DNA of 64,000 nt from assembly GCF_000374005.1 (NCBI RefSeq), contig NZ_KB893134.1, positions 48,894-112,893 of the forward strand, read 5' to 3'. Position 1 is the stretch's first letter. The number at the start of each line of letters is the position of its first letter. Of this stretch, positions 1 through 64,000 are shown piece after piece. This DNA comes from Kiloniella laminariae DSM 19542. Its GTDB lineage: Bacteria > Pseudomonadota > Alphaproteobacteria > Kiloniellales > Kiloniellaceae. The notes under the pieces are model-generated. The model did not search any database, was not told where the DNA came from, and saw only the letters and a list, made by a program, of their open reading frames with translations. The position numbers and the translations under genes are program-made.

Positions 1-2
1 AT

Positions 3-167
3 GCGACAGGAAAAGATATCGATCTGGAAGTTGATGGTGGTATTAATTTTGAAACAGCGCCTCAAGCCATTGCCGCCGGGGCAGATCTGCTCGTCGCCGG
101 AACCGCAACCTTCAAAGGTGGTCCAGATCACTACGCTGCCAACATACTCAAAATGAAGGGCCAGTAA
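3..167 (+). CDS. rpe: Ribulose-phosphate 3-epimerase, C-terminal end (5' truncated by window edge)
   Basis: Only the last 54 codons are present; the frame is open from the window edge to TAA at 165-167. The translation contains the C-terminal beta-strand/phosphate-binding signature of Rpe: LEVDGGIN, then AIAAGADLLVAGTATFKGG, then a short YAANI helix. In the family this Asp (VDGG) is the second catalytic acid and the GTATF segment binds the sugar phosphate. The enzyme interconverts ribulose-5-phosphate and xylulose-5-phosphate in the cytosol (pentose phosphate pathway). The heparinase-like gene starts 11 bases after the stop, so the two are probably cotranscribed. Confidence 0.93.
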   Translation, partial: ATGKDIDLEVDGGINFETAPQAIAAGADLLVAGTATFKGGPDHYAANILKMKGQ

Positions 168-177
168 GAGTACACAG

Positions 178-1971
178 ATGGAAGGGCACAGCCAGTCCCA
201 ATCACCAGAAAATACCAGGGTTTCAGATCGGTGGGTTCGGGGGAAGACGAACCTGAGTGAACGTTTGTCTGCCTTTTTCAGACTACCGGGCCCTCTTGCT
301 CTTGCCAGAATTCGTTTCAAATTAAAATATCTCTACTACATCAGCCCCCTGTTCTCGCTACAGGTAATGCGACGGCCGATCACCAGTCTCATCTTCGCCC
401 CCTCAGACCCGTGGCTAGGCAACACAACACGAGGACGAAACATCCTTGCCGGACAGATGGAACTGGCAGGGCAGATTATCCACAACCCCGCCCCTCTCTG
501 GAACCCTCTTGGCGCCGAACAGGAGTTCGTCAAGGAACTACATTGTTTTGGGTGGCTGCGTGACCTGCGTGCTGTTGCTGGCGATCAGGCAAGAAGATCC
601 GCCCGCCAGATGGTCACCCTCTGGATAGAAGACAACAGCAGCTGGAGACCCCTTTCCTGGGAGCCTTCCATGACAGGATGCCGTCTTTACAACTGGCTTG
701 GTCACTATGAATTTTTTGGCAGCTCGGCCGATATAGAAGTTCGACAAAGATTATTGGAATCCGTCGCCCAACAGGCCCGATACCTTTTCAACTGTCTCCC
801 TGCTGGTCTGACTGGCGTCGAACTGATCAGAGCGATAAAAGGCCTTCTCTATGCTGGCACCTGCCTGCCTGCCGGGGAACCTTGGCTTCAGCGAGCCTTG
901 AGACTTCTGGTCAGAGAATTACCATGCCAGATTTTGCCTGATGGTGGACACATACAGCGCAGCCCGCATATCCATCTCGAAGTTTTGCGTCATCTGATCG
1001 ATATTCGAGCCACGCTGCATGCTTCGGGCAGGGAAGTTCCAGGTTACATAATCACCGCAATTGAGAGCATGTCGCCGGTCCTGCGCCTCTTCCTTCACGG
1101 GGACGGGGGACTTTGTCTGTTCAACGACTCAAACGAAGATCATGGCTGGCAGATCGATATGGTGTTGCAAAGAGCGGAAGGCAGAAAGCAACCCCTTATG
1201 TCCGCCCCGCAAAGTGGTTTTCAACGCATTCAGTCAGGTCGAATACTTCTGATCGCAGATGCGGGTGCTCCCCCTCCGCCCGGCCTTGATCTCAGCGCTC
1301 ATGCAGGCACGCTCAGCTTCGAGATGTCGATTGGACGTGAACGCCTGATCAGCAATTGTGGTGTCCAGCGCCATCATCCGCAATGGCGTTGGGCACCAAG
1401 AGCAACAGCAGCTCATTCAACAGCAACCCTGTCGGAAACAAACTCGGCTTATCTGACCCCGAGCAACGGTCTGGCGCGCCGCCCCCATAACGTGACCTGC
1501 AGACGAGACGAACGCTCTGGCGAAGTCTCTCTGGATATGAGCCATGACGGCTATCTGGAAAAATTTGGGCTTGTTCACTATCGACAGATCACAGTCCTGG
1601 CGAAGGGTGAAGGGCTTGTCGGTATTGATACCTTTTCTCCACCCAGTTCAAAGACACAAGCCGATAAAGTCAACTTTTCTGTCCGCTTTCACCTACACCC
1701 GGATGTCCAGGCATCCCTGATCAATGGTGCTGATGCCATTTTGCTACGCCTGCAAAAGGGGGGAGGATGGCAGATTACCTGTCAGGGAGCGCATCTTTCA
1801 CTCGAACCCAGCATATACCTCGGCAAAGCTGGTGATATCAGAAGAAGCCAACAGGTTATCATGAGCGGTGTAACAACCAGTAATGAAACAAAAGTTGACT
1901 GGAACCTGCTCAGAGTCACCAACAAAAAAACAGATGACGAACCTGACCAAAGCAACCTGTGGGACCTGTAA
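178..1971 (+). CDS. Heparinase II/III-like family protein
   Basis: This 597-residue protein has the two-part build of heparinase II/III-like polysaccharide lyases. An alpha-helical N-terminal half carries GGHIQRSPHIH near residues 256-266 and LFNCLPAGLTGVELIRAI before it; a beta-rich C-terminal half contains the conserved block LSFEMSIGRERLISNCG followed by RATAAHSTATLSETNS. The family cleaves uronic-acid-containing glycans by beta-elimination, but the substrate is not readable here and I could not confirm the catalytic residues. No signal peptide is evident, which is usual for this alphaproteobacterial subgroup. It follows rpe by 11 bases and overlaps the next gene by 13. A heparinase-like gene near rpe and purH is common in this class, so its presence is ordinary; the two genes after it are less so. 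Confidence 0.85.
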   Translation: MEGHSQSQSPENTRVSDRWVRGKTNLSERLSAFFRLPGPLALARIRFKLKYLYYISPLFSLQVMRRPITSLIFAPSDPWLGNTTRGRNILAGQMELAGQIIHNPAPLWNPLGAEQEFVKELHCFGWLRDLRAVAGDQARRSARQMVTLWIEDNSSWRPLSWEPSMTGCRLYNWLGHYEFFGSSADIEVRQRLLESVAQQARYLFNCLPAGLTGVELIRAIKGLLYAGTCLPAGEPWLQRALRLLVRELPCQILPDGGHIQRSPHIHLEVLRHLIDIRATLHASGREVPGYIITAIESMSPVLRLFLHGDGGLCLFNDSNEDHGWQIDMVLQRAEGRKQPLMSAPQSGFQRIQSGRILLIADAGAPPPPGLDLSAHAGTLSFEMSIGRERLISNCGVQRHHPQWRWAPRATAAHSTATLSETNSAYLTPSNGLARRPHNVTCRRDERSGEVSLDMSHDGYLEKFGLVHYRQITVLAKGEGLVGIDTFSPPSSKTQADKVNFSVRFHLHPDVQASLINGADAILLRLQKGGGWQITCQGAHLSLEPSIYLGKAGDIRRSQQVIMSGVTTSNETKVDWNLLRVTNKKTDDEPDQSNLWDL

Positions 1972-3002
1972 ATTCTGTGCTTGATCTTCTAACAATTTTT
2001 GCCCTTTTCTGCCTTGCTTCCTGCCTTGCCACGGGCCTGTTACGCAAATTTTTACTGCGCAAAGGTGTCCTTGATACGCCAAATGAACGAAGCAGTCACA
2101 CAATCCCGACTCCCAGAGGAGGAGGAATTGCGCTAATGGCCGTTCTGCTTACCGGTTGGCTGGGCTATGGACTTTCCGCAAACGAAATCCTACCAGGTTT
2201 TTGGCAGATCATGACAGGAAGTCTGGCTCTGATGGCGATTTCATGGTTTGACGATTTAAAAAACTTATCCGCAAAAACGCGCCTCGTGATACAGGTTCTC
2301 GCGGTGGTTCTGGGGTTTTGGGGCCTGCATCGTGCGGGATTGACCGTTCAGTTGTTTCACGGATATATCCCCCTTTGGCTCGATCACCTGATCTTGGGTC
2401 TTGCCTGGATCTGGTTGATCAATCTATACAACTTCATGGATGGGATCGACGGAATTTCGGGTATCCAGACGATCTCGATAACCTTTGGTTTAATTTGCTT
2501 GGCCTGGCAACTCCCCCTCCCCTCGGACTTCCAGTTTTTGCCCCTTATCGTTATGGCTTCGACAGCAGGCTTTCTGATCTGGAACTGGGAACCTGCCTCG
2601 ATTTTTCTGGGCGATGTCGGTTCAATTCCTTTGGGGTACATTCTCGGCTGGTTTTTCCTGTTGTTAATCTCCCAGGGACTCTGGGCGGCCGCGTTTATCC
2701 TGCCGCTTTATTACCTCTGCGATGCGACCTTCACCTTGATAAAGCGTCTGCTTAAAAAGCAAAAAATCTGGCAAGCTCACCGGGAACACTGTTATCAAAA
2801 GGCAGTCCAAAACGGCGCCAGCCATAAACAGGTCGCCCTGGTGATTCTGGGCTGTAATATCGGTTTGCTTGGAATCGCTGTATGGTTCAGTCAGAACCAC
2901 CCCTGGCCAAGCCTGGCTTCAGCACTCATTCTGGTAAGCCTGACTATGATTGTTCTTCTTCGAAAACAGAGCATAAAGGTCTCTGGTAAACCAAAGCCGT
3001 AA
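1959..3002 (+). CDS. WecA/MraY-type polyprenyl-phosphate sugar-phosphate transferase
   Basis: A polytopic membrane protein of 347 residues (about ten hydrophobic segments) with the superfamily motifs in order: SSHTIPTPRGGG at 45-56, the Asp pair in SWFDDLKNLSAKTRL near 95-109 (Mg2+ site), NLYNFMDGIDGI at 155-166, FLGDVGSIPLGY at 216-227, and a cytoplasmic His-containing loop (AHREHCYQKA) near 268. Members transfer a sugar-1-phosphate from a UDP-sugar to undecaprenyl phosphate, starting O-antigen, teichoic acid or capsule synthesis. It is most like the WecA/WbpL branch, not MraY. The first start is GTG at 1959, overlapping the upstream gene by 13 bases; a second GTG at 1977 would avoid the overlap. 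With the dehydratase that follows it could supply and load one surface-glycan sugar. Confidence 0.88.
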   Translation: MGPVNSVLDLLTIFALFCLASCLATGLLRKFLLRKGVLDTPNERSSHTIPTPRGGGIALMAVLLTGWLGYGLSANEILPGFWQIMTGSLALMAISWFDDLKNLSAKTRLVIQVLAVVLGFWGLHRAGLTVQLFHGYIPLWLDHLILGLAWIWLINLYNFMDGIDGISGIQTISITFGLICLAWQLPLPSDFQFLPLIVMASTAGFLIWNWEPASIFLGDVGSIPLGYILGWFFLLLISQGLWAAAFILPLYYLCDATFTLIKRLLKKQKIWQAHREHCYQKAVQNGASHKQVALVILGCNIGLLGIAVWFSQNHPWPSLASALILVSLTMIVLLRKQSIKVSGKPKP

Positions 3003-3067
3003 CCATTATTGTGCCTCACAGAGAGGCATAAAAACTATATCAGGCTGTGTAAAAGGAAAATACACCA

Positions 3068-5005
3068 ATGAGGCTTCAGGCCACTCCCCGTTTCAAGTCT
3101 CTGGTGGCTTTCGTCCATGATTTGATCATGGTCGCGGTTTCTTTTGCCCTGGCTCTGGCTCTTCGCACCGATGTCACACATCCTGTTTTGCTTCCTTCGA
3201 ACGATCTCCTTCCGGCCTGGGGCTTCTTTATCGTTGTCGGTGCTTTTTCCTTTTGGTTGCTTGGCTTTTACAAAGGGATCTGGCGTTACGCCTCAATGAA
3301 CGATCTGTTCAATATCATCAAGGCGGCAACTCTGATCATGTTGATCTTTGTTCCTGTATTGTTTTTCTGGAACAGGCTGGAGGACATTCCACGCAGTTCG
3401 CTGATCATTAACTGGTTTATCCTGATTTTCCTGCTTGGCGCCCCCCGAATGCTCTACCGCATTTGGAAGGATCAGGGTTTTCGCCGGATAATGGAAAAAA
3501 ACAGCCACCTAAGAATACCTGTCTTTCTGATTGGTGCCGATGATCTCGCTGAAGCTTTTGTTCGTCACATCAGCCGTGCCCCCGGGAGCCTTTACGAGGT
3601 AGTTGGCATTCTGGACCCCAGCGGAAAAGAAACAGGACGTCGAATACATGACATTCCTGTTACTGGACCGCTCGACAAACTTGAAGCTGCACTGAAGATC
3701 TGCAGCACAACTGACAGGGCGCCACAAAGGCTCGTCATATCAACAGTGTTAGAACGTAAAGCGATGCAATTTATCAATGCAATCGCTGAAAAACAGGCCC
3801 TGATACTGGACCGATTACCAAACCCCACCGAATTTAAAAGCAGCAATGGCGAAAATGTTGAAGTACGGCCGATTGCTATTGAAGATCTCCTGGGCCGCAA
3901 ACAGGCCACTTTAGATCGGCAGGGAATGCGAGGCCTCATTTCAAATCGCAGAGTATTAATTACAGGTTGTGGTGGTTCAATCGGCTCAGAATTGGCCCGA
4001 CAAATTGCTTCTTTTGGCCCAGCACACCTGATCTTGCTCGATAGTTCTGAATATAATCTCTATTCGATTGATTTAGAAATTGATGAAAACTTCCCAAATT
4101 TAAAAAGAGATGCTGTCATCGGCGACGTCCGTGATCGTACCCGACTTGACCAGGTCTTTGAGCGTTTCAAACCTGAACTGGTCTTCCATGCCGCCGCCTT
4201 AAAACATGTTCCCCTTGTTGAAGCTAACCCTGTTGAAGGTGTCCATACCAACACATTGGGCACCCGAAATACAGCTGATGCCTGTCGCAAGGCAGGCGTT
4301 AAGATAATGGTGTTGATTTCGACAGACAAGGCGATCAACCCTCCTAATGTTATGGGAGCAAGCAAGCGGTTGGCAGAAAGCTATTGCCAGGCACTCGATA
4401 TCGCCGGGAGAGATGAAGGCAAAACCCGGTTTGTCACAGTACGTTTTGGTAATGTCCTCGGTTCGACCGGATCTGTGGTGCCACTCTTCGAACGCCAGTT
4501 ACGGGCTGGTGGTCCACTTACAGTTACTCATCCTGAAATCACCCGCTATTTTATGACAATCCGGGAAGCTGTTGAACTCGTCTTGCAAACCATGACCCTC
4601 GGCGCGGAGCTTGGCAGCCACGATGCAGGGAAAATTTATGTTCTGGACATGGGAGAACCGGTAAAAATTGCTGATCTGGCCAAACAGGTAATCCGGCTGG
4701 GAGGATTTGAACCCGAACGAGATATAAAAATCGAATACACGGGTTTAAGACCGGGTGAGAAGCTATACGAAGAGCTCTTTCATGAAAGCGAACCTCTCCT
4801 CGCAACTAACCATAACAGCCTCAAACTGGCTTCACCCAGAACAGCCGATCTTGAATTTATGATACAGAACCTTGATCACCTTTCCCAATTGATCCAGCAA
4901 AGAAATCGCCCTGAGGTGATTGCTCAGTTGCGTCGTTTGGTTCCAGAGTATAATGGCCAACAACCCCAAGACAGAGATCTCGAAGCAGCTGTTTCTCATC
5001 AATGA
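3068..5005 (+). CDS. Membrane-anchored NDP-sugar 4,6-dehydratase (FlaA1/WbpM/CapD family)
   Basis: 645 residues, the usual length for the long WbpM-like form. About four transmembrane helices occupy residues 10-130, followed by a CoA-binding-like Rossmann domain and then the short-chain dehydrogenase domain beginning with VLITGCGGSIGSELARQ near 297. The segment STDKAINPPNVMGASKR shows Met where classical epimerases have the catalytic Tyr, as in the Ser-Met-Lys triad of WbpM/FlaA1. The family dehydrates UDP-GlcNAc to a 4-keto-6-deoxy sugar, leading to QuiNAc, FucNAc or bacillosamine. It lies 65 bases after the WecA-like gene; the pair resembles wbpL-wbpM. Which sugar is made cannot be told from the sequence. 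Confidence 0.9.
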   Translation: MRLQATPRFKSLVAFVHDLIMVAVSFALALALRTDVTHPVLLPSNDLLPAWGFFIVVGAFSFWLLGFYKGIWRYASMNDLFNIIKAATLIMLIFVPVLFFWNRLEDIPRSSLIINWFILIFLLGAPRMLYRIWKDQGFRRIMEKNSHLRIPVFLIGADDLAEAFVRHISRAPGSLYEVVGILDPSGKETGRRIHDIPVTGPLDKLEAALKICSTTDRAPQRLVISTVLERKAMQFINAIAEKQALILDRLPNPTEFKSSNGENVEVRPIAIEDLLGRKQATLDRQGMRGLISNRRVLITGCGGSIGSELARQIASFGPAHLILLDSSEYNLYSIDLEIDENFPNLKRDAVIGDVRDRTRLDQVFERFKPELVFHAAALKHVPLVEANPVEGVHTNTLGTRNTADACRKAGVKIMVLISTDKAINPPNVMGASKRLAESYCQALDIAGRDEGKTRFVTVRFGNVLGSTGSVVPLFERQLRAGGPLTVTHPEITRYFMTIREAVELVLQTMTLGAELGSHDAGKIYVLDMGEPVKIADLAKQVIRLGGFEPERDIKIEYTGLRPGEKLYEELFHESEPLLATNHNSLKLASPRTADLEFMIQNLDHLSQLIQQRNRPEVIAQLRRLVPEYNGQQPQDRDLEAAVSHQ

Positions 5006-5186
5006 GATTATAGCAGTCTTCTCGAGAATCGCTGCATTGCATCATCCGGCACTTCAGGTTATTAGTGGCGCGCCATTCGAAAAATCGGCCAACCGGGCGT
5101 TCTTCCTTGTCAAAAGATACAGGGAGCCGCCCCACCTCCTGCTCCGGCGGGCAACCGGGGTAGAAGACAGCTGCTAAGGAACTGCT

Positions 5187-6761
5187 ATGTCTGAGACCAT
5201 CCGTCGTGCGCTCGTTTCCGTTTCCGATAAATCCGGGCTTGTAGAATTCGGCAAGTTTCTTGCTGATCAGGGGATCGAGATCCTCTCAACCGGTGGCTCG
5301 GCCAAAGCCTTGAGCGATGCCGGTGTTCCGGTCAAGGAAGTATCTGCGCATACTGGTTTTCCTGAAATCATGGACGGGCGGGTCAAGACCCTGCATCCCA
5401 AAATCCACGGCGGTATTCTGGCCCGGCGCGATCTCAAAACCCATACCGGTGCCATGGCTGAGCACGATATCGCCCCGATTGATCTCGTCATCGTCAATCT
5501 CTACCCCTTCGAAGCGACTGTGACTTCCGGCGCAGATTACGAAACCTGTGTCGAAAACATTGATATTGGCGGTCCAGGCATGGTCCGGGCTGCGGCCAAG
5601 AACCACGGTTTTGTCACCATCATCACCGATCCTGCCGATTATCAGCTGGTGATTGACGAGATGAAGTCCCGCAGCAACAGCACTTCAGACGAACTCCGCC
5701 GCAAACTGGCTGCCAGCGCCTATAGCCACACCGCCAGATATGATTCCATGATCTCCGGCTGGCTCCAGGGCGAATGCAGGGTCGATTTCCCACGTGAAAC
5801 CACCCTCGGTGGCAAGCACAAGCAGTCCCTGCGTTATGGCGAGAACCCGCATCAGGTCGCCGCAGTCTACAGCGCAATTGACGCCCGTCCCGGTGTGGTC
5901 ACAGCCCAGCAGCTGCAGGGCAAGGAGCTGAGCTACAACAATCTCAATGATACCGATGCCGCTTTTGAGCTGGTTTCCGAATTTGAAGCCCCGACCATTG
6001 CCATCATCAAGCACGCCAACCCCTGTGGCGTAGCAACAGGCGACAACCTCAGCGATGCTTACAAAGCCGCACTTGCCTGTGACCCTGTCAGCGCCTTTGG
6101 CGGCATTATTGCCACCAACCGGACGATGGATGCAGCCACGGCAACACAGGTTGCTGATCTCTTTGCCGAGGTCATCATCGCCCCGTCTGTGGATGAAGAG
6201 GCCCGCGCGATCTTTGCTGCCAAGAAAAACCTGCGTGTACTGGTCACCGGAGCCATGCCAAACCCGGCTGATCGAGGCATGACCATGAAGACCATCTCTG
6301 GCGGTTTCCTGCTGCAGGGCCGTGATAACGGTCGCATTACTGCCGCCGATCTCAAGGTCGTTACCAAGCGCGCTCCGACTGAGCAGGAACTCGCAGATAT
6401 GCTGTTTGCCTTCCGCGTGGGTAAACACGTCAAGTCCAACGCCATTGTCTATGTCAAGAACGGTGCCACAGTCGGTATTGGCGCCGGACAGATGAGCCGG
6501 GTTGATTCTTCCCGCATTGCCGCCTGGAAAGGCAAGGAAGCTGCTGAGGCTGCTGGTCTCGCCCAATCTGTCACTGTTGGCTCAGTGGTTTCCTCTGATG
6601 CCTTCTTCCCCTTTGCTGACGGTCTTCTCGCCGCCGCAGAGGCAGGGGCAACAGCCGTGATCCAGCCCGGAGGTTCCATGCGCGATGACGAGGTCATTGC
6701 TGCAGCCGACGCAGCAGGCCTGGCGATGGTCTTCACCGGCATGCGTCACTTCCGCCACTAA
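5187..6761 (+). CDS. purH: Bifunctional AICAR transformylase / IMP cyclohydrolase
   Basis: This cytosolic enzyme does the last two steps of purine synthesis, formylating AICAR with 10-formyl-THF and closing the ring to IMP. The 524 residues match the family length. The N-terminal MGS-like cyclohydrolase domain starts [13 protein letters not shown] and includes [11 protein letters not shown] and [15 protein letters not shown]. The transformylase part has [16 protein letters not shown] and the C-terminal [14 protein letters not shown]; Lys-His in IIKHANPC are the expected catalytic residues. ATG at 5187 has an AAGGAA ribosome binding site 6 bases upstream. The 180 bases before it hold no convincing gene. 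A strong hairpin at 6779-6812 ends transcription. Confidence 0.98.
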
Positions 6762-6778
6762 GTATGATTACCCCACCT

Positions 6779-6812
6779 GTAGAAAAGGCTGCCTAATGGC
6801 AGCCTTTTCTAC
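6779..6812. terminator. Bidirectional stem-loop between purH and the cupin gene
   Basis: A perfect 15-bp inverted repeat (GTAGAAAAGGCTGCC, loop TAAT, then the complement) lies 17 bases after the purH stop and 36 bases past the end of the convergent cupin gene. The A/T-rich outer stem gives a short T-rich tail on either strand, so it can serve both genes. Confidence 0.8.
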
Positions 6813-6847
6813 TTTACTGGTCAAGTTCGACAATCTTGAAAGCTTTC

Positions 6848-7336
6848 TCAGCTTTTTTTACCCACCGATCCGCTGGGCGTGACAATGTGTTCGTGGTTAA
6901 CCAGATCCCAGGGCTTGCCGTTACTGCGATAGATGCGCTTGCCAAGCTTGGGATAATCCGCAGTGTCGTGGGCAAGGCGTTGTCCGACGACAATACACTT
7001 TAACGGTTCGCTCCCGTCATTGATCATGGTATGGGCCAGTCCCCCGGCGCGATAACCAATAAAATCTCCCGGTCCGATGGCATGCTCTTCCTCACCGACA
7101 ACCACCTTGCCCCGACCTGAAAGCACATAACTGCATTCGTCTTCGTTGTAGTGCACATGGTATTCGGTCGATTCACATCCCGGCGGCACCTCGATGATAT
7201 GAAAACCCAACCCGGTCAGGCCCGTCAGATCGCCCAGGGACTTGTTGTTGCGTTTGGCATTATCATTGAGAAAGTGGGTTTTCTCGAGGCCTTCCATCGC
7301 CTCGATCTCGGCTTTGCTTATGACATATTTATCCAT
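6848..7336 (-). CDS. Small cupin-domain protein
   Basis: A 162-residue single-domain cupin. Motif 1 is HVHYNEDECSYVLSG (His60, His62, Glu67), motif 2 ends in GGLAHTMIND (His102), giving a complete 3-His/1-Glu metal site of the kind used by dioxygenases, isomerases and metal-binding storage proteins. No other domain or signal peptide is seen. It is the last gene of a minus-strand run (LysR, cysteine-hydrolase-like, VOC, cupin) with 60 bases to the VOC gene. The context suggests oxidative catabolism or detoxification of a small molecule, but the substrate is unknown. Confidence 0.82.
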   Translation of the reverse strand: MDKYVISKAEIEAMEGLEKTHFLNDNAKRNNKSLGDLTGLTGLGFHIIEVPPGCESTEYHVHYNEDECSYVLSGRGKVVVGEEEHAIGPGDFIGYRAGGLAHTMINDGSEPLKCIVVGQRLAHDTADYPKLGKRIYRSNGKPWDLVNHEHIVTPSGSVGKKS

Positions 7337-7396
7337 GATCTCTCCCGGCTCTGCATATCAGGGTCAATTCGGTCTGAACTCTGTACACCTGCTGCA

Positions 7397-7798
7397 TCAT
7401 TCCAGATCCCCCCGGCAAACAATATGAACCTTGTTGCCATCCGGATCGCGCAGATAGGCCCCGTAATACCCCTCCCCGTAATGAGGCCGCGGTCCGGCAG
7501 CACCTTCATCTCTTCCGCCACTGGCCAACCCCGCTTTCCAGGCAAGGTCGACAGACTCGGGATTTGGCGCCCGAAAGGCGACCATCACGCCATTGCCTGC
7601 CGAGGCTTCATGGCGATCAAAAGGTTGGTAGACATAAAATCGGGGCAGTATCTGATCCGGGGCAACCCAGCAAAGTGCCTTTGGTCCGCCGTCATCGGTC
7701 ACCTTCCTGCGGCGCAGGCCAAGGGGAAGCAAGATCGCATCATAAAAAGCCCCGGCTTGTTCCAGATCGTTGCTGCCAACCGTCACATGACTAAACAT
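7397..7798 (-). CDS. VOC (glyoxalase/dioxygenase-fold) family protein
   Basis: A 133-residue vicinal-oxygen-chelate protein. It opens MFSHVTVGSNDLEQAGAFYD, the usual beta-alpha-beta start of a VOC module, and ends with GEGYYGAYLRDPDGNKVHIV, the usual last strand. I chose ATG at 7798, 24 codons inside the longest frame, because the domain begins there and GAGAGGGGAA sits just upstream. His4 and the C-terminal His are candidate metal ligands, but the expected Glu is not evident. Similar proteins include fosfomycin/bleomycin-resistance-like and lactoylglutathione-lyase-like enzymes; activity cannot be assigned. Confidence 0.8.
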   Translation of the reverse strand: MFSHVTVGSNDLEQAGAFYDAILLPLGLRRRKVTDDGGPKALCWVAPDQILPRFYVYQPFDRHEASAGNGVMVAFRAPNPESVDLAWKAGLASGGRDEGAAGPRPHYGEGYYGAYLRDPDGNKVHIVCRGDLE

Positions 7799-7876
7799 TC
7801 TGTTCCCCTCTCCTCTTTGTTCACAGCTGTCATCTTGAACTTTGCCCGCTGGGCAGTTCAGGAGTATCAATACGGT

Positions 7877-8497
7877 CTAGTTGCTGTCTGCGATAACATC
7901 ACGACTGTTCACGACCCGGCAGTATTCGCCGTCAAGATTGGCGAGGGAGAGATTATGCACCTCTTCGGCAGAACGCAGCACCCCTGCATAGTCAGGACGG
8001 GCAAAGGTAAAGCAGCCATCGGCCAGCAACAGTGTGTCATAGCCGAGATTACCCGCCATACGGACCGTGGCCTCGACCGAATTGTTGGTGATCACTCCCA
8101 TAATCAGCAACCGGGTGATGCCCTGATCGCGCAGGATCTGGTCCAGATCCGTACCAATAAAGGCCGAATTGACCTGCTTGCCCAGAACCAGCTCACCTTC
8201 GCGGGGTGCCACTTCAGGCTTGAAAGCATGACCGGGCGATCCCGGATAGTAGGTCGAAGCCACTTGGCTGCTGTCATGACGGATATGAATCACTCGCAAG
8301 CTCCGTGCACGCCAATCGGCCAGCACCGCCGCCATGACCTGCTCGGCCTCCGGGTTGTTTCGCGGGCCAAATTCTGCCCAGCGTGGATCATCAATCGCCT
8401 GCTGCACATCCACCACCAGCAAGGCACTTTCACGACCAAAGGAAAGATTCGGGCCCCTATGACCCGGCCGGTTATCTGAATCCGGTTTAGCTGACAT
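7877..8497 (-). CDS. Isochorismatase-like (cysteine hydrolase family) protein with Ser in the nucleophile position
   Basis: 206 residues with the isochorismatase-like hydrolase fold. Asp30 in ALLVVDVQQAID and Lys107 in LVLGKQVNSAF are the usual catalytic acid and lysine. The third residue, normally Cys in a motif like GxxTxxCVxxT, is here Ser140 (GVITNNSVEATVR, codon TCG). Family members hydrolyse amides or vinyl ethers (nicotinamidase, N-carbamoyl hydrolases, isochorismatase). It begins 8 bases after the LysR stop and is followed by the VOC and cupin genes, so all four are probably one transcript. Whether this branch uses Ser as nucleophile or is catalytically different is open. Confidence 0.85.
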   Translation of the reverse strand: MSAKPDSDNRPGHRGPNLSFGRESALLVVDVQQAIDDPRWAEFGPRNNPEAEQVMAAVLADWRARSLRVIHIRHDSSQVASTYYPGSPGHAFKPEVAPREGELVLGKQVNSAFIGTDLDQILRDQGITRLLIMGVITNNSVEATVRMAGNLGYDTLLLADGCFTFARPDYAGVLRSAEEVHNLSLANLDGEYCRVVNSRDVIADSN

Positions 8498-8505
8498 TTC
8501 TGATT

Positions 8506-9417
8506 TTACCCGGCCCGCTCAAAATTGTTTTCCGGCAGGTGGAACTTTTCCGCCATAAAGTCGACAAAGGCCCGGACCTTGGGTGAAAGGTGCCGACCCG
8601 GTGGATAGATGGCATAGATCGCACTGTCGGGTACATGATAGTCCACCAAAATCTCGCGCAGGCGTCCTTCGCGGATTGCCCGCCCCACCAGCCAAAGCGG
8701 CAAGAGAGCAACCCCGACATCACGCATGATCAGGTCCATAATGACTTCAGGGTTGTTTGCTTCAATCGCGCCACCGACATGCACGGTTTCCTCACCTTCC
8801 TGGCTGGTAAAGCGCCAGTCGTTGCGAAAGGCGCGCGAGGTATAGATCAGGCAGTGGTGGTGTTCCAGCTCACGCGGACTGTGCGGCACGCCGTGTTTTT
8901 CCAGATAGCCCGGCGAGGCACAGACAACCCGGCGGTTGGCTGCCAGTTTCTTGGCGATAAGGCTGGAATCTTCCAGGTCTCCAATACGCACCGCCAGATC
9001 ATACCCTTCGCTGAGCAGGTCAACAAAGCGGTCCTGCAGGTTCAACTCCAGCTTGATTTCCGGATAAAGCTCCATAAATTCGGGGATCAGGGCCGCAATC
9101 CACAAGCGGCCAAAAGCTACGGGCACATTCAGTTTCAGCGTGCCACGCGGCGCAGCATGCAGGTTGGCCACCGCATTTTCCGCCTCTTCCACATCCGCCA
9201 GAATCTGGCAGCAGCGGTCATAAAAGCCGCGCCCGACTTCGGTCAGACTCAGATGACGGGTGGTCCGGTTGAACAGCCTTGCCCCAAGACGATCTTCAAG
9301 CCGCCCGACCTGCTTGCTCACAGCCGAAGGCGTCAGACCAGAAGCCCGTGCCGCCGCCGAGAAGCTGCCTTCCTTGACCACCTTGACAAAGATACCCATC
9401 GCCGAAAGGTTATCCAT
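8506..9417 (-). CDS. LysR-family transcriptional regulator
   Basis: 303 residues with the standard LysR layout: winged helix-turn-helix at residues 1-60 (FSAAARASGLTPSAVSKQVG, then RLFNRTTRHLSLTEVG) and a periplasmic-binding-protein-like effector domain from about residue 90. The helix and effector domain most resemble the DsdC/AaeR-type group that regulates neighbouring catabolic or efflux genes. Unusually for a LysR gene it lies first in the run and points the same way as the genes it would control. Its promoter must lie in 9418-9555, downstream of tdh. The ligand cannot be inferred. Confidence 0.93.
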   Translation of the reverse strand: MDNLSAMGIFVKVVKEGSFSAAARASGLTPSAVSKQVGRLEDRLGARLFNRTTRHLSLTEVGRGFYDRCCQILADVEEAENAVANLHAAPRGTLKLNVPVAFGRLWIAALIPEFMELYPEIKLELNLQDRFVDLLSEGYDLAVRIGDLEDSSLIAKKLAANRRVVCASPGYLEKHGVPHSPRELEHHHCLIYTSRAFRNDWRFTSQEGEETVHVGGAIEANNPEVIMDLIMRDVGVALLPLWLVGRAIREGRLREILVDYHVPDSAIYAIYPPGRHLSPKVRAFVDFMAEKFHLPENNFERAG

Positions 9418-9555
9418 CTGCGTCCCCTGTCACCCGACTCCCATTGCGGAGCCATTATTTATGCCAATGAGGAATTAATAGCAGAATTTTATCGTCAAGA
9501 CACCCATCTTGCGACTTAAATATGAGAGAGGTTCGGTAATTTATCACACCGGGGT

Positions 9556-10587
9556 TTAGTTTACGCCCCAATCGAGGATGACTTTACCTGAATTACCCGA
9601 GCGCATGATCTGGAAACCCTGCTCGAAATCGTCGATGCTGAAGTGATGCGTGATCATCGGGGTCAGGTCCAGCCCTCCTTGAATCAGGGCGGCCATCTTG
9701 TACCAGGTTTCGTACATTTCCCGGCCATAGATTCCCTTGATGACCAGCCCCTTAAAGATCACCTGATTCCAGTCGATCCCCATACGGCCTGGGGGAATGC
9801 CGAGCATGGCAATTTTGCCACCGTGATTCATGGCCGAAAGCATAGAGTTAAAAGCTGGTTCGCTGCCGGACATTTCCAACCCGACGTCAAAGCCCTCGGT
9901 CATGCCGAGGTCTTTCATTACGGATTCAATCGAGGTTTCAGAAACATTGATCGCCTGTTTGATCCCCATCTTGCGCGCAAGGTCAAGACGATAGGGATTG
10001 ATATCAGTGATCACCACATGACGTGCACCGATATGGCGACAGATGGCGGCGGCCATAATACCAATGGGCCCGGCCCCCGTGATCAGGACATCTTCGCCGA
10101 CCACATCAAAGGAAAGCGCGGTATGAGCGGCATTGCCAAAGGGATCAAGAATTGCAGCGATATCATCAGTGATTTCATCGGGCAGAACAAAAACATTGCT
10201 GGCCGGAAGCGAGAGGTATTCAGCAAAGGACCCGGTGCGATTGACCCCGACACCTTCGGTATTGCGGCAGAGATGACGACGCCCGGCACGGCAGTTGCGG
10301 CAGTGACCGCAGGTGATATGCCCCTCTCCAGAGACACGCTGACCAACCTTCAGGTGGCTGACCTGACTGCCGACCTGCTCGATCGTGCCAACATATTCGT
10401 GGCCCGTGGTCATGCCCACAGGGATGGTCGCCCTGGCCCAGTCGTCCCAGTTGTAGATATGCACATCCGTGCCACAGATCGAGGATTTCCTGATCTTGAT
10501 CAGCACATCATTGGGACCGATTTCCGGGCGGGCTTCTTCGCGCATCCAGATACCGGGTTCAGATTTCAGTTTTGCCAGGGTTTTCAT
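9556..10587 (-). CDS. tdh: L-threonine 3-dehydrogenase
   Basis: A zinc medium-chain dehydrogenase (343 residues) that oxidises L-threonine to 2-amino-3-ketobutyrate with NAD+. Catalytic zinc ligands are Cys38 ([14 protein letters not shown]) and His63-Glu64 (TTGHEYVG); the structural zinc site is Cys93, Cys96, Cys99 and Cys107. The NAD-binding Rossmann loop [12 protein letters not shown] follows. The product is unstable and is handed to Kbl, whose gene is immediately upstream on the same strand, 97 bases away. Together they turn threonine into glycine and acetyl-CoA. The order kbl-tdh is the usual operon order. Confidence 0.97.
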
Positions 10588-10625
10588 TGCCGTGAGTCCA
10601 CTTCTATTTTTCCACCAACAATCCT

Positions 10626-10647
10626 CCTGCGCTTGTTCCAGCGCAGG
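10626..10647 (-). other. Intercistronic hairpin between kbl and tdh
   Basis: CCTGCGC, an 8-base loop and GCGCAGG form a 7-bp GC-rich hairpin in the 97-base gap between kbl and tdh. There is no T run after it on the minus strand, so it is more likely an mRNA processing or stability element, or a partial attenuator, than a full terminator. Confidence 0.45.
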
Positions 10648-10684
10648 GATTCAGGCAGCTCTCGTCCCTTCAGTCGGGGGAGCC

Positions 10685-11875
10685 TTAAGAGATAATACCG
10701 AGTTCGCGACCTGCTTCACCAAAAGCAGCAATCGCACGATCCAGTTGCGTGCGCGTGTGCGCCGCCGACATCTGGGTGCGAATACGCGCCTTGCCTTTGG
10801 GCACGACGGGGAAGGAAAAACCGATGACATAAATGCCCCGTTCCAGCAGCTTGTCTGCCAGTTTGGTTGCCAGCGCCGCATCGCCGATCATTACCGGAAT
10901 AATTGGGTGTTCGCCCGGCAACAGGTCAAAGCCGAGTGCCGCCATACCTGCGCGGAAGTAGTTGCTATTTTCCACCAGTTGCGCGCGCAGACCCTGGCCG
11001 TTTTCCACCAGATCCAGCACCGCCAGCGACGTCGCCGTGATTACAGGCGCAAGTGAATTGGAAAAGAGATAGGGGCGCGAACGCTGCCGCAGCCAGTCAA
11101 CGACCTCTCGCTTGGCTGAAGTGTACCCGCCAGAGGCCCCGCCCAGAGCCTTGCCCAAGGTGCCAGTGATGATATCCACACGATCACGCACACCGCAGTG
11201 ATCCGGCGTGCCTGCACCATTGGAGCCCATAAAACCGACCGCATGGCTGTCATCAACCATAACCAGCGCATCATATTTATCAGCCAGATCGCAGATCTGG
11301 GTCAAATTGGCGATATAGCCGTCCATGGAAAAGACGCCATCGGTGACGATCAGGCGGAAGCGCTGATCCTGTGATTCCTGCAGGCAACGCTCCAGCTCGG
11401 CCATATCCGAATTGGCATAACGATAACGCTTCGCTTTGCACAGGCGCACACCGTCAATGATACTGGCATGATTGAGCGCGTCACTGATTACCGCGTCTTC
11501 TTCCCCCAGCAGAGTCTCAAACAGCCCCGCGTTGGCATCAAAACAGGAGGAATAGAGGATCGTGTCTTCCTGGCCCAGAAACCGGGACAGACGGGATTCC
11601 AGCTGTTTGTGAATATCCTGGGTACCGCAGATAAAACGCACCGAAGAAAGTCCGAAGCCATAGTCATCCAGAGCCTTCTGCGCCGCTGCAACCAATGCGA
11701 GGTTGTTTGAAAGACCAAGATAGTTATTGGCACAGAAGTTCAACACCTCACCCCGGCCCGCCACCTCAATCGCCGGAGACTGCGATGATGTAATAACCCG
11801 CTCAGCCTTGTACAACCCGGCTGATTTCAGCTCTGCCAGTTCATTGGTAAGATGCTTGATAATGGATCGGCTCAT
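10685..11875 (-). CDS. kbl: Glycine C-acetyltransferase (2-amino-3-ketobutyrate CoA ligase)
   Basis: A 396-residue PLP enzyme of the alpha-oxoamine synthase family, cleaving 2-amino-3-ketobutyrate with CoA into glycine and acetyl-CoA. The PLP lysine is Lys242 in [28 protein letters not shown] near 207-217 is the cofactor-stacking and Asp region, and [13 protein letters not shown] near 46-58 is the family start signature. Length and motifs are standard. It is first in the kbl-tdh operon; its promoter should be within 11876-12107. ATG at 11875 has no strong competitor. Confidence 0.97.
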
Positions 11876-12107
11876 AATCCTGCCTCTGCATTTGTTTTAT
11901 ATGCAAGATACAATATCCAGTATAATGGATTTGTCAAGACAGGAACCAATCCCGTCAAACAAACCAAGATTGTAACTTGCGAATATACCACAACTGAAAG
12001 GAATTTGAGATTACGCCACGCACACAGCTCTTACTTTCAGCCCCGATCACCTCCAGAGAATCGAATCTTGAACGACTTCAATTGTAACAGGCAACGAGTC
12101 TGGCCGC

Positions 12108-13073
12108 TTACGCCAACTGATAATTCTGACGGTAGCGGGTCGGGCTGATTCCCATCTGGTCGCGAAAGTGATGCCGCAGGGTATCGGCCAGACCAAAACC
12201 ACAGTGATCAGCAATTTGTTCGACTGACATTCGGGTTTCTTCCAGACAGGTGCAGGCCAGGGCCAGACGTTCCTGTATCATCCAGCGCGCCGGAGGAAGA
12301 CCTGTGGCTTCCTTGAAACGGCGAATAAAGGTCCGCAGACTCATATGCGCCCGTTTAGCCAGATCTTCAACCCGGATTTGCTGCTTCAGATGCTTGCGTA
12401 CCCACTGTAACAGTTCCTGCATCGCCTTTTCGTGCCGCAACTGCGGTCGATCGATAAACTGGGCCTGCCCTCCGTCGCGCTGAGCCGGAAGTACCAGACG
12501 TTTGGCCACCTTGTTGGCAATCGCCGCTCCGTGATCCTTGCGGATAATATTAAGGCAAAGATCCAGTCCTGCCGCTGATCCGGCCGAGGTCATGATTCGC
12601 CCGCTGTCAATAAAAAGCACATTGGGATCAACCTTCAGGTCCGGGTACATTTTCGACAGAATATCAGCGTGTCGCCAATGGGTCGTCACCTGTTGATTCC
12701 CCAGAATTCCGGCTGCCGCCAGAACAAAGACGCCCGAGCAGACCGAGACAATCCGCGCCCCGCGATAATAGGCCGCCCAGATCGCCTCAAGCAAAGCTTC
12801 CGGGGGGCGCTCATCGACGGAACGCCAGCCCGGTATCACAATGGTGTCAGCCTCTTTCAGAATCTCCAGTCCGTGATCTGCCACGACCTGCAAGCCGCCC
12901 ACAGCCTTGCAGGGACCGCTATCTGCAGAACAGCTGACAAAGCGGTACCAGTTGTCGAACTCTGGGCGCGGCAGGCCAAAAGCCTCAACAACCTGGCCAT
13001 ATTCAAAGGTACAGAGCCCGTCATAAATAACCGCTGCAACAAGATGATCTTTTTTGAAAGACATGCCAGACAC
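12108..13073 (-). CDS. GlxA-type AraC-family transcriptional regulator (DJ-1/PfpI plus HTH)
   Basis: 321 residues in two domains. Residues 10-185 form a DJ-1/PfpI-like domain with the nucleophile-elbow Cys112 (IVSVCSGVFVLAAAG); residues about 225-318 form the AraC DNA-binding domain with two helix-turn-helix units (LAKRAHMSLRTFIRRFKEAT and VEQIADHCGFGLADTLRHHF). This arrangement is shared by FtrA/GlxA/CdhR-type activators of amino-acid, quaternary amine and polyamine catabolism. It lies upstream of kbl-tdh on the same strand with a 232-base gap, so control of threonine use is possible but unproven. ATG at 13073 could be replaced by the Met at residue 4. Confidence 0.92.
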   Translation of the reverse strand: MSGMSFKKDHLVAAVIYDGLCTFEYGQVVEAFGLPRPEFDNWYRFVSCSADSGPCKAVGGLQVVADHGLEILKEADTIVIPGWRSVDERPPEALLEAIWAAYYRGARIVSVCSGVFVLAAAGILGNQQVTTHWRHADILSKMYPDLKVDPNVLFIDSGRIMTSAGSAAGLDLCLNIIRKDHGAAIANKVAKRLVLPAQRDGGQAQFIDRPQLRHEKAMQELLQWVRKHLKQQIRVEDLAKRAHMSLRTFIRRFKEATGLPPARWMIQERLALACTCLEETRMSVEQIADHCGFGLADTLRHHFRDQMGISPTRYRQNYQLA

Positions 13074-13571
13074 CCCTGAGTTCTATATCAATATTTTTGT
13101 CATTATATACATGAATATATGTATTTATGCCAAATAACAAGCATAAAAATGCCCTATATTCGGCAATTTTTTCATTTTGTTTCGGGAAAGGAACAAGGCC
13201 TGAGAGCACCCGGACCATACTTTTCAAAGAGATTCCAGAGACTGCTGCTCTAGCCAATGTCAGCGCTGTCAGTCGCAGGAAATATCTCAATTTGAGATAG
13301 CAGAAAGCCATCTTCTAATCCCTGGGCTCAACTTGTTTTTGACCCGGAAAAGAGAGAAGACAGCAAAGCGCAGCCTGGAGTTCACATGGAAGAAGCAAGT
13401 AGCCCCTTCAACTGCCCACAGCAAAAAAGGCCGGCACAAGAAATGCCGACCTTTACCTGAGTAATATTGGAAATCAGAGCTCTGACCTGGTCAAGCCACA
13501 CAAACGCCGCGCCTGCCCTCTTGCATCAGGCAGGAATCAAGTACTCTTTGAGGAGGAGATCGGCCTTGTCT
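13074..13571. other. Intergenic region between the GlxA-type and XRE-cupin genes
   Basis: About 500 bases without a credible gene. A 96-codon minus-strand frame covering 13021-13311 has atypical composition, overlaps the regulator and has no ribosome binding site; I do not call it. The region holds the terminator of the XRE-cupin gene at 13423-13454 and should hold the promoter of the GlxA-type regulator, in the AT-rich stretch 13080-13140. Confidence 0.5.
13423..13454 (-). terminator. Rho-independent terminator after the XRE-cupin gene
   Basis: Read on the minus strand, AAAGGTCGGCA, a 7-base loop and TGCCGGCCTTT pair with one mismatch and are followed by TTTTTT. It lies about 120 bases downstream of the stop of the gene ending at 13572. 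Confidence 0.75.
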
Positions 13572-14165
13572 TTATTGCAGTCCTTGCAACCGCTCGACCA
13601 CCAGTAAAGCCAGGGCTTCGCTATCACCAGTGTTAGTCAGCGCATGATCACAGTCCGCCGGATAACGGGCAGTACCGCCCGTTGCCACAGAATCCCGCGC
13701 TCCGGCAGATTCAACCGCAATCGAGCCGGTCAGGACGGTGAGATGTTCGCGAGTACCCCGGGCATGCGGGGCCGACCGCAGGGCTCCACCGGGCTCAAAA
13801 CGCAGTTCATACCATTCACAAACCGCTGCATTTTCAACCGGTGAAAGGATACGCATGATACAGGAACCATCCGGGCTGGTCATGGTCGGCGTCAAGTTAC
13901 CCGGCACCAGTTCGATCCGCACCACATCCGGCTCAGGCCCTCTGGGCGTGCCCTCCAGCAGCTCATGGATATCCATGCCAAAACTCTGGGTCAGGTTCCA
14001 CAGGGTCGCAAAAGTCGGATTGGCCTGCCCCCGCTCAATTTGCGAAAGCATGGATTTCGACACACCTGAAAGAGCGGCCAGTTGATCCAGAGTAAGGCTC
14101 TTTTCCTTGCGCAGGTCGCGAATCCTGTCACCGATCTGGGGCACACTTTTACGCTTTGTTGGCAT
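13572..14165 (-). CDS. XRE-family regulator with C-terminal cupin domain
   Basis: A 197-residue protein. Residues 10-65 form a lambda-repressor-like helix-turn-helix (LTLDQLAALSGVSKSMLSQIERGQANPTFATLW split over both helices); residues about 100-195 form a cupin-2 effector domain (HARGTREHLTVLTGSIAVES, then DCDHALTNTGDSEALAL). This is the common HTH_3 plus cupin_2 class, typified by PuuR, sensing small polar metabolites. The gene stands alone downstream of the glutamate dehydrogenase, separated by a hairpin, and ends in its own terminator. A link to nitrogen metabolism is only suggested by position. Confidence 0.92.
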   Translation of the reverse strand: MPTKRKSVPQIGDRIRDLRKEKSLTLDQLAALSGVSKSMLSQIERGQANPTFATLWNLTQSFGMDIHELLEGTPRGPEPDVVRIELVPGNLTPTMTSPDGSCIMRILSPVENAAVCEWYELRFEPGGALRSAPHARGTREHLTVLTGSIAVESAGARDSVATGGTARYPADCDHALTNTGDSEALALLVVERLQGLQ

Positions 14166-14318
14166 GATGGTTCAGCTTCCTGCTTCTTTGAACGGTTTTC
14201 CAAGATAGTGGATTTTTCATGCCAGAGCCAGTCTCCAAACGACAGAAACCCTCCCGAAAACACATGAGATGGAAATTGTACAACGAGAAAACTATTATCG
14301 CTCCTTGGTATAAAAGAT

Positions 14319-14355
14319 AAGGCCACAGCGCTCCTATAAGAGACACTGTGGCCTT
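14319..14355 (-). terminator. Terminator-like hairpin after the NAD-glutamate dehydrogenase gene
   Basis: AAGGCCACAG and CTGTGGCCTT form a perfect 10-bp stem around a 17-base loop, followed on the minus strand by a T-rich tail (TTATCTTTTAT). A second small hairpin (AAGCC, TGGT, GGCTT at 14371-14385) lies between it and the stop codon at 14392. Confidence 0.7.
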
Positions 14356-14391
14356 ACTGTTTTAAGCAATAAGCCTGGTGGCTTTAGCTTT

Positions 14392-17300
14392 CTAGGCAGA
14401 AACCATGTTCTTCAGCTGGCGATTGGCCACCGCCAGCATGGCATAGTCCGGTTTCCCGGCTGCATTGAGCTCCGCAAGGATCTGCTCTGTCCGGTTAACC
14501 AGTGGTTTTTTGGACTCAGCCCATTCCTTGATCGCGGCCTCGACCCGGTCCACCTTGCCTGCTGCCTCCAGCACCCGGGCGGTCAACTCGCCCTGATGGC
14601 CAAAAAGATCATCAACAATCGCGGTAACCGCCAGTTTGTCCCATGCTGACTCGCTTGGCAGGCGACCCGCCGCTCCACGGAGCCAATCGAAGCCATAGCG
14701 CTCGCCAATGGAGAAGTAGGTGCTACCGACCTTGTCCACCGGCATTTTTAACCGCTGGGCCAGACGAACAATGTCACAGGCCGGGGTCAGTAAACGCAAG
14801 CCCGCGATCTGCTTGGCGATATCTGCCGGAACACCCTGTTTGACATAGTTCTTGATCTGGTTGGCCAGAAGGCTGGCGTTGTCTTTCGACACCAATTTTT
14901 CCAGCTGCTTGGCGATGATCTCGACTTCCGAAGCATAGGAAGCGATTTCCTGATTGATATCCAGCGGATGAGTCCCGTTCCGCAGAAACCAGACCGTGCC
15001 CTGTTCGATCAAACGACCACATTCAGCCAACAGACTGGACTGGAGCGATGCAGGGGCCTTGTTATCCAGTTCCTCAATCATGTCGAACAGCTGGCGCATG
15101 CCAAAGACCTCACGGGCAATGGTATAGGCCCGGGCGATATCACAGGATGCCAGGCCGGTTTTTTCCTTCACTTCATAGACAAAGGTAATCCCGACGCGGT
15201 TGACCATGTCATTGGTAATGACGGTGGCGATGATCTCGCGACGCAGGCGGTGCAAACCGATCTGCTTGGCATACTTTTTCCGCAGCGCCGTCGGGAAATA
15301 GTCGATCAATGGCCCTTCCATATAGGGGTCGTCCGGCAGATTGGAGGACAAGAGTTCGTCATAGAGCGCGATCTTGCTGTAGGACATCAAGGTCGCCAGT
15401 TCCGGACGCTCGAAGCCCGTGCCCTGCTTCATCCGCTCCAGCACCATTTCATCGTCAGGAAGGAACTCGATCGCCCGGTTCAGCAATCCCTGTTTTTCCA
15501 GCGACCGCATATAGCGGGCAATGCGGTCCAGCAAACGTCCACCGATATTGGCGGTAACAGAAATTGCCTGACTTTGCAGATAGTTATCACGCAGAACCAG
15601 TTCGCCGACCTCATCAGTCATGCTTTCCAGCAGCTTGTCCCGCTGTTTGCGGGTGATATCACCTTCTGCCTCAACAGCGCCGAGCAGGATCTTGATGTTG
15701 ACCTCGTGGTCCGAACAGTCCACTCCGGCCGAGTTGTCAAGGAAGTCGGTGTTGATCAGACCACCAGCCTGGGCAAACTCAACACGGGCCGGATGAGTCA
15801 TGCCCAGGTTGGCTCCCTCGCCAACCACCTTGCAGCGCAGCTGTTTGGCATTGATGCGCAGGGCATCGTTGGCACGATCACCCGCATCGGCATGGCTTTC
15901 GCCACTCTGTTTGATGTAAGTGCCAATACCACCGAACCAGAGCAACTCTGCCTTCGACTTCAGCATGGCCCGCATGAGATCCATCGGCGCAAGTTCATCT
16001 TCGCTAATCTCGAACAGAGATTTCATCTCCTTGCTGATTTTGATCGATTTGGCACTGCGCTCGAACACGCCACCACCCTGCGAGATCAGCTTGGCCTCAT
16101 AGTCAGTCCAGGCGGAACGCGGCAGGTTGAACAGGCGCTGACGTTCGGCAAAACTTTTTGCGACATCAGGCTCGGGATCAACAAAGATATGCATATGGTT
16201 GAACGCACCGACCAGTTTGATCTGGGGCGAGAGCAACATCCCGTTACCAAAGACATCGCCGGACATATCCCCGACCCCAACTACGGTGAAAGGCTCCTGC
16301 TGGATGTCCTTGCCCAACTCGCGGAAGTGCCGCTTGACAGATTCCCAGGCACCCTTGGCCGTGATGCCCATTTTCTTGTGGTCATAACCGGCAGAGCCGC
16401 CCGAGGCAAAGGCATCGTCAAGCCAGAACCCGTACTCGACTGAGACACTGTTGGCGATATCAGAGAAGGTCGCCGTGCCCTTGTCCGCCGCAACGACCAG
16501 ATAAGGATCATCACTGTCCCGACGCACCACATCAATCGGAGGTACCACCTCCCCCGTGACCAGGTTGTCGGTGATATCGAGCAGACCTCTGATAAAGGTT
16601 TTATAGCAACCGATACCTGACTCGAGGAAAGCCTCTCTCCCGGCACTGGCAGGCGGCGGGTTCTTGACAACAAATCCGCCTTTGGATCCAACCGGAACAA
16701 TAACCGAGTTCTTGACCTGCTGTGCCTTGACCAGCCCGAGAACCTCTGTGCGGAAATCCTCCCGGCGATCAGACCAGCGCAGCCCTCCACGGGCAACAGA
16801 ACCAAACCGCAGGTGAATGCCTTCAACTTCCGGACTGTAGACAAAAATCTCGCGGAAGGGATTGGGCAATGGCAGATCAATAATCTTGCGCGAATCAAGC
16901 TTGAAGGAAAGATAGGGTTTGTATTTCCCGTCTTCGGCTTTTTGCAGGAAGTTGGTCCGAAGCGTACAGTCAATTACATTGCGGAAGCGCCGGATAATAC
17001 GGTCTTCATCAAGGTTGCTGACATTGTCGAGCAGACCGTTGATTTCCTGATTGATCGCCGTCGCCCTGTCTTCATCGCCTTTTCCGGCAAAGCGGACCAG
17101 AAACAGATCCACAAGCAAACGGGTCAGGTCAGGGTTCTGCGCCAGCGTCTGTTCCATATAGGACTGGGAGAAAGGTATCCGGGCCTGGAGCAGATATTTG
17201 CAATAGGCGCGCAGAATAGTAACTTCACGTACTTTTAACGCGGCACGCAGGACCAGGCGGTTAAACCCGTCATTTTCCATCCGGCCATGCCAGACCGCCG

Positions 17301-19218
17301 CAAAAGCTTCATGAAATCCTTCCCTGACAGAGCTGACAGAAACTTCCAGCTCCCCCGCCAAGACCATGTTGAAATCATGCATCCACACGGATTCCCCTGT
17401 CGCTTTCGAATGAAAGTTATAGGGAATTTCACTGAGCACCTTCAGCCCCATGTTCTCCAGCATCGGCAGGACATCGGAAAGTGGAACCGGATTGTCCTTG
17501 AGATAGATCTTGAAACGGATCTGGTCCGGATCAGCCCCGAGCGGGCGATAGAGATTCATCGCCAGACCATCCCCGGCAAGAGCTTCTTCGGCCCGGGAAA
17601 GGTCAAAAACGGCATCGTTCTCGTTAAAGTGTTCCTGATAGTTCACCGGGAAAGAGGCCCCAAAACGACGCATCGCCCGGATCCCCTGCTCTTCACCGCG
17701 GGCTTCCACCAGCGCCTCTTCCAGACGGTCGGCCCAGGAACGGCCAGCCTCCGCGACCTTTTGTTCCAGCTCCTGCACATCAACAGCCGGCACCTGCCCC
17801 CGGGTAGTTTTGATGATAAAGTGAACTCTGGCCAGGGCGGTATCAGAAAGGTGGGTAAAGAAGGCACTGATCTGCCCGTCATAGGCCTGGCAAAGAATAT
17901 CAGATACCTTGCGACGCAGGGCCGTATCGAAACGATCACGCGGGATATAGGTCAGACAGGAAATAAAGCGCTCAAAGGGGTCCTTGCGCACAAAAATTGC
18001 GATCCGGCGCCGCTCCTGCAGATGCAGAATCCCCAAAGATGTGCTGAACAGCTCATCTTCTGAAATCTGGAACAGCTCGTCCCGCGGAAAGGTTTCAAGA
18101 ATATGGCTCAAGGCCTTGCTGTCGTGACTGGCCGATTTGAAGCCAGAACGATCCAGCACCTTCTTGACCTTGTGACGCAGCAGAGGAATATCACTTGGAG
18201 AACGGGCATAGGCCGTAGAGGTAAAGAGCCCGGCAAAGAGAATCTCGCCGATAACCTTGCCCTTGCTGTCAAACTGTTTGACCGCCACCGTATCGAGATG
18301 AACCGAGCGATGCACGGTAGAGCGACGATTGGCCTTGGTAATCCGGATCAAAACCGGCTGCGTCATAAAGGAACGAACTTCAGCAGGCAAGCTGCCAAAA
18401 TCGCGCAGACCATCAAAAACATGCACATTGATATCGCGCAGAACACCCAGGGAATTGGGTGCCACTTTCAGTGTTGCATCCGTTCCTGAACCATCAAACT
18501 GGTATTCCCGGTACCCCAGGAAAGTAAAGTTATCCTGCTTGAGCCAGTCCAGAAAAGCAATCGACTCACTGATTTCACCTTTGGAAACAGCAGGCGGGGA
18601 TTTTTGCACTTCATCCGCGACCACCTGCAGCTTTTCCACCATGGTCTGCCAGTCTTCCACCGCGGCTTTTACATCCGCAAAAACATCGGCGAGTTCATGC
18701 GCGATCTGGCTGTGGCTTTCCAGAACCTGTTCACTGATCTCAATATGCATGACAGATTCAGTAAGCTGTCCGGCACCCCCGCCATTGGTGTTAATCGCAA
18801 TGAGCTTGCCCTTGCCATCCCGGAGACAGCTGATCACCGGATGGATGACCAGATGTACTTCAACTTCCAGTCTTTCGAGGGCTGCTGTGACAGAATCCAC
18901 CAGAAACGGCATATCATCATTAATGACTTCAATGACGGTGTGCGATGATTTCCAGCCGTGCTCTTCCGGGCGGGGATTATAAACCCTGATTTTAGGCTCA
19001 CCAGGGCTGCGTTGCTGCAATTGCCCCCAAAGAGCCAGGGATGAACCGAAAAGATTGTCGGCGGTTTCTCCGCGCAAATCGTCTGGAGGAACGTTATCAT
19101 AGAAAGTGCGCACGAACTGCTCGATCATTGGTGCCTTGTCCGCACTCAGTTTCTTGTGCACCAGTTCCGATACTTTTTCGATACGCTCAGATATACTGTT
19201 GACGCCATTAATGGCCAT
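14392..19218 (-). CDS. gdhB: NAD-specific glutamate dehydrogenase, large (180-kDa class)
   Basis: 1608 residues, the size of the L-GDH180 class known from Caulobacter, Pseudomonas and Streptomyces. It oxidises glutamate to 2-oxoglutarate and ammonia with NAD+, a catabolic, cytosolic reaction. The N-terminal ~700 residues are the ACT-like regulatory region (LVIHPVISCLRDGKGKLIAI; GILHLQERRRIAIFVRKDPF). The catalytic core follows with LRFGSVARGGLRWSDRREDF, VGSKGGFVVKNPP, and the dinucleotide-binding part VVGVGDMSGDVFGNGML. The C-terminal ~350 residues are the helical domain. It is monocistronic, flanked by a hairpin downstream and a 680-base intergenic region upstream. The symbol varies between annotations (gdhB, gdh2). 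Confidence 0.97.
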   Translation of the reverse strand: MAINGVNSISERIEKVSELVHKKLSADKAPMIEQFVRTFYDNVPPDDLRGETADNLFGSSLALWGQLQQRSPGEPKIRVYNPRPEEHGWKSSHTVIEVINDDMPFLVDSVTAALERLEVEVHLVIHPVISCLRDGKGKLIAINTNGGGAGQLTESVMHIEISEQVLESHSQIAHELADVFADVKAAVEDWQTMVEKLQVVADEVQKSPPAVSKGEISESIAFLDWLKQDNFTFLGYREYQFDGSGTDATLKVAPNSLGVLRDINVHVFDGLRDFGSLPAEVRSFMTQPVLIRITKANRRSTVHRSVHLDTVAVKQFDSKGKVIGEILFAGLFTSTAYARSPSDIPLLRHKVKKVLDRSGFKSASHDSKALSHILETFPRDELFQISEDELFSTSLGILHLQERRRIAIFVRKDPFERFISCLTYIPRDRFDTALRRKVSDILCQAYDGQISAFFTHLSDTALARVHFIIKTTRGQVPAVDVQELEQKVAEAGRSWADRLEEALVEARGEEQGIRAMRRFGASFPVNYQEHFNENDAVFDLSRAEEALAGDGLAMNLYRPLGADPDQIRFKIYLKDNPVPLSDVLPMLENMGLKVLSEIPYNFHSKATGESVWMHDFNMVLAGELEVSVSSVREGFHEAFAAVWHGRMENDGFNRLVLRAALKVREVTILRAYCKYLLQARIPFSQSYMEQTLAQNPDLTRLLVDLFLVRFAGKGDEDRATAINQEINGLLDNVSNLDEDRIIRRFRNVIDCTLRTNFLQKAEDGKYKPYLSFKLDSRKIIDLPLPNPFREIFVYSPEVEGIHLRFGSVARGGLRWSDRREDFRTEVLGLVKAQQVKNSVIVPVGSKGGFVVKNPPPASAGREAFLESGIGCYKTFIRGLLDITDNLVTGEVVPPIDVVRRDSDDPYLVVAADKGTATFSDIANSVSVEYGFWLDDAFASGGSAGYDHKKMGITAKGAWESVKRHFRELGKDIQQEPFTVVGVGDMSGDVFGNGMLLSPQIKLVGAFNHMHIFVDPEPDVAKSFAERQRLFNLPRSAWTDYEAKLISQGGGVFERSAKSIKISKEMKSLFEISEDELAPMDLMRAMLKSKAELLWFGGIGTYIKQSGESHADAGDRANDALRINAKQLRCKVVGEGANLGMTHPARVEFAQAGGLINTDFLDNSAGVDCSDHEVNIKILLGAVEAEGDITRKQRDKLLESMTDEVGELVLRDNYLQSQAISVTANIGGRLLDRIARYMRSLEKQGLLNRAIEFLPDDEMVLERMKQGTGFERPELATLMSYSKIALYDELLSSNLPDDPYMEGPLIDYFPTALRKKYAKQIGLHRLRREIIATVITNDMVNRVGITFVYEVKEKTGLASCDIARAYTIAREVFGMRQLFDMIEELDNKAPASLQSSLLAECGRLIEQGTVWFLRNGTHPLDINQEIASYASEVEIIAKQLEKLVSKDNASLLANQIKNYVKQGVPADIAKQIAGLRLLTPACDIVRLAQRLKMPVDKVGSTYFSIGERYGFDWLRGAAGRLPSESAWDKLAVTAIVDDLFGHQGELTARVLEAAGKVDRVEAAIKEWAESKKPLVNRTEQILAELNAAGKPDYAMLAVANRQLKNMVSA

Positions 19219-19899
19219 TGCTCTACCCTCGGACCGCTGTCGCTTTGTTATTAGGTTTTTTTGCTCTATTCGACGCCTTTGCCCCTGATCCGACCCAAGG
19301 GACGAAAGACCCCCACAAGTTAACCTATTTAGAAAGCAATGTGAGTAAAAAATGTGCCGTAATCAGGATATTTCTCCTACCCCTCAAGAAACGATGGAAT
19401 TCATCGCCAAACCACGCTTTATTATTGAAGTGTAATTATAATTTACCCGTAAAAAGATTATTTTACGATGTATTTTCCTGAATAGGTCACCCTGCCTGTC
19501 CCGGACAACAGAGTCGAAATGACCTCATCTGGCAAAGCCCGGAATAAATACCAAACCCGGAAAATTCATTTCTTCAAATTTCCAACACAGAGGCGGCACA
19601 GGGTCGGCGCAATTACTGCGTAACTTGATGGTGATGTAATCGGCGGCCCCAGGCCAGAAGGGTTTCGAGCTGGATTTCGAAATGGATTTCGGTCTTGGAA
19701 AATCCGGCAAAATAAACATGGCAACAAGAATTGGTGAAGAACTTGCACCCGTTAAACAAAAAGGATAATTCTATGTGCATGAGTCTGATCTTGAACCCGA
19801 CAGCTGTGCGAATGCGTGCAGGCACCCGAATGACCAGCGGCGCTTTTATGCCGAGCCTTTCGCCTGCCTGTTACTTTCTTTGCCCAACGAGATCTGACC
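19219..19899. other. 680-base intergenic region upstream of glutamate dehydrogenase
   Basis: No gene in this stretch is convincing. It must contain the promoter of the divergent glutamate dehydrogenase gene. Visible features are an inverted repeat CGTAAAA-6 nt-TTTTACG at 19448-19467, a short direct repeat of TGGATTTCG near 19672-19693, and a 53-codon frame from ATG 19773 that has a good AAGGA ribosome binding site (19760-19766) but runs out of frame into the next gene. That frame could be a small leader peptide; I do not call it as a gene. Confidence 0.4.
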
Positions 19900-20265
19900 A
19901 TGTCCAGCCCCCTCTATGCCTGCCCAGCAGATAAAACTGCCCCACTGATCTTTGCCCGAATAGAATTTTCTTTGGGGGATCAAGCGCTTGATGTTGTCAT
20001 CAATCTGCTGCAGAAGCGCGGGTATCTCCCCTGTGAAATAGCAGAGCCACTGCCCGCCGCAGACAACGACACGTTCTTATCCCAGAAGGAAAAAAGTATC
20101 AGTTTGATGCTGCAATCAGATATCGATCCTCACTGGATCGTACCTTTTGGCCGATGGCTGATACGGAAAGCGTTACTTAAACAGCTTAAACTCGAGCTTG
20201 TTGATGCAAAGGGGGAGATTCTGGCTGCTGTTCAACTTTATGGCACAGGTAAAAGCAGCTTCTGA
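19900..20265 (+). CDS. Hypothetical protein, 121 residues
   Basis: I do not recognise this protein. It is soluble, has no signal peptide, and contains a hydrophobic/charged segment (WIVPFGRWLIRKALLKQLKL) near residues 79-98. Codon use is like the neighbours. The 3' end overlaps the convergent secreted-protein gene by 28 bases. No strong Shine-Dalgarno sequence is evident before ATG 19900; the preceding ATG-rich short frame could couple to it. Existence is moderately supported; function is unknown. Confidence 0.5.
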   Translation: MSSPLYACPADKTAPLIFARIEFSLGDQALDVVINLLQKRGYLPCEIAEPLPAADNDTFLSQKEKSISLMLQSDIDPHWIVPFGRWLIRKALLKQLKLELVDAKGEILAAVQLYGTGKSSF

Positions 20266-20624
20266 AGCTGAGGGTCTTTCAATATTTTGGGACACTGGCT
20301 ATCTAGCATCGCGAGATAGAGGAAAAAATTCCCGGTTTCAGCCTTGAATGCTGCCTGATCTTCGGGGCGAAGTCCCTGGCGACGAACCAGACGGCTGAAA
20401 GGCACCTTCAAGCTCTCCGGTGTCTTTGCCAAAACAGCCTCCGTCGCACAGTCACAATGTTGCTTCATCTTTGCCGCTTCAACAGCACCAATACGCTTGC
20501 CCAGCTCCGCCAGACAAAAGCTATAGGTTTCATCCCGTTTCAGCTCCCCTGCAGCCAAGACAACAGTGTTGCCCGCGACAAACAGCCCCCCTGCAAACAG
20601 CAGGGTTTTCAGCCAAAGCTTCAT
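20238..20624 (-). CDS. Small secreted cysteine-containing protein of unknown function
   Basis: A 128-residue protein with a clear Sec signal peptide (MKLWLKTLLFAGGLFVAG, then a VLAA cleavage region), so periplasmic. The mature part has four cysteines (SFCLAE, KQHCDCATE, DSQC), able to form two disulfides. The longer reading frame to 20834 is not used: ATG 20622-20624 overlaps the stop of the upstream membrane gene as ATGA and follows GAGAGGAATCC. The family is unknown to me. Expression is presumably coupled to the DUF2842-like gene. Confidence 0.75.
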   Translation of the reverse strand: MKLWLKTLLFAGGLFVAGNTVVLAAGELKRDETYSFCLAELGKRIGAVEAAKMKQHCDCATEAVLAKTPESLKVPFSRLVRRQGLRPEDQAAFKAETGNFFLYLAMLDSQCPKILKDPQLQKLLLPVP

Positions 20625-20827
20625 TGTTCGGATTCCTCTCGTTTCCGCTTCATCCAGAACATAAGTTTTGCTATCGGGTAAATCCAGACCAATCCGACAA
20701 AAGGGTAATAGAGAAGATGGACGTACCAGTAATCCGGTAGCCAGTCTGTTCCGATCGTGACCACAAGAGTTACATAGGCCAGTAAGAACAAAAATGTCAG
20801 AAAATATAGCGATAAAGATTTGGCCAA
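20621..20827 (-). CDS. DUF2842-like small inner-membrane protein
   Basis: 68 residues with two transmembrane helices (residues 6-27 and 37-58) and a charged C-terminal tail (KRKREESEQ). The pattern, with a short loop LPDYWYVH, then LLYYPFVGLVWIYPI and a final WMKRK, is what I know from the alphaproteobacterial DUF2842 family. It is hidden within a longer frame of the next gene and ends in the ATGA overlap that starts that gene, so the two are translationally coupled. Function is unknown. Confidence 0.72.
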   Translation of the reverse strand: MAKSLSLYFLTFLFLLAYVTLVVTIGTDWLPDYWYVHLLYYPFVGLVWIYPIAKLMFWMKRKREESEQ

Positions 20828-20834
20828 CGGACAA

Positions 20835-21167
20835 ATACCCTCACAGGATCAGAATAACAGTTCACGATATATTACCGCTGAGTGATAGCTGAAAGAAGAA
20901 GTAAAAAACAGCCAAATCGCCTTCCTCCGCCTTCTCACATTACCTTTGTGTCAAGAGAGCCGTCAGACTTAAGCTTACTAAAGGGTCTTTAATTTCTTTC
21001 TCCAAATACCTACGAAAATACAACTTTAGGCATAAAATTCCAAAACGTCAGAAAAGCCGGCCAGTCGGCTACGCCGAGAAGCAGAATATAATCAAACAAA
21101 ATTTGAATTGGCGAGAAATATACAAAAGAAAAAACCCGGCCAAAGCCGGGTCATTTTCGAACAACAC
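20835..21167. other. Intergenic region between DUF2842-like gene and tRNA-Gly
   Basis: AT-rich, no gene visible on either strand. It contains the tRNA terminator at its right end (21128-21151) and presumably the promoter of the minus-strand DUF2842-like operon at its left end. Confidence 0.5.
21128..21151 (-). terminator. Rho-independent terminator of tRNA-Gly
   Basis: On the minus strand ACCCGGC, loop TTTG, GCCGGGT is followed by TTTTT, 17 bases after the tRNA 3' end. Confidence 0.85.
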
Positions 21168-21242
21168 TGGAGCGGGCGATGAGATTCGAACTCACGACAT
21201 TCACCTTGGCAAGGTGACGCTCTACCCCTGAGCTACGCCCGC
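21168..21242 (-). tRNA. tRNA-Gly (anticodon GCC)
   Basis: 75 nucleotides on the minus strand, with a complete cloverleaf. Acceptor stem GCGGGCG/CGCCCGC is 7 bp, the D arm contains TAGCTCAGGGGTAGAGC, the anticodon arm is TCACC-TTGCCAA-GGTGA with anticodon GCC, and the T arm contains GTTCGAATC. The 3' end is encoded as TCCA, so CCA is in the DNA. It decodes GGC and GGU. A terminator follows directly. Confidence 0.98.
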
Positions 21243-21418
21243 GCTCTCTGTGTTGGTGACGGGTATTTACTCCACGGTGTTTACCTTTGCAAGGGCTTTT
21301 TTCAAAATAATATTCTTCCTTGCCTCCAGGAGAGTACAAAAGCTAAAAAAACAGGCAGAGCTGTATCGCTTACGCTATTCAAGCTTCATAACCTGCGACA
21401 GCTAAAGGCAGAAAACTG

Positions 21419-21955
21419 ATGACCACTCCTCTATCCCCCCTAACACCGCCGCAGCTTTTACAAAAACTGCAGGATCTGGGAATCCAGACAGAGACCAAAA
21501 CACATGCCCCGGTATTTACTGTCGAGGAATCCAAGGCATTGCGGGGCGATCTTCCCGGAGCTCATACAAAAAACCTGTTCTTGCGCAACAAAAAGGGACA
21601 GATGTGGCTTCTCGTCTGCCTTGAAGACAGAAAGATCGATATCAAAACTCTAGGCACGGCTCTCGGGGCCGGAAAACTTTCTTTTGGCAGCTCAGACAGG
21701 CTAATGGAATTTTTGGGGGTCGAGCCCGGGTCGGTGTCAGCTTTCGCCGCGGTAAATGATCGCAATATTGCTGTAAAGGTTATTCTTGATAAACAGATGA
21801 TGCAGCAATCCCCGATCAACTGTCACCCTCTGATCAACAGCATGACCACAGCGTTATCACCGGAAAATCTTGTTCTTTTCCTTGAAAGCATCGACCATAG
21901 TCCCGAACTACTGGACATGGATAATCTGGACGAATCATGCCGTGATGCAGACTGA
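21419..21955 (+). CDS. Prolyl-tRNA editing protein, ProXp-ala/YbaK-like
   Basis: 178 residues of the YbaK/aminoacyl-tRNA deacylase domain. In the family these free-standing cytosolic enzymes hydrolyse mischarged Ala-tRNA(Pro) or Cys-tRNA(Pro). Diagnostic pieces are PVFTVEESKALRGDLPGAHTKNLFLRNKKG (catalytic Lys in AHTKNLFL), LGVEPGSVSAFAAVND and the C-terminal CHPLINSMT, matching the FHPL(T/N) motif of PrdX/ProXp-ala. It stands alone between tRNA-Gly and the CnoX-like gene. I prefer ProXp-ala to YbaK because of the longer C-terminus and the GSVSAF motif. Confidence 0.88.
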   Translation: MTTPLSPLTPPQLLQKLQDLGIQTETKTHAPVFTVEESKALRGDLPGAHTKNLFLRNKKGQMWLLVCLEDRKIDIKTLGTALGAGKLSFGSSDRLMEFLGVEPGSVSAFAAVNDRNIAVKVILDKQMMQQSPINCHPLINSMTTALSPENLVLFLESIDHSPELLDMDNLDESCRDAD

Positions 21956-22053
21956 GCTGTTATTCCTTGCAGAAGACAGGCCGAATCATCATCTTGGCAG
22001 GCAGATTCTCTTTAGTTTGATTTAACACATCAGAAGTCACGGACAACGGCATC

Positions 22054-22968
22054 ATGGAAACACTTATTGGCGAATCTCCCGCTCCAAAAGCTGACCTTAT
22101 CAAGGATTCCAATCAGCAGGAATTTGCTCAGGACGTTGTAAAGGCATCAATGGATCAACCGGTTCTGGTTGATTTCTGGGCCCCCTGGTGCGGGCCTTGC
22201 AAACAGATGATGCCAGCACTTGAATCTGCCGTTCTTGCCGCCAAAGGCGCTGTGAAGCTGGTCAAGATCAATATCGACGAAAACCAGATGCTCGCTTCCC
22301 AGCTTCGTGTCCAGTCCGTTCCAACCGTCTATGCCTTTTATCAGGGTCAGCCTGTTGATGGCTTTAACGGTGCCTTGCCGCCAAGTCAGCTGACACAGTT
22401 TATCGAACAGCTGATCAAAAAAACCGGCGCTGAAAAAGCTGACCCTGTCGCCGATGCACTGGAGCAGGCTACACTGGCTCTGGAAAACGATGATGCATTG
22501 GCAGCCATTTCAATCTATAGCCAGATTTTGGAGCACTTCCCGGAAAACGAAGCCGCACTTGTCGGACTGCTCAAAAGCCAGCTTGCTGCTAAAATGACTG
22601 AGGAAGCCCGTGACTTTTTTGAGCAACTCCCCGAGGAAATTAGGACCAAACCTGAATTCTCTGCTATCATCACCAAGCTTGAACTTGCCGCTCAGTCTCT
22701 TGATAGTACAGCCGTTCTGGAGTTGCGCAGAAAAATTGAACAGACCCCCTCTGACCACCAGACAAGATACGAACTGGCACAGGCTCTTCAGGCCGAAGAC
22801 AACCGCGAGGAGGCTGCAGATCATCTTCTCTATATCATCAAGACGGATCGCAGCTGGAATGAAGATGCGGCAAAGGTCCAGTTGTTAAAGTATTTCGAAG
22901 CCTGGGGTATGAAGGATCCTATGACTGTTAAGGCCCGCAGTCGGCTTGCAGCCATACTCTTCAGCTAG
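22054..22968 (+). CDS. cnoX: Thioredoxin-TPR co-chaperone, CnoX/YbbN-like
   Basis: 304 residues: an N-terminal thioredoxin domain (residues 20-130) with an intact WCGPC active site at 45-49, then a C-terminal tetratricopeptide-repeat region rich in ALEQATLALENDDALAAISI-like helices. E. coli CnoX lacks one active-site Cys, but other proteobacterial versions keep both, as here, and are redox-active. Family members bind oxidatively unfolded proteins and pass them to GroEL or DnaK in the cytosol. It precedes a Lon N-terminal-domain gene by 44 bases, so this may be a small protein quality-control operon running on to Trm112 and DUF971. Confidence 0.92.
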   Translation: METLIGESPAPKADLIKDSNQQEFAQDVVKASMDQPVLVDFWAPWCGPCKQMMPALESAVLAAKGAVKLVKINIDENQMLASQLRVQSVPTVYAFYQGQPVDGFNGALPPSQLTQFIEQLIKKTGAEKADPVADALEQATLALENDDALAAISIYSQILEHFPENEAALVGLLKSQLAAKMTEEARDFFEQLPEEIRTKPEFSAIITKLELAAQSLDSTAVLELRRKIEQTPSDHQTRYELAQALQAEDNREEAADHLLYIIKTDRSWNEDAAKVQLLKYFEAWGMKDPMTVKARSRLAAILFS

Positions 22969-23012
22969 GGCATGGGCTACAAGGCCGTGCCTGTCATCAT
23001 TGGGAATCAAAT

Positions 23013-23672
23013 ATGACACGTGGTTTTTTTGACCCGAAGTACAGCAAGCTTCCAGAGGATATCCCGCTCTTTCCTCTCGCCGGAGCACTGTTGCTTCCTG
23101 GTGGCACCCTGCCCCTTAATGTCTTTGAACCCCGCTATCTTACCATGGTTGACCACGCCCTGAGCCAGGCACGCTGCATCGGCATGATTCAACCCTGCCA
23201 GGAAAGTAAGGATGAAGGCACCGCGAATCTTTACAATATCGGCTGTCTGGGACGGATCACCTCCTTTATGGAGACCGATGATGGACGCTACCTTATTTCC
23301 CTCCAAGGACTGATTCGCTTCAAGATGACAACAGAATGCAATCATCCCTTCGGATTCAGGCAGGCCCGTTGTGACTACAGCAGCTATCGCAGTGATATCG
23401 AGGAAAGCGGAACAGAAACAGTCGATCGTACCCGTCTGCTAAAATGTCTGGAAAGTTACTTTGAAATCAACAACATCAATGCTGACTGGAAAGCGATTGA
23501 ACACACAGAAAACAGCCGACTGGTCAATACTCTGGCCATGATCTGTCCTTTTTCCGCAGCAGAAAAGCAGGCCATACTTGAAGCCCGGACCCTGTCTGAA
23601 CGCGCCGAAGTTATGGAAACGATTATGGATATGGCCATTCATCAGAAAAATCAGAATCTTGCGACACAATAA
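23013..23672 (+). CDS. Lon N-terminal (substrate-binding) domain protein
   Basis: 219 residues covering only the Lon LAN domain (IPLFPLAGALLLPGGTLPLN near 25-44, then EPRYLTMVDHAL and later the AEKQAILEA helix). The ATPase and protease domains are absent, which is normal for this free-standing family. Its role is unclear; the LAN domain binds protein substrates in Lon. Gene order CnoX, LAN protein, Trm112-like is recurrent in alphaproteobacteria to my knowledge, and fits a quality-control function. Confidence 0.9.
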   Translation: MTRGFFDPKYSKLPEDIPLFPLAGALLLPGGTLPLNVFEPRYLTMVDHALSQARCIGMIQPCQESKDEGTANLYNIGCLGRITSFMETDDGRYLISLQGLIRFKMTTECNHPFGFRQARCDYSSYRSDIEESGTETVDRTRLLKCLESYFEINNINADWKAIEHTENSRLVNTLAMICPFSAAEKQAILEARTLSERAEVMETIMDMAIHQKNQNLATQ

Positions 23673-23746
23673 TGTTTCTGTAATCTCGACTTTCAGAGTA
23701 GAGAACTCACAGGACAATCTGAATTCAGGAATAAATGGAGCCCAGA

Positions 23747-23941
23747 ATGAGCGACGATCCGCGTGTTGACAGAAAACTGTTAGAAATCCTTGTTTGCCCA
23801 GTCACCAAAGGGCCTCTTGAGTATGATAGCGCTAAAAATGAACTGATTTCCCGGCAGGCTAAATTGGCCTACCCAATTCGTGAAGGCATTCCAATCATGC
23901 TTGCAGATGAAGCCCGCACTCTGGATCAGGCATCAGCATAA
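23747..23941 (+). CDS. Trm112 family protein
   Basis: A 64-residue zinc-ribbon-like protein: [18 protein letters not shown], then [19 protein letters not shown]. This is the bacterial UPF0434/YcaR form, with the single CPV(T) motif instead of two CxxC pairs. In eukaryotes and archaea Trm112 activates RNA and protein methyltransferases; the bacterial role is not settled. I chose ATG 23747 because GGAG precedes it and homologues begin here; ATG 23735 with its own AGGA is an alternative adding four residues. Confidence 0.88.
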
Positions 23942-23990
23942 GCTCACCGGAAAGCACGCCAACAGGCAAAACAAAGAAGAATTTCAGTCC

Positions 23991-24389
23991 ATGGACCGTT
24001 CGATCAAGGAAGAAAACGCCCAGTCTTTTGATACTGAGCACTGGCCGACCGACATCCGCTATAAATCAGATGAGCGGACCCTGAATATCACCTTTGATAA
24101 CGGTGAAAGCTATAGCTTGCCTGCCGAATTTCTCAGGGTAGAAAGTCCTTCAGCCGAAGTACAGGGACACCACCCCAGCCAGAAACAAATTCTTTCCGGG
24201 CGCCGGATGGTTGGGATTATAAAAATAGAACAAGTTGGAAATTATGCCGTCAGGCTGACCTTCGATGACCTGCATGACAGTGGCATCTATTCCTGGCAAT
24301 ACCTCTACAAGCTGGCCCGAGATCAAAATGGACTCTGGCAGAAATATCTGGATACACTCTCGACAAAAGGTCTTTCACGAGACCCATAA
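23991..24389 (+). CDS. DUF971 domain protein (gamma-butyrobetaine hydroxylase-like N-terminal domain)
   Basis: 132 residues from ATG 23991. The DUF971 core is evident: WPTDIRYKSDERTLNITFDNG, YSLPAEFLRVESPSAEVQGH, then GNYAVRLTFDDLHDSGIYSW. This domain forms the N-terminus of eukaryotic gamma-butyrobetaine hydroxylase and is close to proteins linked to Fe-S cluster carriers. A longer frame back to 23880 overlaps the Trm112 gene out of phase and is not needed. It lies 49 bases after Trm112 and is probably the last gene of the operon starting at 22054. Confidence 0.87.
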   Translation: MDRSIKEENAQSFDTEHWPTDIRYKSDERTLNITFDNGESYSLPAEFLRVESPSAEVQGHHPSQKQILSGRRMVGIIKIEQVGNYAVRLTFDDLHDSGIYSWQYLYKLARDQNGLWQKYLDTLSTKGLSRDP

Positions 24390-24466
24390 CAATATTTTAC
24401 AGTCGCAAGATATACCATGCCAGATAAGCGGCCCCCGTTAATCCTGCCTTTTTGTCGAAATTACAT

Positions 24467-25159
24467 CTATTGAGGGGCTCGAATCACGACGACGGAAGGT
24501 TTTCCGTCGAGCTGAGACAACACAGGAAGCCATTCAGGCGGACAAGACTGTTGGGCAGATCCCTTGTGGCAAGCCCATCCGGTTCTGATACCTTCAAAAG
24601 CAGCCCGCATGGCATTTTCAGTAACTGGTTGCGCCCCGACCTCAAATTCAGGCACTCGAAATACATGTTGAATCAAATAGAGCGCATTACGGCCAACCGT
24701 GGCCCGGAACAAAGCGACTTCACCAGTATTGCGTGTCAGATCACGGGTACAGTTAATTAACCTGAAGCCGGTAGGAAAGCCGTTCACCTGATCTTTCAGG
24801 GGCGGCGTTGCCCCGCTGGCCTCACAATTTTGTCCGTAAATCTCTGCAAGCTCATTGAGAAAATCATCGACATTGCCCCCGGCCCATCCGGGAAAAACCT
24901 GAACAGTGATCATATCGGTCCAGTTCTCGACATGCTGGCCCGGCGGTAACCATTCTGCAGTTGTCTGCTGCTGTTCAGTTGCTCGCGGCAAGGCATGCCA
25001 GCCTTCGGGTAAAGCTGCAAAAAAAACCTCGCCCTCCCCGCCCTGGGCAATAACGGAATCACCCGCAGCCTGCACGGTAGCCACAGGCATAAAGGCCAGC
25101 AACAGAGTTGCACTGAATTGCCGCCACAGCTTTATTTTCGACAAGAACCCAAGTCGCAT
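24467..25159 (-). CDS. Secreted protein of unknown function
   Basis: 230 residues from ATG 25159, chosen because GGAGAG sits 6 bases before it; the frame also starts at 25177. A signal peptide (basic MRLGFLSKIKLWRQ, then FSATLLLAFMPVATVQAA) predicts export to the periplasm. The mature part has four cysteines in two pairs (QNCEAS and INCTRD; WACHKG and QSCPPEW) and no motif I recognise. It converges with the DUF971 gene and lies in the same direction as the UbiH-like gene. Function unknown. Confidence 0.72.
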   Translation of the reverse strand: MRLGFLSKIKLWRQFSATLLLAFMPVATVQAAGDSVIAQGGEGEVFFAALPEGWHALPRATEQQQTTAEWLPPGQHVENWTDMITVQVFPGWAGGNVDDFLNELAEIYGQNCEASGATPPLKDQVNGFPTGFRLINCTRDLTRNTGEVALFRATVGRNALYLIQHVFRVPEFEVGAQPVTENAMRAAFEGIRTGWACHKGSAQQSCPPEWLPVLSQLDGKPSVVVIRAPQ

Positions 25160-25322
25160 GGATTTCTCTCCAACCACTACACACCACCCGAAAAAGGCAC
25201 CTCTTGCCCTGATGTTTCCTGTACAGGCGGTCTATCTATTCCCAACAGGAAGTATCATGACAAATCTATCAACACTTTGATCATAGAAAGCAACTCAGGC
25301 AAATTTGTGGCTTTCCCTCAAA

Positions 25323-26573
25323 TTAGAGGCTTTCTCCCCGCATCAGACGTGGCAGATCCCCGACAATCCCCATTGCGTGCTTCATAAAGAACCGCTTGAC
25401 TGGTGGAAGCTTGTCCACAGTTGCAAGCCCAAGATCACGCGCGATGCGAAGTGGCGCCAGATCGTTGGAGAAAAGCTTGACCAGACCATCCATAGCCCCA
25501 AGCAGCAACACATTATCAAAACGCCGCCAGCGGGCGTAGTCTTCCAGGACCTGAACGGAGCCGATATCCAGACCCGCCCGGCGCGCATCAACAATAACCT
25601 CAGCCAAAGCTGCCACATCCCGCAACCCCAGATTCAGCCCTTGCCCGGCAATCGGGTGCATACCATGAGCCGAGTCACCAACCAGTGCAAGACGCAGATC
25701 TGTATACCGCTCGGCATGTAAGGAGCTCAGCGGGTAGGACCAGCGCATATCCGTAACTGTGAAATCTCCCAGAGCCTGACCAAAACGCCGATGAAGTTCA
25801 GCAGCGAACCCTGTGTTATCCAGCGCAAGATAGTCATCGGCCAGCTCTCTTTTCTCGGACCAGACCAGTGATGACCGGTGAACCCCCTCTTCACTGTCTG
25901 GCAGAGGCAGAAGCGCAAAAGGACCGGAAGGCAGAAAATGTTCAAAGGCCACACCCTTATGCGGCTTTTCATGCACAACCGTGCAGACGATACCGTTTTG
26001 GTGATAATCAGTCTCTGCTACCTTTATGCCAGCCTCTTTCCGCAATTGCGAATTGCGCCCATCAGCCCCGATGACAAGGGAAGCGCTCAGATTGCGGCCA
26101 TCATCCAGCTGGGCGTTCACCCCACGTTTGTTGCGCTCAAGTCGGGCAAGGCTGTGCGGAGCAAGATGATGAAGATTGCTCAGACGGGCTGCTTTTTCGT
26201 GGGTTGCAAGACGGATTGCCCGGTTCTCGACGATCCAGCCCATAGGAACGTTGCCAACGTCCCTAAAATCATAGGACATGGAAAGGGATGAAGCTCCGCG
26301 ATCTATCTGGCCGTCCGTGATCTCGATATGCTGAATTGCTTCTGCTGCCCAGGACATCCCCTGCCACAGACCGATCTGTTCAAAAACCCGCTGGGAGCCG
26401 AGAGCAATGGCCGAGGAGCGACCATCAAATGGAGCTGCTTTCTGGCTGCCCGGTGGCTCCCGATCAATAACCGCCACCTCAAGCCCGGCACTTGCCAATG
26501 CCACCCCGAGCGTGAGACCAACCAGGCCTCCTCCAACAACAAGTACTTCTACTGTCAGATCTTTTTCAGACAT
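25323..26573 (-). CDS. UbiH/UbiF/VisC/COQ6-type FAD-dependent hydroxylase
   Basis: 416 residues, a class A flavin monooxygenase. The N-terminal FAD Rossmann motif is VLVVGGGLVGLTLGVALA, the DG-type motif ASLVIGADGRNSQLR is central, and the second FAD motif LALVGDSAHGMHPIAGQGLN is C-terminal; this last is the UbiH/COQ6 signature. The family hydroxylates the ring of ubiquinone precursors at C1, C5 or C6 on the inner face of the membrane, but in alphaproteobacteria one enzyme may do several positions (UbiL/UbiM), so I do not give a letter. It is divergent from amtB. Confidence 0.92.
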   Translation of the reverse strand: MSEKDLTVEVLVVGGGLVGLTLGVALASAGLEVAVIDREPPGSQKAAPFDGRSSAIALGSQRVFEQIGLWQGMSWAAEAIQHIEITDGQIDRGASSLSMSYDFRDVGNVPMGWIVENRAIRLATHEKAARLSNLHHLAPHSLARLERNKRGVNAQLDDGRNLSASLVIGADGRNSQLRKEAGIKVAETDYHQNGIVCTVVHEKPHKGVAFEHFLPSGPFALLPLPDSEEGVHRSSLVWSEKRELADDYLALDNTGFAAELHRRFGQALGDFTVTDMRWSYPLSSLHAERYTDLRLALVGDSAHGMHPIAGQGLNLGLRDVAALAEVIVDARRAGLDIGSVQVLEDYARWRRFDNVLLLGAMDGLVKLFSNDLAPLRIARDLGLATVDKLPPVKRFFMKHAMGIVGDLPRLMRGESL

Positions 26574-26951
26574 ACCCCGTCCCAGATTTTGTCAAAAGCC
26601 CATAAAGCACGACGTTTATACCAAGCGATCCTGGCTCTAGTGATATGGACCCTTCCTCTATAAAATGCACCCGAATAAATGAAAAGCACACTTTGCCAGA
26701 AGTTCTGCTCCCCTTACGCCCTTTTCGGTGCCTGCTGTTCTCAAACCGACGTTATCCCTTTGATGGCAAACCCTCAGAGTGGAAACTGTCAGCTACGCCC
26801 AAGACACACTCATATATTTGGACAGGATCAGCAGAATAAAGCAGATAATTAATTATCTTCAAATAGTTATGCAAGAACACGCATTTTTACATCGAAGCAA
26901 TATTATCAGCATCAAAGTGTATGCATAATTTTTAATCAAATAATCTTTGTG

Positions 26952-26988
26952 GCCTATTTTTTAGGCAACATTATTGTGCATCGCACAA
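26952..26988 (+). promoter_or_regulatory. Two candidate enhancer dyads upstream of amtB
   Basis: GCCTATTTTTTAGGC (26952-26966) and TTGTGCATCGCACAA (26974-26988) are perfect inverted repeats with centres at about -132 and -110 from the predicted start of transcription. Their half-sites do not match the usual NtrC order (GCAC then GTGC), so the activator is uncertain. Confidence 0.4.
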
Positions 26989-27065
26989 AATCGAAGCAAG
27001 AAGCTGAAGAAGAAAAATACGATTATCTAATTGATATAAAACATTTATATCGACTTTATAAAAGT

Positions 27066-27081
27066 TGGCACGTTTCTTGGT
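27066..27081 (+). promoter_or_regulatory. Sigma-54 promoter of amtB
   Basis: TGGCACG, 4 bases (TTTC), then TTGGT matches the -24/-12 consensus TGGCACGnnnnTTGCW at all positions but one (the final C is G), with the invariant spacing. Transcription would start near 27091, upstream of ATG 27125 but downstream of the longer frame start at 27065. Confidence 0.82.
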
Positions 27082-27124
27082 TATAGAGTCTCAAAGCCCA
27101 GAACGCTTAAGGATGAAAAAACCA

Positions 27125-28498
27125 ATGACCAGCAAAATAATTCCCTGCAAAAAAATTGCGGCCCTCACGCTTCCCCTGGCAGCACTGCTGCTATCCAGCA
27201 TACCCGCCCAGGCAGCTGTAAGCGAAGAGACTGCCTTTGTATTCAACACCTTCTCCTTTTTGGTGAATGGTGCTCTCGTCATGTGGATGGCAGCCGGTTT
27301 CGCCATGCTGGAGGCCGGGCTGGTCCGCAGCAAAAACACTGCAGCGATCTGTCTCAAAAATATCGCCCTCTATTCCATTGCCGGCCTGATGTTTTATCTG
27401 GTCGGGTACAACCTTCTTTATGTGGGCGTTGGAGAAAATGGCCTTCTCGGAACATTTTCATTGTTCTATGATTCCAGTGCCGAGGAATTCGCCCTGCTTT
27501 CAGCCGAGGAAACAACAGAGGAAATGATCGCGGCAGTAACCGCAAACGGTTACTCGGTCATGTCTGACTGGTTCTTCCAGATGGTTTTTGTAGCAGCCAC
27601 CGCCTCAATCGTTTCCGGCACTCTGGCAGAACGTATCAAATTCTGGCCCTTCATGGCCTTCATCGCTCTGCTCACTGCGGTTATCTATCCGATCCAGGCT
27701 TCCTGGAGCTGGGGTGGCGGCTGGTTGTCTGAACTTGGTTTCAGTGATTTTGCCGGCTCAAGTATTGTTCACTCTGTTGGGGGTTGGGCCGCACTCACAG
27801 GTGCAATTATCCTGGGTGCCCGTACAGGAAAGTTCTCCGCCGAAGGTCGCGTCAAACCAATCCCCGGTTCAAACCTGCCTCTTGCAACACTTGGTACCTT
27901 TATTCTCTGGATGGGCTGGTTCGGCTTTAACGGCGGCTCACAGCTCGCCCTTGGTTCAGCAAGTGATGCCGTAGCCATGGCAATTGTCTTCGTCAACACC
28001 AACATCGCCGCTGCAGCAGGTGTCGTGGTTGCCATGGCCCTGACCCAGCTGCTTTACAAAAAAATCGACCTGACCATGGCCCTCAACGGCGCTCTTGCCG
28101 GATTGGTATCAATCACTGCCGGGCCTGATGTGGCTCATGCCTATACAGCCATCATTATCGGTGGCATCGGTGGCGCGATCGTTGTCTTTACCGTACCTTT
28201 GCTTGACGCTCTTAAAATTGACGACGTTGTCGGAGCCATTCCTGTTCACCTTTTTGGTGGCATTTGGGGAACACTTGCCGTCGGCATCTTTGGTTCAAGC
28301 ACCATTATCGCTCAAATCACCGGCATTATTGCCATTGGTGGATTCACCATCGTCTGCAGCTCAGCCGTATGGCTCACCCTGAAATACACTGTCGGTATTC
28401 GGGTCACGGAAGAAGAAGAATACAATGGCCTTGATCTGAGCGAACTCGGGCTGGAAGCCTATCCCGAGTTTGGACGCGGATCCCAAAAGTTACTCTGA
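27125..28498 (+). CDS. amtB: Ammonium transporter Amt
   Basis: 457 residues from ATG 27125, preceded by AAGGA at 27109-27113. A signal peptide (LPLAALLLSSIPAQAA) is followed by eleven membrane helices. Both pore histidines are present (SIVHSVGGWAALTGA and AIPVHLFGGIWGT), as is the signature QMVFVAATASIVSGTLAER. The protein conducts ammonium/ammonia into the cytosol and is blocked by GlnK in other bacteria. No glnK gene is adjacent, unlike the usual glnK-amtB pair. The sigma-54 promoter fits nitrogen-starvation control. The 20-codon longer frame start at 27065 lies upstream of the predicted transcript start and is rejected. Confidence 0.95.
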   Translation: MTSKIIPCKKIAALTLPLAALLLSSIPAQAAVSEETAFVFNTFSFLVNGALVMWMAAGFAMLEAGLVRSKNTAAICLKNIALYSIAGLMFYLVGYNLLYVGVGENGLLGTFSLFYDSSAEEFALLSAEETTEEMIAAVTANGYSVMSDWFFQMVFVAATASIVSGTLAERIKFWPFMAFIALLTAVIYPIQASWSWGGGWLSELGFSDFAGSSIVHSVGGWAALTGAIILGARTGKFSAEGRVKPIPGSNLPLATLGTFILWMGWFGFNGGSQLALGSASDAVAMAIVFVNTNIAAAAGVVVAMALTQLLYKKIDLTMALNGALAGLVSITAGPDVAHAYTAIIIGGIGGAIVVFTVPLLDALKIDDVVGAIPVHLFGGIWGTLAVGIFGSSTIIAQITGIIAIGGFTIVCSSAVWLTLKYTVGIRVTEEEEYNGLDLSELGLEAYPEFGRGSQKLL

Positions 28499-28823
28499 TA
28501 TTTACCTCTTTGGTGGCGGCTCCGCTTGCGGAAAAACCACCAGAGACACCGGTCAGTTACTTCTTCGGGCATCTTGCCCCGGATTTAACCAAAGGTGTTT
28601 CTCCCCACAAGACCCTGCTGACCGCAATCCGAAGCTCTTTCCCCGCAGGGTCTTTACTTGCCGCCTGTTGCTCTGCGCAACAGGCGGTCTTTTTATGTGC
28701 AATCGATCTGTAAATTATTTGTGTGCTATCCACAGAAAGATTTCTTTTCACTAGCCACGTTCCAGCCCGAATTGTTATCTAGATAGACCAATAAGGCTGC
28801 CGCCTTTCGCTTCAGCCGTTCTT
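28499..28823. other. Structured 3' region after amtB
   Basis: No gene is called here. Besides the terminator at 28661-28695, three further hairpins can be drawn: TGGTGG with CCACCA (28511-28542, enclosing CCGC/GCGG), GGGC-ATCTT-GCCC (28567-28579), and AAGACCCTGC with GCAGGGTCTT (28609-28654). The closely spaced stems could form a stable 3' UTR. Confidence 0.5.
28661..28695 (+). terminator. Rho-independent terminator downstream of amtB
   Basis: CCGCCTGTTGC, loop TCTGC, and GCAACAGGCGG form an 11-bp stem at 28661-28687, followed by TCTTTTTA. Confidence 0.9.
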
Positions 28824-30149
28824 ATGACAAGAATCCACCAGCCAGAGGTTACTTCTGCCGTGATTACCCAGCACTTTGTTGATCGCCAGAAACTCCACGA
28901 GTTTCACCCCTTCACCCGGTTGCGCGCACTTCTCGACAAATATCCTGCAGGACAATCGCCCTTGACCGGCGGCAAGCCGATCAACCTCTCTATCGGTGAA
29001 CCCCAGACACAACCTCCGGCTTTCGTCGCCGAAGAGATCGCCAGGGCTTCTGCCGGCTGGTCACGTTATCCGCTGTCAAAGGGTAGTGAAGACTATCTGA
29101 ATGCCTCAAAACAATGGCTGGAGAGACGCTACTGCTTACCCGACAGTATGCTAGACTCCTCTCGCCACCTTTTGGCCGTTCCAGGAACCCGCGAAGGCCT
29201 GTTTTTCACGGCTCTAACAATCCTCCCAACAGCCAAACCCGGCAAACCAGCTCCGGTATTTCTGATGCCGAACCCCTGTTACCATGTTTATACCGGCGCC
29301 GCCGCTGCAGCGGGTGCAGAGGTTGTCACCAGTGTGGCAACAAGAGAGAGCGGATATCTGCCGGACTATGCCAGCCTTCCAGAAGAAATCCTTGAACGCA
29401 CGGCGCTTTGTGTCCTCTGTAGCCCGTCAAACCCGGAAGGGGCTGTGGCCAGCCCCGAAAAAATCAAAGAGCTGATCCTCCTCGCCCGCAAATATGATTT
29501 TGTCGTCGCTTTTGATGAATGTTACGCCGAGATCTACAGTGATACTGCTCCCTCTTCTGCTTTTGAAGTTCTGGCTGAAATGGGCGGGGATCTGTCCAAT
29601 GTCCTGGTTTTCCATTCCCTGTCCAAACGCTCCAGCGCTGCCGGATTGCGTTGCGGCTTTATTGCCGGGGATGAAAAATGGATTTCTCTGATCAACACAA
29701 CCTGTCAGGTCGGGGGAGCTGGCGTTCCCCTGCCGATACAGGCCGCAGGAACCAGACTCTGGCAAGACGAAGAGCATGTGGAGAAAAACCGGGGGCTCTA
29801 TCAGGAGAATTTCAGACTTGCTGAGGAAATATTGGGACCGGTTTTCCAGGTCGAGATTCCAGCTGGCGGCTTCTGCCTGTGGCTTGACGTTGGCAATGGC
29901 GTTGCTGCTGCAGAAAAACTCTGGCGTGAAGCCGGTATCCGGGTTCTGCCCGGCGCCTATATGAGCCACCGGGGCGAAAATGGCTTCAATCCGGGTGATC
30001 GCTATATTCGGCTGGCCCTGGTATATGATCCCGCCTTGACCGCAGTGGCATTAGAGACAATCCGCCATGTTCTTGTCCCCGATCAGGAGGCTAGAGGAAA
30101 AGAGGCTGAAAAGCCCCCTGCAGATATGATAGCGGGGAACCTTTCATGA
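28824..30149 (+). CDS. PLP-dependent class I/II aminotransferase, DapC-like
   Basis: 441 residues of the aspartate-aminotransferase fold. The PLP lysine lies in HSLSKRSSAAGLRCGF, with GYxPDYASLPEEI and SPSNPEG upstream and RYIRLALVYD, the carboxylate-binding Arg, at the C-terminus. The closest family I know is the succinyldiaminopimelate transaminase (DapC) group, in lysine/peptidoglycan precursor synthesis; other alpha-amino acid transaminases cannot be excluded. The stop overlaps the ftsK start as ATGA (30146-30149), so the two are translationally coupled, as often seen upstream of ftsK in alphaproteobacteria. Confidence 0.85.
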   Translation: MTRIHQPEVTSAVITQHFVDRQKLHEFHPFTRLRALLDKYPAGQSPLTGGKPINLSIGEPQTQPPAFVAEEIARASAGWSRYPLSKGSEDYLNASKQWLERRYCLPDSMLDSSRHLLAVPGTREGLFFTALTILPTAKPGKPAPVFLMPNPCYHVYTGAAAAAGAEVVTSVATRESGYLPDYASLPEEILERTALCVLCSPSNPEGAVASPEKIKELILLARKYDFVVAFDECYAEIYSDTAPSSAFEVLAEMGGDLSNVLVFHSLSKRSSAAGLRCGFIAGDEKWISLINTTCQVGGAGVPLPIQAAGTRLWQDEEHVEKNRGLYQENFRLAEEILGPVFQVEIPAGGFCLWLDVGNGVAAAEKLWREAGIRVLPGAYMSHRGENGFNPGDRYIRLALVYDPALTAVALETIRHVLVPDQEARGKEAEKPPADMIAGNLS

Positions 30150-32530
30150 ATCGCTCCAGCAAAACCGGCAGGGTACAGCTGCTACCGGATGGGACGGGAC
30201 TGTTTTTCCGTCACCGCCTGATCGAACTGGCGGGCGTAACTTTCCTTCTTCTGGCAATTTCCCTGATCCTTGCCTTTTTATCCTATGACGCGAACGACCC
30301 CGGTTTTAACCGGGCTTCTGACGGACCCGTTTCTAACCTCCTCGGATTGGCCGGGGCAAATACCGCCAGTTTTCTGCTCCCGTTTCTAGGACTTTCCGTC
30401 TATGTCCTGCCCTTGATTCTTGCCGCCTGGTGCTGGCGCTGCTTCAAGGATCACAGCCTGAAAAAAGTCTGGCTGCGCATCCTTCTCATACCACTACTTC
30501 TGGCTTGCCTCTCTCTCAGCTGCGCTGCACTGCCCGGCGCGACAGGCTGGTTGGGCCAAGGCCAGACTGCCAGCCTCGGCGGAACGCTTGGTGCCATAAT
30601 CCTGAAAGAAATCGAAACTCTGAGCAAACTTCCCTCAGGAATTCTTGCCCTCATCGCTCTGGTCCCGGCTCTCCCCTGTTTTGCCTATGCCGCTGCCCTT
30701 AAAGGTGCCGAGTGGAAACAGATTATTCGCAGCTTCGGCCTGGGGCTGCTCGCCCTTGTCAAAGTCCGGGATCTGGTACAGCGCAAGGACGAAGACGAGA
30801 CGACCCCAGAAAATGACCAGCAGCTGACCATCCGCAGAAAACGCGACAAGGCGATCAAAAAGCGCGCGCAACAGGACCGGGTCGAGCCCGTCCTTGAGGG
30901 CAAATCAGCCCCGACGCCTTCGCGGGTAGAGACCCCCTCGAAAACGCCACAGCCCAGCAAACGGGTCAAGGCTGAAGAGCAGGGCCGCCTCAACCTTGGT
31001 AAAAATGATGGCGAATATGAACTCCCGCCCATCTCCATGCTCAACCTGCCTCCCGAGAACATCGGCAAAGACCGGCTGGGCAAGGATGCATTGGAAAAGA
31101 ATGCCCGCCTACTGGAAACCGTGCTCGAGGATTTTGGCGTTCGTGGCGAGATTGTCACCATCCGGCCCGGCCCTGTAGTCACCCTTTATGAACTCGAGCC
31201 AGCTCCGGGAACCAAAACCAGCCGCGTGGTCGGTCTGGCTGATGATATTGCCAGATCCATGTCAGCTTTGTCTGTCAGGGTCGCTGTTGTCCCTGGCTCC
31301 AGCACAATCGGGATCGAGCTGCCCAACAGCAAAAGGGAGACCGTATACCTGCAGGAGTTAATGGGCTCGACAGATTTTGAACAGGACAAAAGCAAACTGC
31401 CGATTATCCTCGGCAAGGATATCGGCGGTAATCCTTCGATCGTGGATCTGGCCCGTATGCCCCATCTGTTGATCGCAGGAACCACAGGGTCAGGTAAATC
31501 TGTTGCCGTGAACGCCATGATTTTGTCGCTGCTCTACCGTTTTACGCCTGATGAATGCAAATTCATCATGATTGATCCGAAAATGCTGGAACTGTCGGTC
31601 TACGACAATATTCCCCACCTGCTGGCGCCGGTGGTGACAGAACCCAAAAAAGCCGTTGTTGCCCTGAAATGGACAGTTCGGGAAATGGAGGATCGCTATC
31701 GTGCCATGTCCCGCCTCGGGGTCAGGAACATTGATGGATACAATGCCCGTATGGCAGAGGCCCGTAAAAACGGCGAGGTTCTGACCCGGAAAGTCCAGAC
31801 CGGGTTTGATCCGGAAACCGGGCAGCCGATTCACGAAGAACAGCCGTTTGACATGAATCCCCTGCCCTATATCGTGGTTGTTGTCGACGAAATGGCCGAT
31901 CTCATGCTGGTTGCAGGCAAGGATATCGAAGGCGCCATCCAGCGCTTGGCACAGATGGCCCGTGCTGCCGGGATTCATATCATGATGGCAACCCAGCGAC
32001 CTTCGGTTGACGTTATTACCGGAACAATCAAGGCCAACTTCCCGACCCGGGTGAGTTTCCACGTTACGTCGAAAATTGACAGTCGAACCATCCTCGGCGA
32101 ACAGGGCGCCGAACAGCTGCTTGGTCAAGGTGACATGCTCTATATGGGACAGGGTGGCAGAATCCAGCGTGTCCATGGTCCCTTGGTCACGGATGAGGAG
32201 GTCGAAGAGGTTGTCAGCTGGCTGAAAAAGCAGGCCCGCCCGAGCTATATTGAATCCGTCACCGCTGAAGAAGGGGATGTCGGCGATTTTGATGGTGATA
32301 CCGGATCCTATAGCGGCGGTAACGGCAACAAGGGCGACGAGCTCTATGACAACGCCGTAGCCGTGGTGATCAAAAGCCGGAAAGCCTCAACCAGTTTTGT
32401 CCAGCGACAACTGCAGATCGGCTACAACCGTGCTGCGACCATTATCGAACGCATGGAAGACGAGGGGCTGATTTCCTCGGCGAACCATGTCGGAAAACGT
32501 GAAGTTCTTGTCCCCGACCGCGATGAGTAG
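30146..32530 (+). CDS. ftsK: DNA translocase FtsK
   Basis: 794 residues: an N-terminal four-helix membrane domain (residues 20-190), a short charged linker (200-290) and the RecA-like motor with Walker A GTTGSGKSVAVN, Walker B PYIVVVVDEMADLM, and the C-terminal gamma winged helix (YDNAVAVVIKSRKASTSFVQ, then RAATIIERMEDEGLIS) that reads KOPS sites. It pumps chromosome DNA at the septum and activates XerCD at dif. The linker is much shorter than in E. coli, giving the SpoIIIE-like length common in this class. It is preceded by the aminotransferase and followed by lolA. Confidence 0.97.
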   Translation: MNRSSKTGRVQLLPDGTGLFFRHRLIELAGVTFLLLAISLILAFLSYDANDPGFNRASDGPVSNLLGLAGANTASFLLPFLGLSVYVLPLILAAWCWRCFKDHSLKKVWLRILLIPLLLACLSLSCAALPGATGWLGQGQTASLGGTLGAIILKEIETLSKLPSGILALIALVPALPCFAYAAALKGAEWKQIIRSFGLGLLALVKVRDLVQRKDEDETTPENDQQLTIRRKRDKAIKKRAQQDRVEPVLEGKSAPTPSRVETPSKTPQPSKRVKAEEQGRLNLGKNDGEYELPPISMLNLPPENIGKDRLGKDALEKNARLLETVLEDFGVRGEIVTIRPGPVVTLYELEPAPGTKTSRVVGLADDIARSMSALSVRVAVVPGSSTIGIELPNSKRETVYLQELMGSTDFEQDKSKLPIILGKDIGGNPSIVDLARMPHLLIAGTTGSGKSVAVNAMILSLLYRFTPDECKFIMIDPKMLELSVYDNIPHLLAPVVTEPKKAVVALKWTVREMEDRYRAMSRLGVRNIDGYNARMAEARKNGEVLTRKVQTGFDPETGQPIHEEQPFDMNPLPYIVVVVDEMADLMLVAGKDIEGAIQRLAQMARAAGIHIMMATQRPSVDVITGTIKANFPTRVSFHVTSKIDSRTILGEQGAEQLLGQGDMLYMGQGGRIQRVHGPLVTDEEVEEVVSWLKKQARPSYIESVTAEEGDVGDFDGDTGSYSGGNGNKGDELYDNAVAVVIKSRKASTSFVQRQLQIGYNRAATIIERMEDEGLISSANHVGKREVLVPDRDE

Positions 32531-32596
32531 TATTGCAAACCAGCGCACAGTTACAGAAACACTGCTGTCTGCCTTTATCATGCCCCAAAGGACCGT

Positions 32597-33391
32597 ATGA
32601 TGAAGAAGTCTACAGAATATAAGGAAGAGACTTTGTTTACTTCACCAGTTCGCTTGACCTCGCGCGCCGAATTTATGTCACCCCTAAATTTTTCTGGAAG
32701 CGCACTTTGCAAAAGCCTTCAGAACGGTTTGGCCATTCTGTCTTTGTCCCTGGCATTATTGACGCTGTTGAGCCCGACCAACGTCCAGGCAGAAGCAATA
32801 GACACCCCGCCAGCAGAAAAAACCAACCTGAGTGGGCTATCTCCGGATGAAGTTGCGATCGTCCGTCGGGTTGAAGTCTATCTGAACGAACTCAAATCCG
32901 TTTCTTCCCGTTTTCTTCAGGTTTCCAGCACCGGCAGTCTTGCTGAAGGACAACTGTTTCTGGAACGACCCGGCCGCATGCGGTTTGAATATGATGATCC
33001 CGTGCCAATCGTGATGATCGCCAATGGGGTGACCCTCCTTTATTTTGACAAAAAGCTGAAGCAGGCAACCTATCTGCCGCTCTGGAAGACACCCCTGTGG
33101 TTTCTGATCCGGGAAAAGGTCGAGCTGCACAAGGATATCCAGATTCTCCGGGCACAGGAATCCAGCAGTACTGTTCAGCTGGAACTACGTGCAGAAGGCG
33201 AGTCTGATGGAGCCCAGATGACCCTGCTTTTCAGTGACAATCCCCTGTCCTTACGTAAATGGGAAGTACTTGACGCGCAAGGTATTACAACACAGGTTTC
33301 CTTGATTGACCCCGTCTATGATAATCCGATTGATGAGACCGTTTTTAAAACTGACGATCTTGATATGAAACGCAAAAATAACGCTAAATAA
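32597..33391 (+). CDS. lolA: Outer-membrane lipoprotein carrier protein LolA
   Basis: Up to 264 residues. The signal peptide lies unusually deep (SLQNGLAILSLSLALLTLLS, then VQAEA near residue 58), so the Met at residue 27 (MSPLNFSG, at 32675) is a plausible true start; I keep 32597 because AAAGGA precedes it. The mature part has the LolA core: FLQVSSTGSLAEGQLFLERPG, then MRFEYDDPVPIVMIANG. It carries lipoproteins across the periplasm from LolCDE to the outer membrane. Position directly after ftsK is typical for the class. A terminator follows. Confidence 0.92.
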   Translation: MMKKSTEYKEETLFTSPVRLTSRAEFMSPLNFSGSALCKSLQNGLAILSLSLALLTLLSPTNVQAEAIDTPPAEKTNLSGLSPDEVAIVRRVEVYLNELKSVSSRFLQVSSTGSLAEGQLFLERPGRMRFEYDDPVPIVMIANGVTLLYFDKKLKQATYLPLWKTPLWFLIREKVELHKDIQILRAQESSSTVQLELRAEGESDGAQMTLLFSDNPLSLRKWEVLDAQGITTQVSLIDPVYDNPIDETVFKTDDLDMKRKNNAK

Positions 33392-33441
33392 CCGCGTTAC
33401 TCTTTCTTCTCGCTCCGGTAAGACAGCAGGCGGATAATTAT

Positions 33442-34266
33442 TTATCCGCCTTTTTCTTTTTCCCGAAAGGGCCGCAGTAAAAGTGCAGGCAGACTTTTAT
33501 CCGAGAAGCCTTCCACCCCAATCGGCATGCCCGTAAATCGGGCTGTGTCGCTTCTGGAACCAAAGATCCTGTCCCAGAGACTTAAGATCGTACTGTAGTT
33601 GCTGTCCGTATCTGATCGAAGGGCATGATGATGCACCCAGTGGATTGAAGGAGTGACAATAATCCAGGAAAGATAGCGCTCCAGAAACGAAGGAAGCCGC
33701 AAGTTTGAATGATGAAAAATTGTTGCGAGCAAAAGCAGGATCTCAAACAGAAAAACTGAAAAAAGCGGGATATCAAGCAGGATGATAAAAACAACCCGCA
33801 TCAGCGCTGAAAGCAAAACCTCGCCAAAATGAAATCGAAGTGCCGAGGTGCTGTCGAGAGTATTATCCAGATGGTGGACTTCGTGGAAGCGCCACAAGAA
33901 CGGCAGCTCATGATTAAGGCGATGCCACCAGTAAATCAGAAAATCGAGAAGCACCAGATCAAACAACAAACCTCCCGAACCGCTTACCCCCCCCTCACGC
34001 CAGCCCCAGGGCAAAGCCGTGGCCCAATAGGTAAGAGGTAACACAACAAGCGGAGAAAGAAGCGTATTGCAAAACCACAAACCCAGATTCCGTCCGATCC
34101 TCGGGGCAAAGATCTGCCCCCTGAACGCCTTCCCAACAGAAGGAGCAGTTTGCTCCTTGCTTCTGTCAGCGTAGGGCCAACAGCGTTCTGCGAGAAAAAG
34201 CAGAAGTAACCAGCCGAATACAAGGACAGCCCTGATAAGGAGCTCTGAGTCTGTTATATCTGCCAT
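33442..34266 (-). CDS. Sterol desaturase / fatty acid hydroxylase superfamily protein
   Basis: About 274 residues with several membrane helices and the full eight-histidine cluster of the family: HRLNH, HEVHH, and HWVHHH with an additional HHSN in the last helix pair. These di-iron membrane enzymes hydroxylate or desaturate lipids (carotenoids, fatty acids, hopanoids). ATG 34266 has AGGCG upstream, while the longer frame start at 34290 has none. It is convergent with lolA and divergent from the amidotransferase-like gene. Substrate unknown. Confidence 0.88.
   Translation of the reverse strand: MADITDSELLIRAVLVFGWLLLLFLAERCWPYADRSKEQTAPSVGKAFRGQIFAPRIGRNLGLWFCNTLLSPLVVLPLTYWATALPWGWREGGVSGSGGLLFDLVLLDFLIYWWHRLNHELPFLWRFHEVHHLDNTLDSTSALRFHFGEVLLSALMRVVFIILLDIPLFSVFLFEILLLLATIFHHSNLRLPSFLERYLSWIIVTPSIHWVHHHALRSDTDSNYSTILSLWDRIFGSRSDTARFTGMPIGVEGFSDKSLPALLLRPFREKEKGG
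33448..33480 (+). terminator. Terminator after lolA (T tail overlaps the convergent gene end)
   Basis: AGGCGGATAA, loop TTAT, TTATCCGCCT, followed by TTTTCTTTTT, 37 bases after the lolA stop. The hairpin occupies 33428-33451 of the top strand and its right arm and T tail overlap the last codons of the convergent desaturase gene. Confidence 0.8.
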
Positions 34267-34433
34267 TTTTCGCCTGACTATAAAGTTCATCCAGGATTAA
34301 CGCGAGGCTACAGAAAACAGGCAAGTAAATTTCGTTAAATTATCTGTGTTTATCAAGAAGGCTTGCGTCCGTAAAAAGAAGCTCTAACATCCTTTTCCAG
34401 TTTATTCCTGAACAGCTCTTCGACAAGGCAAAC

Positions 34434-35198
34434 ATGTCCCGATATCCCCTCCCTCTGGTTGGTGTTTCTTCCTGTGTACATAAAAGCGATACCCCCAAAC
34501 CATTCCATGCGGTGGACGACAAATATCTCAGGGCGGTTTCCCTATCGGTAGAAGCAATGCCTCTGGTCATCCCCGCGCTGGGAGAGCTTCTTGATATATC
34601 AGGCCTGGTCTCCAGACTTGATGGAATTATGCTCACGGGCAGTGCCAGCAATGTTTTTCCCGAGCGCTATAACAAAACACCGACCAAAGATGCTGAACCA
34701 TACGATTTGCAAAGAGATGAAACCACATTGCTTCTGATCCAGGAAGCTCTGCGCCAGGAAGTTCCTCTCCTCGCAATCTGTCGTGGCTTTCAGGAACTTA
34801 ATGTCGCCCTGGGAGGGAGTCTGCATCCGCAAATCAACAAGATAGAAGGGCGGATGGACCACAGCAGCCCAAACACCAACGAGATGGAAGTGGACTATGG
34901 CCCCAGCCATAACATTACTATCCAGGATGGCTGTCTGTTAAGGACAATTCTCAAAGCCGGTGAAGCCCAGGTCAATTCTTTGCACTATCAGGCAATTGAT
35001 CAGCTGGGAGATGGCCTTGTGATTGACGCTCAAGCTGCTGACGGAACAGTTGAAGCGATTTCTCTCCCACACCAGAAATCCTTCGTCCTGGGTGTCCAGT
35101 GGCATCCGGAATATAAATCGCTTGAAAATACCGTCTCTACTAAAATCTTTAAAGCCTTTGGTGATGCAGTGAGAGACCATTCAGCTCAACGACCTTAA
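34434..35198 (+). CDS. Class I glutamine amidotransferase-like hydrolase (peptidase C26, PuuD-like)
   Basis: 254 residues. The catalytic Cys is in LLAICRGFQELNVALGGSLH and the partner His-Glu in GVQWHPEYK, the C26 triad; GIMLTGSASNVFPERY forms the oxyanion region. The family hydrolyses gamma-glutamyl amides, for instance gamma-glutamyl-GABA in putrescine breakdown or gamma-glutamylated amines. No other puu genes are nearby. ATG 34434 is preceded by a weak AAGGC site. Confidence 0.88.
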   Translation: MSRYPLPLVGVSSCVHKSDTPKPFHAVDDKYLRAVSLSVEAMPLVIPALGELLDISGLVSRLDGIMLTGSASNVFPERYNKTPTKDAEPYDLQRDETTLLLIQEALRQEVPLLAICRGFQELNVALGGSLHPQINKIEGRMDHSSPNTNEMEVDYGPSHNITIQDGCLLRTILKAGEAQVNSLHYQAIDQLGDGLVIDAQAADGTVEAISLPHQKSFVLGVQWHPEYKSLENTVSTKIFKAFGDAVRDHSAQRP

Positions 35199-35365
35199 GC
35201 TTGGTACAAAAACAATCTTTCTTGGAAAGTCATATTTTCTCTGGAGTCTCGAACAATTTATGACTAATTAGCAGATAATCATGCCCTTATTATTGTTATT
35301 CCTTCCTATTTTACATATAATTATGAGATAATAATCCTAACACGTAAATTTTATCCACAGCTCCG

Positions 35366-35393
35366 TTGAAATCCCCACTGGATAGCTTATCTT
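35366..35393 (+). promoter_or_regulatory. Predicted sigma-70 promoter of the small RNA
   Basis: TTGAAA (35366-35371), 16 bases, TATCTT (35388-35393). The predicted start of transcription falls at about 35400, exactly where the first hairpin begins. Confidence 0.55.
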
Positions 35394-35399
35394 AGAATG

Positions 35400-35522
35400 A
35401 CGTCGCCTCCTACCTCACTCCTGGCGACGTATTCGGGAACTGGAATCCCCCCTCTGGTTCCTTGAAACTCTGCGAAGAAGCGGGAACACCTGGTTATCCC
35501 CCCAATCAGGTGTTCCTTTCTT
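35400..35522 (+). ncRNA. Predicted small RNA with three hairpins and C-rich (anti-Shine-Dalgarno-like) loops
   Basis: Three stem-loops in ~120 nt. Hairpin 1: ACGTCGCC (35400-35407) with GGCGACGT (35423-35430), loop TCCTACCTCACTCCT. Hairpin 2: GGAAC (35436-35440) with GTTCC (35457-35461), loop containing CCCCCCTC. Hairpin 3: GGAACACCTG (35483-35492) with CAGGTGTTCC (35507-35516), loop containing CCCCCC, followed by TTTCTTT, a Rho-independent terminator. A promoter match ends 7 bases before 35400. Alphaproteobacterial regulators such as the alpha-r14 and CcsR families expose CCUCC-type loops that pair with ribosome binding sites; this RNA has that layout, but I cannot assign it to one of them without a covariance search. 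Confidence 0.72.
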
Positions 35523-35636
35523 TGCTTTTGGATCCCTCTTTGGTATATTATTTTTATCAGACAGGTCCATACTAATAATCTGGCTTTATCGAGCACAAAA
35601 ACAGTATCATTCTCCATCCGAAACAAATAATTTAAA

Positions 35637-35663
35637 ATCATTTCGAATATGAAATGATATAAT
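35637..35663 (+). promoter_or_regulatory. Palindromic operator candidate over the -10 region of xth
   Basis: ATCATTTC, 6 bases, GAAATGAT is a perfect 8-bp inverted repeat (35637-35658) directly abutting TATAAT (35658-35663), 20 bases before the xth start codon. No matching -35 box is evident, so the promoter may need an activator or the palindrome may bind a repressor. Confidence 0.45.
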
Positions 35664-35682
35664 TTCGCATACGGAACATTTT

Positions 35683-36480
35683 ATGACGACACGTATTGCC
35701 ACTTGGAATGTCAACTCTCTCCGCCAGCGACTTGACCATCTGAAAGCCTTTACCGACAGCCATAAACCAGACGTGCTCTGTCTTCAGGAGACCAAGGTTC
35801 AAGACAGCGAATTCCCCGAAGATGATATTAAATCAATGGGATACAACACTGTTCTTTTTCACGGACAGAAAAGCTACAACGGCGTTGCAATTCTCTGCCG
35901 GAACAGCGTGGCTATGAGCGATCGTAAAGTCTGGTGTGACAAGGATGACCGCCGACACCTTATGGTGACTCTGCCCAACGGCGTACAGGTTCATAACTTT
36001 TATGTGCCATCAGGGGGACCCGTTCCGGATCCGGAACAAAATGACAAGTTCGCCCACAAGCTCTCTTTTCTTGAAGAAATGATTTCCTGGGCAGCAGAAC
36101 CCTCAATCCGCCAGGAAAAAATTATTCTGGTTGGGGATCTGAACGTTGCTCCGCTGGAAACGGATGTCTGGAACCACAAGAAACTTTTAAGATCCGTGGG
36201 GCACACTCTGCGAGAGAGTGAACTGATGGCGCGCCTAAAGTCTGCGGGTGACTTTACCGATGTTGGGCGACATTTTGTTCCTCCCGACCAGCCTCTCTAC
36301 AGCTGGTGGGGCTACCGCTACAAGCTTTCCTTTGCCAAGGACTACGGCTGGAGGCTGGACCATATTCTGGCAACCGAAGCCCTGCGCCCTCATCTTAAAC
36401 ATTTTGAAGTCGTCAAGGACACACGGAGTTGGGAAAAGCCATCCGATCATGTGCCGAATCTTGTCGATCTCGACCTCTAG
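35683..36480 (+). CDS. xth: Exodeoxyribonuclease III / AP endonuclease
   Basis: 265 residues, the EEP nuclease fold. Conserved elements are RIATWNVNSLRQRLDH, VLCLQETKVQDSEFP (metal-binding Glu), VGDLNVAPLETDVWN (catalytic Asp-Asn) and the C-terminal SDHVPNLVDLDL (catalytic Asp-His). It cuts DNA at abasic sites and degrades 3' ends in base excision repair. ACGGAA precedes the ATG by 7 bases. The gene is convergent with the cyclic-nucleotide-binding protein gene, 17 bases away. Confidence 0.96.
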   Translation: MTTRIATWNVNSLRQRLDHLKAFTDSHKPDVLCLQETKVQDSEFPEDDIKSMGYNTVLFHGQKSYNGVAILCRNSVAMSDRKVWCDKDDRRHLMVTLPNGVQVHNFYVPSGGPVPDPEQNDKFAHKLSFLEEMISWAAEPSIRQEKIILVGDLNVAPLETDVWNHKKLLRSVGHTLRESELMARLKSAGDFTDVGRHFVPPDQPLYSWWGYRYKLSFAKDYGWRLDHILATEALRPHLKHFEVVKDTRSWEKPSDHVPNLVDLDL

Positions 36481-36497
36481 ACCCAAAAAAATACCAA

Positions 36498-36965
36498 TTA
36501 TGATGCGCCTTTCTCACGCAGGGCATTCCGGGCTTCTGTCAAGCGGCTCGTTGTATGTTCCAGCCGCTGCGCCAGAACGCGCATAACCTCAACGCCCATC
36601 TCGGGAAAGTCCATCACCATATTAAAAAACAGCTCTTTGGTGATCTTTAGGGTAATCAATTCTGACTTGGCGGTAATTGTCGCTGTCCGGGGCACATCAC
36701 AAAGAATCGCGATCTCGCCAACAAAATCGTTTTTACCGAAGTTCGCAACAACCAATGCCCCATCGTCCGTATCGACACTAACATCAGCATCACCATCGAT
36801 AAGGATGTAAGCAGCATCCCCGGCATCTCCTTGATGGAACAGCTCCTGTCCCTGCTTGAATACCAGGCGCTCACTGGCAAAAGCCATCAACTTAAGACGC
36901 GAAGGCTCTATGTTGGCAAAAAGCGGGATATTCTTAAGTGCTTCAACTTCTTGTTCAATCGACAT
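36498..36965 (-). CDS. Single-domain cyclic-nucleotide-binding protein
   Basis: 155 residues forming one Crp-type cNMP-binding domain: QELFHQGDAGDAAYILIDGDADV, then the phosphate-binding cassette GEIAILCDVPRTATITA with its Glu and Arg intact, which is what cAMP/cGMP binding needs. There is no DNA-binding domain or transporter domain. The C-terminal helix (VEVMRVLAQRLEHTTSRLTE) may contact a partner. It lies 22 bases after the ABC protein on the same strand, so the likely role is as an accessory or regulatory subunit of that transporter. A cyclase is encoded 15 kb away. Confidence 0.9.
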   Translation of the reverse strand: MSIEQEVEALKNIPLFANIEPSRLKLMAFASERLVFKQGQELFHQGDAGDAAYILIDGDADVSVDTDDGALVVANFGKNDFVGEIAILCDVPRTATITAKSELITLKITKELFFNMVMDFPEMGVEVMRVLAQRLEHTTSRLTEARNALREKGAS

Positions 36966-36987
36966 TTGAAAACAGTCTTTCCTTATA

Positions 36988-39705
36988 TCATTCCGCAGCG
37001 ATGAGGCTTTTCAGAACTTTACCTTTGGTACTCAATTCACTATAGGCGCCACTTTCAACTATTCTGCCATTCTGCATCACAAAGACCTGATCGAAATGCG
37101 CAGCAAGTTCTGCTCTTTGCAGGGTCCACACCAGCCCCCGATCCCCCTGTGACTGGATAACAGCAGGTATCAGCCTGTTCTGGCTTTGAGAATCCAGCAC
37201 GGCCGCAGCTTCATTAAAAATCAGCAAATCAGGATTCTTGATAAGGCTTCGGGCCATGGCAAGCTTCTGGCGCTGTACCCCACTTAATCTTTTACCCCCG
37301 ACGCCGACGTTGTAATCCAGTCCAACCTCGATGACATCGGAACGCAAGCCAAGTTCATCCAGCAGCTCGGTAATCACTCTTCCAATCGTTTCTGCCGCCT
37401 CAGCGCGCCCATAGGCCAGTCGGCCAAAGAGGATATTATCCTGCAAGCTGGCAGCAGAGTTAAAGCGATCCGGATCATAAAACTCCACGGCATCAGGATC
37501 TTTCGTCACCAGCTTCTCGGCAAGAATTACACGCGCCGCCAGTGTTTTTCTCTCGACCTCTTCTGTCACAAGTCCAAGACGATGGCGAGCCTCGACATAA
37601 TCAAAAGGCAGATACATCAAAGCCTGTCTGTCTGCTTCTGTCAGATCAGAAAGACCTGATTTATCAACACGTTTTACAATTTTATCAAAATCGGGAAGAT
37701 CATCGGCAGAAATAAAACTGAACTGTTCGAAAAACGGATGTGTCGGGGGAAGCCCCGTAAAAAGCTCAACCATGGTCCGGGCGATTGAGACACCCATGTT
37801 GAGAATAGGTTCACGTAATTCGGCCTTTTGCACAGCTTCTCTCAAAATCGGCATGGAGAGAAGGTTATCCCCGGCATAGTCGTTTTTACGCGGCGTGCCA
37901 AAAAGCAAATTTTCCCGAAGGGTTGCGTTTTTGTTATAACTTTCCGGATCAAAGGCAATCACCAGATCTTCCGCCCCGATTACCTTGAGATGTTCTTTCA
38001 AGGCAATCCGCGCACCCAGAATACTTTCGGCAATTTCGGGGCGATACTCGGCATCGACAGTACCGCTTAGCCCAAAGCGATAGACGTCCTCCTCCAGATC
38101 AACCTTCTGGAGCACATCAACCACGCGACTGATCAATTGGGTCTGGTCCGCAATCCCTGCAACCTTGTAGTCAATCCACTCTCCATTTGGACTGAGGACG
38201 GTATTGCCTGTCCGAAGTGCCTCTGATCGCTCCCGTTCAATTTCTTTGGGGTCTATCGGCTCAGCGGTGTTGTCATTCAACATCCAGTTGCGCAGGCCAT
38301 AAAAAAGATTATCCCGAACCGAAAGCGGGAAAAGATAGGCATCCTGGCCCACATAAGACAAACGACGTCCGGTAATCGCCGAGGGTAATTTTACCAGAGG
38401 CTTGCCGCCAATCTTGACCGAACCATTGCTCGGCTGAACCAGATTGGCCAGCATAAGGCCCAGATATTCCTTGCCACTGCCAGCATTACCAACAATCGCG
38501 ACGTTCTGCCCGACGCCGAAAGAAACATTGATCGTGTCAAGAAGCCGGTTCTCATTTTCATCAACCAGACTCAGATTACTGATTTCAACCTTGCCCGTAA
38601 GGGGGTCACCCCGTTCTTTTTCAGCCTGCTGCATTTCGGAAAGGATCAGGCCATGGGGCTGGAACTGCTCAGCGACCTGCTCATATTTGATCTGAACATC
38701 ATTGCGTTGCTGATCCCAGTTGATCAGGTCTTTCACCGGAGGCGGCAAATCCTTGTAAGCCGCGAGAACCGCCACCAGAGTTCCGATTTCAAACTGCCCT
38801 GTAATGACCAGATACCCCCCTCCGAGATAAAAGATAAAGGGCGTTACCTGAGCCAGTAGATTGTTCAAAAACTTCACAAAAAACTTGCGTTGATAGATCT
38901 CGTAACGGATCGAAAAGATCTTGCCCAGGCGGCTGGAAATTTCGGCGCGTTCATAATTGGTTGTATCGTGGGACTGGATCTCGATTGCCCCTTCAACCAG
39001 CTCTGCAACCCGCCCGGCCAAAGCCCGCGCCGTCATCTGGCGCTGCCGGCCCAGAGTAAGAATGCGTTTCCGCAAACGGGGAATAAGGAAAGCCTGTACC
39101 AGCACAATCGACATTGCCACCAGTCCGAGCCACCAGCTTTGTACCATAATAAAGATCATCGCCGTCAGGGCCTGCCCCCCCAGGAAAACCGGGGTAACAA
39201 AGGCATCGCCGATAAACCCGCCAAGCGGTTCAACCTCGTCCTTGATCATGGTCGCGATCTCGGCCTGTTTTATTTTTCGGCTGTGCAGAACCGGAAAGCG
39301 AAGAATACGATCTGTCAGCTCATAGCGCAGCCGGCGCAACATCCGCTCACCCAAACGTCCCTTGAGTGTATTGATCACAAACTTGAAGACGCCATTGATC
39401 AGAACAAGAGACAAAAATGACAGACAGAGCGCAAGCAACAGGGGAAGCTGCGTCAGCATAAAGCCTTCGAAGAGTGTGACGGGATGACCAAAAATTGCTT
39501 CGCCATAAGGAAGCTCAAACTGCATAAACGGCAAGGTCGCGGCAGGGTCCGAGAAAACTTCTGAACTGACTGCCTTGTTGATAATGCTTTTGGGCAGATC
39601 CAGGGACAGAAAATAAAAGGGCATGGAGATCAGCACAAGGATCAGAATACCTATCTGGTCTTTCCGACTGTGCCGCCAGATATATTTGAAAAGTTCCGGT
39701 TCCAT
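36988..39705 (-). CDS. ABC transporter permease-ATPase with degenerate, expanded nucleotide-binding domain
   Basis: 905 residues, far longer than the ~600 of a half-transporter. Residues 20-325 form the six-helix exporter-type membrane domain. The ATPase part has Walker A at 406-413 as GNAGSGKE (Glu in place of the Ser/Thr that binds Mg2+), a Q-loop at 454, then ~340 residues before the signature LSGVQRQ (807-813). Walker B is LLIFNEA with Asn831 for Asp, and Gln863 replaces the switch His. The insertion repeats the post-Q-loop motif: LSVRDNLFYG (461-470), ATLRENLLFG (594-603), ASLQDNILFG (752-761), the last two preceded by DPESYN and DPDRFN. ATP hydrolysis is doubtful; it could bind ATP only. 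It is coupled with the cNMP-binding gene and diverges from the glycosyltransferases. Confidence 0.88.
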   Translation of the reverse strand: MEPELFKYIWRHSRKDQIGILILVLISMPFYFLSLDLPKSIINKAVSSEVFSDPAATLPFMQFELPYGEAIFGHPVTLFEGFMLTQLPLLLALCLSFLSLVLINGVFKFVINTLKGRLGERMLRRLRYELTDRILRFPVLHSRKIKQAEIATMIKDEVEPLGGFIGDAFVTPVFLGGQALTAMIFIMVQSWWLGLVAMSIVLVQAFLIPRLRKRILTLGRQRQMTARALAGRVAELVEGAIEIQSHDTTNYERAEISSRLGKIFSIRYEIYQRKFFVKFLNNLLAQVTPFIFYLGGGYLVITGQFEIGTLVAVLAAYKDLPPPVKDLINWDQQRNDVQIKYEQVAEQFQPHGLILSEMQQAEKERGDPLTGKVEISNLSLVDENENRLLDTINVSFGVGQNVAIVGNAGSGKEYLGLMLANLVQPSNGSVKIGGKPLVKLPSAITGRRLSYVGQDAYLFPLSVRDNLFYGLRNWMLNDNTAEPIDPKEIERERSEALRTGNTVLSPNGEWIDYKVAGIADQTQLISRVVDVLQKVDLEEDVYRFGLSGTVDAEYRPEIAESILGARIALKEHLKVIGAEDLVIAFDPESYNKNATLRENLLFGTPRKNDYAGDNLLSMPILREAVQKAELREPILNMGVSIARTMVELFTGLPPTHPFFEQFSFISADDLPDFDKIVKRVDKSGLSDLTEADRQALMYLPFDYVEARHRLGLVTEEVERKTLAARVILAEKLVTKDPDAVEFYDPDRFNSAASLQDNILFGRLAYGRAEAAETIGRVITELLDELGLRSDVIEVGLDYNVGVGGKRLSGVQRQKLAMARSLIKNPDLLIFNEAAAVLDSQSQNRLIPAVIQSQGDRGLVWTLQRAELAAHFDQVFVMQNGRIVESGAYSELSTKGKVLKSLIAAE

Positions 39706-40165
39706 TTAAGCTCAATATCCCCCAGCTAAACCTTTATTATCACTAAAATGTAGGACGCTTGTTTCAATAGTTGTCAGGTATAAATTTATATACTTTCTGG
39801 TCCAGATTTGCTGTTTTTTTCACCACTCTTGTCAAGCTTAATGGATGTCACTATCCAGGTAAACCAAAGTCAATAAACTCTTTGTCAGTACTTGTGTAAC
39901 ACCATACGAGCTTACCCATGGTATCTTTAAGTCCAACCTAGGAAAAAGGTCATTAGGGCACTTGCAGTCGTCAGTCGCACAGGATGTCTGGAATCAATAC
40001 ATCAGCTCAATTCCTGGGCAACAACCTATTATCGGCAAGCGGCGTTATATTTCTCCCATGAGCAGAGCAGACAAGAATGACAACAGAACAACCTCCGCAA
40101 AAACGCTCCGAAAAGAAATGTTCACAGCATTCTTTCTTGGGTCTTTCAGATAATTTGTGGCATAG
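39706..40165. other. Divergent promoter region between the ABC gene and the glycosyltransferases
   Basis: About 370 to 460 bases. A perfect palindrome TATAAATTTATA at 39779-39790 is close to the ABC gene start, in an AT-rich stretch. A 41-codon frame runs from ATG 40077 to TAA 40200 and ends one G short of fusing to the glycosyltransferase frame (see that gene). Nothing else is seen. Confidence 0.5.
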
Positions 40166-41473
40166 TCGCCACGATTACCTGGGGGGAGTAGAGCAATCCT
40201 AAAAGACCGCGAACAGATAACCGATTGCCGGAACAACAAGGGCAAACGTGTTCTTATCTACAGTCACGACAGCTTCGGTCTCGGCCACCTGAGACGCTGC
40301 CGGGAAATCGCGCACACCTTGGTTGAGGAAAACAGCAACCTCTCGGTACTGATCCTTTCGGGATCTCCAATCATTGGCTCTTTTGGGTTCAGATCCAGGG
40401 TCGACTTTGTCCGGATTCCCGGCGTTATCAAGCTGCGTAATGGCGACTATACCTCGCTTAATCTTCATATTGATATCGAGCAGACCCTGAGCATCCGCTC
40501 TTCAATCATTATGCACACAGCTGAATTCTATGACCCGGACCTCTTTATCGTTGACAAGGAACCCCTGGGATTGCGCGGAGAAGTCGAAGACACTTTGCGT
40601 CTGCTCAAGCAACGCGGCACGCCCTGCGTTCTTGGCCTGCGTGATGTCATGGACGACCCCGCCCTGCTTGCTTCGGAATGGAAAAGAAAGAACACCGCCC
40701 CTGCTCTGGCCGAATATTATGATGATATCTGGGTTTACGGTCTGCCACAGATCTGTGACCCGCTCGCAGGGATCGACATCAGCCCTTCAGTCCGGCGCAA
40801 GATGACCTACACGGGGTATCTCCGACGCTCAGGTGAAACTGGAATTCCGCTGCCCGTACTGGAAAAGATTGACGAGAACACCCCTTATTTGCTGGTCACT
40901 GTAGGCGGTGGTGGCGATGGTGAAGAAATCATTGATTGGGTCCTATCAGCTTACGAAACCGACCCGGATTTGCCTCATCCTGCACTGATCGTCCTTGGCC
41001 CCTTTATGAACAGTGATCTGCAACACGACTTTCAACTTCGTGCCAGCAAGCTGGACAAGGTTGAAGCGATTACTTTCAATGCCCAGCTCGAAAGTCTGGT
41101 CGATGGTGCTATCGGTATTGTCAGCATGGGCGGATACAATACCTTTTGCGAGATTCTCTCGTTTAACAAAAGGGCATTGATCATCCCCCGTACAATCCCT
41201 CGCATGGAGCAGTATATCCGTGCCAGCCGTGCCCAGGAACTCGGTTTTGTACAGATGCTGGAGAACGATGGCCAGCGCGACCCGGTCAAGATGGCAACTG
41301 CCCTGCGCAACCTGCCTCAGCAAAAACTTCCTGCCGATGTCATCGTCCCGGGACTACTGGACGGGCAGCAGAATGTTATCAAGCTCGCCAACAAGTGGTT
41401 CCGCAGCAAACTTGATCATATCAAAACCGTTGAAACTCCGGATAAAAAACGGGTGAACGAGACTCCTTCCTGA
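40166..41473 (+). CDS. MurG/GT28-like glycosyltransferase; N-terminus unresolved (possible frameshift)
   Basis: The frame is open from 40166 (after TAG) to TGA at 41473. Its GT-B N-terminal signature VLIYSHDSFGLGHLRRC is at about 40245-40300, upstream of the first TTG (40319) in the frame, and no ATG, GTG or TTG lies before it. The protein also has LGLRDVMDDP, TVGGGGDGEEII and VSMGGYNTFCEIL, the donor-binding loops of MurG-like enzymes. ATG 40077 opens a frame that would join this one if the G6 tract at 40181-40186 had seven Gs, giving a product of about 466 residues. So a frameshift, a sequence error or a non-canonical start must be assumed. It is homologous to the genes at 44034 and 45867 and probably transfers a sugar in surface-glycan assembly. 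Confidence 0.83.
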   Translation, partial: SPRLPGGSRAILKDREQITDCRNNKGKRVLIYSHDSFGLGHLRRCREIAHTLVEENSNLSVLILSGSPIIGSFGFRSRVDFVRIPGVIKLRNGDYTSLNLHIDIEQTLSIRSSIIMHTAEFYDPDLFIVDKEPLGLRGEVEDTLRLLKQRGTPCVLGLRDVMDDPALLASEWKRKNTAPALAEYYDDIWVYGLPQICDPLAGIDISPSVRRKMTYTGYLRRSGETGIPLPVLEKIDENTPYLLVTVGGGGDGEEIIDWVLSAYETDPDLPHPALIVLGPFMNSDLQHDFQLRASKLDKVEAITFNAQLESLVDGAIGIVSMGGYNTFCEILSFNKRALIIPRTIPRMEQYIRASRAQELGFVQMLENDGQRDPVKMATALRNLPQQKLPADVIVPGLLDGQQNVIKLANKWFRSKLDHIKTVETPDKKRVNETPS

Positions 41474-41517
41474 GCTCCCGAGATGCCCAGCACAGCAACA
41501 GCAAAGCCAATTTACGA

Positions 41518-41531
41518 ACTGAAATTTCAGT
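41518..41531. repeat. 14-bp perfect palindrome between two glycosyltransferase genes
   Basis: ACTGAAATTTCAGT lies in the 116-base gap before the gene at 41590. It is too short on its own to be a good terminator and has no T run; it may be an operator. Confidence 0.35.
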
Positions 41532-41589
41532 GCCTAGAGCGATTCCACTAATGACTTACACATCTGTTTCGACTGGAAATTAGGGTGGA

Positions 41590-42816
41590 ATGAGTAAAAA
41601 AGTAACTGTCATCCTCAAGGGATACCCCCGGCTTTCCGAGACTTTCATTGCCCAGGAACTGCTGGCCCTGGAACAAAGGGGCCTCGAGCTTTCTTTAGTG
41701 TCTCTACGCCATCCAACCGATAAATCCATTCACCCGATTCACCGGGAAATAAAAGCTCCTGTTCGCTATTTACCGGAATATGTCTATCAGGAACCACTGC
41801 GTGTTCTCAAATCCTGGTGGAAGGCTCGTCAGATGCCTGGTTATAAAACAGCAAGGTCAGTTTTTTTTCGAGATCTGAAACGGGATATTTCGCCCAACAG
41901 GGTCCGGCGTTTTGCCCAGGCCTGTGTACTGGCGGCAGAATTGCCGAACCAGGTTGACTGGCTCTATGCCCATTTTCTGCACACACCTTCTTCAGTGACA
42001 CGCTATACCGCCTTTATGCGCCAGCTGCCCTGGTGCGGCTCTGCCCACGCCAAGGACATCTGGACCTCGCCAGAGTGGGAGCTTCGTGAAAAGTTATCCG
42101 ATATCAAATGGCTGGCAACCTGTACCAATGTGAACGCCGATTATCTCCGCAGCCTTTCTCCCGATAATGACCGGGTGGATCTGGTCTACCACGGTCTCGA
42201 CTTTGCCCGCTTTGATGTAAAAGATCATCAAGCTCTGCTCAGAAATGGGACCCGGACAGACCAACCGGTTGTGCTTATTTCAGTCGGCCGGGCCGTTGCC
42301 AAAAAAGGGTATGATGATCTGCTCAAAGCCCTGTCTCTCTTACCCAAAGAGTTGAAATGGCGCTTTATTCACATTGGCGGAGGCACCCTGAGCAAGAACC
42401 TGAAGTCACTTGCACAGAAGCTGGGCATCGCCGAGAATATCACTTGGATGGGTGCACAACCGCAGGAAGTTGTTCTGGAACAATATCGCGAGGCGGATAT
42501 TTTTGTTCTCGCCAGCCGGATTACCGAGGATGGAGACCGTGATGGCATGCCAAACGTTCTGATGGAAGCCCAAAGCCAGTCCCTCGCCTGTCTTTCGACC
42601 CGCGTTTCCGCCATACCTGAATTGATTATCGATCAGGAAACCGGTCTTTTGGTTCCTCCTCAGGCACCAGAAGAGCTCAATCAAGCGCTGCAACGTCTGA
42701 TTACAAACCCGCAATTGCGACAGCAACTTGGTGAGGCCGGCGCAAAAAGGGTTCGGGAAAACTTTTCAATGAAACGGGGCATCGACCAGCTCATGACCCG
42801 CTTTATGGCTGGCTAA
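41590..42816 (+). CDS. GT4-family glycosyltransferase
   Basis: 408 residues, GT-B fold. The N-terminal acceptor domain begins VTVILKGYPRLSETFIAQE, as in colanic-acid WcaL-like enzymes; the C-terminal donor domain has VSVGRAVAKKGYDDLLKAL-like GRxxxxKG and DGMPNVLMEAQSQSLACLST for nucleotide-sugar binding. It transfers a sugar from a nucleotide donor in the cytosol, with retaining chemistry in the family. It starts the tight part of the cluster: the next gene begins 12 bases after its stop. Acceptor and sugar unknown. Confidence 0.93.
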   Translation: MSKKVTVILKGYPRLSETFIAQELLALEQRGLELSLVSLRHPTDKSIHPIHREIKAPVRYLPEYVYQEPLRVLKSWWKARQMPGYKTARSVFFRDLKRDISPNRVRRFAQACVLAAELPNQVDWLYAHFLHTPSSVTRYTAFMRQLPWCGSAHAKDIWTSPEWELREKLSDIKWLATCTNVNADYLRSLSPDNDRVDLVYHGLDFARFDVKDHQALLRNGTRTDQPVVLISVGRAVAKKGYDDLLKALSLLPKELKWRFIHIGGGTLSKNLKSLAQKLGIAENITWMGAQPQEVVLEQYREADIFVLASRITEDGDRDGMPNVLMEAQSQSLACLSTRVSAIPELIIDQETGLLVPPQAPEELNQALQRLITNPQLRQQLGEAGAKRVRENFSMKRGIDQLMTRFMAG

Positions 42817-42828
42817 GGAACCACCGGG

Positions 42829-44037
42829 ATGAGGGTTGCTTTCTACGCTCCATTAAAATCGCCCCGGCACCCCACCCCATCCGGTGATCGCCATATCGCC
42901 CGACTATTGATCAAAGCTCTTGAATCCCGGGGATGTGCCGTCGAGATTGCCTCTCACCTGCGCAGTCGGGATGGTCAGGGGAATTCTGAACGGCAACAGC
43001 GCTTGCAACAGATCGGCGACAAGCTCGCTCAAAGATATATCCGCAAGATTCTGGCCCGACCCGCAGGACAAAGACCAGAACTCTGGCTGACCTATCATCT
43101 CTATTACAAGGCAGCAGACTGGATCGGCCCAAAAGTCTGCAAAGCCCTGAATATCCCCTATGTGGTTGTTGAAGCCTCTGTCGCCAACAAACGGGCAGGT
43201 GGGCCATGGGATCTGGGACATCGTGCCGTTTTATCCGCCCTTTCCCAGGCAGAATGTGTCATCAGTCTTAACCCCCACGACACCCATTGTTTGCCGCAGT
43301 CGGTCAGAAGCTGGAACTTGCCCCCCTTTATCGAGACCAACCAGATCAGCGCCGCTTTGGTAAATAGGACGGTCTGTCGCCAGGACTTGATAAAAAAGTA
43401 TGCCCTGGATCCCAACAAACAGTGGCTGCTAGCTATCGCCATGATGCGGCAGGGGGACAAGCTGGCGTCCTATCAGGTACTTGCGAAAGCTCTGCGCGGG
43501 TTACCTGATCTCTCATGGCAGCTGCTGGTGATAGGAGATGGCAAGGCCCGTGAACAGGTACAGGCCGCCTTTAACTGGGCAGCAGGACAGAAAGTTATCT
43601 TTGCGGGTGAATTGACCGGGGAACAGCTGGCCCGGGTGATTCCCGGCTGTGACATCTATGTCTGGCCGGCAGTCAACGAGGCTTTCGGCCTGTCCCTGCT
43701 TGAAGCCCAGGCCGGTGGACTTCCCGTGATCGCAGGCAATACCGGTGGAGTCCCGGCTGTTGTTGCCAATGGTGAAACCGGTATTCTAACCGCACCGGGT
43801 GATCCTGTCGCCTTTGCTGCAGCGCTCAGATGCCTGATGACAGCCCCGGTTCGTCGTCGCGCCATGGGGCAGGCTGCCGCTGAAAAAGTTGAAGGAATGC
43901 ATAGCCTTGCCATAGCCGGAGAACGGCTTGAAGCGATCCTGAAAACCTGTCAGAAAGGCTATATCCAGCCTGGCTTGCCCTTGTTTGATTTCAGCCAGGA
44001 ACAAAAGAGCGGGACAGGAAACATCAAAGAATCATGA
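42829..44037 (+). CDS. GT4-family glycosyltransferase
   Basis: 402 residues, GT-B fold, different subfamily from the preceding gene. The acceptor domain opens RVAFYAPLKSPRHPTPSGDR; the donor domain has VWPAVNEAFGLSLLEAQAGG, the E-x7-E motif that binds the nucleotide sugar. It overlaps the next gene by 4 bases (ATGA at 44034-44037), so translation is coupled. Likely adds a residue to the same glycan as its neighbours. Confidence 0.93.
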   Translation: MRVAFYAPLKSPRHPTPSGDRHIARLLIKALESRGCAVEIASHLRSRDGQGNSERQQRLQQIGDKLAQRYIRKILARPAGQRPELWLTYHLYYKAADWIGPKVCKALNIPYVVVEASVANKRAGGPWDLGHRAVLSALSQAECVISLNPHDTHCLPQSVRSWNLPPFIETNQISAALVNRTVCRQDLIKKYALDPNKQWLLAIAMMRQGDKLASYQVLAKALRGLPDLSWQLLVIGDGKAREQVQAAFNWAAGQKVIFAGELTGEQLARVIPGCDIYVWPAVNEAFGLSLLEAQAGGLPVIAGNTGGVPAVVANGETGILTAPGDPVAFAAALRCLMTAPVRRRAMGQAAAEKVEGMHSLAIAGERLEAILKTCQKGYIQPGLPLFDFSQEQKSGTGNIKES

Positions 44038-45200
44038 GCGACAGTAAACGCATTGATATCCTGTTTTATGTCCAGCATCTGCTTGGAATCGGACACCAGC
44101 GTCGCGCGGCAACGCTCACCCGGGCCATGGAACGCGCGGGTTTGTCCGTCGCCTTTGTCTCTGGTGGCATGGAAGTGCCCGGGCTGGACACCGGAACAGC
44201 CGACTTTTACCAGCTTGATCCGGTCAAGGCTGATGGCATTTATTTCACCGAGCTCCGGGACCAGCATGGCAAGGCCATTACAGCCGACTTCAAGAAACAC
44301 CGCAGTGAACAGCTTCTTGGCATACTTAACAAAACCCGCCCCCGGCTGATTCTTCTGGAAATGTTTCCCTTTGGCCGACGCCAGATGCGCTTTGAGCTTG
44401 TTCCCCTGCTCAAAGCCGCTGCCGCGATGGCCGAACAGCCAAAAATTGTATCCTCGGTTCGCGATATACTGGTCAAGGCCCCAAAACCAGAACGTATCGC
44501 CGAGATGTTTGACTGGGTTAATCAATATTTTGACCAGGTTATTATTCACGGCGATCCCGGCCTGATCCCTTTTGACAGAACCTTTGCGCCCGCCAGAACC
44601 ATTGCCGACAAGCTTCACTACAGCGGCTATGTGGTCGACGAGCAGGTTGACGGTCCACCGCACCCTGTTGATGGCAAAGACGAGGTCCTTGTCTCTACCG
44701 GTGGCGGAGCAGTCAGTGAACGTCTGCTTGATGCCGCCCTTGCCGCAAGAGCATTAAGTCCTCTGAAAAACAAGGTCTGGCGTCTGTTGGTCGGACACAG
44801 CCTGCCTGAAGAAAAGTTCGCTCGTTATGCTGCACAGGCAGAAGACAAACTGGTCGTCCAGCGCTCCCGGCCGGATTTCACCTCCCTGCTGCCCAACTGC
44901 GCCCTTTCCATCAGCCAGGGCGGCTACAACACGGTTATGGAAGTGCTTCGTGCCGGCTGCCCCCGGGTTATCGTGCCCTATTCAGGGGGGCTGGAGACCG
45001 AACAGACACTCCGGGCGCAGCTTCTGTCGGAAAAAAATGCTCTTACCGCTGTTGATGAAGATACCCTGACCGGAGAAATCCTTGCCGCGGCCATGGAACA
45101 GACTCTCGGACAAAAACAGTTATCACCTTCACAGCTGAATACGACTGGAGCAGAAAATACGGTGACGCTGCTGAAAACCCTGCTTGAGGAAACACCATAA
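44034..45200 (+). CDS. MurG/GT28-like glycosyltransferase, paralogue A
   Basis: 388 residues, strongly similar to the protein at 45867: both begin (D/C)I(L/F)FYVQHLLGIGH or DIFLYVQHLLGIGH, share LLEMFPFGRRQMRFEL, and have VRDIL, GDP(G/R)(L/F)IP and SISQGGYNTVMEV or its variant SISQAGYNTILET. The conserved SQxGYNT loop is the donor-binding part of MurG-type GT-B enzymes. The substrate is unknown. It overlaps the upstream gene by 4 bases; the phosphatase gene follows. Confidence 0.9.
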   Translation: MSDSKRIDILFYVQHLLGIGHQRRAATLTRAMERAGLSVAFVSGGMEVPGLDTGTADFYQLDPVKADGIYFTELRDQHGKAITADFKKHRSEQLLGILNKTRPRLILLEMFPFGRRQMRFELVPLLKAAAAMAEQPKIVSSVRDILVKAPKPERIAEMFDWVNQYFDQVIIHGDPGLIPFDRTFAPARTIADKLHYSGYVVDEQVDGPPHPVDGKDEVLVSTGGGAVSERLLDAALAARALSPLKNKVWRLLVGHSLPEEKFARYAAQAEDKLVVQRSRPDFTSLLPNCALSISQGGYNTVMEVLRAGCPRVIVPYSGGLETEQTLRAQLLSEKNALTAVDEDTLTGEILAAAMEQTLGQKQLSPSQLNTTGAENTVTLLKTLLEETP

Positions 45201-45216
45201 TGCTGACCTTCGTCGC

Positions 45217-45870
45217 ATGAGTGAAATTCTGATTCTGCGCCATGGACCAACAATCTGGAACAGCGAGAAACGCCTGCAGGGACACTCTGATATTGCGCTT
45301 TCTCCTCCTGGCAGAGATCTTGTCTCCAGCTGGCAACTGCCCGATGACTGGCTCACTGTTGAATGGCTGGTCAGCCCGCTCAAACGTGCCCGGGAAACAG
45401 CACAACTTCTTGGTCAAGAAAACATAATCACTGAACCCCTGTTGATTGAAATGTCCTGGGGAGACTGGGAAGGCAAGCGCTTGCCTGATCTCAGAGCAGA
45501 TCCCGATAGTCAGATTTCAGAACAGGAACAAAGGGGGCTCGACTTGCAGCCCCCGGGCGGTGAAAGTCCGCGACAGGTCCAGGACCGCCTCAGGCCTTTG
45601 TTACAAAGACTGGCCAAACAGAATGCCCCTCATGTCTGTGTGGCACATAAGGGGGTATTGCGGGCGCTTTATGCCTTGGCCAGCGGCTGGAACATGATCG
45701 ATAAACCCGAGATAAAACTTCGGGATAACTGCGCACATCTGTTTCACTTAACCGAAAATGGCACCCCCCGCATTGTTACCCTGAATCTCTCTTTGCTGGA
45801 CCCTGACCAGACTTTCCCCTCCCCGGATACACGAGCTCCCCTCCCCAGCGAGAAGGCTGAGCTTTCATGA
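45217..45870 (+). CDS. Histidine phosphatase family protein
   Basis: 218 residues from ATG 45217; the longer TTG start at 45184 lies inside the upstream gene and has no advantage. The family motif is ILILRHGPTIWNSE (phosphohistidine His), then VSPLKRARETAQLLG and CVAHKGVLRALYALASGW with the second His. Members include phosphoglycerate mutase-like and sugar-phosphate phosphatases. It sits between two glycosyltransferase paralogues and overlaps the second as ATGA, implying stoichiometric coexpression. A role as sugar- or lipid-phosphate phosphatase in the glycan pathway is inference. Confidence 0.9.
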   Translation: MSEILILRHGPTIWNSEKRLQGHSDIALSPPGRDLVSSWQLPDDWLTVEWLVSPLKRARETAQLLGQENIITEPLLIEMSWGDWEGKRLPDLRADPDSQISEQEQRGLDLQPPGGESPRQVQDRLRPLLQRLAKQNAPHVCVAHKGVLRALYALASGWNMIDKPEIKLRDNCAHLFHLTENGTPRIVTLNLSLLDPDQTFPSPDTRAPLPSEKAELS

Positions 45871-47027
45871 GCTGTGATATTTTCCTTTATGTTCAGCATC
45901 TGCTGGGTATTGGGCACCTTCAAAGAGCCTCTGTTCTCGCTCGAGATTTTCATCAGGCAGGCCTGGCAGTTACTTTTGTTTCCGGCGGCCGCCCCGTACC
46001 GCACCTGAACGTGACCGGCGCCAGATTAATTCAGCTCCCCGCCCTTCACGCCGCAGATAACAGCTTCAAGATTCTGCAAGATGAATCAGGTCACCCGGTT
46101 GACGAAAAATGGAAAAGCGCACGGTCTGAAATATTATTGAGGGCCTTCCGCGCGGCAAAACCCAGAGTACTACTGCTGGAAATGTTTCCTTTTGGCCGGC
46201 GTCAGATGCGTTTTGAACTTGATCCCCTTATCGCTCTGGCCCGGGAAATGTCAGTTCCGATCGTTACATCCGTCCGGGATATCCTGACCACCCACAAGAC
46301 CCCCGGGAAAAGCGAATGGATAATCGAGCGTGTCAAAGCCGATATTGACCACGTCCTGGTTCATGGTGACCCCCGGTTTATTCCTCTCGAGGACAGCTTC
46401 CCCCTGGCAAGCCAGATCAGGGATAAAATTGTCTACACCGGTTATGTACTTGATTTTTCTTATTTCAGTTCGCCAAAAGGCAAAAAAAATCCGGATAACA
46501 ACACCCAGCGAAGTGGTGTACTGGTTTCAGCAGGTGGTGGCGCTGTCGCCCTGCCGCTTGCTGAAGCTGTCCTCGCTGCAAAACCGCTCTGCAGTCTGAA
46601 CGATGTTCCCTGGTTGTTGCTCCTGGGCGATAACCTGCCAGACAGCGATTTTCACGACTTGGTCAGCCGGGCGCCACAAGGATTGACGGTTGAAAGGAAT
46701 CGTCCGGATTTCCCGACCCTTCTGGGTCAGGCACAGCTGTCAATCAGCCAGGCTGGCTATAACACCATTCTTGAAACCCTCGCCGCAGAAACCCCGGCAA
46801 TTGTCGTTCCTTTTTCTGCTGAGGGGCAAAGTGAACAGACCGCGCGTTCCGAATTACTCGCAGCTCGCGGAGCCTTGCAAATTTTGATGGAACAGGATTT
46901 GACACCCTCTGCTTTGGCCTCCGCTATTGACCACAGTCTTACCGGCACCAGACAGAATGTCGCTCTGGATATGAAAGGCGCAGAAAAGTCCACTTCCTTC
47001 ATCAAACAACTGATCCAGAAACACTGA
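45867..47027 (+). CDS. MurG/GT28-like glycosyltransferase, paralogue B
   Basis: 386 residues, paralogue of the gene at 44034 (shared motifs given there); it differs most in the loop around residues 195-215 (SPKGKKNPDNN) and in SQAGYNT for SQGGYNT. Starts in an ATGA overlap with the phosphatase gene. The pair probably adds two similar or consecutive sugars. Nothing in the sequence tells which. The membrane protein gene follows 19 bases later. Confidence 0.9.
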   Translation: MSCDIFLYVQHLLGIGHLQRASVLARDFHQAGLAVTFVSGGRPVPHLNVTGARLIQLPALHAADNSFKILQDESGHPVDEKWKSARSEILLRAFRAAKPRVLLLEMFPFGRRQMRFELDPLIALAREMSVPIVTSVRDILTTHKTPGKSEWIIERVKADIDHVLVHGDPRFIPLEDSFPLASQIRDKIVYTGYVLDFSYFSSPKGKKNPDNNTQRSGVLVSAGGGAVALPLAEAVLAAKPLCSLNDVPWLLLLGDNLPDSDFHDLVSRAPQGLTVERNRPDFPTLLGQAQLSISQAGYNTILETLAAETPAIVVPFSAEGQSEQTARSELLAARGALQILMEQDLTPSALASAIDHSLTGTRQNVALDMKGAEKSTSFIKQLIQKH

Positions 47028-47046
47028 TCCAGAAACAAGGTTGATT

Positions 47047-47652
47047 ATGGAAACCGTTTTCCCGCAAACTCTTCGCTATCCTCTTTTTGATATTATCTGG
47101 GATTACCTGAAAACCCTTACGGGGGTGCTGATCGGTTTAACAGGTTTGTTTTATGGAGCTGAAAATCTGTTTTCCCAAATCCTCTTCGGCAGCATTTTTC
47201 TGCTGTTTGGATTTTACGGGATACAGAATTACAAACAGCAGATCACCAGAATCCTGCTTGATCAGGAAGGAGTGGAAATACGCGCTTTCTCTCGCCAGAA
47301 ACTGCGCTGGGATGACATTGAGGAAATTGACCTGCGCTATTACGGGCGCCCTTCAAAAAAGGGAGAGGAAAGTTCCGGGACAAACCGGGAAAAGCATCAA
47401 AGCTCATCCCAGAAAGAAAAAGGGGTCATCCGCCTTGTTTTAAAAGGGAAAAAGGGAAAAATTTCCTGCGATTCAGGGCTCTGTGGATTTCGCTATCTGG
47501 TTTGGTGCTCTACACAGATCATGAAACATCACAAACCCCTGCTTGACCCCCACACCGTTGGTAATATGCTAGATATGGGATTTGATCCAGAGGGACATAG
47601 CCCAAAACCGGACTCACTTGAGTCCGGATTTTTAAAACCCGGGCAGAAATAA
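47047..47652 (+). CDS. Small membrane protein, PH-like domain
   Basis: 201 residues from ATG 47047 (AAGG 6 bases before); the frame also opens with TTG at 47041. Two membrane helices (residues 20-40 and 45-65) are followed by a cytosolic region beginning GVEIRAFSRQKLRWDDIEEIDLRYY, the start of a bacterial PH-like domain, then a Lys/Ser-rich linker. Unknown function; last gene of the glycosyltransferase run. Its final codons contain a terminator hairpin at 47608-47640. Confidence 0.7.
   Translation: METVFPQTLRYPLFDIIWDYLKTLTGVLIGLTGLFYGAENLFSQILFGSIFLLFGFYGIQNYKQQITRILLDQEGVEIRAFSRQKLRWDDIEEIDLRYYGRPSKKGEESSGTNREKHQSSSQKEKGVIRLVLKGKKGKISCDSGLCGFRYLVWCSTQIMKHHKPLLDPHTVGNMLDMGFDPEGHSPKPDSLESGFLKPGQK
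47608..47640 (+). terminator. Terminator hairpin inside the end of the preceding gene
   Basis: CCGGACTC, ACTT, GAGTCCGG, then ATTTTT. It covers about nine of the last fifteen codons of the 47047 gene, so transcription of the glycan run ends within or just after it. Confidence 0.75.
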
Positions 47653-47718
47653 AACAAAGCCAGCAACATATAAAGCTCGGGGATACGGGGAACGAACAGT
47701 GGGGCCAGAGTTTAAACC

Positions 47719-49632
47719 GTGAGTGATTTGCTTAAGATCAAGAACCTTCGGGTTTCCTTCAGGCTGCCCGAAGGTGAGCTGAATGCTGTCAGGGGAGTGT
47801 CCTTTCGCATCCCCAAGGGAAAAACCGTCGCACTGGTTGGTGAATCTGGTTCCGGCAAATCCGTTGTCAGCCAGGCCATCATGGGAATTCTTCCCCGTGC
47901 AGCGCGGATCTCGGACGGCGAAATCCTTTTTGCCGATCCGCAGACTCCCGGCACGATCATCGACCTGGCCAAACTTGATCCTGACAGTGCCCGGATGCGA
48001 CAAATCCGCGGGGGCCGGATCTCCATGGTTTTCCAGGAACCCATGACCTCACTTTCCCCGGTTCATACCGTTGGCAACCAGATCTGTGAAGCGCTTGAAC
48101 TTCACCGCGATGTCAACAAAGCGGAGGGAATGGCACTTACCACTGACATTCTGAAACTGGTTGGCTTTCCCAACCCCGAACGCGCGGCTAAAACTTTTCC
48201 CTTTGAGCTTTCCGGTGGTCTGCGTCAGCGGGCTGTTATCGCCATGGCTCTCGTCTGTCACCCCGTTCTCCTGATCGCGGATGAACCAACCACAGCCCTG
48301 GATGTCACGATACAGGCGCAGATCCTGAAACTGATCAAGGACCTGCAGCTTGAGCTTGAAATGTCTGTCCTGATGATCACCCACGATCTGGGTGTCGTTG
48401 CCAATATGGCCGATGAAGTTGTCGTGATGTACCACGGCGAGATCATGGAAAGCGGTACCGCAGACGATATCTTCCGAAACCCGAAACATCCCTATCTCAA
48501 AGCCTTGCTCGAAGCTGTCCCCCGGTTTGATATGAAACCAGGGGAGCGACTGAAGCCCATCCGCGAGATTAAACATCATCCAGACAACCCGATTCTCATG
48601 GCAAAGCGGGATCGGCGGGTTATTTGCGATGACGATCCACCGCTGCTTGAAGTGAAAAACATCAGCAAGGCTTTTTCGATTAAAAAGGGAGGCATGTTTT
48701 CCCGGACCACGGAAGAAAAGGTCCTCGCAGTTGATGACATCAGTTTTTTTGTCCGTCGCGGCGAATGTCTGGGGTTGGTCGGGGAAAGTGGTTGTGGCAA
48801 AACAACCCTGTCAAAAATTATCATGCGCGCCCTGAAACCAGATACTGGATCGATCACCTTCAGGGAACAGGACAACAGTCTTACTGATGTTTTAGCGCTC
48901 GAAAAAAATGCGCTCTTCAAGTTCCGGGAACGGGTCCAGTTTATGTTTCAGGATCCTTACAGCTCGCTCAATCCCCGGATGACCGTGCAGGAACTTATCG
49001 GAGAGCCTCTCTTTATCCACGGCATGACAGACAAGGCCCAGCGCCGGGACATGGTGGAAAAATTGATGGATGTCGTCGGCCTGGCTCCGATGCACATCAA
49101 CAGATATCCTCATTCCTTCTCTGGCGGGCAACGACAGAGAATTGGTATTGCGCGCGCATTGGCCCTGCAACCCGATCTGTTGATCTGTGACGAACCGGTT
49201 TCTGCTCTGGATGTTTCGATTCAGGCCCAGGTCCTCAACCTGCTCAAGGATCTAAAGGAAGCTCTGGGTCTGACCTACATCTTTATCAGCCATAACCTGG
49301 CTGTGATCGATTACGTGGCCGACCGGATCATGGTCATGTGCCAGGGCAGGCTGGTTGAAACAGCCCCCAAGCACCTGCTGTTCAAAAATCCAGTTCATCC
49401 CTATACCCGCGCCCTGCTGTCTGCTGTACCAGAGCCCGATCTTGATCATCCACTGGACCTGCGCGACCTGATGGAAGGCAAAGCTTCCAACCCAGCAGAC
49501 TGGCCTGAACCCTATACCGAGAGTCACAGTAACCAAATGGAAATGATCCATCTCGGCCAGGGCCATTATGTCAGGGCATTCAAAGGGGCTGAAAGCCTGC
49601 TGCAATCTCACAGAGAAACGGAGATGGTGTAA
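47719..49632 (+). CDS. ABC importer ATP-binding protein, two nucleotide-binding domains (Dpp/Opp/YejF type)
   Basis: 637 residues from GTG 47719. NBD 1: Walker [13 protein letters not shown], signature [15 protein letters not shown], Walker [16 protein letters not shown] 2: Walker [13 protein letters not shown], signature [16 protein letters not shown], Walker [13 protein letters not shown]. All catalytic motifs are intact. Each domain ends in the oligopeptide-family C-terminal extension ([15 protein letters not shown] and [15 protein letters not shown]). It energises uptake by the two permeases that follow. GTG start with no strong ribosome binding site; the gene begins after a terminator. 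Confidence 0.95.
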
Positions 49633-50630
49633 TGCTCGGTTATATCATCAATCGCCTGCTGGCGATGATTCCGACCCTGCTCGTGATCTCCGTGATTATC
49701 TTTACCCTGATCCAGCTTCCACCTGGGGATTTCCTGGAAACCCAGATAGCTGAAATGCAGGCTCAGGGAGAGAATGTCGATCAGGCAAAAATCGAATACC
49801 TGCGTCAGGAATACGGCCTGGATAAACCAGCATACCTGCAGTACTTGAGTTGGGTTGCCGGATTATTACAAGGCGATCTGGGGTACTCTTTCGAGCATGA
49901 ATTGCCCGTTACCGAAGTTATTGGAGACCGGATAACGCTGACCATTATCCTCGCCTTTGCTGCAACTCTCTTTACCTATGTCATGTCCTTTCCCATAGGG
50001 ATCTATACCGCAGTAAAACAGTACTCTCTTGGCGACTATGTATTCAGTTTTGTCGGCTTTATCGGCCTCGCCACCCCAAACTTTCTCCTGGCTTTGATTC
50101 TGCTCTACTTCGCCAACGTCTGGTTCGGCACCTCCATCGGGGGATTAATGGATCCCCAGTACATCGGCCAGCCCTGGAGTCTGGACAAGTTCCTCTCTGT
50201 ACTGGAACATCTCTGGGTACCGGTTGTGGTTATTGGAACTTCAGGGACAGCCGGAATGATCCGCCGACTTCGGGCCAACATGCTGGATGAACTCCAGAAA
50301 CAATATGTTATTACAGCCAAAGCCAAAGGGCTTTCCCCTTTGAAAATCCTGATCAAATATCCCCTCAGACTGGCAATCAATCCCTTTATTGCTGATATCG
50401 GCTCCATCCTGCCTGATCTGTTATCCGGTTCTGTTCTTGTTGCCGTTGTGATGGGCCTGGAGACAACGGGGCCCATGCTGGTCAACGCCCTGCTCTCTCA
50501 GGATATGTATCTGGCTGGATCTTTTCTGATCATAGAATCCAGTCTGGTCGTTCTTGGTGTATTCCTGTCTGATCTGATACTTGCAGCAATTGATCCGAGG
50601 ATCAGGCTTGGAGGAGGAGCTGTAAAATGA
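49632..50630 (+). CDS. ABC importer permease, DppB/OppB type
   Basis: 332 residues with six membrane helices and the ABC-permease EAA-like loop (VITAKAKGLSPLKILIKYPL). It starts YIINRLLAMIPTLLVISVII, the usual OppB start, and has the LPPGDFLETQ loop that I associate with carbohydrate-uptake members of this peptide-type family. It starts at the stop of the ATPase gene (TAATG overlap). Substrate unknown. Confidence 0.93.
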   Translation: MLGYIINRLLAMIPTLLVISVIIFTLIQLPPGDFLETQIAEMQAQGENVDQAKIEYLRQEYGLDKPAYLQYLSWVAGLLQGDLGYSFEHELPVTEVIGDRITLTIILAFAATLFTYVMSFPIGIYTAVKQYSLGDYVFSFVGFIGLATPNFLLALILLYFANVWFGTSIGGLMDPQYIGQPWSLDKFLSVLEHLWVPVVVIGTSGTAGMIRRLRANMLDELQKQYVITAKAKGLSPLKILIKYPLRLAINPFIADIGSILPDLLSGSVLVAVVMGLETTGPMLVNALLSQDMYLAGSFLIIESSLVVLGVFLSDLILAAIDPRIRLGGGAVK

Positions 50631-51796
50631 CCAGTAACCCAAAAAACAACCTGGAGCATTTTGTAAGCTCTGCTGCTTTTGATCCTCAGACCATCAGCAA
50701 GCTCACCCCTCAGCAAGAGCGCTATTACACTGCATCGCAGTGGCAGATAATGTGGTGGAAATTCCGCAAACACAAATTGGCGCTCTATTCCGGCATCATC
50801 CTGCTCTGCATGTATATTGTGGCTCTTCTGGCTGAGCTGGTTGCCCCTTATAGCCTGCATAACAGAGAAATTGACCACATCTATGCCCCGCCACAGGTTG
50901 TTCATCTGTTCCATGAAGGCGATTTTGTCGGGCCGTTTGTTTATGGTTTTGATTACAAACTCAATATGGATAATCTGAAGCGGGAGTACACACCCAATCC
51001 GGCTAAAATCCAGAAATTACAGTTCTTTTGCCAGAGCAAGCAGGATTATGAATTCTGGGGTCTGATTCAGGGAAATTTCCATTTTATTTGTCCAGATGAA
51101 GGCGGCACCTTGTTTCTCTGGGGCACAGACCGCCTGGGCCGTGATGTATTCAGCCGGATTATTTACGGATCCAGAATTTCCCTGACCATTGGTTTGATCG
51201 GTGTCACGATTTCCTTTGTACTGGGAACTTTTTTTGGCGGCCTGGCAGGTTATTTTGGCGGAATGGTAGACAATCTTGTTTTGCGTGCTGTGGAGATCCT
51301 CAAATCCTTCCCCAGTCTGCCGCTCTTCATGACACTTTCTGCTCTTTTGCCAGTAACCTGGAGTCCACTTGGCGTTTTCTTTGGTATCTCGATCATTCAG
51401 GGATTTCTTGACTGGCCCGGTCTGGCACGTGCGGTTCGTTCAAAGCTCCTCAGCCTCCGCGAAGAGGACTTCACTACTGCTGCACAGCTGATGGGAGCCT
51501 CTCATGCTCGCGTAATCGGTCGCCACCTCCTGCCCTCGTTCAGCAGCCACCTGATTGCCTCGGCCACACTCGCAGTTCCGATGATGATCCTCGGCGAAAC
51601 CAGCCTTTCCTTCCTTGGATTGGGGCTGCGCGCACCGATTACCTCCTGGGGTGTTCTGCTAAACGAAGCCCAGAACATTAACTCGGTCGTTCTCTATCCC
51701 TGGCTGTTACTCCCAGTTCAACCCGTGATACTGGTCGTACTTTGTTATAATTTTCTTGGGGATGGCCTCCGCGACGCTGCGGACCCGTACAAATAA
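50627..51796 (+). CDS. ABC importer permease, DppC/OppC type
   Basis: 389 residues, longer than the usual ~300 because of a large periplasmic loop (residues about 80-165) between the first and second membrane helices, as in YejE-type permeases. The EAA loop is TTAAQLMGASHARVIGRHLL, and the signature LGTDRLGRDVFSR appears as GTDRLGRDVFSRIIYG. Overlaps the previous gene by 4 bases. No periplasmic binding protein gene is adjacent; it may lie elsewhere or be shared. Converges with the cyclase, 20 bases away. Confidence 0.93.
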   Translation: MTSNPKNNLEHFVSSAAFDPQTISKLTPQQERYYTASQWQIMWWKFRKHKLALYSGIILLCMYIVALLAELVAPYSLHNREIDHIYAPPQVVHLFHEGDFVGPFVYGFDYKLNMDNLKREYTPNPAKIQKLQFFCQSKQDYEFWGLIQGNFHFICPDEGGTLFLWGTDRLGRDVFSRIIYGSRISLTIGLIGVTISFVLGTFFGGLAGYFGGMVDNLVLRAVEILKSFPSLPLFMTLSALLPVTWSPLGVFFGISIIQGFLDWPGLARAVRSKLLSLREEDFTTAAQLMGASHARVIGRHLLPSFSSHLIASATLAVPMMILGETSLSFLGLGLRAPITSWGVLLNEAQNINSVVLYPWLLLPVQPVILVVLCYNFLGDGLRDAADPYK

Positions 51797-51816
51797 AGAC
51801 TTTCAGGGCAAGAGTT

Positions 51817-53139
51817 CTAATCAGCCAACACAACGAGAGACAGGTTTTGCGAAAGGCCTTCAACCTCGTTGTGGCTGAGCTGCCGTCGTTCCAGAGGTGG
51901 TTGATACCCCTGCGACAAAGCCCGGTCAAAGGCCCCTTGATCTGCCAGTGCCCTGACACCGATTTCCTTGTTGTGCTTCTCAAGCTTCGCAGAAATATTT
52001 ACCGCATCACCAATCACGGTATATTCCAGTCGTGTATCATCCCCGACTGCGCCAAAAAGAACCGTGCCAACGGCAACAGAGCCATTGACCAGGGGAACGC
52101 CCTTTGCCCCGGATTTACGCCACTGCAGAGTCGCCTGCATCACCTCATCCATCGCTCTCATAGCATCGGCTGCATAGGTTTCTGAAGCTTCAGAGGCGCC
52201 AAAGGTCGCCATGATGCCGTCTCCCATAAACTTGTCGATACTGCCGCCATGTTTTTGAATAATCGGCACACAAAGCTGCTGGTATTCCGCCAGTGTACTC
52301 ATAACAACCTCGGGAGATTCTTTCCCGGCAAGGCGGGTAAAGCCCCGCATATCCAGATTCATGATTGCAGCCTCACGGCGCTCGGCACTTCCAACCACAA
52401 TCTTGTCAGCCGAGTGGGTAATCCGGGCAGCTACTTCGGGAGAAAAAAACCGCGAAAGCTCTGCTGCAGCCTGTTTTTCCGCAACAGAGTTTATCAGCAG
52501 ACGCCGGGCTCTCGTCAAAGCCAGGGCAAGGATAAAGGTGACAATCAGGATCGAGATAATCTTGTCGAATTCTGCTCCCAGCAAAATAGAGTTCGACGTC
52601 ATGTAGTGAACGTAATCCCGCGTGATCATCGAATCCATTGAATCAATCATGGTGACATAGAGGATCATAATCCCCCAGCCAGCTGCCGCCAGCAGCCCTG
52701 CAATTATTACAAATTTCGCTTCAAATCGTAACGCCCGTATCGCAATAAAAATAAACACATAAAGCAGAGTTGGGGCCTTGAGATAAAAGCTGGGAGGCTG
52801 AGCATACTGGATGTGGAAACTCCAGATCAGCACCATCAATAAAGTCATGTCAAAAAAGGCAGAAACAGCCAGCGACCAGTCTGGCAGGTGATACTTGTAA
52901 GCCCAGACGATACGGATAAGAGTCAAGCCAAGATAAATACCCAGAGCCCAGGGCACCGGCGCAAAGGTAACATCCGCATTGAAAGTCTTCGGAGAAACCA
53001 GATAAAGGCTGCCAAAAATTGATACGACTGCCAGCTGAATCCAGCCAATCAGCCGTTCGGTCTGATCTTCCTGTTCATGGATTGCCGTCAGGACACGTTC
53101 TGGCAAAGCGTCTTCATTGACAGGAGCTAACCACTTCAT
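51817..53139 (-). CDS. Membrane-bound class III adenylate/guanylate cyclase
   Basis: 440 residues from ATG 53139, preceded by GAGAGG; the frame also opens with GTG at 53157. About six membrane helices (residues 35-215) lead to the cyclase domain (245-430). Both metal-binding Asp are present (MNLDMRGFT and KFMGDGIM), as is the lysine that contacts the adenine side (DKFMGD). The transition-state region is VIGDAVNISAKLEKH, with Lys where many enzymes have Arg. It makes cAMP or cGMP in the cytosol, presumably for the Crp-type domain protein at 36498 or another effector. The MBL-fold hydrolase is the next gene upstream. Confidence 0.9.
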   Translation of the reverse strand: MKWLAPVNEDALPERVLTAIHEQEDQTERLIGWIQLAVVSIFGSLYLVSPKTFNADVTFAPVPWALGIYLGLTLIRIVWAYKYHLPDWSLAVSAFFDMTLLMVLIWSFHIQYAQPPSFYLKAPTLLYVFIFIAIRALRFEAKFVIIAGLLAAAGWGIMILYVTMIDSMDSMITRDYVHYMTSNSILLGAEFDKIISILIVTFILALALTRARRLLINSVAEKQAAAELSRFFSPEVAARITHSADKIVVGSAERREAAIMNLDMRGFTRLAGKESPEVVMSTLAEYQQLCVPIIQKHGGSIDKFMGDGIMATFGASEASETYAADAMRAMDEVMQATLQWRKSGAKGVPLVNGSVAVGTVLFGAVGDDTRLEYTVIGDAVNISAKLEKHNKEIGVRALADQGAFDRALSQGYQPPLERRQLSHNEVEGLSQNLSLVVLAD

Positions 53140-53295
53140 CGATCCGGAACCTCTCACAACATTACCTGTTCTTCAGCTAGAGGTTTTGCCAGCTCAAGTC
53201 TACACTTCTGATACCAAAACAACTGTCAGTTTTCCGTGATCAGAATTTGAACAGAATGAAACAACCAGCCCGCCAAAGCAGTGTTGAATTTATTG

Positions 53296-54135
53296 TTAAA
53301 GATTAAGGATCAGGCCCTCACTGGCAAATACAGTACCCGGACGAACCGATTCAGCTTTCTCTGCTTGCGCATCCAGAAAAGAATCATCATGGCAAGGATC
53401 ATGATGGAAAGCGACCAACTGCTTCACTCCAGCCAGCTCACATAAACGAACACCTTCCTGCCAGGTAGAGTGTCCCCAGTCCTTGAAGCGGGGGAATTCC
53501 TCATCGGTGTAGCTGCTGTCGTAAATCATACAGTCCGCTCCGGAAACCAATTCCAGGATCTGGCGATCTGGTCGACCCGGAACATGTTCGGTATCGGTGA
53601 CATAACACAACGAGCGACCATCATAATCCAGACGATATGCCGTGGCACCATTCGGATGGTTCAAGGGAGCTGTTCTGATTTTTAATCCGGGATACGGTTC
53701 TAGTATTTCCCCCGCATGGAAATCGTGAAACGTCACATTTGCCGAAAAAATCTTGGGCGGGACAGGAAATAACGGCTCTGCCATATAGCGACAGAGAATT
53801 TCATGAAGATTGCTGCCCTGATCCAGAAGATGTCCAGCCCATAGACGCACTTTGTTGTTTGGAAAAAAATTCGGACCAAAAAACGGCATCCCCATAATAT
53901 GGTCATGATGTGTATGGGAAAAGAACACGTCAATCTGCTGACGATCTCCGCCGCAACAGATATTATGACCCAGTGAACGAATGCCAGTACCTGCATCAAA
54001 GATAAAGTGCCGATCCCCGCAAGTCACCTCAACGCAGGAGGTATTTCCTCCATAGCGGCTATGACTGCTCTCGGGACAGGGTATAGAGCCTCTGACACCC
54101 CAAAATCGCACTGAAAAATTGTTCTTTTCACTCAA
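53296..54135 (-). CDS. MBL-fold hydrolase, possible cyclic-nucleotide phosphodiesterase
   Basis: 279 residues of the metallo-beta-lactamase fold. The di-zinc motif is FSHTHHDHIMG, with later ligands in PNGATAYR and YVTDTEH, and the C-terminal VAFHHDP. It begins VRFWGVRGSIPCPES, the start seen in proteins annotated as PdeM-like or 3',5'-cyclic-nucleotide phosphodiesterase-like. Its placement next to a class III cyclase supports that role, but ribonuclease-Z-like or lactonase activity is possible. Cytosolic; no signal peptide. Confidence 0.85.
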   Translation of the reverse strand: MSEKNNFSVRFWGVRGSIPCPESSHSRYGGNTSCVEVTCGDRHFIFDAGTGIRSLGHNICCGGDRQQIDVFFSHTHHDHIMGMPFFGPNFFPNNKVRLWAGHLLDQGSNLHEILCRYMAEPLFPVPPKIFSANVTFHDFHAGEILEPYPGLKIRTAPLNHPNGATAYRLDYDGRSLCYVTDTEHVPGRPDRQILELVSGADCMIYDSSYTDEEFPRFKDWGHSTWQEGVRLCELAGVKQLVAFHHDPCHDDSFLDAQAEKAESVRPGTVFASEGLILNL

Positions 54136-54226
54136 GCCGTGTCATCTCCTGCTCCACAACTTTCTTCCCAAGATCACCCGATCTAAAGCATCTGGTTGTT
54201 CCAGACGGTCTTGAAACAGGTAAAAT

Positions 54227-54922
54227 TTAGGGAACCAACCGATAGCCACCTGTTTCGGTTACTAATAACTGAGCATTCGATGGATCAATTTCAATCTTTT
54301 GCCGCAATCTATAGACATGAGTCTCAAGCGTATGCGTGGTTACGCCAGCGTTATAGCCCCAAACCTCATTCAAAAGTGTATCTCTGCCAACAACTTGAGA
54401 TCCTTTCCGATAGAGGAATTTGAGAATAGAGGTTTCCTTTTCAGTAAGGCGGATTTTTTTCTGACTTTCGCCCTCGATCAGGATCTTGCCGCTTGGTTGA
54501 AAGGTATAAGGCCCGATGGTAAAGACAGCATCCTCGCTCTGTTCATGTTGGCGAAGCTGTGCCCGCAGGCGGGCCAGAAGAACACCCAGGCGAAAAGGCT
54601 TGGTAATATAGTCGTTGGCTCCGGCATCCAGTCCAAGGATCGTATCCGCATCGGATTCAGCCGCTGTCAGCATGATGATGGGACTTTTCACTGCAGCGCG
54701 GCGCATAAGACGGCAAACTTCTCGGCCATCCATGTCTGGCAACCCCACATCCAGCAAGATGGCATCATAGTAGTCATCCTTGGCCTTCTGAAGGCCCTCC
54801 ATACCATTTACGGCCTCTGTCGTCTCAAACTCTTCATGGAGACGCAGCTGCTCGCTTAGTGATGAACGCAGTGCATCATCATCATCTACAAGCAGAATTT
54901 TACGACCTGTTGCTGCTGTCAT
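54227..54922 (-). CDS. OmpR-family response regulator (orphan)
   Basis: 231 residues from ATG 54922 (AAGGGG 8 bases upstream). Receiver domain residues 8-120: acidic pocket Asp13-15, phosphoacceptor Asp58 (LLDVGLPDMDG), Thr87 and Lys108 (ITKPF). Winged-helix domain residues 135-230 (KIRLTEKETSILKFLYR, then VTTHTLETHVYRLRQKIE). The longer frame to 54988 is dropped because it has no ribosome binding site. No histidine kinase gene is near, so it is an orphan here. It neighbours the MBL-fold and cyclase genes but a shared operon cannot be shown. Confidence 0.93.
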   Translation of the reverse strand: MTAATGRKILLVDDDDALRSSLSEQLRLHEEFETTEAVNGMEGLQKAKDDYYDAILLDVGLPDMDGREVCRLMRRAAVKSPIIMLTAAESDADTILGLDAGANDYITKPFRLGVLLARLRAQLRQHEQSEDAVFTIGPYTFQPSGKILIEGESQKKIRLTEKETSILKFLYRKGSQVVGRDTLLNEVWGYNAGVTTHTLETHVYRLRQKIEIDPSNAQLLVTETGGYRLVP

Positions 54923-55070
54923 CCCATGGGCCCCTTGGTTGTTCTTCTGGACATCATTCCCAAAACCGTAGCTTTTGCAGCTTTGCACTTTTCGCAGCGT
55001 CTTCTCTTTTAGATAACATTCGATATGTCCTCATTCAAGACAAGCTGCCACAAGTCTTGAGGAAGTAAAA

Positions 55071-55967
55071 TTATAACTGCGTGAACAAGCCTTGAAACCT
55101 GGGTGAAGACAGTTCCTTGAGCAAATCAAGAATGGTAAAATGATTATAGCCCTCGGCCTGCTGAAACACACCACTGTTACCCATAGTAACCCAGGCTGTA
55201 GCCAGTTCTTGCTGCTGAAGTTTGAACTCTTCGGGCTCCCCCTCTCCTACAAAACAAAACAAGGGTGTAGGATTAGCCCGAAGTTGCCGAAGCGGGCTGC
55301 AGCTATCAACCACTTCTGCCGTAATACCGAGAATATCCCGATGCAGACAAAGCCGCGCAGCTTCCAGATCATAAAGACCGGATAATGACAACACAGCTTT
55401 AAAGGGTGTCGCGGAATACCCCAGAGTGCCCCAGTCATGCAACAGGGCCATCAACGCCAGGTGCCCGCCCGCAGAATGTCCCGATAACAACAGCCTGCCG
55501 GGATCAATTTGCCATTTTTCTGCATGATCGAGAAAACGGGTCAGAGCCTTGCGTACCTGTGACACAATCACATCAACTGTCACCGCTGGTGCCAGGTCAT
55601 AATCAATTGAAATAAAGGCAATTCCCTGATTCAGGCATGCTTCAGCCAAAAAAGAAAAATCTTCTTTCTCAAAAGACTTCCAGTAGCCTCCGTGAATGAA
55701 AACTACTGCAGGAAAGCCTTTGGTCGGCTGTTGCCCTCGAGGCAGATAAAGATCAAGAGACTGACGCTCGCTGGCACCATAGCGGAATGTAATTGCTGGA
55801 GGGTTTTGACGAATATACTCCCTTCCCCTTGCGATCCACCCTTCTGTATAGACTGCACTGCCAGGGGTGTAATTTCGTAAATCCATCTGAAAATCCAGAC
55901 CTGCCTGATCCAGATGACGGTATATTATTCTTGAAGTTTCAGGTTCAGACTGCGGATTTTTCAACAA
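55071..55967 (-). CDS. Alpha/beta hydrolase (kynurenine formamidase/esterase-like)
   Basis: 298 residues. The oxyanion-hole motif HGGYW is at 92-96, the nucleophile elbow GHSAGGH gives Ser165, the acidic partner is in the loop after GLYDLEA and His276 is in YNHFTIL. This set marks the BD-FAE/kynurenine formamidase branch of the hormone-sensitive-lipase-like group, cytosolic enzymes acting on small esters or amides. Stand-alone gene between the response regulator and ribA. Substrate unknown. Confidence 0.85.
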   Translation of the reverse strand: MLKNPQSEPETSRIIYRHLDQAGLDFQMDLRNYTPGSAVYTEGWIARGREYIRQNPPAITFRYGASERQSLDLYLPRGQQPTKGFPAVVFIHGGYWKSFEKEDFSFLAEACLNQGIAFISIDYDLAPAVTVDVIVSQVRKALTRFLDHAEKWQIDPGRLLLSGHSAGGHLALMALLHDWGTLGYSATPFKAVLSLSGLYDLEAARLCLHRDILGITAEVVDSCSPLRQLRANPTPLFCFVGEGEPEEFKLQQQELATAWVTMGNSGVFQQAEGYNHFTILDLLKELSSPRFQGLFTQL

Positions 55968-56269
55968 ATATCTAATCTTTCAAGGCTTTTCAAATTGTCA
56001 GCAAGACAGGATAAGCTGGTACTGGAGAGTGCTAGATTATAATAAACATCTATAGCCGAAAAGCAGTCTGATATCGTCGCAGAATCCGTGTCTTGCTTCG
56101 CAATTTCACTCTTTCCTACCCAAAGGCTTTGCTATAAGGACCAGAAAGTATTTAGATATCTGACCAGTTCTGACTGGAATATTTATGAGCAATTACCTAA
56201 ATACAGCAAGCGATATCCGGACAGGTATCCGCAAACCCGAATAAACGAGTCCGACAAGAAAGTAAGGCA
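55968..56269. other. Intergenic region upstream of ribA
   Basis: 302 bases between divergent genes. No FMN riboswitch is recognisable, and no convincing promoter pair or open frame is seen. Upstream of the GTG start is AAGTAAGG. Confidence 0.5.
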
Positions 56270-57403
56270 GTGCCAGCGTTAGAAACCAATGCCGCAAGGA
56301 TATTACCCGCAGTTGAGCGTGCAATTGCAGAATTGCGGCGGGGAGCAGCTGTTATTATCCAGCGCGGAGAAGGCCATGCAGCACTGATACAAGCATCAGA
56401 GACCGCTTCACCGCAGGCTCTGGGCAATCTGCGGCTCATCGGCAATGCTGAACCCTGTTTGCTTTTGACGGCCAGACGTGCTGCGGCAATCGGCATCAAA
56501 GAAGCAGCACCTCTTATTGATACGACCGAAGTTATTGCTTTTGCTCTGGATGACATGTCGCCGGATGCTGTGAGTTATCTGGCAGACCCGGTCCACGATC
56601 CTCTGGGCATCAATCTGCGCCATGACAACTTCCTCACAACAGATGTACCCGAAGTCCTTGCCAGAAATGCTGTGGCTCTGGCCAAGCTTTCCAGTCTTCT
56701 GCCAGCAGCACTTTTTGTGAATCTGCCTGACAACAGCTGTGACCAAATCGCAAAAGAGCACAATCTTCTCATGGTTTCTGCCGAAGATATTGCCAGCTAT
56801 CGCAGTACTGCAGCCTATAGCCTGAAAAAAGTTGCCTCGGCACGGATCCCGCTTGAAGTTGCAGAAAAAACCACCGTTGTTGCCTTCCGCCCCCGCGAAG
56901 GAGGCGTCGAACACCTCGCTCTTATCATCGGCGATCCTGAAGCTGGAAAACCCGCACTGGTCCGCCTGCATTCAGAATGTTTTACCGGCGATTTACTGGG
57001 CAGTTTGCGCTGTGACTGTGGAGATCAGCTGCGCGGCGCGATCAAACTCATGGACGAAACGGGAGGAGGTATCCTCCTGTACCTTTCACAAGAAGGCCGC
57101 GGCATCGGCCTGATGAACAAGCTGCGCGCCTACGAACTGCAAGACAGAGGTGCAGATACCTCGGATGCCAATGAACTGGTCGGATTTGATCCTGACGAAC
57201 GGATCTATACGCCTGCAGCAGAAATGTTACGCCAGCTCGGGTTTAACGAGGTCAGACTTCTGACCAACAACCCGGAAAAGGTAACAGCCCTGGTCGAAAG
57301 TGGAATAGAAGTTGTCGAGACAGTGCCTCACCACTTCCCTTCAAACGGTCATAACGATTTTTATCTGAAAACCAAAGCTCTGCGCTTTGGTCACACTCTG
57401 TAG
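56270..57403 (+). CDS. ribA: GTP cyclohydrolase II, two-domain form
   Basis: 377 residues from GTG 56270 with TAAGG upstream. The C-terminal half (residues about 200-377) is a full GTP cyclohydrolase II: zinc ligands Cys237, Cys248 and Cys250 (SECFTGDLLGSLRCDCGDQ), QEGRGIGLMNKLRAYEL, and TNNPEKV near the end. It opens the imidazole ring of GTP in the first step of riboflavin synthesis. The N-terminal ~195 residues are not a functional DHBP synthase: the DHBP synthase motifs are absent. This N-terminal extension is a feature of alphaproteobacterial RibA, to my knowledge of unknown role. Confidence 0.93.
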   Translation: MPALETNAARILPAVERAIAELRRGAAVIIQRGEGHAALIQASETASPQALGNLRLIGNAEPCLLLTARRAAAIGIKEAAPLIDTTEVIAFALDDMSPDAVSYLADPVHDPLGINLRHDNFLTTDVPEVLARNAVALAKLSSLLPAALFVNLPDNSCDQIAKEHNLLMVSAEDIASYRSTAAYSLKKVASARIPLEVAEKTTVVAFRPREGGVEHLALIIGDPEAGKPALVRLHSECFTGDLLGSLRCDCGDQLRGAIKLMDETGGGILLYLSQEGRGIGLMNKLRAYELQDRGADTSDANELVGFDPDERIYTPAAEMLRQLGFNEVRLLTNNPEKVTALVESGIEVVETVPHHFPSNGHNDFYLKTKALRFGHTL

Positions 57404-57432
57404 AAACTCACAATCACATTGGGTCAGTCCTA

Positions 57433-57477
57433 TTTGACCTCAAAATTTGACCCAGAAATTTGACCAAAAATTTGATG
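57433..57477 (+). repeat. Tandem 13-bp repeats of TTTGACC
   Basis: TTTGACC starts at 57433, 57446 and 57459, with a degenerate TTTGATG at 57471; spacing is 13, 13 and 12. Each copy is followed by 6 A/T-rich bases. The pattern is reminiscent of an array of protein-binding half-sites. Confidence 0.7.
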
Positions 57478-57505
57478 AGTAAAATCGATCAGTCAACGTC
57501 CCTGT

Positions 57506-57533
57506 TAGGCAGAGAATTGATAGGCAGAGAATT
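57506..57533 (+). repeat. Direct repeat of TAGGCAGAGAATT
   Basis: Two exact 13-base copies separated by GA, period 15. They lie 29 bases after the TTTGACC array. Confidence 0.75.
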
Positions 57534-57725
57534 TCTCTCTGAATAGAAACTCCGGCAATTATTGCCTCTGTTTCGTAATGACAGATTATAAAACTCAAAT
57601 CAGATCAAGTCTAACCAATTGAAATAAATCACATTTAATCATTTCGTCTTCAATTCACGTTCTGGCCTGAATATTGCGTAGATGACAACAAGACAGTTTG
57701 TTGTGTTCGCGAAAGTGCCAATACC

Positions 57726-58796
57726 ATGATGGATCAGCTCTACGCCCAGCAAGGGACAAAATCAGTTCGGGAAATCCCGGCTGCTGCGCAAGCTGTTACC
57801 ACATCAACGAACAGAAAGCCTCTTCCTGACAAATTCACACAAAATCCAGCTTCCGATCATAACTTCGCAACCCAGCTCTCTGCTTTCAGTTCCCCCCAGG
57901 AAGATGCCTTGCTCCCGCTCAATGAGCCCCAAGCTATCGAAGATGTTACAGAAGAAAAACCCGAGTTCGGGTTTCTAGATTTCCTGGATATCATAAACCC
58001 GCTACAACATATTCCTGTGATTTCAAGCATATACCGCGAAATTACAGGCGACGAAATTCAGGCTCCTGCCCGTATATTTGGTGGCATGATGTATGGCGGC
58101 CCTCTGGGATTTGTCTCGGCCATTGCCAATGTCATGACGGAAGAGACAACAGGCAAAGATATCGGAGAAAACATTATAGCCTCTCTGATCGGTGACGAGA
58201 CAGAAACACCTTCTTCCCAGGTCGCATCTGCCGATGCAGCATCCTTTACCTCAAATAACCCACTTGCAGAAACCAAACTCACAGGTTCTGAAGCCCTGAT
58301 TTTCACTCAGCTGGCTGCAGTTGTTCCCCCTGCCCCCACGCCCTTGCCCAACGGCGCGTCAAGCATTTCCGGAAACACTAACAACGGCGAAAAATTGGAA
58401 GGAAAAGCAGCATTATCAGCAATTTTCCACGATCTAAAGGGACATTCGAGTTCAACTGAAACAAGTGATTCTGCCGCACCGCAAATTGCTCTCAACACGG
58501 CTCCACCCCTTCAGAATTCAGCTGGAAAACCCGGTAAATGGTTTTCTTTGACCTCTGGTAATGTTGCTATTGCTCCACAAATTCAGCCTTATTCAGGCAA
58601 GACAGCAGACACAGGGTCGAAACCAGTCGTCCCGGCCACACCAGAAACAATAGATACAGCGGCACCTCAATTCCTGCCACAACCGAAAAAGCCTACAGTT
58701 AACGAAACCGCCCAGATCAGTACTGCAGCACAGTCCGATATAGCCCAGTCTATCCTGCAGGGGCTGGATAAATATCAGGAAATGAAATCCCAATAG
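57726..58796 (+). CDS. Conserved hypothetical protein with a glycine-rich core
   Basis: 356 residues, no signal peptide. The only ordered-looking part is residues about 78-150: FLDFLDIINPLQHIPVISSI, then YREITGDEIQAPARIFGG and GGPLGFVSAIANVMTEETTGKDIGE, a compact helix-glycine motif that I have seen in other alphaproteobacterial proteins of unknown function. The rest (residues 1-75 and 160-356) is Ser/Thr/Pro/Ala-rich and probably disordered. It may sit at the membrane through the glycine-rich hydrophobic segment. Promoter and regulatory repeats lie upstream. No function can be assigned. Confidence 0.75.
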   Translation: MMDQLYAQQGTKSVREIPAAAQAVTTSTNRKPLPDKFTQNPASDHNFATQLSAFSSPQEDALLPLNEPQAIEDVTEEKPEFGFLDFLDIINPLQHIPVISSIYREITGDEIQAPARIFGGMMYGGPLGFVSAIANVMTEETTGKDIGENIIASLIGDETETPSSQVASADAASFTSNNPLAETKLTGSEALIFTQLAAVVPPAPTPLPNGASSISGNTNNGEKLEGKAALSAIFHDLKGHSSSTETSDSAAPQIALNTAPPLQNSAGKPGKWFSLTSGNVAIAPQIQPYSGKTADTGSKPVVPATPETIDTAAPQFLPQPKKPTVNETAQISTAAQSDIAQSILQGLDKYQEMKSQ

Positions 58797-58913
58797 GTAC
58801 TCTGCAAAGATACCCTCTTGAAATCCTGCTCGACAAGTTCACCTGGATCTGTATCTTTCCGCCATATTCCTCGGAATAATTCTGGACGATAACCAGGTTC
58901 TTAAAGAGTAAAA

Positions 58914-59462
58914 ATGGACATCACTGTAAAACAGACTGCCAAGTCGTGGTCTCTTCATTGCGGCAACCGTTCCTGGCCTTGTGCTATTGGCAAAAACGGC
59001 ACTGTTCATCCCGACCAAAAAGTTGAGGGTGATGGAAAAACACCTGTCGGAAGCTGGAAAGTCAGATCTCTGCTCTTTCGTGCCGATCGTATCACCCAGG
59101 AAGAACGCAGCAGTTTTATTGATAATCTCGTCTGTTCCCCCTTAAGTCAGCGAGATGGCTGGTGTGACGATCCACAAGACGCCTATTATAACAAACCCGT
59201 CATTATCCCTTACGATGCTGGTCATGAATTGCTCTGGCGGGACCAGGAAAACGTTTATGATCTCATCATCATTCTTGGATATAATGATGATCCCGTGGTA
59301 AAGGGCAAAGGTTCAGCTATCTTTTTGCATATAGCAAAACCGGGTCTTACCCTGACCGAAGGCTGTATTGCGCTTGCCCGCGACCATCTGCTTGAGCTAT
59401 TGCCCCTGATCACTGACAATTCATCTCTTCGTGTTGTTATTGACAGGGTACAGCAGGATTAA
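58914..59462 (+). CDS. L,D-transpeptidase catalytic domain protein without signal peptide
   Basis: 182 residues of the YkuD/ErfK fold: KVEGDGKTPVGSWKVRSLLF, AIFLHIAKPGLTLTEGCIAL with the nucleophile Cys in TEGCIAL and a conserved His (IFLHIA) upstream. In the family, cross-linking of peptidoglycan or attachment of lipoproteins takes place in the periplasm. No signal peptide or membrane anchor is seen, so its site of action is puzzling. GTTCTTAAAGAG precedes ATG 58914. The lipoprotein gene follows 4 bases after its stop. Confidence 0.85.
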   Translation: MDITVKQTAKSWSLHCGNRSWPCAIGKNGTVHPDQKVEGDGKTPVGSWKVRSLLFRADRITQEERSSFIDNLVCSPLSQRDGWCDDPQDAYYNKPVIIPYDAGHELLWRDQENVYDLIIILGYNDDPVVKGKGSAIFLHIAKPGLTLTEGCIALARDHLLELLPLITDNSSLRVVIDRVQQD

Positions 59463-59466
59463 AGGC

Positions 59467-60054
59467 ATGATTATCCGATTAAATATCGCATTTGTTCTTT
59501 TATTGATGGTATCAGCCTGTAGTTCAGTTGCCGGCTTCACCCACATAAGAACCCCAGAATATGCCGCTTATATGCCCGGTGACGCCCTTCTTGCTGCCAA
59601 TAATTCACCAATAAAAATCGTCGTGTTGCCCCAGACATCATCAGGGGGAGATACAGATCAGCAGGTAGCGGCCTCTGCTGCCGCAATCGTCGCGGGACTC
59701 GAGCAATATGGTCCGCGGTGGTTTGTTGCCCACTACAGTGCAGCACCCGATCTTGTCGCAAACGAGGGCTATGAGCTTCGCTGGGTACTCAACTCACCAG
59801 AAAACAAAAACGAAGACAGACTCTGTTATCCTGATTACGCCCGGGAAATAACTCTGGCAGAACAGCATACAGGCGTCGTTATTGCTGCTTTCTGCAGAGG
59901 AAATACCCGGCTTTCCAGTATTCGGGCCCGCATATGGGAAAGGCCTGACAGTGAAAAATTCAGGGAAACAGTTGGCCTGATGGGGCGTTACCTGATGCCT
60001 GTCCGCAACCCTGAAAGGATTGAAAATTGCCGTAACCTCGAAGACTGCCTTTAG
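59467..60054 (+). CDS. Lipoprotein of unknown function
   Basis: 195 residues from ATG 59467 with AGGA 8 bases upstream; the longer frame start at 59431 is inside the previous gene. The signal sequence MIIRLNIAFVLLLM ends in the lipobox VSAC, predicting lipidation. The mature part contains HIRTPEYAAYMPGD and a long helical segment (ASAAAIVAGLEQYG) but no motif I know. Its location after an L,D-transpeptidase-fold gene suggests a cell-envelope role. Confidence 0.8.
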   Translation: MIIRLNIAFVLLLMVSACSSVAGFTHIRTPEYAAYMPGDALLAANNSPIKIVVLPQTSSGGDTDQQVAASAAAIVAGLEQYGPRWFVAHYSAAPDLVANEGYELRWVLNSPENKNEDRLCYPDYAREITLAEQHTGVVIAAFCRGNTRLSSIRARIWERPDSEKFRETVGLMGRYLMPVRNPERIENCRNLEDCL

Positions 60055-60124
60055 GAGAAAGAAGAGCAGAGTATTGATAATCTCCGCTCAATTCTTAAAC
60101 GGTCAGATACAAATTATCAGAAAT

Positions 60125-60802
60125 TCAGGCCTGTTCCGAGTAATCCCGTTCGCCAAAGATTCCAGATCCTACCCGGACATCCGTCGCCCCGAAACGAATT
60201 GCCGTTTCAAAATCCCCAGTCATGCCCATGGACAACCGGGACAAACCATATTCTTCAGCCAGTTTGTAGAGAAAGGAAAAGTGCAAGGCAGCTTCTTCAT
60301 CAACAGGGGGGATACACATCAATCCGATAACCGGCAGCTTTACAGTTCGGCAGTGATCCAGCAATGCCTTTAAATCAGCAGGCATTACCCCGGCTTTCTG
60401 ACTCTCCTCACCTGTATTAACCTGGATATAACAGGGGATAAACCGATCCTGCTTTGACATTTCCTTGACCAGAGAATCCACAAGCTTGATCCGGTCTATT
60501 GTCTGAATCACATCAAAGAGGGCAACAGCCTCACTGCATTTATTGGTTTGCAGCGGGCCGATAAGGTGCAAGACAATATCAGGCTTCTCTACTTTCAAGG
60601 GCTTGAATTTGGCCAGCGCTTCCTGAACCCTGTTCTCTCCAAAAACCCTCTGTCCAGCCTCATAGGCCTCCAGCACCGCTTCGGCAGGGTTGGTCTTGCT
60701 CACAGCAACAAGAGTAACAGGCCCCTTATTCATAAGGGATGCTTCTTGAGCTGCTTTAACCTGTTTTCCAATATTATTCAGGTTTTCCTTGATAGACACC
60801 AT
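60125..60802 (-). CDS. PLP homeostasis protein, YggS/PLPBP family
   Basis: 225 residues of the alanine-racemase-N fold without the C-terminal domain. The PLP lysine is Lys36 in TLVAVSKTNPAEAV; HLIGPLQTNKCSEA and the C-terminal LSMGMTGDFETAIRFGATDV complete the family signature. It binds PLP and tunes vitamin B6 and amino-acid pools; no enzymatic activity is established. The sulfotransferase gene lies 42 bases upstream on the same strand. Confidence 0.95.
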   Translation of the reverse strand: MVSIKENLNNIGKQVKAAQEASLMNKGPVTLVAVSKTNPAEAVLEAYEAGQRVFGENRVQEALAKFKPLKVEKPDIVLHLIGPLQTNKCSEAVALFDVIQTIDRIKLVDSLVKEMSKQDRFIPCYIQVNTGEESQKAGVMPADLKALLDHCRTVKLPVIGLMCIPPVDEEAALHFSFLYKLAEEYGLSRLSMGMTGDFETAIRFGATDVRVGSGIFGERDYSEQA

Positions 60803-60844
60803 TACCTGCTCACTGTTCCGATTTAATAATCATGCCGATTGCCC

Positions 60845-61660
60845 TTAGAGGTAACCGAATTTCTTCATCTGCGCTCCATGGTCTTTTTCAATCTGCTTGA
60901 CCTGTTTATCTGTCAGAACTGATTGCCATTGACCTGATTTCCCGGCACGGAAAAATCGCTCACTATTTCTAGACTTCTCCGTAAAACCTTCTTCTTCTTC
61001 AATTTTTTGTAGAACTTTAAAAGACGAATGGGTAATCGCGCGCTGGATTCGTGCCTCATCCTTGGTAATACCAAGCTTGCGAGAAATAGCCCCGAAGGTT
61101 TCTTCCGGTTTCTCCAGCAAGTCTTCATACCGATAAACCATCAGCGTTTTATGGGGAATCTGCGTCCAGGATTTCACATGATTGGACCAGCTGTTATAGA
61201 CTTCATATATAGCCCGATCAGATTTTGAAGTTTCTTTAGCCAGAATTTCTATTGACTCATCAATACTGACACCAAAGTGGTCAGCAGCAGAAATAGCAAC
61301 ATCCCTAGGGTCGCGAACAATGTAAATTGCTGCCCCGGTTGCGTTCATTGCAATCAATGGTTTGCCTAGATATTCCCCAAGACAATTATGTGTCTTCAAG
61401 ATCAGTACGTTTTTACTTCTTCTGGAAAGCTCTATCTGAATTTCCACTCTTACATCTGCTATTTCCTGCTTTGACACCTGATCAAGAGGTTTTTTAAATG
61501 CTGGCCCATACCACATAGGATTAGCCTCGCCAGAACAAATTTCACTGACTTTATTCACAGGCAAGGGTTCTTTGGAATCCGCGATAAGATTGGCCAAAAA
61601 TGTCCTCATCCAGGTGTTGCCTGATTTTGGGTAAGACGCTAACCACAAGATTCCGGGCAT
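60845..61660 (-). CDS. Sulfotransferase family protein
   Basis: 271 residues. The PAPS-binding 5'-phosphosulfate loop is SYPKSGNTW at 9-17 and the 3'-phosphate motif is IVRDPRDVAISAADHFG near 118-134, both intact; the family transfers sulfate from PAPS to a hydroxyl or amine of a small molecule or glycan. The presence of glycan genes in this window is suggestive but distant. No signal peptide; cytosolic. Downstream of it, yggS reads in the same direction. Confidence 0.9.
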   Translation of the reverse strand: MPGILWLASYPKSGNTWMRTFLANLIADSKEPLPVNKVSEICSGEANPMWYGPAFKKPLDQVSKQEIADVRVEIQIELSRRSKNVLILKTHNCLGEYLGKPLIAMNATGAAIYIVRDPRDVAISAADHFGVSIDESIEILAKETSKSDRAIYEVYNSWSNHVKSWTQIPHKTLMVYRYEDLLEKPEETFGAISRKLGITKDEARIQRAITHSSFKVLQKIEEEEGFTEKSRNSERFFRAGKSGQWQSVLTDKQVKQIEKDHGAQMKKFGYL

Positions 61661-61969
61661 AAGGGATATAACTCCGCAAGGTTATTTTCGTATTTTATGG
61701 TAAAGTAGCCCGGCTGATTTATACGGGTTTCCGAACCAAATTCTGTTATAAAGCATTCTTATCAGTTTATCCTCTGTTGAGGCAACAGCTGAGCTTTCCG
61801 CAGAAATCCTGTATTTCACAATAAAATTGTTGCATAAGTGACACAGTGATACTCCAAAACAACAAACCTTGATCAAGAGCGCTTGAAATAGATAAAAAAA
61901 GGGTGTTATCTGGGCACACTAAATTTGAGGGGGGAATTCCTCTCCTTAGTTAATCTTTTGGAGATCGAA
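61661..61969. other. Intergenic region upstream of the porin gene
   Basis: 309 bases, AT-rich. TTGATC (61869) with GATAAA (61891), 16 bases apart, is a possible promoter, and TTGAAA at 61883 is another possible -35. The AAAAGGGTG and TGGAG elements close to the ATG suggest a strongly translated leader. No gene is seen. Confidence 0.4.
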
Positions 61970-63022
61970 ATGAAAAAAATTCTACTCGCTAGCTCTGCCA
62001 TCGTTGCAGCTGCTGCAGTATCCGCTCCAGCTTTTGCTGAAGACGGCGCAATCAACTTCAATGTGTTCACACAGTTTCACGCTTCTTCTACAGATGCTGA
62101 CAATGCTCCAACGAACAACGGCCATGATTTCAACACTAACTCTGAAATCAAGGTTTCTGCATCCAACACTGCAGACAATGGCCTGAAGTATGGTTTGGTT
62201 ATCGAGCTGGAAACTGACCAGGGTGCAACTAACAACGTTGATGAAAACTACATCTGGCTCGAAAGCGAATTTGGTCGCGTTGAACTTGGTGACCAAGACG
62301 GTGCAGCAAACAACCTTTTCGTTGGCGGTGCTGACGTTGGCCTGACATATGGCATGATCGACAACCCTACCGGTTCTGCTGTTAATGGATCCGGCGCCGA
62401 TACAGCTGCTGATGTCGCTGATACTTCAGATGCAACAAAAATCACCTACTACACACCATCTTTCAACGGCTTCAAAGCTGCTGTTTCTTATGCTCCTGAT
62501 GGAGATCAGGGTAACAGCGTAACAACAGCTGCTGTTGACCAGGCCGCTTTTGAACAGTCAATTGAAGCTGGTTTGAACTACTCTGGTACATTCAATGACT
62601 TCACTCTTGATGTTGGTGCAGCTGGCGTTTGGGCTGATCACGGTGGAAACACAGCAAACTTGACACAGAACGATAGCCAGTTCTGGGGCGCAGGTGTTGG
62701 TTTCAATGTTGGTTATGCTGGCTTTAAAGTTGGTGCTGGTTACACTTACGAAGATGGCGACAAACTGTTTGATAACCAGAACTCTGTAGACGCTGGTATC
62801 AGCTACACAACTGGCCCATGGTTGTTCGCAGTTGCTGGTGTTTGGTCTGAAACAGAAGCCAACTCTGGTGGCACTGACGTAGAAAACCAGGCTATCTCTG
62901 CTGGTGTTCAGTACGAAGTTGCTCCTGGTCTTGCTGTATACGGTTCTGCGATCACTGGTGACTACGAAGGTGGTTCTGGCGATTTTACATCCGCACAGAC
63001 TGGTGTTCTCGTAAGCTTCTAA
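61970..63022 (+). CDS. Outer-membrane porin
   Basis: 350 residues from ATG 61970, with TTGGAG upstream; the frame opening at 61925 lacks a signal peptide at its start. The signal peptide is MKKILLASSAIVAAAAVSAP-like, cleaved at AFA/ED. The mature protein alternates short polar and aromatic strands with acidic loops, typical of a 16-strand trimeric porin of the Rhodospirillales type, and ends in a hydrophobic strand with a terminal Phe (GVLVSF), the BAM recognition signal. Codon use (GCT, GGT, GTT, ACA) is much more biased than in neighbours, indicating very high expression. Terminator follows at 63058. Confidence 0.92.
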   Translation: MKKILLASSAIVAAAAVSAPAFAEDGAINFNVFTQFHASSTDADNAPTNNGHDFNTNSEIKVSASNTADNGLKYGLVIELETDQGATNNVDENYIWLESEFGRVELGDQDGAANNLFVGGADVGLTYGMIDNPTGSAVNGSGADTAADVADTSDATKITYYTPSFNGFKAAVSYAPDGDQGNSVTTAAVDQAAFEQSIEAGLNYSGTFNDFTLDVGAAGVWADHGGNTANLTQNDSQFWGAGVGFNVGYAGFKVGAGYTYEDGDKLFDNQNSVDAGISYTTGPWLFAVAGVWSETEANSGGTDVENQAISAGVQYEVAPGLAVYGSAITGDYEGGSGDFTSAQTGVLVSF

Positions 63023-63057
63023 TTTTTAGAAACTCTACAAGAATATTTAAAAAGATG

Positions 63058-63094
63058 CTGCCGGAGCTAATTTTAGCTTCGGCAGTATTTTTTT
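63058..63094 (+). terminator. Terminator after the porin gene
   Basis: CTGCCGGAGCTAA and TTTAGCTTCGGCAG form a 13-bp stem (one G-U pair), followed by TATTTTTTT. Confidence 0.92.
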
Positions 63095-63151
63095 GCCTGT
63101 TTTTTTGTGTTAGCTATAGTGCCTGTTGAAATCGCTTCGGAAGAAACGTTC

Positions 63152-63682
63152 ATGTCATCCAAGAGTTTTGCTTCTCGATATCTTGCCATTTTTCCTGTAC
63201 TTTTTGCTATTTCCGCCTGTGGCTTACAGGGGCAGGATAAAAAAATTGAACATGAATCAGACAAATATTATAAACAGACAGGGGGGTCGCTCCTTGGTGG
63301 TGAAGGTGGCCTGAATATTCTTGGAGGTGATGATAGTAAACCTCAAGACAGCGGTGCCGGAATCGGGGTGAACTCGTTCCTCTGGCGCGCCTCCCTTGAT
63401 ACTATTGCCTTTATGCCACTGGCCTCTGCTGATCCTTTTGGCGGCGTAATAATTACAGATTGGTACAGCCCGGATGAGTCACAGGCAGAACGTTTCAAGG
63501 TCAACGTCTTCATCCTTGGCCAGGAACTGCGCGCTGATGGTGTACGGGCTTCCGTTTTCAAACAGCGCCGTGATGTAACAGGCGGCTGGATTGATGCCAA
63601 AGTAGACCCAAAAACCGGAAGCGAGCTGGAAGATGCCATCCTGACCCGCGCCCGTCAGCTCCGTATCGCCTCAAGCGAATAA
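63152..63682 (+). CDS. DUF3576 lipoprotein
   Basis: 176 residues from ATG 63152 (GGAAGAAACG upstream); the frame from 63107 would bury the signal sequence. FASRYLAIFPVLFAISACGL shows a lipobox ISAC. The mature core NSFLWRASLDTIAFMPLASA, then GGVIITDWYSPDESQAERFK, is that of DUF3576, found in alphaproteobacteria next to leuS and the LPS-assembly gene lptE. Probably an outer-membrane or periplasmic lipoprotein; function unknown. Confidence 0.9.
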   Translation: MSSKSFASRYLAIFPVLFAISACGLQGQDKKIEHESDKYYKQTGGSLLGGEGGLNILGGDDSKPQDSGAGIGVNSFLWRASLDTIAFMPLASADPFGGVIITDWYSPDESQAERFKVNVFILGQELRADGVRASVFKQRRDVTGGWIDAKVDPKTGSELEDAILTRARQLRIASSE

Positions 63683-63728
63683 GACAAATTACCTGCCTTC
63701 CCGCGAGGCCCAGAGTTTCCAAGCTTGA

Positions 63729-63780
63729 AAGGCCACGGTACTGGTTTGATCTTCATCACCAGCTGTGGCCTTCTTTAATT
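63729..63780 (+). terminator. Hairpin between DUF3576 and leuS
   Basis: AAGGCCAC and GTGGCCTT, with an inner CTGGT/ACCAG stem, is followed by CTTTAATT. Its position after the DUF3576 gene suggests a terminator, though the T tail is weak and it could be an attenuator for leuS. Confidence 0.5.
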
Positions 63781-63820
63781 CACGATCCCCTTTTACAGGG
63801 CCTTTAAAGAAAATTTGAGA

Positions 63821-64000
63821 ATGATGACCCGTTACAACGCCAAGGAAACAGAAACAAAGTGGCAAAAGGCCTGGACCGACAAGAACTGTTTTGCAGTCGA
63901 AGCCAATACCGACAAGCCAAAGTACTATGTACTTGAAATGTTTCCCTATCCATCGGGACGAATCCACATGGGACACGTCCGGAATTATACTATTGGTGAT
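63821..64000 (+). CDS. leuS: Leucyl-tRNA synthetase, N-terminal start (truncated by window edge)
   Basis: Sixty codons to the window end. The start [18 protein letters not shown], then [20 protein letters not shown] with HMGH (class I HIGH motif) matches LeuS. ATG 63821 is directly followed by a second ATG at 63824; TTGAGA lies upstream and does not decide between them. The enzyme charges tRNA-Leu with leucine in the cytosol; its remaining domains lie outside the window. Confidence 0.97.

Follow-up and report, generated by a model that had tools for sequence, protein, structure and literature searches.

Among the described small RNAs (sRNAs) of Alphaproteobacteria, the closest counterpart of the element analysed here is RusT (CCNA_R0199) of Caulobacter crescentus, described in 2024 as a 118-nt RNA between lolA and xth (PMC11005374). 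In the available portions of that report, RusT folds into four stem-loops, with SL4 as a likely terminator; the SL2 loop (nt 45–57, including C53) is the seed, and SL3 (nt 73–84) changes on addition of Hfq. According to the same portions, RusT is induced by iron chelation and by zinc, NtrX occupies its promoter, and reporters for TonB receptors and ompW are repressed in an Hfq-dependent manner; they further cite DnaA sites from prediction, a GcrA peak from ChIP and expression under cell-cycle control, and mention homologs in Caulobacteraceae only (PMC11005374). Among the papers listed by searches of the open-access literature for RusT and for sRNAs linked to xth or lolA, subscription papers being outside their scope, none reports this RNA beyond Caulobacteraceae, and the accessible parts of PMC3927594 and PMC7685610 contain no xth-linked sRNA.

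C-rich or pyrimidine-rich loops are found in several other RNAs of the class. As far as its report is accessible, αr14 (NfeR1) of Sinorhizobium is 123 nt long, has three main hairpins with pyrimidine-rich loops, is defined by an identical CCUCCUCCC in all three hairpins and is described as Hfq-independent (PMC10746234). The RNA in the window (the whole 64,000-nt stretch of DNA under analysis) is similar in length, in its three main hairpins and in its pyrimidine-rich loops, but these loops, UCCUACCUCACUCCU, AUCCCCCC and AUCCCCCC, all lack CCUCCUCCC. The CcsR RNAs of Rhodobacter have C-rich loops, as the window RNA does. In the part of the literature available on them, CcsR RNAs arise by processing of a transcript that also carries a DUF1127 gene (PMC10253847); RNAs of the CcsR/cuckoo kind are linked to such a gene, whereas the neighbours in the window are a C26 peptidase gene (PF07722) and xth (PF03372). 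Finally, the accessible text on GsrN of Caulobacter describes a C-rich loop with six cytosines, a feature shared by the window RNA, which pairs with a G-tract in the target leader; GsrN activates katG, and its homologs are typically encoded close to the general stress locus and have a sigma-EcfG site, although gsrN of C. crescentus itself lies away from that locus (PMC5869019).

Promoter, fold and anatomy of the element

The sRNA, a probable RusT-family member by its fold, its match to model R3 and its covariation, is predicted to span positions 35400–35524 of the forward strand (~125 nt, both the 5′ and the 3′ end being predictions). A promoter scan found TTGAAA (35366–35371, +) and TATCTT (35388–35393, +) upstream of it, separated by a 16-nt spacer. 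By itself this match is little proof, since four promoter-like sites occurred on the two strands of a 511-base region against 1.6 expected. The promoter that the earlier note had claimed is nevertheless present and conserved: it is kept as TTGAAA or TTGAAT in eight genus genomes, the −10 element recurs in relatives, and TTGTAA-16-TATCTA stands at the same place in 4/4 genomes of the sister genus g4. The EcfG promoter motif, GGAAC...CGTT, is absent at the window promoter by inspection, the site there being TTGAAA-16-TATCTT.

Three further candidate identities were rejected, each against the part of its report that was available. GsrN has a different locus from that of the window RNA (C26, xth), whose promoter is of a non-EcfG type (PMC5869019); αR8/SisA carries UUUCCUCCCU and adjoins an FGase gene (PMC12559287); and EcpR1 has another locus and motif (PMC4414408).

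Positions 35396–35530 fold at −58.6 kcal/mol, compared with −31.4 kcal/mol (sd 3.4) for shuffled sequences (z −8.0; 0/200 as stable). In this fold, SL1 (35400–35430, +) consists of an 8-bp stem (35400–35407/35423–35430) and a 15-nt loop, TCCTACCTCACTCCT in the DNA and UCCUACCUCACUCCU in the RNA, that resembles an anti-Shine-Dalgarno sequence. SL2 (35432–35466, +; stem 35432–35444/35453–35466) exposes a C-rich loop at 35445–35452 (ATCCCCCC in the DNA, AUCCCCCC in the RNA), which is the presumed seed, AUCCCCCCUC corresponding to RNA nt 46–55. SL4 (35482–35517, +; stem 35482–35495/35504–35517) carries the same loop at 35496–35503 and is followed by a T-rich stretch, the U-rich tail of the RNA. 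It is the sole terminator-like site in the 511-base region, where 0.3 were expected, in keeping with the claim of the earlier note that the last hairpin is a Rho-independent terminator. That note had also counted three stem-loops; SL1, SL2 and SL4 of the window fold bear this out, but relatives add a fourth, so that the anatomy comprises SL1, SL2 with a UCCCCCC loop, a tiny SL3, and the terminator SL4, again with a UCCCCCC loop.

The SL3 segment, CUCUGCGAAGAA (35468–35479, +; RNA nt 69–80), is invariant in 12/12 genomes of two genera. In relatives it forms a very small hairpin (UCUC-CGCG-GAGA, UCUC-UUCG-GAGA), whereas in the minimum-energy fold of the window 35472–35479 pairs with the U-rich tail at 35518–35525 instead. 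SL3 therefore rests on the relatives, since the window's own fold pairs the segment partly with the U tail; in the class-wide alignment A8 (see below), 84.9% of its cells are paired and 4/4 pairs show double changes.

Conservation and covariation

A DNA search recovered the element at E below 1e-58 in eight of the nine genus genomes, the one without a match (G005) being 77% complete, and at E of about 1e-7 in all four genomes of g4. In the genus alignment, the upstream DNA is divergent until ~50 nt before the start, and promoter and RNA are conserved from there on. The sequence of the SL2 stem has been replaced between the window genus (g1) and g4 with its pairing preserved, while UCCCCCC in the SL2 and SL4 loops and the 12-nt linker CUCUGCGAAGAA are unchanged, except that G002 has a U-to-C change in the SL4 loop and G001 an additional A next to it. 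SL1 of g4 and other lineages differs from that of the window genus, so the SL1 loop with its CCUCC-like motif is a genus-level feature. The C-rich loops on which the earlier note had placed weight are accordingly of two kinds: those of SL2 and SL4 are widely conserved, but the C-rich SL1 loop was seen in the window genus only.

In a plain MAFFT alignment of 12 sequences, 9 of them distinct (A5), 98.3% of cells were paired, against 89.9% in shuffles, and double changes occurred in 7/20 pairs; taken alone, A5 fails against the shuffles on two of five measures, namely the number of double-change pairs (reached by 64/500) and further pair types (500/500). The corresponding figures were 95.4% against 81.2%, with double changes in 15/26 pairs, for 27 sequences from the window's order, 26 of them distinct (A6), and 92.9% against 72.8% (sd 0.9) for 37 sequences of which 17 belong to the order and 20 do not (A8); the A6 and A8 counts lean towards structure because both alignments were fitted to earlier models, and the A8 rows outside the order were picked for synteny. 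None of 500 shuffles matched A8 on any of the five measures, and sliding the partner left at most 50.4% of its cells paired. Both sides had changed in 22/26 pairs of A8. Further, many A8 columns contain G-U pairs, which form on the sRNA strand only. Judged from these alignments, the window RNA belongs to a family of conserved loops with fast-changing stems. The RNA is real, and the covariation of its stems bears out the claim that it is an independent sRNA.

The locus and its distribution

The gene order in the window is lolA, a hydroxylase gene on the opposite strand, C26, sRNA and xth. Three of these genes serve as syntenic markers: lolA (32597–33391, +), with PF03548 at G000:C1:81781-82245 (window 32888–33352); the gene for a C26 peptidase or class-I glutamine amidotransferase (34434–35198, +; PF07722); and xth, encoding exodeoxyribonuclease III (35683–36480, +; PF03372), which is found near the RNA in relatives.

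Three successive models, R1 to R3, trace the RNA outwards from the genus. Model R1 matched 50/61 genomes of the window's order at E ≤ 0.1, with a single match in each except for two in G002 and G025, and all 18 order loci L033–L050 have C26 and/or xth, 14 of them both. With model R2, 39/385 genomes of the class matched at E ≤ 0.01, and lolA, C26 or xth accompanies 24 of the 27 new class loci L051–L077, the misses being L055, L057 and L067. Model R3 matched 98/385 class genomes at E ≤ 0.05 and, by hand count, 63/385 at E ≤ 0.001, training genomes included in both figures; under strict filters it gave no match at E ≤ 0.05 in the other 287, and its weak matches may be ordinary terminators. Among 20 R3 matches outside the training set, taken in list order (E 4.5e-7 to 1.8e-4) and skipping G064, a locus known without synteny, and second matches in G349 and G146, 16 have lolA, C26 or xth no more than 2.5 kb away; L181, L185, L193 and L195 do not. 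C26 adjoins the sRNA in many class loci too. The single R3 match in the window, at 35431–35525, scored 69.1 bits, the window copy (L027) being among the 37 training rows of the model. Viral contigs scanned with Xth yielded no confirmed relative.

The Rfam scan that the earlier note had proposed returned only a tRNA in the window at the gathering threshold and matched the sRNA to no family. At E-values up to 10, positions 35300–35600 gave three sub-threshold matches, one to a snoRNA family and two to microRNA families, which were taken as chance. In Rfam 15, the sRNA was likewise unmatched at threshold in 18, 20 and 6 loci of relatives, the last six being from Caulobacteraceae.

The position of the sRNA between C26 and xth, on their strand, could suggest an element acting in cis, namely the 3′-terminal part of the C26 transcript or a 5′ leader or attenuator of xth. 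We consider this very unlikely, as the sRNA has a promoter of its own, conserved where the DNA further upstream is divergent, and a strong terminator ~165 nt 5′ of the xth start. Further, the detected neighbours vary in relatives (lolA only, C26 only, or xth further off) while the RNA stays, and Caulobacter produces RusT as a discrete RNA according to the available portions of its report (PMC11005374).

Probable identity with RusT

The window element is, with high likelihood, orthologous to RusT of Caulobacter: an sRNA of ~125 nt, transcribed independently, at a lolA-(C26)-sRNA-xth locus that is ancestral in Alphaproteobacteria. This link, which very probably holds, is based on structure, conservation, covariation, synteny and positional match. 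Like RusT, the window sRNA lies between lolA and xth on the same strand and has four stem-loops, with SL4 as the terminator, the lengths being 118 nt and, as predicted for the window, ~125 nt. The conserved C-rich SL2 loop lies at nt 46–55 in the window RNA and the RusT seed at nt 45–57, positions that are similar and not identical, while the SL3 segment at nt 69–80 is close to the Hfq site of RusT at nt 73–84. The two differ in the loop itself, AUCCCCCCUC in the window against UAUCCCCUCCC, the latter taken from C. segnis, whose RNA 5′ of xth has it at nt 46–56 if the start site is as assumed. In addition, the terminator loop is C-rich too in the window and SL1 has its anti-SD-like loop, C26 and the hydroxylase gene separate lolA from the RNA, and the SL1 and SL3 sequences differ from those of Caulobacter.

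Model R3, which was trained without Caulobacteraceae, was run with filters off on 19 loci chosen for variety among 80 named Caulobacteraceae loci, these 80 having been kept from one scan of genome contigs; lolA lies upstream on the same strand in 68 of the 80. In 18 of the 19 the top match was sense-strand and lay 5′ of xth, in 17 of them within ~305 nt of the gene; that of L104 was ~1.1 kb 5′ of xth, and L117 failed. E-values were 4e-5 for Brevundimonas, 0.001 for Phenylobacterium and 0.017 for C. segnis, and four other Caulobacter loci gave weak values of 0.042–1.4 (1.4 for a Caulobacter MAG). In these searches the Caulobacter scores are each weak, and placement near xth is the consistent part. 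When R2 was run over 40 genomes of Caulobacteraceae (family f70, so taken from CtrA identity and close Xth relatives), 18 matched at E ≤ 1; most of these matches are ordinary terminators, because only L092 among the 15 loci checked lies at lolA-xth.

The earlier note had pointed instead to αr14 and CcsR, and an sRNA distinct from RusT, akin to αr14, cuckoo and CcsR in its C-rich anti-Shine-Dalgarno character, could have arrived at this place by convergence. The anti-SD-like stretches in the SL1 loop UCCUACCUCACUCCU and the three main hairpins and 123-nt length of αr14, as given in the accessible part of its report (PMC10746234), speak for such a kinship. Against it, CCUCCUCCC is absent from every loop, no Rfam family matches at threshold, the sister genus has no C-rich SL1 loop, and the neighbours are C26 and xth rather than a DUF1127 gene. 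Synteny and anatomy favour RusT, and convergence, mostly ruled out by locus and motif, appears most improbable. A gene for a small protein or leader peptide has a negligible chance: an ATG at 35397 in the window opens a short frame across SL1 and SL2, but four of eight genus genomes (G007, G003, G004, G008) have no ATG, GTG or TTG in the first 60 nt, indels shift the frame and substitutions follow base pairing.

Being very probably the same gene as RusT, the window sRNA makes it very probable, on sequence comparison, that RusT-type RNAs are older and more widespread than reported. A class-wide family at one syntenic locus, unmatched in Rfam 15 at the loci scanned, can now be annotated by covariance model.

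Proposed mode of action and candidate targets

By analogy with RusT, the function inferred for the window RNA is that of an Hfq-assisted base-pairing repressor; the global reach that the earlier note had proposed for it is conjectural. The sRNA would be made under stress (of metal or envelope), Hfq would bind it near SL3, and the C-rich loop of SL2, possibly along with that of SL4, would pair with G-rich ribosome-binding regions; such pairing would repress translation. No hfq gene turned up on the four contigs searched, which hold part of the genomes only.

The main target classes of RusT, TonB receptors and OmpW, are nearly absent from the window genome, a further difference between the two systems. 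A single Plug-domain receptor was detected there at E ≤ 1e-5 (G004 has five), its leader has no G-run, and OmpW is missing there, 2/6 genus genomes having one; TonB-receptor and OmpW targets were rejected on these grounds. With one Plug receptor and no OmpW, the RusT regulon of Caulobacter cannot carry over, and the target set in the window genus must differ largely from that in Caulobacter. Repression of TonB receptors and OmpW is a regulon property of C. crescentus and does not define the gene. The ancestral target becomes a testable question, given that the RNA stays under strong constraint in a genome that has a single Plug receptor and lacks OmpW. As a separate observation, the leader of the conserved TonB receptor at L231–L235 has a repeated CAGCCAGC-type sequence, which we take to be perhaps part of a cobalamin riboswitch.

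Complementarity to the loops was sought in 249 start regions, those of genes whose orthologs occur on two or more of the contigs compared; these were one contig of the window genome (G000) and contigs from three relatives on which the RNA is present too, or about a fifth of the genome. The SL2 seed gave no overall enrichment in the 249 start regions, with 17 genes at −9 kcal/mol or better against 8–27 for 12 shuffled seeds. The SL1 loop was hardly above shuffled loops: 2/249 genes reached at least 7 nt, where 1.3 were expected, and none reached 8. Patterns of the type G6-N-ATG are of no use because they are too common, with 250 in G000 and 116 when the pattern is reversed. G000 contains 20 copies of TTGGGGGGAT and none of its reversed control, a control that is unfair for coding DNA because it contains a stop codon triplet.

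The best candidate target, as judged from sequence complementarity, is the leader of parA (soj-type), which lies outside the window at G000:C1:118822-118831. UUGGGGGGAUU stands directly before the parA start in all four genomes compared and is a perfect complement of 10–11 nt to the SL4 loop region and of 9 nt to SL2, although G-rich Shine-Dalgarno sequences favour matches of this kind and about a fifth of the genome was compared. With 100 shuffled loops, a match of 10 nt never arose in the SL4 test, where two loops gave 9 nt; in the SL2 test, a single loop gave 9 nt. The duplex of the parA leader with SL4 is calculated at −25.9 kcal/mol, excluding the cost of opening the top of the terminator. 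TTGGGGGGAT precedes parA in 7/9 genus genomes, with one base different in G005 and G008. The complement is not kept in the sister genera, where g4 has UAGGGGA in 4/4 genomes and g2 has UUGGGGAU in 3/8. The available portions of the C. crescentus studies do not have parA in the list of RusT-responsive transcripts (PMC11005374) and give shkA, not parA, as the predicted target of R0199 (PMC5988900).

Next after parA among the SL4-loop matches ranks the leader of a 905-aa ABC transporter gene in the window (36988–39705, −), which reads GGGGGAU in 4/4 genomes compared.

A DnaA-box match, TTATCCACA (35351–35359, +), which we take to be a perfect consensus, lies 6 nt upstream of the −35 element. It precedes the promoter in 8/8 genus genomes, and TTTTGCACA lies upstream in 4/4 g4 genomes; within 160 nt upstream of SL2, 0/31 loci of other lineages have such a match. 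A speculative and rather unlikely extension of the RusT assignment would be that the RNA is wired into the chromosome cycle in the window genus, with a DnaA box 5′ of its promoter and C-rich loops that would cover the parA ribosome-binding region, tuning chromosome partitioning under stress. Such wiring would also account for the strong conservation of the RNA where most of the Caulobacter targets are missing. Against it stand the fact that sister genera do not keep the pairing and, as far as the accessible record for C. crescentus goes, the absence of parA from the RusT-responsive transcripts.

Just 5′ of xth, the window contains two TTYCGNATNYGRAA palindromes, at 35641–35654 and 35663–35676, 22 bp apart. 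Two to four copies (with up to 2 mismatches) are found in 8/8 genus genomes, and one weak match or none in two sister-genus loci checked. From this distribution, the palindromes look like a lineage-specific operator of xth.
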